Shown in pieces: positions 1 through 20,167 of a stretch of DNA of 20,167 nt. Made by a program: the position numbers and the translations under genes. The notes below the pieces were generated by a model. That model was not told where the DNA came from. It searched no databases and saw only the letters and a program-made list of their open reading frames with translations. Source of the DNA: a virus; the IMG/VR virus record IMGVR_UViG_3300042860_001207, positions 1-20,167 of that record, one strand, 5' to 3'. Within the stretch, counting starts at the first letter, position 1, and the number at the start of each line of letters is the position of its first letter.

Positions 1-157
1 CTGAAGCCACGAACTTACCGTCACCGTCCTCACCCACAGCATTGATGTTGAAGAAGTAATCTTTGCCGTCTTTTTGGTAGTCCCAGTACCGGTCTTGCGC
101 CCCGGTGGTGTTAGCCCACATTTGGTACAGCTTGTCGAAAAACTCACGCTCATCCAT
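1..157 (-). CDS. Hypothetical acidic protein, partial (C-terminus outside window)
   Basis: An ATG at 157 opens a frame that runs off the left edge, giving 52 residues beginning MDEREFFDKLYQMWANTTGA. The visible part is charged, with an aromatic stretch YWDYQKDGKDYFF and an acidic GEDGDG segment. I do not recognise the family. A GAAAGGAA ribosome-binding site lies 9-16 bases before the start. The stoperator-like 13-mer at 152-164 overlaps the start codon. It is the next gene downstream of the cytosine methyltransferase in the leftward operon, with a gap of 24 bases. Confidence 0.75.
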   Translation of the reverse strand, partial: MDEREFFDKLYQMWANTTGAQDRYWDYQKDGKDYFFNINAVGEDGDGKFVAS

Positions 158-164
158 TGTCAAG
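152..164 (+). promoter_or_regulatory. Stoperator-like 13-mer (site 1)
   Basis: ATCCATTGTCAAG matches most positions of the window consensus GTTCAYWGTCAAA. It overlaps the start codon of the gene at 1-157. A bound repressor here could block both transcription and, in the RNA, initiation of that gene; this is inference. Confidence 0.5.
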
Positions 165-181
165 TTCCTTTCAGTAATCTG

Positions 182-1027
182 CTAGTTCAATAGTTGACGT
201 AGCGCCAATTCGGCTTGCTGCGGAACAACACCGTTGCCGCACATTTTTATTTGCTGGCCCCAAGGAATCCCCAAATTGGGATCGGTGACCCATCCTTGCG
301 GTAGCCCCATCATCCATTCGTAGAACAAGCCCGTGGGCCGGGGTCTACCATTGGCGTTGTCTTCAACAGGATGAGGGCACCGCCTTCCCAATGCTTCTTC
401 CCATTGGTTTATCGCTTCGGCGTACTCTCCCCACTGGAAGTCACCCGGTAGCCCGTCAGCCAAACCAGAGCGTTCACCAAACGAGAGAGGTCCGCTGGGT
501 TGAAGGCAATCCCCTTGTAGTCCCTCGCGGTTGTTGTTGGCAACAATGAAGAACAATCTTTCACGTCGATGAGGGGCACCGGCTTCGGAAGCACCGACAG
601 TGATCCATTGAACAGACAGCCCATCTTCGGCACAGTCCCTGAGAACGGTTGAGAATCCGCGAACAAGGTGGGCTGAGACGTTCTCAAAGAACGCGATTCT
701 GGGTCGAAGTACGCGAATGGCTTCTCGTATGTGCGGCCATAGGTGTCGCTCGTCATTTTCCCCTTTTTTCATTCCGGCGTTACTGAATGGCTGGCACGGG
801 TAGCCACCAGTTAAAATGTCCACAGGCTCAACTTCAGACCAATCAACTGCGGTGAGGTCACCTAGATTCGGCAGTTCTGGAAACCGGTGTTCCAGTAGCC
901 GTGAGGCGTACTTATCGGACTCCGAGTACCACACCATTCGACCCGTAAGCACCTTCTCAACAGCCATGTCCAATCCGCCGTACCCAGTGCATAAACTTCC
1001 TATCTTCAAGTGTCTAATCCCGTCCAA
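182..1027 (-). CDS. C5-cytosine-specific DNA methyltransferase (Dcm/M.HhaI type)
   Basis: 281 residues. It transfers a methyl group from S-adenosylmethionine to C5 of cytosine in a specific DNA site. Motif I (SLCTGYGGLDMA) lies at 11-22, motif IV PCQPFSNAG at 77-85 with catalytic Cys78, motif VI ENV at 115-117, motif VIII-like GAPHRRERLFFIVA near 150-163, and motif X GNGVVPQQAELALRQLL at the C-terminus. The gap before motif X, which holds the target-recognition domain, is short, so the enzyme is near the small end of the family. The longest frame begins with TTG three bases after the polymerase stop; an in-frame TTG at 1009, preceded by GGACGGG, is an alternative. No restriction endonuclease gene is adjacent, so it is probably an orphan enzyme protecting phage DNA from host restriction (inference). 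Confidence 0.93.
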   Translation of the reverse strand: MDGIRHLKIGSLCTGYGGLDMAVEKVLTGRMVWYSESDKYASRLLEHRFPELPNLGDLTAVDWSEVEPVDILTGGYPCQPFSNAGMKKGENDERHLWPHIREAIRVLRPRIAFFENVSAHLVRGFSTVLRDCAEDGLSVQWITVGASEAGAPHRRERLFFIVANNNREGLQGDCLQPSGPLSFGERSGLADGLPGDFQWGEYAEAINQWEEALGRRCPHPVEDNANGRPRPTGLFYEWMMGLPQGWVTDPNLGIPWGQQIKMCGNGVVPQQAELALRQLLN

Positions 1028-1030
1028 TGT

Positions 1031-2815
1031 CTAGTATTCGGAACCGTAAAGCGATCCCCAGGAACGGCCACCGACCTCCGGGTCCGTGCCGATATGCACA
1101 CCCTTAAAAGTGCAAGCCATAAGTTCACCGATCTTTCCCGCACCCCACCGCGCTTTACCGGTGGGCAGGGATGCCAGAACCTCGTCATGGATCGGCAACC
1201 TGAGGTATGGGGTGAACCCGGCATCATGTAGGCGCAGCAGACCTTGCGCTGTTATGTCACGTGACGTTGACTGCACCATGTAATTCAGTGCGGAGTACGC
1301 ACGCTCCGGGTCGACCGGCAACCGCCTACCGAAATCGGTGGTGACATACCCGTAGGTCCGTGCCTGCTTCTGAAGCGTTTGGGACAACTGCTTCACTTGC
1401 GGGTAAGACTGCTCGAACCCAGCCACCACAGCCCTCGCCGTTTCCACGGCGATCCCGCACTGCTCCGCGATGTTGCGCGGACCACTGCCGTACACGTAAG
1501 CGAAGTTCGTGGTCTTCCCAACCTTGCGGTCCACCCCAGCCGCGTCAGCGGTCAACTGGTGAAGGTCAGCACCGGTCTTGAACGCCCGCATCATTGTGCG
1601 GTCACCGGCCAGCGCAGCCAGCACACGTAACTCCTGCGCCTGGTAGTCCACCGATGCCATCACATGGCCTTCGTCAGCAACGAAGCATCGACGGATCAAC
1701 CAGTCGCCAGCCGGGAGGGTTTGCGCCGGTATCCCGGTGATCGACATCCTCGCTGTCCGTGCCCGCAGAGGGTTGATTGATGCGTGGCACCTGCCGCCCG
1801 CATCCGCACCGTTCAGGAACCCATCCACCCATGTTGTTCTCCACTTCCTAGCTTTCTTCGCCTCGTACACCGCTTCAGCGAACGGGTCACCGTCCGCGAT
1901 CAACTTCTCCAACAGTTGTTTGTCCACTTTCCTGCGGCCGGACGGTGTCCGCTCCGGGATACGCACCCCGCGCGATTCGAGAACGTCAGCGACTTGCTCT
2001 GTGCTGTTTACGTTTTCGCAACCCAACTGCTTGGCCTGCCATTCGTAAACAAGTTCAGTGTCGATCAGCTTCTCGCGTAGCTCTGTGGTGTATTCCACGT
2101 CGATCAGGAACCCTGTGCGTTCCATGTGCGCGCACACAGCCGCCAACCTGCGTTCGTAGTCGATGAGCCTCACTGACTCTTTCGGCACCAGAGGGCGCAG
2201 TTTGAACGCCAGTCTGGCAGCCAAGATGGTGTCCATCCCGGAGTACAGTTGGTAGTGCGGGTCATCGAAATCCACCACCTTCCACACTTCAGATTTCGTG
2301 GTTTTGTGTGTGCGAGCCAGGTCGGTCATCAATGTTTTGACACTGTCCGCGATGTCAGCGTCGATGTAGTGCCGAGTGAGGTTTTCCAACGATTGCCCAA
2401 TCCCGCCTTCGTCTTTCCCTCGCGGGTCCACAAGGTGCGCCAAGATGCGGGTGTCCCGCACTTTCGGCCACAGGTCTTCCATCCGCACACCGAGATGACG
2501 GTCGAACACCTGGATGTCGTAGGAGGCGTTCTGGAAGATGAGGTGGCTGGTTTGTTTCAGTGCGTCACGGACGGCTTGCCGGAACGGCTCCCCCCGCTCT
2601 ACGGGGATGACCCACGATTCGGTGGTGGTGCCGAACTGCACCACACGCAGGTTGTGGTCCTGGGAGTAAATGTTCAGGCCGGTGGTTTCGGAGTCGCACG
2701 CAAGCCAACCAGGGTTGTTGGCGACGAACTCCCGGAACCCGCCGATATCCTGTTCGTCCTCAATGACGTTGATGAGTACAGGCTCCCCATCAACACGGTG
2801 TTTATGTTCTCTCAT
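1031..2815 (-). CDS. DNA polymerase I (family A, with 3'-5' exonuclease)
   Basis: 594 residues; the replicative polymerase of this phage type. The N-terminal half is a DnaQ-like proofreading exonuclease: DSET at 41-44 (Exo I), FQNASYDIQVFD (Exo II) and YSGMDTILAARL (Exo III). The C-terminal half carries family A motifs: motif A DYQAQELRVLA, motif B around KVGKTTNFAYVYG, and motif C HDE at 543-545. Motif A has AQ in place of the usual SQI. There is no 5'-3' exonuclease domain, as in L5 gp44. The ATG at 2815 follows GGAAGGGC. A strong hairpin lies upstream at 2836-2871, and the methyltransferase follows closely downstream. Confidence 0.96.
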   Translation of the reverse strand: MREHKHRVDGEPVLINVIEDEQDIGGFREFVANNPGWLACDSETTGLNIYSQDHNLRVVQFGTTTESWVIPVERGEPFRQAVRDALKQTSHLIFQNASYDIQVFDRHLGVRMEDLWPKVRDTRILAHLVDPRGKDEGGIGQSLENLTRHYIDADIADSVKTLMTDLARTHKTTKSEVWKVVDFDDPHYQLYSGMDTILAARLAFKLRPLVPKESVRLIDYERRLAAVCAHMERTGFLIDVEYTTELREKLIDTELVYEWQAKQLGCENVNSTEQVADVLESRGVRIPERTPSGRRKVDKQLLEKLIADGDPFAEAVYEAKKARKWRTTWVDGFLNGADAGGRCHASINPLRARTARMSITGIPAQTLPAGDWLIRRCFVADEGHVMASVDYQAQELRVLAALAGDRTMMRAFKTGADLHQLTADAAGVDRKVGKTTNFAYVYGSGPRNIAEQCGIAVETARAVVAGFEQSYPQVKQLSQTLQKQARTYGYVTTDFGRRLPVDPERAYSALNYMVQSTSRDITAQGLLRLHDAGFTPYLRLPIHDEVLASLPTGKARWGAGKIGELMACTFKGVHIGTDPEVGGRSWGSLYGSEY

Positions 2816-2835
2816 CTAGCCCTTCCGGTGAAAGG

Positions 2836-2871
2836 GGAGGACGGCCCCGACCGTAGCCGGGACCGCCCTCC
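2836..2871 (-). promoter_or_regulatory. Strong hairpin in the leader of the polymerase gene
   Basis: Arms of 14 bases at 2836-2849 and 2858-2871 pair completely if two G-U pairs are allowed, with an 8-base loop. It sits between the stop at 2885 and the polymerase ribosome-binding site. In the leftward direction no T-run follows, so it looks more like an RNA-processing, stability or attenuation element than a terminator. On the plus strand a TTTTT follows the stem, but no rightward transcript is expected here. Confidence 0.55.
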
Positions 2872-2884
2872 ACCAGTTTTTGCG

Positions 2885-3331
2885 TCAGCGAATCCACACC
2901 GGTTCCGCGTCAGAACCGCGAGGCGGCATCCACGCACGCCAGGTCTTCCCGTTCTTTCCAACCCCGGTCTTGTACACCCAGTCCGGGCCAGGAGCCTCCG
3001 GGGTACCGGCAGGTGCCTCAGTAGCGGCCTGCGGCGCAGGTGCAGGCTTGGCTGGGGCTGACCCACCGAAGTGGTTGGCAGCCTTGCGTGTTGCGTCCAT
3101 CAGCTTCGCCAACTTCGCGGCGTTGTCGCCGGTCACCTGATCCAGGGCGTCATCGACATCCGTGGCGTGGATGACGATCCACGGGGAGTCGAACCCTGCA
3201 CCGCCCTTGAGTGTGAGGGTCAGCTTCCCCTCACCGGGGACCACAGCCTTCTTAGTGGGCGGCTTCTTGGGGGTCGGCTGCTCCACAACCTCGTCCACGG
3301 GTGCGTCCTCGAACGGATCGAAATCGGTCAA
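2885..3331 (-). CDS. Possible ssDNA-binding / replication accessory protein
   Basis: 148 residues. An acidic N-terminus (MTDFDPFEDAPVDEVVEQ) leads to a Lys-rich linker, then a compact domain from about 34 to 90 (KLTLTLKGGAGFDSPWIVIHA, DNAAKLAKLMDATRKAA), a Pro/Ala linker, and a short basic-aromatic tail (GKNGKTWRAWMPPRG). Its place just upstream of DNA polymerase I is where cluster A-like phages carry a protein often annotated as ssDNA-binding. I cannot confirm an OB fold by eye. The TTG start is chosen because AAAGG lies 8 bases upstream and no ATG or GTG fits. Hairpins at 3356-3424 separate it from the RNR gene. Confidence 0.75.
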   Translation of the reverse strand: MTDFDPFEDAPVDEVVEQPTPKKPPTKKAVVPGEGKLTLTLKGGAGFDSPWIVIHATDVDDALDQVTGDNAAKLAKLMDATRKAANHFGGSAPAKPAPAPQAATEAPAGTPEAPGPDWVYKTGVGKNGKTWRAWMPPRGSDAEPVWIR

Positions 3332-3355
3332 TTCACTTACCTTTCACATAAGAAA

Positions 3356-3379
3356 CGCCCACACAGGATTGTGTGGACG
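3356..3379 (-). terminator. Putative intrinsic terminator between RNR and the downstream gene
   Basis: A 10-bp stem (one G-U pair) with a 4-base loop is followed on the minus strand by TTTCTT. It lies 47 bases past the RNR stop, in the only clear gap of this operon. It may terminate partially, setting the ratio of RNR to polymerase transcript (inference). Confidence 0.55.
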
Positions 3380-3401
3380 CAGGGGTGTTCCGTTTACTGG
3401 T

Positions 3402-3424
3402 GGATTCCGGTGGCACCGGAATCC
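3402..3424 (-). promoter_or_regulatory. Perfect hairpin just after the RNR stop codon
   Basis: GGATTCCGGT and ACCGGAATCC form a perfect 10-bp stem with a 3-base loop, starting 6 bases beyond the RNR stop. No T-run follows, so it may protect the 3' end of the message or act in tandem with the hairpin at 3356-3379. Confidence 0.5.
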
Positions 3425-3430
3425 GGTCAT

Positions 3431-5458
3431 TTACCGAACAGGGCAGGAGCCGTTAGCGCACTCCTCATCGACCCCGTCAGAGATTTCCTTGCCCTGAGCG
3501 GATTCGTACTCCCACTTGTTGATCCGCTCATACGGCGACTGAGGCATCGACGCTTCCGGGAAGATCGTGGCACCCTTCAGGTGACCTGCGAATGCCCGTA
3601 GCTGATCCTCAACATGCTGAGGTTTGTACTGTTTGGGATCAACATTGGCGGTGAAACTCACAGCGTTGTCAGCCCAATACTGTTGGTACAGGCGTTGGAA
3701 TGCGAGCATCTGCTGCAACGTCAGATCGCTGGCAGCCTCCACCAAATCCTCACCGTCAGAACCGTAAATGTCCGTGACAGCCTGCACGAGTGTGTCTTTC
3801 GTCGGGAAAGACACAACCACCGTGTTGTCGGCGTACATGTCATCCTCGACTTCGAAACCCTGCGCCTCGTACTTGTCCACCATGCTCATCTGTTCCGGGT
3901 CGACCTTGGACAGCCGGACACGGCGGATGAAGTACCGGGCGAAGATCGGGTGTACACCCTCTGACACCCCGGACAGTTTGGCGATAGTCCCTGTCGGTGC
4001 GACTGTGCGTTTCTTGACCGGCACGGGGATGCGGAGGTCGTGGCACAGTTCCAGTGCGGCTGCGTCGACCGCGATGGACATCTGCCTGAGCAGAGACTTG
4101 AACGAGTCGTCCTGTGGTGCGTGGGAGTACTTCGTCCCGGTCATGGCGAGGTAGCTCGCCACACCGAAATGCCCGACACCGATACGGCGGTTACGGTCCA
4201 AAACCTCGCGGCTTTTGGGGTCACCGACCTCACTGAAGGTTGCCCGGATCAGGAACCGTGTCATCAACGTGTGTGCTTGGTACAGCCCGTAGATGTCTGC
4301 CTGCCCACGTTTGTCCACGAACCCGGCGAGGTTGACGTGGCCCAGGTTGCATGGTTCCCACGCTTCGAGCGTGATTTCCCCGCACGGGTTGGTGCATTCC
4401 ACCCCATTGGGTTCACCGACGTTCGACAGTGACGAGTCCCAGAACCCTGGTTCCCCGTTGTTCACCATGCCCTGCGAAATCGCTTTCAGTACACGGGCGG
4501 CTGTCCAGGCGTGACCCTGCTTGGCCTGATACCAGAACTCGTCATCAACCTCCACACTGATGTTCGTTGTCCAGTGCGACAGGCTTTCCTGTTTGATGTC
4601 GATGAACTTTTCGATCTGCGGGTCAGCCCAGTGCATCATTGCCATGCGTGCGGATCGCCGCACACCACCGGCAACCACACACTGTGCGATAGCGTGGTCG
4701 ATTTCCATAGCTGAGATACCGTCAAGCATTTCGAGGTCCACCGCCAACCGGTTGAACACCTGCGAAACATCAATCAGCATTTTCGCCAACGGCAAAGGGC
4801 CAGAAGCCCTACCGCCGAAGGTTTTCAGCTTGGAGCCTGCGGAGCGGACACGGGACACGTCGTACACCCGGTTGCGGTGTTCAACAATCGGGTTGTAGTG
4901 GGTGTCGATCAGATCGACTAAAGCGGCAGCCCACCCCTCGCGGGAGTCCTCAATCTTGAACGCCCCAAACCAGTCCGGGTCATACGTTTCCGACAGCAAC
5001 CCGGCAGCCTTCATGTCGTCGTAGTCCGCATGTTCCGGGTCACAAACGATTTCAACCTTCAACGCCTGCTTCACCAACGGGTACTGGGACAGATACTTGT
5101 TGCTGTAGTTGGCACCTACCCCGCCGCCCTCCATCAACCGCATGAAGGTGAACTCGAAGTGATCGGACGGGTTGGATGTCCAACCGGCCACCCAACAGTT
5201 GAACAGGTGCTGCGCGTTCTTCACACCGGATGCCCACAGGTGCCGTCCTGCTGGCAGGATTTTGAAGTCCAGCATCATGTCGATCAACTGTTGGCGTTCG
5301 TCTTCAAGCTGGTAACGCTCATCGACCAACGCGAGGTTGCCGTCGACCACCCGCTGCACCGTTTCCGGCCAGGTCTCCTTTGTGCCGTCTGGTTTGACCC
5401 GGCTGTAGGTGCGGTTGTAAACCAGTTCCCCGGTCGGACCCCAGTTAATGTCAGTCAA
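3431..5458 (-). CDS. nrdJ: Class II (adenosylcobalamin-dependent) ribonucleoside-triphosphate reductase
   Basis: 675 residues. It reduces ribonucleotides to deoxyribonucleotides for phage DNA synthesis using a radical generated from coenzyme B12. The Lactobacillus leichmannii-type (monomeric RTPR) signature is complete. The active-site cysteines are Cys88 (FNCW), Cys359 (NPCGEI, radical Cys) and Cys370 ([10 protein letters not shown]); the 11-residue spacing of the last two equals that of C408/C419 in RTPR. A C-terminal CANGSCPVR supplies the swinging redox pair (Cys667, Cys672). [19 protein letters not shown] is also typical. I chose the TTG at 5458, not the upstream ATG at 5503, because AGAGGAA lies 8 bases before it and TTGA overlaps the stop of the preceding gene. 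Its likely reductant is the NrdH-like protein at 8036-8278. Confidence 0.95.
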
Positions 5459-5928
5459 TTCGTGTATTCCTCTCTGGTTAATGCGGATTGCGGGACGAAC
5501 CATGCAGGGCGGTGCCCGTGCGGGTCACGAACCCATTCGTCTTTCCGGGCTTCAAAACCCGAAATGGAACCGACCACAAGAAGTGACGGCGGCTTCCCTG
5601 TGACGAGGAAGTACCTTCTGTCTGGTGGATCGTTGTCCCGGACGATCAGTGAACCGTCCAACCTGTCCGTTGACCTGACTTCAATATCCGGTGCGATGTC
5701 AGGTTCGTTGTGGAAGGTGTTCACTGATGGTGTCCAGAACAGTCCGAGGTATTTACACACAGCCATCTCCCCACACGCACCAAGAATTTCTTGCTGTATG
5801 CGGGTGAGGTGGTCACGCCGGTATGTACTGGCGTGGTTCATGTTTGACGTTTCGGACACTGTCATTCGGATGTTCGCAACATCCACGCAGGCTTTGAACT
5901 CCCACGGAGTGAGCGTCACTACGCTCAT
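5455..5928 (-). CDS. Hypothetical protein, possible PD-(D/E)XK-like fold
   Basis: 157 residues, not firmly recognised. The middle has a helix with [13 protein letters not shown] (about 53-65) followed by [11 protein letters not shown] (about 77-87), an order (Glu-helix, then D..ExR on strands) reminiscent of restriction-endonuclease-like folds. The usual second-strand Lys is replaced by Arg, so this is a suggestion only. [20 protein letters not shown] and a [16 protein letters not shown] tail follow. The start ATG overlaps the previous stop as ATGA, with GGAG upstream; its stop overlaps the RNR start. The tight coupling suggests a role tied to nucleotide or DNA metabolism. Confidence 0.8.
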
Positions 5929-6083
5929 TTCATGTACTCCCCGCCGCAGTACATAACCAAGTCCTCTAACGGCCAGTTATGAAGCAGCATCTTTTTCTGG
6001 TGGGGGAACAGTTCCGGGAACACCTCTCCCCGATACATTTCCGACCTACCCATCCGGTTGAAAATCTGATCCATGATGTTCAC
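5925..6083 (-). CDS. Small hypothetical protein (52 aa)
   Basis: Between the sigma-like gene and the 157-aa gene lies a fully open frame that includes the string MDQIFNRMGRSEMYRGEVF and ends GGEYMK. The GTG at 6083 overlaps the previous stop as GTGA and has AAGGAAC about 7 bases upstream; an ATG at 6074 would give 49 residues. Its own stop overlaps the next ATG. It is acidic-aromatic with no recognised motif. The double overlap is the main support for it being real. Confidence 0.65.
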   Translation of the reverse strand: MNIMDQIFNRMGRSEMYRGEVFPELFPHQKKMLLHNWPLEDLVMYCGGEYMK

Positions 6084-6880
6084 CCGAAAAGTTCCTTACG
6101 TTTCGTTTCCACGAACGGTTCGATCAGTTCCGGGTAGTTCCTCAGCAGCCGTGCTGTTGTCCCGGTGGCCCGATACTTGACACCGTTACCCAGGTCGAAG
6201 ACGGGTTCAGCGGCTGCACCTTCGTCTATCTGCAACCACCGTGTCCGTTCGAGGTATTGGTCACGGACGTGCGGGTTTTCGATGAGCGCGATGGCTGTGC
6301 CGCCTGTCGGGTCGGAGTGGACACCTTTCTGTTTCCGGGTGTGTGGGAACACCACGTTGCGGCTGCCTACCCCTTTGACTGGTGCGGTGATGTAGCTGAC
6401 GTTCACTTCGTCAGCTAGGGACCGGATCGCACGCGACAGCAGCATCCCCTGCGCGGCTCCGACAGGAACGTCACCGTCTTGGTATCTGCACCGAATAGCT
6501 TCTGCTTGCTTCGGGTTCCGTTTATCCAGAGCTTCCAGAGCGGTGGGGAGAATGCCTGACAGGTACTTGTTGGTTGACCGGCCAAGGAGGGCATCTTTGA
6601 TAGCGTCAACGGAATACAAGTTCCGGCCACGGAAGTTGTCTGTGTCCAGGGTTTGTCTCGCCAATTTCTGCAAGGCAACCTTGTAAACCATTTTCTGAGC
6701 CGAACTGACCGGGTTATCCAGTTTCTCCTGAGTCGCGGCGCTCTCCAGATACCAAACCCACAGTTCCTGAACCAGATCGTCCAGGGCTTCCTTCTGCCGA
6801 TCCCACTGGCTGCCATACCATTCCGCCAACGCACTCGACGCGGACCGCCGAAACAGTTTGTTCAGTTCAGTTGTGTTCAA
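6080..6880 (-). CDS. Sigma-factor-like DNA-binding protein
   Basis: 266 residues. The N-terminal 70 residues resemble sigma region 2: a helix with QKEALDDLVQELWVWYLES, then SSAQKMVYKVALQKLARQ. A central part (EALDKRNPKQAEAIRCRYQDGDVPVGAAQGMLLSRAIRSLADEV) resembles region 4 of extracytoplasmic-function sigma factors, where the last helix would read the -35 box. The C-terminal third (from about 165) is extra and unrecognised. It may be a phage sigma or a sigma-derived regulator; the match is by eye and imperfect. The TTG start has GGGAGG 6 bases upstream. It lies one base after the metallophosphoesterase stop and overlaps the next gene. Confidence 0.55.
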   Translation of the reverse strand: MNTTELNKLFRRSASSALAEWYGSQWDRQKEALDDLVQELWVWYLESAATQEKLDNPVSSAQKMVYKVALQKLARQTLDTDNFRGRNLYSVDAIKDALLGRSTNKYLSGILPTALEALDKRNPKQAEAIRCRYQDGDVPVGAAQGMLLSRAIRSLADEVNVSYITAPVKGVGSRNVVFPHTRKQKGVHSDPTGGTAIALIENPHVRDQYLERTRWLQIDEGAAAEPVFDLGNGVKYRATGTTARLLRNYPELIEPFVETKRKELFG

Positions 6881-6881
6881 G

Positions 6882-7649
6882 TCAGACCTCCCATGTTTGA
6901 CCGTCGACCGTGAATCGGCCCTTGCTGATGAAGATCGGTTCCGGTTTGACGTACTGCCCGTCCACAGTCAACATTCCGAACCCCTGCTGCCAGTTACCAG
7001 CAGCACCCTTCAGGTAGTGCGCTTTCTTCATGTCCATCAGGTTCCCGACTTCGAACCCGTGAAAGGTTTTTGTGACCTTGCTGTCGAACCCAAACGAGTG
7101 CGATGTCAACCCCATCCGGTGGGTGTGCCCCATAACTACGGAGGTTTGGAACTTGGTGGCCGCACCCAGAGCGGTGTGTCCGGCGAACCGGGACAGTGAG
7201 ATACCACCTTTGTGCCCGTGGGTGGTCAGCCAGCCTGGAGCTACTTTGTGGAAATCCGGTAGCAGTTCCACACCGAACCCGTTGAAGTCCAGCAATGTGT
7301 CGATGTCAAACGCACCGGACTCCGCTAGTGCGGGTGCGTATTTCGACAGGTAGGTGCGTGGCCGTTCGTCATGGTTCCCTTCGTGGAACCGCAACGGGCC
7401 GCCGTACACCTTCCGTAAGGGTTCGAGCAGCCTGCGTTTGGCATCCTCAGCGTCTTTGAACACTGACCCTTCGAACTCCCCGGCTGTGCCTTTGTTCCAC
7501 CGGGACGGCTGCGGGAAGTCCATGACATCCCCGATATGGATGACTTCGTCTGGCCGGTAGTCCCCTATGAACTGGATGAGTGCTCTGAGTGCGCGCCGGT
7601 CATCGTAGGGAAGTTGGGTGTCTGATATCACCACAATGCGTTTGGTCAC
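6882..7649 (-). CDS. Calcineurin-like metallophosphoesterase
   Basis: 255 residues. It is a two-metal phosphoesterase whose substrate (nucleotide, nucleic acid end or phosphoprotein) cannot be told from sequence. The metal-binding series is D10-T-Q12, GD at 40-41, GNHD at 91-94, a THGH segment, and GHTH near the C-terminus. The first motif is DTQ instead of the common DxH, a substitution known in some members. L5-like phages carry such a gene between RNR and primase. The GTG start overlaps the preceding stop as GTGA, and GAGAGAG provides a modest ribosome-binding site. Confidence 0.9.
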   Translation of the reverse strand: MTKRIVVISDTQLPYDDRRALRALIQFIGDYRPDEVIHIGDVMDFPQPSRWNKGTAGEFEGSVFKDAEDAKRRLLEPLRKVYGGPLRFHEGNHDERPRTYLSKYAPALAESGAFDIDTLLDFNGFGVELLPDFHKVAPGWLTTHGHKGGISLSRFAGHTALGAATKFQTSVVMGHTHRMGLTSHSFGFDSKVTKTFHGFEVGNLMDMKKAHYLKGAAGNWQQGFGMLTVDGQYVKPEPIFISKGRFTVDGQTWEV

Positions 7650-7843
7650 ATGACTCTCTCAATCTCACGGTTCAGGTAGTACCGCGCTTTCATCAAGTCC
7701 TCCAACGGGTTAGGCGATTTCCGCCCAGCCCTGGCGACGTATTTGACTACGTTGCCCAGGCAGAAGTTCAGGTTCTCTGTGAGGTCGATGACCTGGAACC
7801 CGTTGGGGAGTTGGTAGTGGTCCGGGTTGATCGGGTCACTCAT
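7646..7843 (-). CDS. DUF3310 family protein (65 aa)
   Basis: The domain fills the protein: MSDPINPDHYQLPNG at the N-terminus, IDLTENLNFCLGNVVKYVARAGRK in the middle, then EDLMKARYYLNREIERV. These are the hallmarks of DUF3310, a small phage family related to nucleotide kinase-like annotations but of unknown biochemical role. I chose the ATG at 7843 instead of the longer frame from 7921 because the domain begins there and GAGGCGG lies 6 bases upstream. It overlaps both neighbours (ATGAGTGA upstream, GTGA downstream). Confidence 0.88.
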   Translation of the reverse strand: MSDPINPDHYQLPNGFQVIDLTENLNFCLGNVVKYVARAGRKSPNPLEDLMKARYYLNREIERVM

Positions 7844-7958
7844 CTTCAACCGCCTCGTATTCCATACGCTTTTCGAGGTCGGTGAACAAAGCCATGATGA
7901 CCTTGGTGAACTCCTGCCCATCTTTGGCGTTGTCTAGCCGGTAACCGAAATCACCCAT
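7836..7958 (-). CDS. Small hypothetical protein (40 aa)
   Basis: ATG at 7958 with an excellent AGGAGGAAGACA leader opens a 40-residue frame (MGDFGYRLDNAKDGQEFTKV then a helical, acidic tail MEYEAVEDE). It overlaps the previous stop by 8 bases (ATGGGTGA) and the DUF3310 start by 8 bases (ATGAGTGA). It is predicted helical and acidic, with no known family. The start signal and nested overlaps make it convincing despite its size. Confidence 0.7.
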   Translation of the reverse strand: MGDFGYRLDNAKDGQEFTKVIMALFTDLEKRMEYEAVEDE

Positions 7959-8052
7959 TGTCTTCCTCCTCGTCTACCCACACGTAGTCATGTATCCGCT
8001 CAACCCATTTGGGGAACTCCATCCCCACGGAGAAGTTAAATTCGAAACGCAT
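7951..8052 (-). CDS. Small acidic hypothetical protein (33 aa)
   Basis: ATG at 8052 with AAGGAAAT upstream gives MRFEFNFSVGMEFPKWVERI followed by a strongly acidic tail (VWVDEEEDNG). Its 5' end overlaps the last 17 bases of the NrdH-like gene in another frame, and its tail encodes the ribosome-binding site of the next gene. Function unknown. Confidence 0.6.
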   Translation of the reverse strand: MRFEFNFSVGMEFPKWVERIHDYVWVDEEEDNG

Positions 8053-8278
8053 CAATGATTTCCTTCAGCTTGTCGGGCTGATATCCGATTACCGCGTCGA
8101 AGCCGGGTGCTTCGATGATCGGTGTGGATTTCGCTTGCAGGAACCGGGTGACATACTCCTTCGCCAGCAGATCCTTACTGATGTCGATGACATCCAGTGA
8201 CACACCGGCTTCGGTGAGTTTGTCGATCACCCGTTTGCATGGGCGGCAGTCCGGTTGTGTGAACACAGTCACGGTCAT
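8036..8278 (-). CDS. nrdH: NrdH-like glutaredoxin
   Basis: 80 residues with a thioredoxin fold. The redox motif is C11-R-P-C14 after the first strand, STPIIEA (about 51-57) holds the cis-proline, and GYQPDKLKEI near the end is the typical NrdH tail. NrdH proteins receive electrons from thioredoxin reductase and reduce ribonucleotide reductase. The natural partner here is the class II RNR encoded about 2.6 kb downstream, through its C-terminal Cys pair. CRPC is less common than the classic NrdH CVQC. The ATG overlaps the primase stop as ATGA, with GGAAAGG upstream. Confidence 0.9.
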   Translation of the reverse strand: MTVTVFTQPDCRPCKRVIDKLTEAGVSLDVIDISKDLLAKEYVTRFLQAKSTPIIEAPGFDAVIGYQPDKLKEIIDAFRI

Positions 8279-8934
8279 TTCAACCTTTCCAACAACGATG
8301 ACGGCCCGTCCCGCAGGACAAGCGAATTGATGTCCTCACCGGGCGGTGAGGGGATGATCTTTGCGTTGGGCAACGAACCGGCCACGGTGTGTGCGAACGT
8401 CATACCGGCCTCGTCACCGTCAGCGAGAACGAACACTTCGCGGTATCCCAGGAACGGTTCCCGGAAGTGGGTTTGCCACGCCTGCGAACCCGGCACACCC
8501 ACCGTGGGTATCCCACAGATGTGTGCTGTCACTGCGTCGATTTCACCTTCGGTGATCGCGACTACCGGGGACTGCTTCAGCAAGTCCAAGGTGTTGTACA
8601 GGCGGGGCCGGTCACCGGCCACCGTCATGTACTTCCCGTGCCCTGTGTGTTCGTGATCCTTAAGGCACCGGAACCGGATCGACACCACAGACCATCCGTG
8701 GTCCTGAGACCACCTCAGGTAGGGGATCGCCAGGAACCCCCGGTACATTTCATGTCCAGGGAGCGGATCGGCCACGTACCCCAACCGGAACCTGTTCAGC
8801 TTGTCCCGTGTCGATTCCAACCCCAGGCCGCGTTTCACCAAATGCTCGTCGGCGGGACTTCCCTGGAAGCTTTGGTGATAACGGCTGGTAGCTTCCCGGA
8901 GAAACTTCTTCTGCGATTCGTTTTGCCGATTCAA
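8275..8934 (-). CDS. DNA primase, TOPRIM catalytic part
   Basis: 219 residues. This is the catalytic portion of a DnaG-type primase that makes RNA primers for lagging-strand synthesis. The TOPRIM motif is visible as ITEGEIDAVTA (Glu129, Glu131) and LADGDEAG (Asp172, Asp174), which bind the catalytic metals. The preceding region (FRLGYVADPLPG...RGFLAIPYL) matches the N-terminal subdomain of the primase core. No zinc finger is present; it is encoded by the overlapping gene at 8750-9154 in another frame, as in L5-like phages. The start is TTG at 8934 with GGAGGG 9 bases upstream. A +1 shift from the upstream frame could also make a fused protein. Confidence 0.9.
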   Translation of the reverse strand: MNRQNESQKKFLREATSRYHQSFQGSPADEHLVKRGLGLESTRDKLNRFRLGYVADPLPGHEMYRGFLAIPYLRWSQDHGWSVVSIRFRCLKDHEHTGHGKYMTVAGDRPRLYNTLDLLKQSPVVAITEGEIDAVTAHICGIPTVGVPGSQAWQTHFREPFLGYREVFVLADGDEAGMTFAHTVAGSLPNAKIIPSPPGEDINSLVLRDGPSSLLERLK

Positions 8935-9154
8935 AGTTCATACCCTCCATCTGTCTCAGTAGTGCGATTGCGTCCCCTTTCGCTGGGCATGCGAAACAGT
9001 GAAATGCGTTGCGGTTGTAGGACACTGACGCTGACCGGTTCGAATCGTCATGGAAAGGGCAAAGACACGAAACCCAGTCATATCCGTTTTCGACTGGTGG
9101 GTTCCACCCTGGGTGGTAGCGGTGGATCACTTGCACAATCAGAGAGTCAGTCAC
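8750..9154 (-). CDS. DNA primase, zinc-binding part (CHC2 type)
   Basis: 134 residues. Cys32-P-F-His35 and Cys53-F-A-Cys56 form the CHC2 zinc ribbon that lets DnaG primases recognise the template, followed by KGDAIALLRQMEGMNFESAKRIAEE, the usual linking helix. The last 60 residues overlap the TOPRIM gene in another frame and look like low-complexity read-through (GETRPGVGIDTGQAEQ), so the functional part is probably residues 1-90. The GTG start follows AAGGAGATAG. It shares an 8-base GTGACTGA overlap with the small gene upstream. Confidence 0.88.
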   Translation of the reverse strand: MTDSLIVQVIHRYHPGWNPPVENGYDWVSCLCPFHDDSNRSASVSYNRNAFHCFACPAKGDAIALLRQMEGMNFESAKRIAEEVSPGSYQPLSPKLPGKSRRRAFGETRPGVGIDTGQAEQVPVGVRGRSAPWT

Positions 9155-9269
9155 CTATCTCCTTCTGGTGATCCGGCCAACGGCGAGGGTCCACCCAGTA
9201 CTCGCGGAGGTTGCCGCTGTAACGGGAATACTTTTTCCAATTGAACTTCCCACGGTGCTTACCGGTCAC
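9147..9269 (-). CDS. Small basic hypothetical protein (40 aa)
   Basis: A GTG at 9269 opens MTGKHRGKFNWKKYSRYSGN and ends in DHQKEIGD, rich in Lys, Arg, Tyr and Trp. It overlaps the endonuclease VII gene by 11 bases and the zinc-primase gene by 8. The start lies inside the stoperator-like 13-mer at 9264-9276 (minus strand TTTGACAGTG). The ribosome-binding site is weak. It might bind nucleic acid, judging from charge alone. Confidence 0.6.
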   Translation of the reverse strand: MTGKHRGKFNWKKYSRYSGNLREYWVDPRRWPDHQKEIGD

Positions 9270-9735
9270 TGTCAAAATTGGGCACAACCCTCTCACCTAT
9301 AATCCTTGTTGCTGGTGGCTCTTTCAGGTAGTCGATGGCCCGCTCAAGTGCTTGTATTTCGTCACGCAGGTGCCCAAGTACCCTGGAGTTGCATGTACTG
9401 CACAGCAACCCCCGCACAATTCCTGTGGCATGGCAGTGATCGACGCTGAGTCTTTTCCTTGCGCCTGTTGCACGTTCACAGATGAAGCACCGTCCAAGCT
9501 GGTACCTGTAGATAGCCCAGTATTCGTCCCCGGTGATTCCATAAACCTGCATCCACCTTTGCTCTTGTGTGCTGGACCGCCGGACGGCCCGTTTCGCCCG
9601 GTGGTGTGTCGCGCACCGTGGGCCGGGGTGCGGGGCTTTCCTGATCGTGGTGATGCCTTCGTCCGCGCAGTCGATGCAGGACCGACGTTTGTGCTGCCGG
9701 TCCTGCGAACGGTAAGAAGGTGTTCGCCTTGTCAC
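9259..9735 (-). CDS. Recombination endonuclease VII (Holliday junction resolvase type)
   Basis: 158 residues with the given start. The core YGITGDEYWAIYRYQLGRCF..C, VDHCHATGIVRGLLC and STCNSRVL matches the T4 gp49 / endonuclease VII family: Cys83, Cys86, Cys112 and Cys115 bind zinc, and Asp99-His100 with Asn116 form the His-Me active site. It resolves branched DNA before packaging. An extra N-terminal zinc-like cluster is seen (Cys20, Cys23, Cys41). The frame extends to a TTG at 9774 without a ribosome-binding site; I prefer GTG at 9735 because it overlaps the stop of the small membrane gene as GTGA. Confidence 0.9.
   Translation of the reverse strand: MTRRTPSYRSQDRQHKRRSCIDCADEGITTIRKAPHPGPRCATHHRAKRAVRRSSTQEQRWMQVYGITGDEYWAIYRYQLGRCFICERATGARKRLSVDHCHATGIVRGLLCSTCNSRVLGHLRDEIQALERAIDYLKEPPATRIIGERVVPNFDSDR
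9264..9276 (+). promoter_or_regulatory. Stoperator-like 13-mer (site 2)
   Basis: GGTCACTGTCAAA, one base from the consensus at each of two positions. It covers the GTG start of the 40-aa gene at 9147-9269 and the last codons of endonuclease VII. Confidence 0.55.
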
Positions 9736-9812
9736 CGGGTGGCCCAGGCGATCAAACACACATTTGCAATCCAAATGAATAAGCAGACGGTCAACATCAC
9801 ATCCAGATTCAT
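9732..9812 (-). CDS. Single-pass membrane microprotein (26 aa)
   Basis: ATG at 9812 overlaps the helicase stop as ATGA and has AAGGAG 4 bases upstream. The peptide is essentially one hydrophobic helix (LTVCLFIWIANVCLIAWA) with a short Asn/Asp head and a terminal Arg, as expected for a small inner-membrane protein. Its stop overlaps the proposed endonuclease VII start as GTGA. Function unknown; possibilities such as an envelope-targeted effector are speculation. Confidence 0.6.
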   Translation of the reverse strand: MNLDVMLTVCLFIWIANVCLIAWATR

Positions 9813-10615
9813 GCGACTCCTTGATCTTTGATCTGCATCGTTTCCCCGGTGAAATTCAAGGTGATGTAATCCATCCCAGACGGGTCCGCCTTACCGGCCC
9901 GGTTCTTCACCGTCGAAACGCACATGATGTCCGGCCCGAAATCAATGCTCTGTTTATGCAACGTCAGCACCAGTTCCGGGACACGTGCGATCTGACCCTT
10001 CACACCCGATAACGGGATCGGTTTATCCGCATCGTTGAACGGCCCGGTGACGTGATGCAGCCCAACCACACACGCACCTGTGGACCGGGCCATGTCGTGC
10101 AGGTAATCCATCAGGGACTCAAGGCCGCTGAACGGGTCGTCATCGTTCACACCTCCGGTGCGGACGTTCGTGACGTTGTCGACAACCACCAGAGCGGGGT
10201 AATCCCCGTACACCTCTTCGTAAGCACGCATGGACTGTTCGATCTGATCCAAAGACGGTGACGCGGTGTAGTTGAAACGGATAGGTATGTCCGCGACTTC
10301 CGTTGTCGCCTCACCCAGATCGCCTGCCCGAACCATCTCACTGGAACGGTCCATGTTCATGCCGGTCAGAATGGACACCGAACGTGAAACCTGTGTGAAA
10401 GCGTCACTGTCCGCGCTGAAGTACAACGTCGGCACGTTAGCCCGCAGAGCGTAGGTGAGGATCATGGCTGACTTACCGACACCCGGCCCGGCGCACACCA
10501 GGCACAGTTGCCCTCGCAGGAACTTCGTACCTTTCTGGCTCAGCGTTTTCCACACTTCCGGCAGAGGGTCACCTGCGGTGCCTTTGATGTGCAGCGATTG
10601 CAGGGGTGAGTACAC
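9809..10615 (-). CDS. DnaB/RecA-like replicative helicase or ATPase
   Basis: 268 residues forming one RecA-type ATPase core. Walker A is GPGVGKS at 43-49, Walker B is ALVVVDN at 141-147 with Asp146, and GLHHVTG near 185-191 is the sensor/H-motif region typical of DnaB-like enzymes. There is no DnaB N-terminal domain, so it is shorter than host DnaB (about 450) and resembles the short helicases annotated as DnaB-like in cluster A phages. It probably unwinds the fork together with the split primase just downstream. The GTG start directly follows the stop of the previous gene, with GGGGGT upstream. Confidence 0.88.
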   Translation of the reverse strand: MYSPLQSLHIKGTAGDPLPEVWKTLSQKGTKFLRGQLCLVCAGPGVGKSAMILTYALRANVPTLYFSADSDAFTQVSRSVSILTGMNMDRSSEMVRAGDLGEATTEVADIPIRFNYTASPSLDQIEQSMRAYEEVYGDYPALVVVDNVTNVRTGGVNDDDPFSGLESLMDYLHDMARSTGACVVGLHHVTGPFNDADKPIPLSGVKGQIARVPELVLTLHKQSIDFGPDIMCVSTVKNRAGKADPSGMDYITLNFTGETMQIKDQGVA

Positions 10616-10807
10616 TCACACACCCCCGTACCGGTCTGTCATCTGCTGGTGCAGTTGCCACTGCGCCGCACCCAACATCCCCATAGCTTCGATGAAGGAG
10701 AACTGGTGGGGCATGGTCACCCGGAACCCGTAGTTACCGTTCGAGTCGATGGTTCTGCGGATGATCATCTCGAACACAGTCAAATTGTCATCGTCATCCA
10801 CAGCCAA
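10616..10807 (-). CDS. Small hypothetical protein (63 aa)
   Basis: Starts with TTG at 10807, preceded by GGAAGGAAAC. An acidic head (MAVDDDDNLTVFEMIIRR) is followed by a helix IEAMGMLGAAQWQLHQQMTDR. It overlaps the HTH gene by 14 bases and abuts the helicase start, so it probably works with or near the helicase. No family recognised. A stoperator-like site lies inside its first codons. Confidence 0.75.
   Translation of the reverse strand: MAVDDDDNLTVFEMIIRRTIDSNGNYGFRVTMPHQFSFIEAMGMLGAAQWQLHQQMTDRYGGV
10772..10784 (+). promoter_or_regulatory. Stoperator-like 13-mer (site 3)
   Basis: GAACACAGTCAAA. It lies within the 5' coding part of the 63-aa gene, encoding its LTVF residues, so part of the conservation could be coding. 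The whole GTCAAA half is intact. Confidence 0.4.
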
Positions 10808-10976
10808 GTTTCCTTCCTAAACGATCAACATCTGATTTCGAATACAAGTGGATGGTGCGGGACCGGGGTGGTGTGTATGAACCTGCCGGTTGCAATTTGT
10901 TCTTACGGAACTGTTCAACCGTCAAATTGAAATGCTTGACGATTTCCTCTTCGGTGTACAGCAGCGCAGCCCTCAT
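10794..10976 (-). CDS. Excisionase/MerR-like winged HTH DNA-binding protein
   Basis: 60 residues. YTEEEIVKHFNLTVEQFRKNK forms the helix-turn-helix and SRTIHLYSKSDVDRLGRK the wing plus final helix, the pattern of small excisionase-like regulators. It could be a recombination directionality factor or an early regulator; no integrase is in the window to test this. The ATG has a near-ideal AGGAGGAAGCT leader. It overlaps the 63-aa gene by 14 bases. Confidence 0.7.
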   Translation of the reverse strand: MRAALLYTEEEIVKHFNLTVEQFRKNKLQPAGSYTPPRSRTIHLYSKSDVDRLGRKLGCG

Positions 10977-10985
10977 AGCTTCCTC

Positions 10986-11207
10986 CTAAACGTCATCGTC
11001 AATTACCTCTATCCGGCCGTCCGAGAACCTGATCTGCACATCCCTCTGCCCGAAGGACAGCCGTTTATGGTTCACCGCGAACCGGCGTGCCGCCTGCTCC
11101 GTGGGGAACGGGTACGAGGACGGCCCGTTAAGCCGATCCAGTTGACCCATCTCCACAAACCAGTACTCGCTGTTTGGGTTCAAATCTATTTTCTTGCGGT
11201 ACTCCAT
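10986..11207 (-). CDS. Hypothetical protein with SPOR/DNA-binding-like small fold (73 aa)
   Basis: I recognise only a pattern seen in other actinophage small genes: SEYWFVEMGQLDRLNGPSSYPF, then TEQAARRFAVNHKR and a C-terminal RDVQIRFSDGRIEVIDDD. Alternating strands and one helix suggest a compact alpha/beta domain. The ATG at 11207 is preceded by GGAGGG and lies just after the stoperator at 11216-11228; the frame continues upstream into the nuclease gene but that start lacks a ribosome-binding site. Function unknown. Confidence 0.75.
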   Translation of the reverse strand: MEYRKKIDLNPNSEYWFVEMGQLDRLNGPSSYPFPTEQAARRFAVNHKRLSFGQRDVQIRFSDGRIEVIDDDV

Positions 11208-11215
11208 CACCCTCC

Positions 11216-11228
11216 GTTCATTGTCAAC
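11216..11228 (+). promoter_or_regulatory. Stoperator-like 13-mer (site 4)
   Basis: GTTCATTGTCAAC, placed in the 23-base gap between the nuclease stop and the next start, directly before the ribosome-binding site. This is the typical intergenic setting of L5 stoperators. Confidence 0.6.
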
Positions 11229-11230
11229 AT

Positions 11231-12007
11231 TCAGACCGCAAAATCGCAGGACCACGAAACGTCACAGAACCTGCACTTGGACGGTTCAGGGTCCGGGTCG
11301 AAAATCCCTGCTTCGATGTTGTTTTCGAGTTCACGGAACTTCTGTGAAACCTTGTCGCGGGTCCAGCCGGTCAGGTCATACGGGTACGTCGGCTTCCCGA
11401 CTTTCCCCATCCAGTAGTCCCCCCGTGTGGGGCGTTCGATGCCGTACATCTCAGCCAACGCCACCGCGTACACCGCTAGCTGGAAATCGTCGCCGGGTGT
11501 GTTTCCGGTTTTGTTGTCCCGAACAACGATTTCACCGTCAGGGTTGACGATGATCGCGTCGATGAAACCTCGCACTGGGACACCGTCCAGGTCGATGTCA
11601 AACCCCAGTTCGATACCGGGGGTTCCATCTGGTGCGATCCAGATCACTTCTTCAGGGTGGGTCTGGTACCAGTTGATGTACTTTTCGACTTGATCCAAAC
11701 CTATGTTGTATCGGCGGGTGACATCGGTTTCCCCGTCATACGGGCCGGACTTGAACCAAACCTGAAAGTTGGGTGTGACCTCGCACGCCTCGTTGATGTG
11801 TGTGGCATACGAGTCACGGAACACGTCTTGCGCTTCATCGACGGTGAGGGTTCGCCCTGAGCGTTCGTGCGCTTCCCCTGCCTCATGCACGGCTGACCCT
11901 TGTGCGAGCCACGCCGCTGGCCGCTGCCAAACCTTGTCGATTCTGGACAGCTTGTAGGCGTGCGGGCACCGTTCATACAGCTTTAGCTGTGACACACTGC
12001 GGTGCAT
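11231..12007 (-). CDS. Cas4/RecB-like PD-(D/E)XK exonuclease with Fe-S cysteines
   Basis: 258 residues. RecB-nuclease motifs are present: QGSAVHEA with His41, GFIDAII with Asp150, VVRDNKTG with Asp164 and Lys166, and QLAVY at 176-180. Cys14 plus C245-x2-C248-x5-C254 forms the four-cysteine set that holds a 4Fe-4S cluster in Cas4 and AddB. Such proteins resect DNA ends, here probably for phage recombination; there is no CRISPR array nearby. The ATG at 12007 is chosen because GGAGG lies 8 bases upstream; the longer frame begins inside that ribosome-binding site. It overlaps the preceding gene by 35 bases. Confidence 0.92.
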   Translation of the reverse strand: MHRSVSQLKLYERCPHAYKLSRIDKVWQRPAAWLAQGSAVHEAGEAHERSGRTLTVDEAQDVFRDSYATHINEACEVTPNFQVWFKSGPYDGETDVTRRYNIGLDQVEKYINWYQTHPEEVIWIAPDGTPGIELGFDIDLDGVPVRGFIDAIIVNPDGEIVVRDNKTGNTPGDDFQLAVYAVALAEMYGIERPTRGDYWMGKVGKPTYPYDLTGWTRDKVSQKFRELENNIEAGIFDPDPEPSKCRFCDVSWSCDFAV

Positions 12008-12263
12008 CTTCCAAACCTCCAATCACATACACAGACCATTCCGCTTCACCGAACATCATGGTTTCGTCCTCCACTGAACCGCTGATCAGCAGTTCAGATG
12101 CGGAGGTGGTCAGGAAGTCTTTGACCGGCTTGAACAGCAGGTCTGACTCCCTGACCGCCACGCTTTTGTACACCCACAGGCATCCACGCTCCCCGTCTTG
12201 GAAAGTGTGCGCCTGGAAGTACGGCGTGTTGTCGAACTGGATTTTGGATACGTTGAACTGCAC
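11973..12263 (-). CDS. Hypothetical protein (96 aa)
   Basis: Starts at GTG 12263 with GAGGAC upstream. Mostly beta-like: MQFNVSKIQFDNTPYFQAHT, GERGCLWVYKSVAVRESD, then SASELLISGSVEDETMMF and AEWSVYVIGG. No family recognised. It is the first gene of the replication block after the repressor, separated from it by a 170-base spacer carrying hairpins and a 26-bp repeat. Its end overlaps the Cas4-like gene, which suggests joint expression. Confidence 0.75.
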   Translation of the reverse strand: MQFNVSKIQFDNTPYFQAHTFQDGERGCLWVYKSVAVRESDLLFKPVKDFLTTSASELLISGSVEDETMMFGEAEWSVYVIGGLEDAPQCVTAKAV

Positions 12264-12290
12264 CTTTCGAAGTCCTCTGCTTTTAAATCA

Positions 12291-12315
12291 CCCGCCCTAG
12301 GGATGTTCAGGCGGG
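12291..12315 (-). promoter_or_regulatory. GC hairpin before the 96-aa gene
   Basis: CCCGCC (12291-12296) pairs with GGCGGG (12310-12315) around a 13-base loop. On the minus strand TGATTTAAAAG follows, a poor T-tract. It could be a weak terminator of the repressor transcript. Confidence 0.35.
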
Positions 12316-12330
12316 AAGCGAACCATAGTT

Positions 12331-12350
12331 GCACTGTTCTCTGACAGTGC
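12331..12350 (-). promoter_or_regulatory. Inverted repeat GCACTGT-N6-ACAGTGC
   Basis: A perfect 7-bp dyad with a 6-base centre between the repressor gene and the replication genes. It could be an RNA hairpin or an operator for a dimeric regulator. It contains no GTCAA core, so it is distinct from the stoperators. Confidence 0.45.
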
Positions 12351-12386
12351 CAGGCCGTGCGGTGGTGAGCGGCGGCTATCTTTACG

Positions 12387-12412
12387 CCCTCAACCTTCTA
12401 CGTAGGCGTTAG
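12387..12412 (-). repeat. 26-bp repeat, copy 1 (leftward)
   Basis: On the minus strand it begins with the 14-mer CTAACGCCTACGTA, and 23 of 26 positions match the plus-strand copy at 18982-19007. It lies about 125 bases before the first gene of the 12.26-kb operon, in the same direction as that operon. Confidence 0.75.
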
Positions 12413-12433
12413 TTTCACCAACTGTGACGAAGG

Positions 12434-12934
12434 TCACGGCAAGCGGGGTGGGAACCGCCAGATGATCAAACCTTCAGGAGTCAACCGCGTGTACTTGTTC
12501 GCCCGGATCACCAGATCACCGTCTTCCGGCCGACGAGGCTGCAACCTGAAACCGCCCTTGTTAGCGAAACCTTGTACCGGTGGGAAGTTAGGGTTGTACT
12601 CAAGGACAAGGTTTTGATCTTTGAGTTTTTTCAGGAAGTTGCGGAGGCGGCGCAGGCTCTCCTCACTCATACCTTTGCCGCCGGTAGCCACGAACTCCCC
12701 TAGGTCACGGATGCGGCGGGGCGGACCCTGCTGCGCGATCTCCGAGGGAAGCTTCCACGGGTAATGATCCCCGACTTCCTGCCGGGGAGTACGTGACCCG
12801 TTATAGGTCACCGTGTGGTACGACACAGCCTGCCGGGACACATCGAACATGTCCGCGATCTGAGTCTGGTTGAAACCTTTACGCTTCAGTTCCTCAATTA
12901 ACCCTATGGATATTACGTACTTATTATTCCCCAC
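12434..12934 (-). CDS. Immunity repressor (L5 gp71 / cluster A type)
   Basis: 166 residues. An N-terminal helix-turn-helix (about 20-40, KGFNQTQIADMFDVSRQAVS) is followed by the long conserved domain of cluster A repressors: HYPWKLPSEIAQQGPPRRI, RDLGEFVATGGKGMSEESL, RRLRNFLKKLKDQNLVLEY, and a C-terminal RANKYTRLTPEGLIIWRFPP. In L5, gp71 binds an operator at the early left promoter and about 30 asymmetric stoperators, silencing transcription in the lysogen. Here the matching sites are the 13-mers listed in this table, two of which lie upstream of this gene, suggesting autoregulation. The GTG start follows GGGGGGAACACA. Identification is from remembered family features. Confidence 0.88.
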   Translation of the reverse strand: MGNNKYVISIGLIEELKRKGFNQTQIADMFDVSRQAVSYHTVTYNGSRTPRQEVGDHYPWKLPSEIAQQGPPRRIRDLGEFVATGGKGMSEESLRRLRNFLKKLKDQNLVLEYNPNFPPVQGFANKGGFRLQPRRPEDGDLVIRANKYTRLTPEGLIIWRFPPRLP

Positions 12935-12960
12935 TGTGTTCCCCCCGGTCTGATTGTTTG

Positions 12961-12973
12961 TGCATGTGTCAAA
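12961..12973 (+). promoter_or_regulatory. Weak stoperator-like site (site 5) upstream of the repressor
   Basis: TGCATGTGTCAAA keeps the TGTCAAA half but not the 5' half of the consensus. It would lie over the start point of a transcript from the -10 element at 12972-12977. Confidence 0.35.
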
Positions 12974-12980
12974 GCTATCA
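12972..12980 (-). promoter_or_regulatory. Possible extended -10 promoter of the repressor gene
   Basis: The minus strand reads TGATAGCTT, an extended -10 (TG-N-TAGCTT). The same hexamer TAGCTT is the -10 of the much better promoter at 18422-18450. No good -35 lies 17 bases upstream. It is flanked by operator-like sites on both sides. Confidence 0.35.
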
Positions 12981-12995
12981 CCTCTCTGTGTGTCG

Positions 12996-13008
12996 GTACA
13001 CTGTCAAC
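12996..13008 (+). promoter_or_regulatory. Stoperator-like 13-mer (site 6) upstream of the repressor
   Basis: GTACACTGTCAAC, a strong match, 62 bases before the repressor start. On the minus strand it contains TTGACA, a perfect -35, but no -10 is seen at 16-18 bases. Confidence 0.6.
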
Positions 13009-13022
13009 GTAAGCCTGCACGT

Positions 13023-13235
13023 TCACCCCTTCCAGTTGTTCTTGTCGAACAGCAGGTACTGAACGGTGGAGCAGAGGATGGCCGCGCTGTGCGCGGCTTC
13101 GCTGCCCAACTCCATGAGGTGGTCTAGGCAGAGGTCTTCTGCCTCTTCCGCGTCCATATATGCGTTCGCGTCGATTCGTGCGATGTGCAGGGCGCGGAGC
13201 AGGTCCGCCATGTCTTTACCATTGATTGTGAACAT
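13023..13235 (-). CDS. Small helical hypothetical protein (70 aa)
   Basis: MFTINGKDMADLLRALHIAR opens a mostly helical acidic protein (DAEEAEDLCLDHLMELGSEA, then ILCSTVQYLLFDKNNWKG). No family recognised. The ATG at 13235 has AGGAGG 11 bases upstream. It is the last gene of the small-gene chain before the repressor. Confidence 0.75.
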   Translation of the reverse strand: MFTINGKDMADLLRALHIARIDANAYMDAEEAEDLCLDHLMELGSEAAHSAAILCSTVQYLLFDKNNWKG

Positions 13236-13253
13236 TTACTTCCATACCTCCTG

Positions 13254-13487
13254 TTAGCAGAACCATTTCTTACGGCAGAAACGAGACTTCGACCCATCTC
13301 CCCACCGTTCACTGTCAAAACTTCTGTCTACGGCCCTTCCAGGGGCCTTTACGGCCCCTTCTGGGTCGCACGTCGGTAGCTCACCGTTGGCGACGTGCCA
13401 CGCTGAGTCAGCCGCCAACCCGCCATGACTTTCGATGTGTGCGTCTGACCGAACCTCACAGAGCGCACCGAGGATCAGATCAATCAC
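13254..13487 (-). CDS. Hypothetical protein with C-terminal Cys/Arg-rich tail (77 aa)
   Basis: GTG at 13487 overlaps the previous stop as GTGA. The protein runs MIDLILGALCEVRSDAHIES, a middle ELPTCDPEGAVKAPGRAVDR and a conserved-looking tail FDSERWGDGSKSRFCRKKWFC. Three cysteines (two in the tail) might bind metal. A stoperator-like site lies within it, in front of the 70-aa gene. Unknown function. Confidence 0.65.
   Translation of the reverse strand: MIDLILGALCEVRSDAHIESHGGLAADSAWHVANGELPTCDPEGAVKAPGRAVDRSFDSERWGDGSKSRFCRKKWFC
13307..13319 (+). promoter_or_regulatory. Stoperator-like 13-mer (site 7)
   Basis: GTTCACTGTCAAA, an exact consensus match, inside the 77-aa gene (encoding its FDSE residues) and about 70 bases before the start of the 70-aa gene. 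Confidence 0.55.
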
Positions 13488-13639
13488 CTGAGTCCTGACC
13501 TGTCCAGTTGATCGTTCAACAACTCGACCGCCCAGTCCCGAACCTGGCTGCGAATCTCAGCGGCAGACTCATCCTTGCCATAAGTCAACTCCCAAGTCTC
13601 ACGGTCAATCTCCACCGTGAACTCAACCTTCACCTTCAT
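13484..13639 (-). CDS. Small actinophage protein (51 aa)
   Basis: MKVKVEFTVEIDRETWELTY begins a short strand-strand-helix protein of a type common in actinophage early regions (MKVKV..EID..W..TYG). The helix EIRSQVRDWAVELLNDQLDR follows. Function unknown. The ATG at 13639 has AAAGGAATAAGAG upstream; the stop overlaps the next GTG. Confidence 0.75.
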   Translation of the reverse strand: MKVKVEFTVEIDRETWELTYGKDESAAEIRSQVRDWAVELLNDQLDRSGLR

Positions 13640-13642
13640 CTC

Positions 13643-13792
13643 TTATTCCTTTCCACAAATCTGATTACCATGAACCCGGCAGTCCCACCGGGGATCGTCC
13701 TCAACAATCACCGGACGTTGCTCGACGTTGTCTGCTGCCGCACCGACAGCGATACCCGCTGCGACAGCCAACACCACCCAAAACTTCACCAT
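13643..13792 (-). CDS. Small secreted or membrane-anchored protein (49 aa)
   Basis: MVKFWVVLAVAAGIAVGAAA is a textbook signal or membrane segment; AAA-D is a plausible cleavage site. The mature part is about 28 residues, acidic (VIVEDDPRW) with two cysteines (WDCRVHGNQICG) that could form a disulfide outside the membrane. The ATG overlaps the previous stop (ATGGTGA) and has GGAGAGACAA upstream. Function unknown. Confidence 0.75.
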   Translation of the reverse strand: MVKFWVVLAVAAGIAVGAAADNVEQRPVIVEDDPRWDCRVHGNQICGKE

Positions 13793-13908
13793 TTGTCTCT
13801 CCAATCAGGTTCATACGGATCGAAATCAATCCGCGCCCAAGACTCTTTGATCTGGTCCCACTGGTATTGCTCAAGCCGGTAACCGAACCTGAGCCTGCCG
13901 TGCATCAC
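13786..13908 (-). CDS. Small hypothetical protein (40 aa)
   Basis: GTG at 13908 (7 bases after GGAGG) or the next codon ATG at 13905 opens a short aromatic and charged peptide that includes HGRLRFGYRLEQYQWDQIKE and ends DPYEPDWRDKW. It overlaps both neighbours. No family recognised. Confidence 0.65.
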   Translation of the reverse strand: MMHGRLRFGYRLEQYQWDQIKESWARIDFDPYEPDWRDKW

Positions 13909-14003
13909 TCCCAAACCTCCTTGTTGATGTCAATAAGACGTGCGATACGGGGAACCTCATCAGGGTCTGCGTTCAGCAGCAGCGCCCATTGCTCACGAGT
14001 CAT
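13905..14003 (-). CDS. Small hypothetical protein (32 aa)
   Basis: ATG at 14003 overlaps the previous stop as ATGA. The sequence (MTREQWALLLNADPDEVPRI, then helix to EVWE) looks like one short amphipathic helix pair. The stop overlaps the next start. Support is from the overlaps and a modest AAGG signal. Confidence 0.6.
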   Translation of the reverse strand: MTREQWALLLNADPDEVPRIARLIDINKEVWE

Positions 14004-14167
14004 GCCTTGTTCCAATCTGACGGCAGGAAACCGCCCTTGGTGATCCACTTGTCCAGCCCGTCGATCAGATCGGTCAACTCATCGACCTCACCGTCACGCA
14101 AACCGAACTCATCCCAGTGCTTCACGATCAACTCCCTGATCTGCACCAGCGCAGCATTCGGGTCCAT
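14000..14167 (-). CDS. Small actinophage protein (55 aa)
   Basis: MDPNAALVQIRELIVKHWDE, then ELTDLIDGLDKWITKGGFLP and SDW near the end: a helical protein of a type frequent in actinophages (ending W.xKGGFLPxDW). Role unknown. The ATG at 14167 is chosen over 14182 because AGGAGG lies 6 bases before it. A stoperator and terminator lie just upstream, so it starts a new translation block. Confidence 0.78.
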   Translation of the reverse strand: MDPNAALVQIRELIVKHWDEFGLRDGEVDELTDLIDGLDKWITKGGFLPSDWNKA

Positions 14168-14190
14168 ACCAAACCTCCTCATTTTGTTTT

Positions 14191-14203
14191 GTTCATAGTC
14201 AAA
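14191..14203 (+). promoter_or_regulatory. Stoperator-like 13-mer (site 8), joined to a terminator
   Basis: GTTCATAGTCAAA, exact consensus. It abuts the hairpin at 14204-14229, so its TTT (minus strand) is also the T-tract of that terminator. Confidence 0.65.
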
Positions 14204-14229
14204 GGGGGAGCACCGGATTGTGCTCCCCC
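14204..14229 (-). terminator. Intrinsic terminator after the DUF932 gene
   Basis: GGGGGAGCAC and GTGCTCCCCC form a perfect 10-bp GC-rich stem with a 6-base loop, followed on the minus strand by TTTGAC. It starts 9 bases after the DUF932 stop codon. Confidence 0.7.
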
Positions 14230-14238
14230 AACACCCAA

Positions 14239-15315
14239 CTAGACCGCCAGCAACTCCCGGCCCAGCACCTTATCCAGAGCCGCCATCACCGCCGTGTCAG
14301 ACTGCGCCATATCTCCACGCAGCACACGGTCATACACACGCTCCACACGGCTAGCGCCACGAACCGACTGCCCGTGATGCGCGTACGTGTTGAACGCCTG
14401 GATGACACCGAACGCGGTCCCAGTCCAAGGCTCCACCATCGGGGAGTTGTGGTACAGCGCGGTGACCGCGTCCCGGCGGTTACCGGACTTCGTCACAGCA
14501 GCCTTCGAAACCTCACCCTTGGGCAGCGGGATGATCTCATCCAGCACCTTGACGAACTGAGACTTGCTGACCGGAACCTCCACCGTGGCGTGCAGGAAGT
14601 CAGTCATCGACTGGGTCTCCAACTCCGTGACCGCCAGCACCGAGCGCAGGTCCGACATCCGAGCCTCTGACAGCCCGTACCGGCTGCGCTTGAGCTTCAT
14701 CTGACGGCCAGCCGCCGCCGACGATGCCTTGATCCCGGCGAACATGTTGTCACAGATCGCGATCAGCGAACCGGCAGACCAGCTATTCGCCAGCGAACCG
14801 TCAAGGCTCGACTGGAACAGCACGAAAGGCAGGAAATCCAAACCTGACTTACCGTCATGCATGGTTTCGTCAAGCCCGAACTGTGTGAAGAACCGTGTGC
14901 CACCGCCGAGCAGCCCGGTGGCGTAGTTCGTCATACCTCCATACAGCGTGTCCTGAGTCCACTGCATCAAGCCTTTGTAGCCGGTCGAATCGTAACCATC
15001 CTTGAACACGCCAAGCGAGCGGTGGTTGTCCGAACGAACGATGGCTTTGTGATCGGGGCGCACCGAAACCTTGTACGCCTGACCGCCGACGATGGTGTCG
15101 AACGGTTCGTCAAGGCTCACAGGGATCAGGTTCGCATTCGGGACCGCGAGCGGCTCCCAATCCAGCAAACCTTTGTAGATATCACCGACCGGGATGGAAC
15201 CTTCGTACTCGCGGGTGACCTCACCCTTGCCGATCCACCGACCGCCGTACACGCCACGCTTGGCGGTGCCGCCGATGTAGATTTCGGACTTGCCCTTGTT
15301 GGTGGTAAATGCCAT
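14239..15315 (-). CDS. DUF932 family phage protein
   Basis: 358 residues. The family is widespread in phages and plasmids; its function is not established. Typical parts are the N-terminal TAKRGVYGGRWIGKGE, YKVSVRPDHKAIVRSDNHRS, SLDGSLANSWSAGSLIAICD and the C-terminal WTGTAFGVIQAFNTYAHHGQ with VRGASRVERVYDRVLRGD. The ATG at 15315 has AGGAGA 7 bases upstream; a longer frame from 15378 lacks a good signal. It is the largest gene of the small-gene region and is followed by a strong terminator and a stoperator, so it ends a transcription unit. Its mRNA may be abundant early (inference). Confidence 0.85.
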   Translation of the reverse strand: MAFTTNKGKSEIYIGGTAKRGVYGGRWIGKGEVTREYEGSIPVGDIYKGLLDWEPLAVPNANLIPVSLDEPFDTIVGGQAYKVSVRPDHKAIVRSDNHRSLGVFKDGYDSTGYKGLMQWTQDTLYGGMTNYATGLLGGGTRFFTQFGLDETMHDGKSGLDFLPFVLFQSSLDGSLANSWSAGSLIAICDNMFAGIKASSAAAGRQMKLKRSRYGLSEARMSDLRSVLAVTELETQSMTDFLHATVEVPVSKSQFVKVLDEIIPLPKGEVSKAAVTKSGNRRDAVTALYHNSPMVEPWTGTAFGVIQAFNTYAHHGQSVRGASRVERVYDRVLRGDMAQSDTAVMAALDKVLGRELLAV

Positions 15316-15430
15316 GTTCATATCTCCTAAATTTGTTGTGAGCGACACGCCACACCCGTTTGGGCTGCACCCGCTCATGCCTTGTTGTTGGGTTGATTAC
15401 TGCTTTGGGAGCCAAGACTCAAAGACCAGA

Positions 15431-15556
15431 TCAGCGATCCGGCCTGACATAGTCTTCGATATCCCACTGGCACTGCTCGCAGTCCCGGCACGGTGAAGCC
15501 TTCACCTCTGCGAGGGTCGCTTTAGCGTCTTCCAGGGTCATGTCTTCGACGTACAC
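15431..15556 (-). CDS. Small Cys-rich acidic protein (41 aa)
   Basis: GTG at 15556 with GGAGG 7 bases upstream. A helix with EDMTLEDAKATLAEVKA leads to CRDCEQC, a C-x2-C-x2-C knuckle that might bind zinc, then an acidic tail. The start codon is part of the stoperator-like 13-mer. About 115 bases without a clear gene follow before the DUF932 start. Confidence 0.68.
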   Translation of the reverse strand: MYVEDMTLEDAKATLAEVKASPCRDCEQCQWDIEDYVRPDR

Positions 15557-15563
15557 AGTCAAA
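15551..15563 (+). promoter_or_regulatory. Stoperator-like 13-mer (site 9) containing stop and start codons
   Basis: GTACACAGTCAAA. On the minus strand, TTTGACTGTGTAC holds the TGA stop of the 44-aa gene and the GTG start of the 41-aa gene, and GGAGG abuts it. Confidence 0.62.
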
Positions 15564-15693
15564 CCTCCTTGCTCTCATAACGCTCCAACAGTCGCGTGTA
15601 ATAAGCGATGTTCTTCTCCGCCTGCAACGCCTGCCGTTGCGCGTGCGCCAACTCACGCCGGATTCGATCCCGGACCACGTAAGACTTGTCCAC
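15559..15693 (-). CDS. Small helical basic protein (44 aa)
   Basis: GTG at 15693, 7 bases after AAGGAGG. The protein (MDKSYVVRDRIRRELAHAQR, then a helix to YESKEV) is one long amphipathic helix, possibly a coiled coil. No family recognised. Start and stop both lie inside stoperator-like motifs (sites 10 and 9). Confidence 0.65.
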   Translation of the reverse strand: MDKSYVVRDRIRRELAHAQRQALQAEKNIAYYTRLLERYESKEV

Positions 15694-15700
15694 TGTCAAA
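15688..15700 (+). promoter_or_regulatory. Stoperator-like 13-mer (site 10) containing stop and start codons
   Basis: GTCCACTGTCAAA. On the minus strand, GGAGG-TTTGACA-GTG places the upstream gene's TGA and the next gene's GTG inside the motif, as at 15551-15563. Confidence 0.6.
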
Positions 15701-15830
15701 CCTCCTTCTTCCAGTTGTTCCGATTACCCTTGCCCGGTCGCTTCACAGACCGAACCTTGTTCTCCGGCTTACGGGCAGCAGCAGCCTGCGCTGCCCGACG
15801 CTCCGCATGATCGCGGCCTGGGTTACTCAT
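15696..15830 (-). CDS. Small strongly basic protein (44 aa)
   Basis: ATG at 15830 after GGAGGAGG. MSNPGRDHAERRAAQAAAAR is followed by a Lys/Arg-rich tail (VRSVKRPGKGNRNNWKKEV). The charge suggests nucleic-acid binding, without a recognisable fold. A GTG 27 bases upstream (overlapping the previous stop) could add an acidic nine-residue extension but lacks its own ribosome-binding site. Confidence 0.65.
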   Translation of the reverse strand: MSNPGRDHAERRAAQAAAARKPENKVRSVKRPGKGNRNNWKKEV

Positions 15831-15853
15831 GTCTTCTACCTCCTCCTCATCAC

Positions 15854-16003
15854 TCACAAAATGTCGTCTAACAGGTACGCCGCACGGCGCAACCCGAAAC
15901 CGAAATCTGCATCACCGGCCGCGACAGCGGCATCTGCGCGTGCGTGCAGCCGGTCAACCAACTCTTGCGCGGCCGAAACCTTATCCGCATCCGTGCGTTT
16001 CAT
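15854..16003 (-). CDS. Small hypothetical protein (49 aa)
   Basis: ATG at 16003 with AAAGAGG 7 bases upstream. MKRTDADKVSAAQELVDRLH and GFGLRRAAYLLDDIL form two alanine-rich helices joined by AAVAAGDADF. Overall near-neutral and helical. Unknown function. Confidence 0.68.
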   Translation of the reverse strand: MKRTDADKVSAAQELVDRLHARADAAVAAGDADFGFGLRRAAYLLDDIL

Positions 16004-16017
16004 TCCCAAACCTCTTT

Positions 16018-16251
16018 CTATTTCCCATGCGCCCGGTCAAAAGCCCGGCGCATATCAGCGAGCCGAGCATTCTTAGCTTTCAAAACCGAAAGCTCTTCCT
16101 CCGCCGCCACAGCAGCAGCCAGCAGACGCGGCACCCGGTTGGCGAACCGAGTGCCCTCCGCACGCTCTGCCATGCCCATAACGAGCGTGATATGCCGTTG
16201 CAACGCATCGGCACGCTCAAGTTCCTCGCCCCGCAGAAATTCCATAGCCAT
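16018..16251 (-). CDS. Helical hypothetical protein, probable coiled coil (77 aa)
   Basis: MAMEFLRGEELERADALQRH, then a central VPRLLAAAVAAEEELSVLKA and KNARLADMRRAFDRAHGK. The heptad-like leucines and alternating charge suggest a coiled coil. The ATG at 16251 has AGAGG 8 bases upstream; a second ATG lies two codons later. It follows the Cys-rich gene after a stoperator-bearing gap. Confidence 0.75.
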   Translation of the reverse strand: MAMEFLRGEELERADALQRHITLVMGMAERAEGTRFANRVPRLLAAAVAAEEELSVLKAKNARLADMRRAFDRAHGK

Positions 16252-16276
16252 AGCCGAAACCTCTTCCTATTTGTCA

Positions 16277-16289
16277 GTACACAGTCAAA
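16277..16289 (+). promoter_or_regulatory. Stoperator-like 13-mer (site 11)
   Basis: GTACACAGTCAAA, identical to site 9. It lies in the gap just after the stop of the Cys-rich gene, before the next ribosome-binding site. Confidence 0.62.
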
Positions 16290-16291
16290 AA

Positions 16292-17014
16292 TCAGTGCTT
16301 CACGATAACGATGTCTTGCTTACGCCCATTACCCGTACCACCACAGGACAGGCACGTAGCGCACACCGTTTTGAAACCTGCCTCAGCCGATGCCGGGCAA
16401 ACCACCTCGCCGGTCAACCGACCCTCAGTCGCCAAACGAACACGGAAAGCGCGGTAACCCTTCAGCCGTGCTTCACGCCGCTCTTCGACCGTGTCCGCAG
16501 ATGCCATGCACAACTCAGCGAAACGGGGGTCGCACGTCTTCCACTGGTGCGTGTACCCGGTCACGCCTTCAGCGACCTCACGGATACGGTCCCAAACGGC
16601 GAACGGTACAGCCGCAGGATCACCGTACGAACCGAACCGAACCTTGCGGCCGGTGAACGCTTCAAGCCGAAACGGTGCCGAACCCTTCGCACGGTGAGAC
16701 TTCCAGGTCGACGTTTGCGCGAACCCACGCCGCAGATTCTTATGCGTGTAGCAATCGCCGACACCACCCGATGCCTTCGACCGGTGAGTACACCCGCCGC
16801 AGATGTTCACGTCTTCGCCAGTCTTGAGTGCATCGGTAGGCGAAACGTCACGGTTCAAGATCGCGATCTGAATCATGTCGCCGGTCTTGACGTTGTTCGA
16901 TGCCTTCGATGCCTTGCGGGTGCTAGCGGTCGGCACGCCGGTAGCGAGAACCACAATGGGTTCGCCGGTCAATTCCGACAAGCCTTCCCAGACGATCATG
17001 CGCTCAGTAGCCAT
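16292..17014 (-). CDS. Conserved Cys-rich phage protein (240 aa)
   Basis: Nine cysteines: CGGC at 72-75, Cys88 (GDCYTH), Cys161, Cys169, Cys206 (VVCPAS) and a C-terminal C218-x2-C221-x2-C224 with GGTGNG. Other conserved-looking parts are IQIAILNRDVSPTDALKTGE, GSYGDPAAVPFAVWD and VTGYTHQWKTCDPRF. I recall similar proteins in many phages, but not a proven function; the cysteines could hold zinc or an Fe-S cluster. The ATG at 17014 is chosen because GAGAGGAA precedes it; the frame to 17131 lacks a signal. A stoperator and hairpin lie upstream. Confidence 0.82.
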   Translation of the reverse strand: MATERMIVWEGLSELTGEPIVVLATGVPTASTRKASKASNNVKTGDMIQIAILNRDVSPTDALKTGEDVNICGGCTHRSKASGGVGDCYTHKNLRRGFAQTSTWKSHRAKGSAPFRLEAFTGRKVRFGSYGDPAAVPFAVWDRIREVAEGVTGYTHQWKTCDPRFAELCMASADTVEERREARLKGYRAFRVRLATEGRLTGEVVCPASAEAGFKTVCATCLSCGGTGNGRKQDIVIVKH

Positions 17015-17053
17015 TCCTGATTCCTCTCCAATTTGAACGAACGAACAGATGAA

Positions 17054-17071
17054 CCTGCCCCGTGGGGCAGG
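17054..17071 (-). terminator. Hairpin upstream of the Cys-rich gene, possible terminator
   Basis: CCTGCCC and GGGCAGG form a perfect 7-bp stem (loop CGTG). On the minus strand only TTC follows, so termination is uncertain. It lies after a stoperator and the stop of the 25-aa gene. Confidence 0.4.
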
Positions 17072-17085
17072 AACAACTAGCGAAC

Positions 17086-17098
17086 GGTCATAGTCAAG
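17086..17098 (+). promoter_or_regulatory. Stoperator-like 13-mer (site 12) with facing half-site
   Basis: GGTCATAGTCAAG. Its GTCAAG (17093-17098) faces CTTGAC at 17106-17111 across 7 bases, making a dyad. Confidence 0.6.
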
Positions 17099-17102
17099 AT
17101 CA

Positions 17103-17180
17103 TCACTTGACACGGACGTAGCTATTTCCACGGCCTACGTACACCCGGCCGTCGACGTACACGCGCACTTGCTGGCTCAC
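17103..17180 (-). CDS. Very small hypothetical protein (25 aa)
   Basis: GTG at 17180 overlaps the previous stop as GTGA and has GGGGGTGA upstream. The peptide contains SQQVRVYVDGRVYVGRGNSY, a beta-hairpin-like pattern. Its stop overlaps the operator half-site at 17106-17111. Small size keeps confidence moderate. Confidence 0.5.
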   Translation of the reverse strand: MSQQVRVYVDGRVYVGRGNSYVRVK

Positions 17181-17317
17181 TTGCTCACCCCCTTGTCAAG
17201 CCGTGCGAGCATGCTTGCGAAATACTCGCCAGTCCAATTGTCAGAATTCTCTGAAATCTTCGCGAGCAAGTAATCCCGCTCACTCACGTATCCCGTGTTC
17301 CCGTACCCGTCCCACAT
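17177..17317 (-). CDS. Small hypothetical protein (46 aa)
   Basis: ATG at 17317 directly follows the previous TAA and has GGAGGT 7 bases upstream. MWDGYGNTGYVSERDYLLAK leads to a helical part with WTGEYFASMLARLDK. Acidic-aromatic; no family recognised. The stop overlaps the next GTG. Confidence 0.7.
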   Translation of the reverse strand: MWDGYGNTGYVSERDYLLAKISENSDNWTGEYFASMLARLDKGVSK

Positions 17318-17560
17318 TTAGACCACCTCCGTATCCCAGTCGGCGACCCACCACAGGTCGCCGTTGTCGAATTCCAGCCTGATCACGAAAGACTGAAGCG
17401 ACCTACGCGCGACAACCGTGGCCGTTTCGCCAACATGCTGCGAATGGAAACCATCACCTAGATACCGCACCCGGTAACGTGCCAGCGGTACCAAAACTTG
17501 CGTGTTGTTTGCACGGGTAACGAATTCCCCGTTTTCAAACACGGTCACCTGATCACTCAC
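17318..17560 (-). CDS. Hypothetical beta-rich protein (80 aa)
   Basis: GTG at 17560 begins SDQVTVFENGEFVTRANN, followed by LARYRVRYLGDGFHSQHVGE and LEFDNGDLWWVADWDTEVV. The strand pattern with GDGFHSQHVGETATVV looks like an SH3/KOW-type barrel; this is a guess from the pattern. The frame is open upstream to 17755, but that part overlaps the next gene and has no start signal. AGGAAAG precedes the chosen start. Confidence 0.7.
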   Translation of the reverse strand: MSDQVTVFENGEFVTRANNTQVLVPLARYRVRYLGDGFHSQHVGETATVVARRSLQSFVIRLEFDNGDLWWVADWDTEVV

Positions 17561-17579
17561 TTGCTTGCCTACTTTCCTG

Positions 17580-17909
17580 TTAGCGCCACACGGGCTTAGT
17601 GCCCCGTGGCATCTGGGCGATACGAACGTGGTTGCTCGCACCGTTGTCAACCGGTGAACGCTTGACGGGTGTCCGGCGGACGTAATCACCCGTGAACTCA
17701 TGCCTGTTCTGGGCGTACTCCGTGATGGCGGACTCTTTACGTCCGGCCGTGACACGCCGGTCTGTCACGAGCACTTTGCGGGGGGTGGCAACGGTGCCTG
17801 TCTTGACACGGTCACTGGTAGTGCCAACCATGGCTAGCTTGACCGGGTCGATACCGCGCTTGGCGAGCGCGGTGACCATTGCGGCGTGACGTTGTCTGCG
17901 ATTACTCAT
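17580..17909 (-). CDS. Basic hypothetical protein (109 aa), first gene of the leftward arm
   Basis: ATG at 17909 with GAGAGGACAAC upstream. The N-terminus MSNRRQRHAAMVTALAKRGI is followed by ATPRKVLVTDRRVTAGRKES and a C-terminus RIAQMPRGTKPVWR. It is strongly basic throughout, suggesting nucleic-acid or ribosome binding, without a recognisable fold. It is the first gene after the long structured leader, so it would be among the earliest expressed; that position makes a regulatory or host-takeover role possible (inference). Confidence 0.75.
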   Translation of the reverse strand: MSNRRQRHAAMVTALAKRGIDPVKLAMVGTTSDRVKTGTVATPRKVLVTDRRVTAGRKESAITEYAQNRHEFTGDYVRRTPVKRSPVDNGASNHVRIAQMPRGTKPVWR

Positions 17910-17928
17910 GTTGTCCTCTCGTTTGACG

Positions 17929-17941
17929 GTTCATAGTCAAG
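17929..17941 (+). promoter_or_regulatory. Stoperator-like 13-mer (site 13) with facing half-site
   Basis: GTTCATAGTCAAG. Its GTCAA (17936-17940) faces TTGAC at 17923-17927 across 8 bases. It lies between the tRNA-like element and the first leftward gene. Confidence 0.62.
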
Positions 17942-18025
17942 TGAGCGGTGCGGGAATCGAACCCAACGAACAGGCACGCCGCACCACCCGAAATACGTGG
18001 CCGCTCTCGCCTGTTCTCACCGCTC
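17942..18025 (-). ncRNA. tRNA-like structure without a normal D or anticodon arm
   Basis: On the minus strand the outer arms GAGCGGTG (18025-18018) and CACCGCTC (17950-17943) pair over 8 bp. Inside them is a T-arm-like hairpin GGG-TTCGATT-CCC with a canonical T-loop (17952-17964), placed as in a tRNA. In place of D and anticodon arms a second perfect 8-bp stem GAACAGGC/GCCTGTTC (18016-18009 with 17975-17968) closes a 33-base insert with a weak CCAC/GTGG hairpin. No CCA is encoded. I cannot assign an anticodon, so I do not call it a tRNA. Confidence 0.4.
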
Positions 18026-18371
18026 TCACCGGCGCTGGAACCGCCGGGTAAATCACTCGTGCATCCCGTAGGGCTAGCCCGCTAAGGGCGTTTCTCGCCG
18101 CTCTCGCTCTCGCAGTAGTGACTGGCTAGTGCTTCGCACCCGTTCCTAGCGGTGCGGGAGATTCCCAGTGTGATCTGCGATTCAGCGCGAGCGGTGTCGC
18201 TCGTGATATCGCACGTCGCGTCCCTGCTGCTCTTGCCCTGTTACCAGGGGCGCTAACCAGGTCACGCGGTTCGCCGGATCACCCGGCAGTCCCGACCGGC
18301 TACGTCTCGCGACGATGCCCGTGGTCGGGGGTCGTACCCCGGCCGCTACGGCCGGGCGGTGCTAGTGGCTC
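18026..18371 (-). other. Hairpin-rich untranslated leader of the leftward operon
   Basis: About 350 bases with no credible gene, downstream of the promoter at 18422-18450. Visible folds: 18338-18356 (CCCGGCCG/CGGCCGGG, 8 bp); an overlapping GGGG/CCCC hairpin around 18328-18340; 18176-18213 (TGCGAT/ATCGCA enclosing CGCGAGCG/CGCTCGTG, loop GTGT); and around 18236-18250 a CCCTG/CAGGG stem whose minus-strand loop is GTAA, a GNRA tetraloop. CCGCTCTC-like words recur on the plus strand at 18001, 18020 and 18099. It may be a stable ncRNA or a regulatory leader. Confidence 0.5.
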
Positions 18372-18391
18372 AAAACCCCCCGCGATCGGGG
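18372..18391 (-). terminator. Intrinsic terminator close behind the early promoter
   Basis: CCCCG (18378-18382) and CGGGG (18387-18391) form a GC stem with a 4-base loop, followed on the minus strand by GGTTTTG. It lies only about 25-45 bases past the start point expected from the promoter at 18422-18450, which suggests attenuation or a short RNA. Confidence 0.55.
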
Positions 18392-18421
18392 CCGGTCGAG
18401 CGGAAGAAACGAACACCCCGA

Positions 18422-18450
18422 AAGCTACCCGCACCACCGTTCATAGTCAA
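18422..18450 (-). promoter_or_regulatory. Early left promoter candidate (P-left-like)
   Basis: TTGACT (18450-18445), a spacer of exactly 17 bases, then TAGCTT (18427-18422): the best sigma-A type promoter in the window, reading left. Its -35 is embedded in stoperator-like site 14, the same arrangement as the operator at L5 P-left. It would drive the leftward early genes. Confidence 0.65.
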
Positions 18451-18451
18451 A
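18439..18451 (+). promoter_or_regulatory. Operator (site 14) over the early promoter -35
   Basis: GTTCATAGTCAAA, exact consensus. Its GTCAA (18446-18450) faces TTGAC at 18459-18463 across 8 bases. Repressor binding here would directly block the promoter. Confidence 0.66.
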
Positions 18452-18568
18452 ATGGCACTTGACCAGCGCAAACCACCCCGCACCACACAGCAAGCGCAGG
18501 TCACAGCGTTCCTGAGAATACGCTGTGAATCGCAATAACGCTCTGACCAGCACAAATAACGAACGCGA

Positions 18569-18725
18569 GGGGGGCACAGGTACCCCCGCACAGGGGGGGG
18601 TAGGTGGTACAGGGGGGTGGCATGCCAGTGCCGGGTGGCACTCGCACACGGGGGTACAGCACAGGGGGTACCGGGGTGGCACAGGGCAGGGGGTAGCGCA
18701 CAGGGCACAGGGGCACGGGACCGGG
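18569..18725 (+). repeat. G-rich degenerate repeat region
   Basis: About a dozen runs of 3-8 G on the plus strand, separated by words such as GGCACAGGG, GGGGGTAC and GGTGGCA; on the minus strand CCCTGTGC recurs. One 8-G run lies at 18593-18600. G-quadruplex formation on the plus strand or a C-rich transcript on the minus strand is possible. An AGTGCC/GGCACT hairpin (18627-18642) lies within. Confidence 0.6.
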
Positions 18726-18777
18726 CGCTCTGCTCTCCGCAGTGCCAGCGCCGCACGGCCGAGGGGTGGCACTGCCC

Positions 18778-18800
18778 TGCCGGGTGTGCCACACCCGGCA
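18778..18800. repeat. Perfect 10-bp hairpin near the cos region
   Basis: TGCCGGGTGT and ACACCCGGCA pair perfectly around a GCC loop, 52 bases left of the putative cos. No T-run on either side. Confidence 0.5.
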
Positions 18801-18851
18801 AGGCAACCCTAAGTAAGGGTGCCCTAACCCCCCCACGCCCCCGCGTTCGAC

Positions 18852-18861
18852 CGGCCGGTTA
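18852..18861 (+). other. Putative cos site (10-base overhang)
   Basis: CGGCCGGTTA resembles the 10-base 3' overhangs of cluster A-like phages (form CGGNNGGTWA, from memory). It overlaps the palindrome ACCGGCCGGT (18851-18860). Leftward genes end on one side, and HNH plus terminase genes begin on the other within 0.4-0.7 kb, exactly where cos is expected. Confidence 0.5.
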
Positions 18862-18891
18862 TGCGGGTGTTCGAATCGGTACGGGTTGGGA

Positions 18892-18909
18892 ACTTGACGG
18901 GTGTCAAGT
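18892..18909. promoter_or_regulatory. Palindromic operator (site 15)
   Basis: ACTTGAC-GGGT-GTCAAGT is a perfect 7-bp dyad. Its plus-strand 13-mer GACGGGTGTCAAG (18896-18908) is the closest in the window to the L5 stoperator GGTGGMTGTCAAG (10 of 13). The minus strand offers TTGACA as a -35, but I find no matching -10. Confidence 0.6.
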
Positions 18910-18981
18910 GCCTGGTTGGTGACCTGGGGTTTTGTGATTGGTGGTGTGATCCTAGTCACTTTGTGGGTTGTTTTGGAAAAT

Positions 18982-19007
18982 CTAACGCCTACGTAAAGGG
19001 TAGAGGG
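18982..19007 (+). repeat. 26-bp repeat, copy 2 (rightward)
   Basis: Begins CTAACGCCTACGTA and matches copy 1 (12387-12412, minus strand) at 23 of 26 positions. It lies about 245 bases before the HNH start and points towards the HNH-terminase operon. Confidence 0.75.
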
Positions 19008-19098
19008 AGGGAGGTACGACCGACCTCTACCCGACCTCCTGGTAGCCGCCGAAGCGGCGGCACCATTGTTAGGTAAAGCCGCCCTTTGAGGGGCGGCT
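18998..19098 (+). promoter_or_regulatory. Three consecutive hairpins before the HNH gene
   Basis: GGGTAGAGG/CCTCTACCC (18998-19006 with 19024-19032), GCCGCCG-AAG-CGGCGGC (19045-19061), and AGCCGCCC/GGGCGGCT (19077-19098). The first begins inside the 26-bp repeat. The last is followed by TTTACC on the minus strand and could terminate leftward transcripts; in the rightward direction they form a structured leader. Confidence 0.5.
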
Positions 19099-19116
19099 AG
19101 TGGAAAGAAAGAAAAC

Positions 19117-19152
19117 CTGTTTAACCTCCTCGTACCCTCGTCGGTTAAACAG
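19117..19152. repeat. Perfect 10-bp inverted repeat flanked by GAAAGAAAG
   Basis: CTGTTTAACC (19117-19126) and GGTTAAACAG (19143-19152) are perfect complements 16 bases apart. GAAAGAAAG-like tracts flank both outer sides (about 19104-19114 and 19159-19167). The right arm overlaps stoperator-like site 16. Confidence 0.6.
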
Positions 19153-19157
19153 TCAAA
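19145..19157 (+). promoter_or_regulatory. Stoperator-like 13-mer (site 16)
   Basis: TTAAACAGTCAAA keeps the AGTCAAA half. On the minus strand TTGACT is followed after 16 bases by TACGAG, a weak -10. It is the only site between cos and the left-arm genes besides site 15. Confidence 0.45.
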
Positions 19158-19250
19158 AGAAAGAAAGTGACCTGCACCTTTCGGTGCGACTGTTTCGCTG
19201 GTCATTTTCCTCCTTTCGTTGATTTGAAGATTACCTCATTGGTGGTTGTT

Positions 19251-19532
19251 GTGGGTTGGTCTGGTTCTTCGCCGTTACCGGCGAATTGGGGTGTTCTTCG
19301 TCGCCGCGTGTTGCGCGGCTCTGACATTTGTTCGATCTGTCATCAGCCTGGGGCTGATGAGGTTGACCACATCACCCCCCGTTATGCGGGGGGTGCGGAT
19401 GACATTTCCAATCTTCGTCCGGTTCACCGCGCTTGCCATGCGCGTAAGTCTTCTGCGGAAGGTCATGCTCGCCGCCGCGAGCTTGCGGCTCGCAGGAAAC
19501 GTCCACGGGAACGTCATCCCGGTTCGTTGTAA
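19251..19532 (+). CDS. HNH endonuclease (cos/terminase-associated)
   Basis: 93 residues with the chosen start. A zinc ribbon Cys27-x2-Cys30 leads to the HNH core: VDH at 38-40, ITPRYAGGADDISNLRPVH with Asn54, and ACHARKSSAEGH with His63. It is preceded by the common MGWSGSS..LPANWGVLRRRVL start of actinophage HNH proteins. Small HNH proteins next to cos and terminase genes take part in cos cleavage and packaging in several phages (established family knowledge). The frame is open from a GTG at 19167; I chose GTG 19251 from the family N-terminus, although its ribosome-binding site is weak. A basic tail ends the protein. Confidence 0.9.
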   Translation: MGWSGSSPLPANWGVLRRRVLRGSDICSICHQPGADEVDHITPRYAGGADDISNLRPVHRACHARKSSAEGHARRRELAARRKRPRERHPGSL

Positions 19533-19534
19533 TC

Positions 19535-19551
19535 GCCAGCCTGGGGCTGGC
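19535..19551 (+). promoter_or_regulatory. Hairpin between HNH and terminase genes
   Basis: GCCAGCC-TGG-GGCTGGC, a perfect 7-bp stem, followed by TTCAGCCC and not a T-run. The word CAGCCTGGGGCTG also occurs inside the HNH gene near 19344. It lies just before the AGGAGG of the terminase gene. Confidence 0.45.
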
Positions 19552-19570
19552 TTCAGCCCAGGAGGCGTTC

Positions 19571-19984
19571 ATGCCGGGTCCGATCCCGAAACGTAGTGAC
19601 CAACGCATCCGGCGTAACCGCCCGGATGTTCCGATTGACCGTGTCGAGGCTATCGGTGTTGTTTTTGTTCCTGATCTTGATATTCCTGATGCTCACCCGT
19701 TGGTGAGTGAGTTGTACCTATCTCTGAAGGAGTCCGCTCAGTCCCGCTACTACGAGGCAAGTGATTGGGCTTACGCCAAGTTCACGTTGCATTTCGCTGA
19801 TTATCTTCTTAAGTCTGCCCGTCCTTCGGGGCAACTGTTGTCGACCGTGCAAACGATGTTGACGGATTTGTTGCTGACTGAGGGTGCCCGCCGCAGGGTT
19901 CGGCTTGAGGTTGAGCGTAATCAGTCTGAGGGTGCGGTTCTGGACGTTGCGGACCTTTTCCGGGCGCGTTTAGCGCAGGGGTAG
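19571..19984 (+). CDS. Terminase small subunit
   Basis: 137 residues. MPGPIPKRSDQRIRRNRPDV is the characteristic N-terminus of actinophage small terminases; HPLVSELYLSLKESAQSRYY and EASDWAYAKFTLHFADYLLK give the helical body, and TEGARRRVRLEVERNQ the C-terminal basic helix. The small subunit recognises the packaging site (here probably the cos at 18.85 kb) and recruits the large subunit, whose gene is expected further right. The ATG at 19571 has AGGAGG 6 bases upstream. It follows the HNH gene in the same transcription unit. Confidence 0.9.
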   Translation: MPGPIPKRSDQRIRRNRPDVPIDRVEAIGVVFVPDLDIPDAHPLVSELYLSLKESAQSRYYEASDWAYAKFTLHFADYLLKSARPSGQLLSTVQTMLTDLLLTEGARRRVRLEVERNQSEGAVLDVADLFRARLAQG

Positions 19985-19990
19985 GTGCCA

Positions 19991-20053
19991 GCCGGGGTTG
20001 AGGAGTTGTAGCGCGGGTTTGTGTGTGGCCCGCTTTGCTCCTCCTCCCCCGGC
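19991..20053 (+). promoter_or_regulatory. Long nested stem-loop after the terminase small subunit
   Basis: GCCGGGG/CCCCGGC (19991-19997 with 20047-20053), GAGGAG/CTCCTC (20000-20005 with 20041-20046) and GCGGG/CCCGC (20013-20017 with 20029-20033) stack into one hairpin. TTACTT follows, not a strong T-run. It occupies most of the gap before the next gene. Confidence 0.5.
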
Positions 20054-20075
20054 CTTACTTGAAGGGATGCCTGCT

Positions 20076-20167
20076 GTGGAGTGGGTTTTTGTGTGGGTTG
20101 TTTTCCCGTTGGCGATGGTGTCTGCGGTGGCGTGGTTCGGGATACAGATTGAAAGGAATGTTGTGTC
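20076..20167 (+). CDS. Membrane protein, partial (C-terminus outside window)
   Basis: The visible 30 codons encode one hydrophobic segment (VFVWVVFPLAMVSAVAWFGI) followed by a charged QIERN, typical of a small membrane protein with its C-terminus in the cytoplasm. GAAGGG lies 9 bases before the GTG at 20076; an ATG at 20067 directly abuts that signal and is less likely. It could be a holin-like or other small membrane protein of the left arm; no family assigned. Confidence 0.6.
   Translation, partial: MEWVFVWVVFPLAMVSAVAWFGIQIERNVV

Follow-up and report, generated by a model that had tools for sequence, protein, structure and literature searches.

What ends the long non-coding leader RNA that precedes the first early gene in Cluster A actinophages, and what separates it from the mRNA behind it? 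According to the accessible sections of a study of these phages, the interval that separates the early promoter from the first gene gives rise to a highly abundant RNA in L5, D29 and StarStuff, which in L5 and D29 is the most abundant phage RNA of all (PMC5712189). In Kampy, the leader makes up 41% of phage transcription 5 minutes into infection and 51% at 15 minutes, as given in the accessible part of PMC4626039. The L5 leader is described as unusually stable and as processed to 100–400 nt, and the downstream transcript falls by >90%; its 3' end lies at 51,140–51,190 with no evident terminator, and both this end and the function of the RNA are reported as unexplained (accessible text of PMC5712189).

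The same question is raised by a stretch of 20,167 nucleotides from the IMG/VR virus record IMGVR_UViG_3300042860_001207 (hereafter the window, i.e. the whole stretch analysed), which resembles Cluster A actinophages of Mycobacterium and Gordonia. A preliminary description of its sequence had pointed to a tRNA-like fold directly upstream of the first early gene, with an acceptor-like stem and a T-arm.

A tRNA-like structure on the minus strand

The features of the locus are as follows, with the basis of each assignment in brackets.

17942–18025, minus strand: tRNA-like structure (TLS) of an acceptor stem, a single extra arm, a T-arm and a discriminator A (fold, chance simulation, position scan)
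18019–18025, minus strand: 5' strand of the acceptor stem, GAGCGGT, 7/7 pairs Watson-Crick (sequence)
17943–17949, minus strand: 3' strand of the acceptor stem, ACCGCTC, followed by the unpaired discriminator A73 at 17942 and then CT (sequence)
17950–17966, minus strand: T-arm TTGGG-TTCGATT-CCCGC, loop at 17955–17961 (sequence)
18009–18016, minus strand: 5' strand of the second stem, GAACAGGC (fold)
17968–17975, minus strand: 3' strand of the second stem, GCCTGTTC, with a single-base difference in the near-identical contig L002/L020 (fold, comparison)
17929–17941, plus strand: operator/stoperator-like 13-mer GTTCATAGTCAAG, an exact match that directly adjoins the 3' end of the TLS
18422–18450, minus strand: candidate early promoter TTGACT-17-TAGCTT, predicted start near 18414, overlapping an operator-like site at 18439–18451 (relaxed search)
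17942–18414, minus strand: predicted non-coding leader of about 472 nt with the TLS at its end (from the candidate promoter)
17580–17909, minus strand: first early gene (109 aa), whose start lies 32 nt beyond the TLS (reading frame; conserved in L002 and L003)

The element, for which the preliminary description had given the right coordinates and no strand, reads on the minus strand, as do the first early gene and its leader. Its acceptor-like stem comprises 8 contiguous pairs (GAGCGGTG/CACCGCTC), of which seven are acceptor pairs and one is stacked below, and the second stem, described as perfect over 8 bp, indeed pairs fully (GAACAGGC/GCCTGTTC). Measured against a canonical tRNA, the window has the 7-bp acceptor and the canonical loop TTCGATT, but its T-stem has only four pairs (GGG/CCC and one U-G) instead of five, the outermost T and C being mismatched.

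The suggested fold check gave −43.5 kcal/mol for the minus strand (z −3.14), a value equalled by 0 of 200 shuffles. A stable fold is likewise predicted for the plus strand (−33.8, z −3.23); we rejected this strand as the functional strand, as the T-loop sits on the minus strand only. When the window was simulated 300 times with an order-2 Markov model, the combination of a T-arm, a 7-bp acceptor and an R-C tail within a span of up to 130 nt turned up 0.017 times per 20 kb, both strands included; the window has one. The tRNA-like element at 18025 to 17942 on the minus strand is confirmed as real.

Its placement at the leader 3' end, beside an operator and the first early gene, also holds, with the exact 13-mer on one side and the gene start shortly beyond it. 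The stoperator-like 13-mer has five matches with ≤2 mismatches in the window, all on the plus strand, where 0.28 are expected. A standard promoter scan of the window gave no site, and we infer the promoter from its TTGACT-17-TAGCTT sequence.

Comparison with known RNA classes

The normal tRNA with an anticodon that would speak against such an element is not found: ARAGORN reports neither a tRNA nor a tmRNA in the window (0 genes) and 0 in the loci of six relatives, and we rejected both classes on this ground. A known Rfam family was rejected as well, since the covariance search of the window matches none at the gathering score; the best permissive match, tRNA-Sec, reaches 17.2 bits (E 1.6), below its gathering score of 47.

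The proposed resemblance to the tRNA-like end of tmRNA fails on the features tested. tmRNA shares the combination of acceptor and T-arm with reduced D and anticodon parts; in tmRNA, however, the rule is a G3-U70 pair, the mark of alanine identity, whereas the third acceptor pair of the window is G3-C70 and ARAGORN makes no tmRNA call. Among the 28 rows of the alignment described below, a G-U pair occupies column 3 in one.

A different parallel is offered by mascRNA and menRNA (Rfam RF01684). There, a TLS without normal decoding arms follows a long non-coding RNA, MALAT1 or NEAT1, and is cut by tRNA-maturation enzymes, which sets the 3' end of that RNA. The TLS of Gordonia phage KatherineG scores 27.7 bits against the RF01684 model, below the gathering score of 42.5, and the family was reported for the window in neither the gathering nor the permissive search. 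Unlike the phage elements, these are mammalian nuclear RNAs, and the likeness does not imply common descent. Finally, C4, a short antisense immunity RNA, would be a parallel as a phage RNA that is processed by RNase P. The accessible part of PMC11143913 names C4 RNA, tmRNA precursors and plant-virus ends as tRNA-like RNase P substrates, C4 being a phage-derived antisense RNA processed by the host enzyme.

The element in related phages

For a 301-nt part of the window leader, BLAST gives no meaningful match among phages, and we traced relatives through a conserved downstream protein, the D29 leader and sequence patterns instead. A TLS with acceptor and T-arm is carried by Cluster A-like actinophages including D29, SWU1, RedRock, Kampy, Piro94, Gordonia phage KatherineG and others. 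For 21 loci, among them D29 and Kampy, which were picked by name, we scanned the 250 nt upstream of the first leftward gene, or as much of it as existed. An acceptor, T-arm and R-C tail were found in 16 of the 21, against a shuffled rate of 0 to 0.003 per locus, and in all 16 the TLS ends 29–72 nt before the start codon (32 nt in the window). The same scan also matched 4/4 further IMG/VR loci. Six more phages carry the TLS (Serenity, BiancaTri92, Anselm, Mulciber, MP1 and PainterBoy) and were left out of the 21-locus count, as they had been fetched with a D29 leader query that included it.

The scan misses Adzzy, Kampy, Bxb1, jiawei and Reindeer, the last two of which lie outside Cluster A. 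By eye, weaker elements can be seen in Adzzy, whose acceptor contains several wobbles, and in Kampy, which has a 6-nt loop and a TLS (50,296–50,353) at a greater distance upstream from the annotated gene. Bxb1, of subcluster A1, has no TLS in the region covered (48300–50550, L006), and the element is consequently not universal in Cluster A. In the same locus, a promoter-like site is seen by eye only a short distance from the first leftward gene. A scan of genome contigs returned non-actinophage loci, and the T-arm matches there are not at an early leader.

The elements range from minihelices of about 45 nt to structures of >100 nt with three arms, and it is their middle that varies: some are bare minihelices, as in Phaded, while the D29-type has a D-arm-like hairpin and a third arm. 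The lack of D and anticodon arms noted in the preliminary description is therefore true of the window but not a common trait; what the elements have in common is the acceptor and T-arm half. In L021, the closest distinct relative (82% identity in the neighbouring protein), an acceptor, one arm and a T-arm are kept 29 nt before the first gene. L021 thus has the one-arm layout of the window with different stem sequences, a comparison that rests on separate folds, as the alignment of the two is not dependable in its 5' part. In the near-identical contig L002/L020, by contrast, the one substitution breaks a pair in the second arm, so this arm of the window is possibly less constrained.

Several further elements lie elsewhere. 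The Gordonia phages KatherineG, Remus and Waits carry a second, different TLS in an intergenic gap, 38–40 nt before another gene (L005:1603–1671, minus strand; L018:461–529, minus strand; L148:5301–5369, plus strand), which in KatherineG is SprT-like. The IMG/VR record L026 has a leader TLS at 3014–3107 and, in addition, a 43-nt minihelix at 3924–3966 (plus strand), in the gap upstream of a conserved gene near 4001. Very short minihelices are also found on environmental viral contigs, 28–39 nt before a reading frame (L128:3596–3641; L141:274–319; L137:4793–4837, minus strand), and may extend the class beyond the isolated Cluster A phages.

Covariation and conserved letters

Compensatory changes, which the preliminary description had suggested looking for, are plentiful. 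In addition to the stems that differ between L021 and the window, the D29-type elements (n=13, aligned with MAFFT, unguided fold) show double changes in 13 of 35 predicted pairs, with a covariation score of 0.296 compared to 0.109 for shuffled and ≤0.068 for slid partners. When the top halves of 28 elements are aligned, double changes occur in 12/12 pairs, 93.8% of cells pair and the score is 0.735 versus 0.200, although this set was partly selected for pairing, which inflates the percentages and makes the figure descriptive. Of 31 elements listed, L122 (SWU1) dropped out at extraction, and Kampy and MP1 were left out for a 6-nt T-loop and a bulge. Aligning all short types jointly with MAFFT put the 5' acceptor strands in the wrong place, and that alignment was discarded.

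The 28 rows contain 18 different acceptor sequences and 20 different T-stem sequences, and TTCRA is present in every row. R73-C74 is likewise kept in 28/28; five of the rows (L128, L133, L136, L137 and L139) came from a pattern that requires an R-C-T tail, and without them R73-C74 is found in 23/23 and R-C-T in 20/23. The tRNA-Tyr of D29 also ends in ACT. In one locus (L113:5548–5601, minus strand), a real ACCA follows the TLS, as in a tRNA with an encoded CCA.

These patterns bear on two alternatives. The TLS might have decayed from a tRNA of the phage, or be what is left of an attachment site that was copied from the 3' end of a host tRNA. D29 has five annotated tRNAs, and phages often carry tRNA genes, just as integration often leaves tRNA 3' fragments behind (accessible text of PMC9897764). 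Yet compensatory change keeps the stems across many phages, conservation extends to the extra arms and to the 5' strand of the acceptor, and the TLS of D29 lies >20 kb from the integrase gene; we already disfavour this origin and regard it as very improbable.

Alternatively, the structure could act in transcription, as a terminator or attenuator hairpin, or as a DNA hairpin in concert with the operator next to it. This is suggested by the operator that adjoins the TLS in the window and by a terminator-like match inside it (17985–17973), such matches being near chance (3 found, 1.2 expected). However, no T run follows the structure, operator-like sites seen by eye do not adjoin the TLS in relatives such as KatherineG, and a terminator does not require the conserved TTCRA loop, all of which makes a transcriptional role unlikely.

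The element and the leader RNA of L5, D29 and Kampy

In SWU1, the TLS lies 1,069–1,160 nt from the right end. L5 is close to SWU1 and has a genome length of 52,297, and if the right ends are colinear, the TLS of L5 would occupy 51,137–51,228. By this scaling from SWU1, the interval falls on the reported 3' end of the L5 leader. The position of the SWU1 promoter is in line with the transcription start mapped in L5, at 625 nt from the end. On the scaling from SWU1, the predicted species would be a whole leader of about 535 nt, a 444-nt RNA from a cut ahead of the TLS and a TLS of 91 nt.

The accessible portion of PMC5712189 further states that the left half of the L5 leader could not be deleted: deletions of 51,195–51,619 and 51,195–51,407 failed, and that of 51,407–51,619 was obtained. 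Both failed deletions enter the scaled TLS interval, which the obtained one spares. The leader predicted in the window is of similar length to that of L5 (accessible text of PMC5712189).

More generally, the abundant Pleft leader RNA of L5, D29, StarStuff, SWU1, RedRock and Kampy stems from the same genomic place, and the TLS is present in all four of these phages that we examined (D29, SWU1, RedRock and Kampy). The published RNA, by contrast, is described without a tRNA-like element in the accessible parts of both reports (PMC5712189; PMC4626039). For Kampy, a pile-up of reads near 50,400 is called a transcription start (accessible part of PMC4626039); it is off promoter-like sequences and not exactly at the TLS.

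A probable processing signal at the leader 3' end

We consider it probable that the TLS serves as a processing signal at which the host RNase P and/or RNase Z cut, parting the leader from the early mRNA. In pre-tRNAs, it is the acceptor, T-stem and T-loop that both enzymes read, and the RNA of RNase P pairs with the R73-C74 region; these are the parts that the phage elements keep. In the nascent phage transcript, the acceptor stem and T-arm would stack and form the helix that marks a pre-tRNA for the tRNA-maturation enzymes. Host RNase Z would then cut after A73, and/or RNase P before G1, and the early mRNA would be released from a leader that is long, stable and non-coding. In this way, the 3' end of the leader could be set without a terminator, and the mRNA would be given a short 5' leader. 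The enzymes, the cut sites and the occurrence of the same events in the phage of the window are what we infer here. The L5 RNA ends published in the accessible part of PMC5712189 fit the position of the TLS without naming an enzyme, and the second copies in the three Gordonia phages and in L026 fit a general role in punctuation. Pointing the other way are the absence of a TLS from Bxb1, the weak T-stem of the window, the broken pair in L002/L020, the pile-up in Kampy and the terminator-like match inside the element.

The main rival explanation is that the TLS is retained at the leader 3' end without being cleaved, mainly to protect it as a cap or to serve as a protein tag bound by the CCA-adding enzyme, EF-Tu or an aminoacyl-tRNA synthetase, and stabilizes the leader or lets it mimic or titrate the tRNA machinery. 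It draws on the established knowledge that the acceptor and T-arm are also the footprint of EF-Tu and the CCA enzyme, as well as on the constant R73-C74. It is also consistent with the unusual stability of the leader and with the toxicity of the cloned L5 leader region in E. coli and M. smegmatis (accessible text of PMC5712189). Against it stands the >90% fall of the downstream transcript at this very place (PMC5712189, accessible text), as something must then end or cut the RNA, and the wide variation among the acceptors (18 distinct among 28) argues against one fixed aminoacylation identity. We therefore regard a retained 3' end as rather improbable, though less so than a transcriptional role, and continue to favour the processing signal.

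A broader model, which we put forward tentatively and with more doubt than the processing signal itself, would have a large group of actinophages use a rapidly diversifying set of anticodon-less tRNA mimics as punctuation of their early operons. Here, cuts by RNase P and RNase Z would end an essential and very abundant leader, and the mimic, as a substrate in great excess, may also tie up host tRNA maturation, which would explain the toxicity.

Implications

While tRNA-like RNase P substrates are already known, a conserved one in the leader of Cluster A phages is apparently new, as our searches of the open-access literature, in the portions accessible, found no earlier account of it. ARAGORN and Rfam at its gathering score both miss such elements, and similar ones may therefore be overlooked elsewhere. 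For L5, a TLS at the end of the leader would provide a specific and testable answer to the question of its unexplained 3' end. If this answer is true, these phages would be using the tRNA-maturation enzymes of their host as an operon processor.
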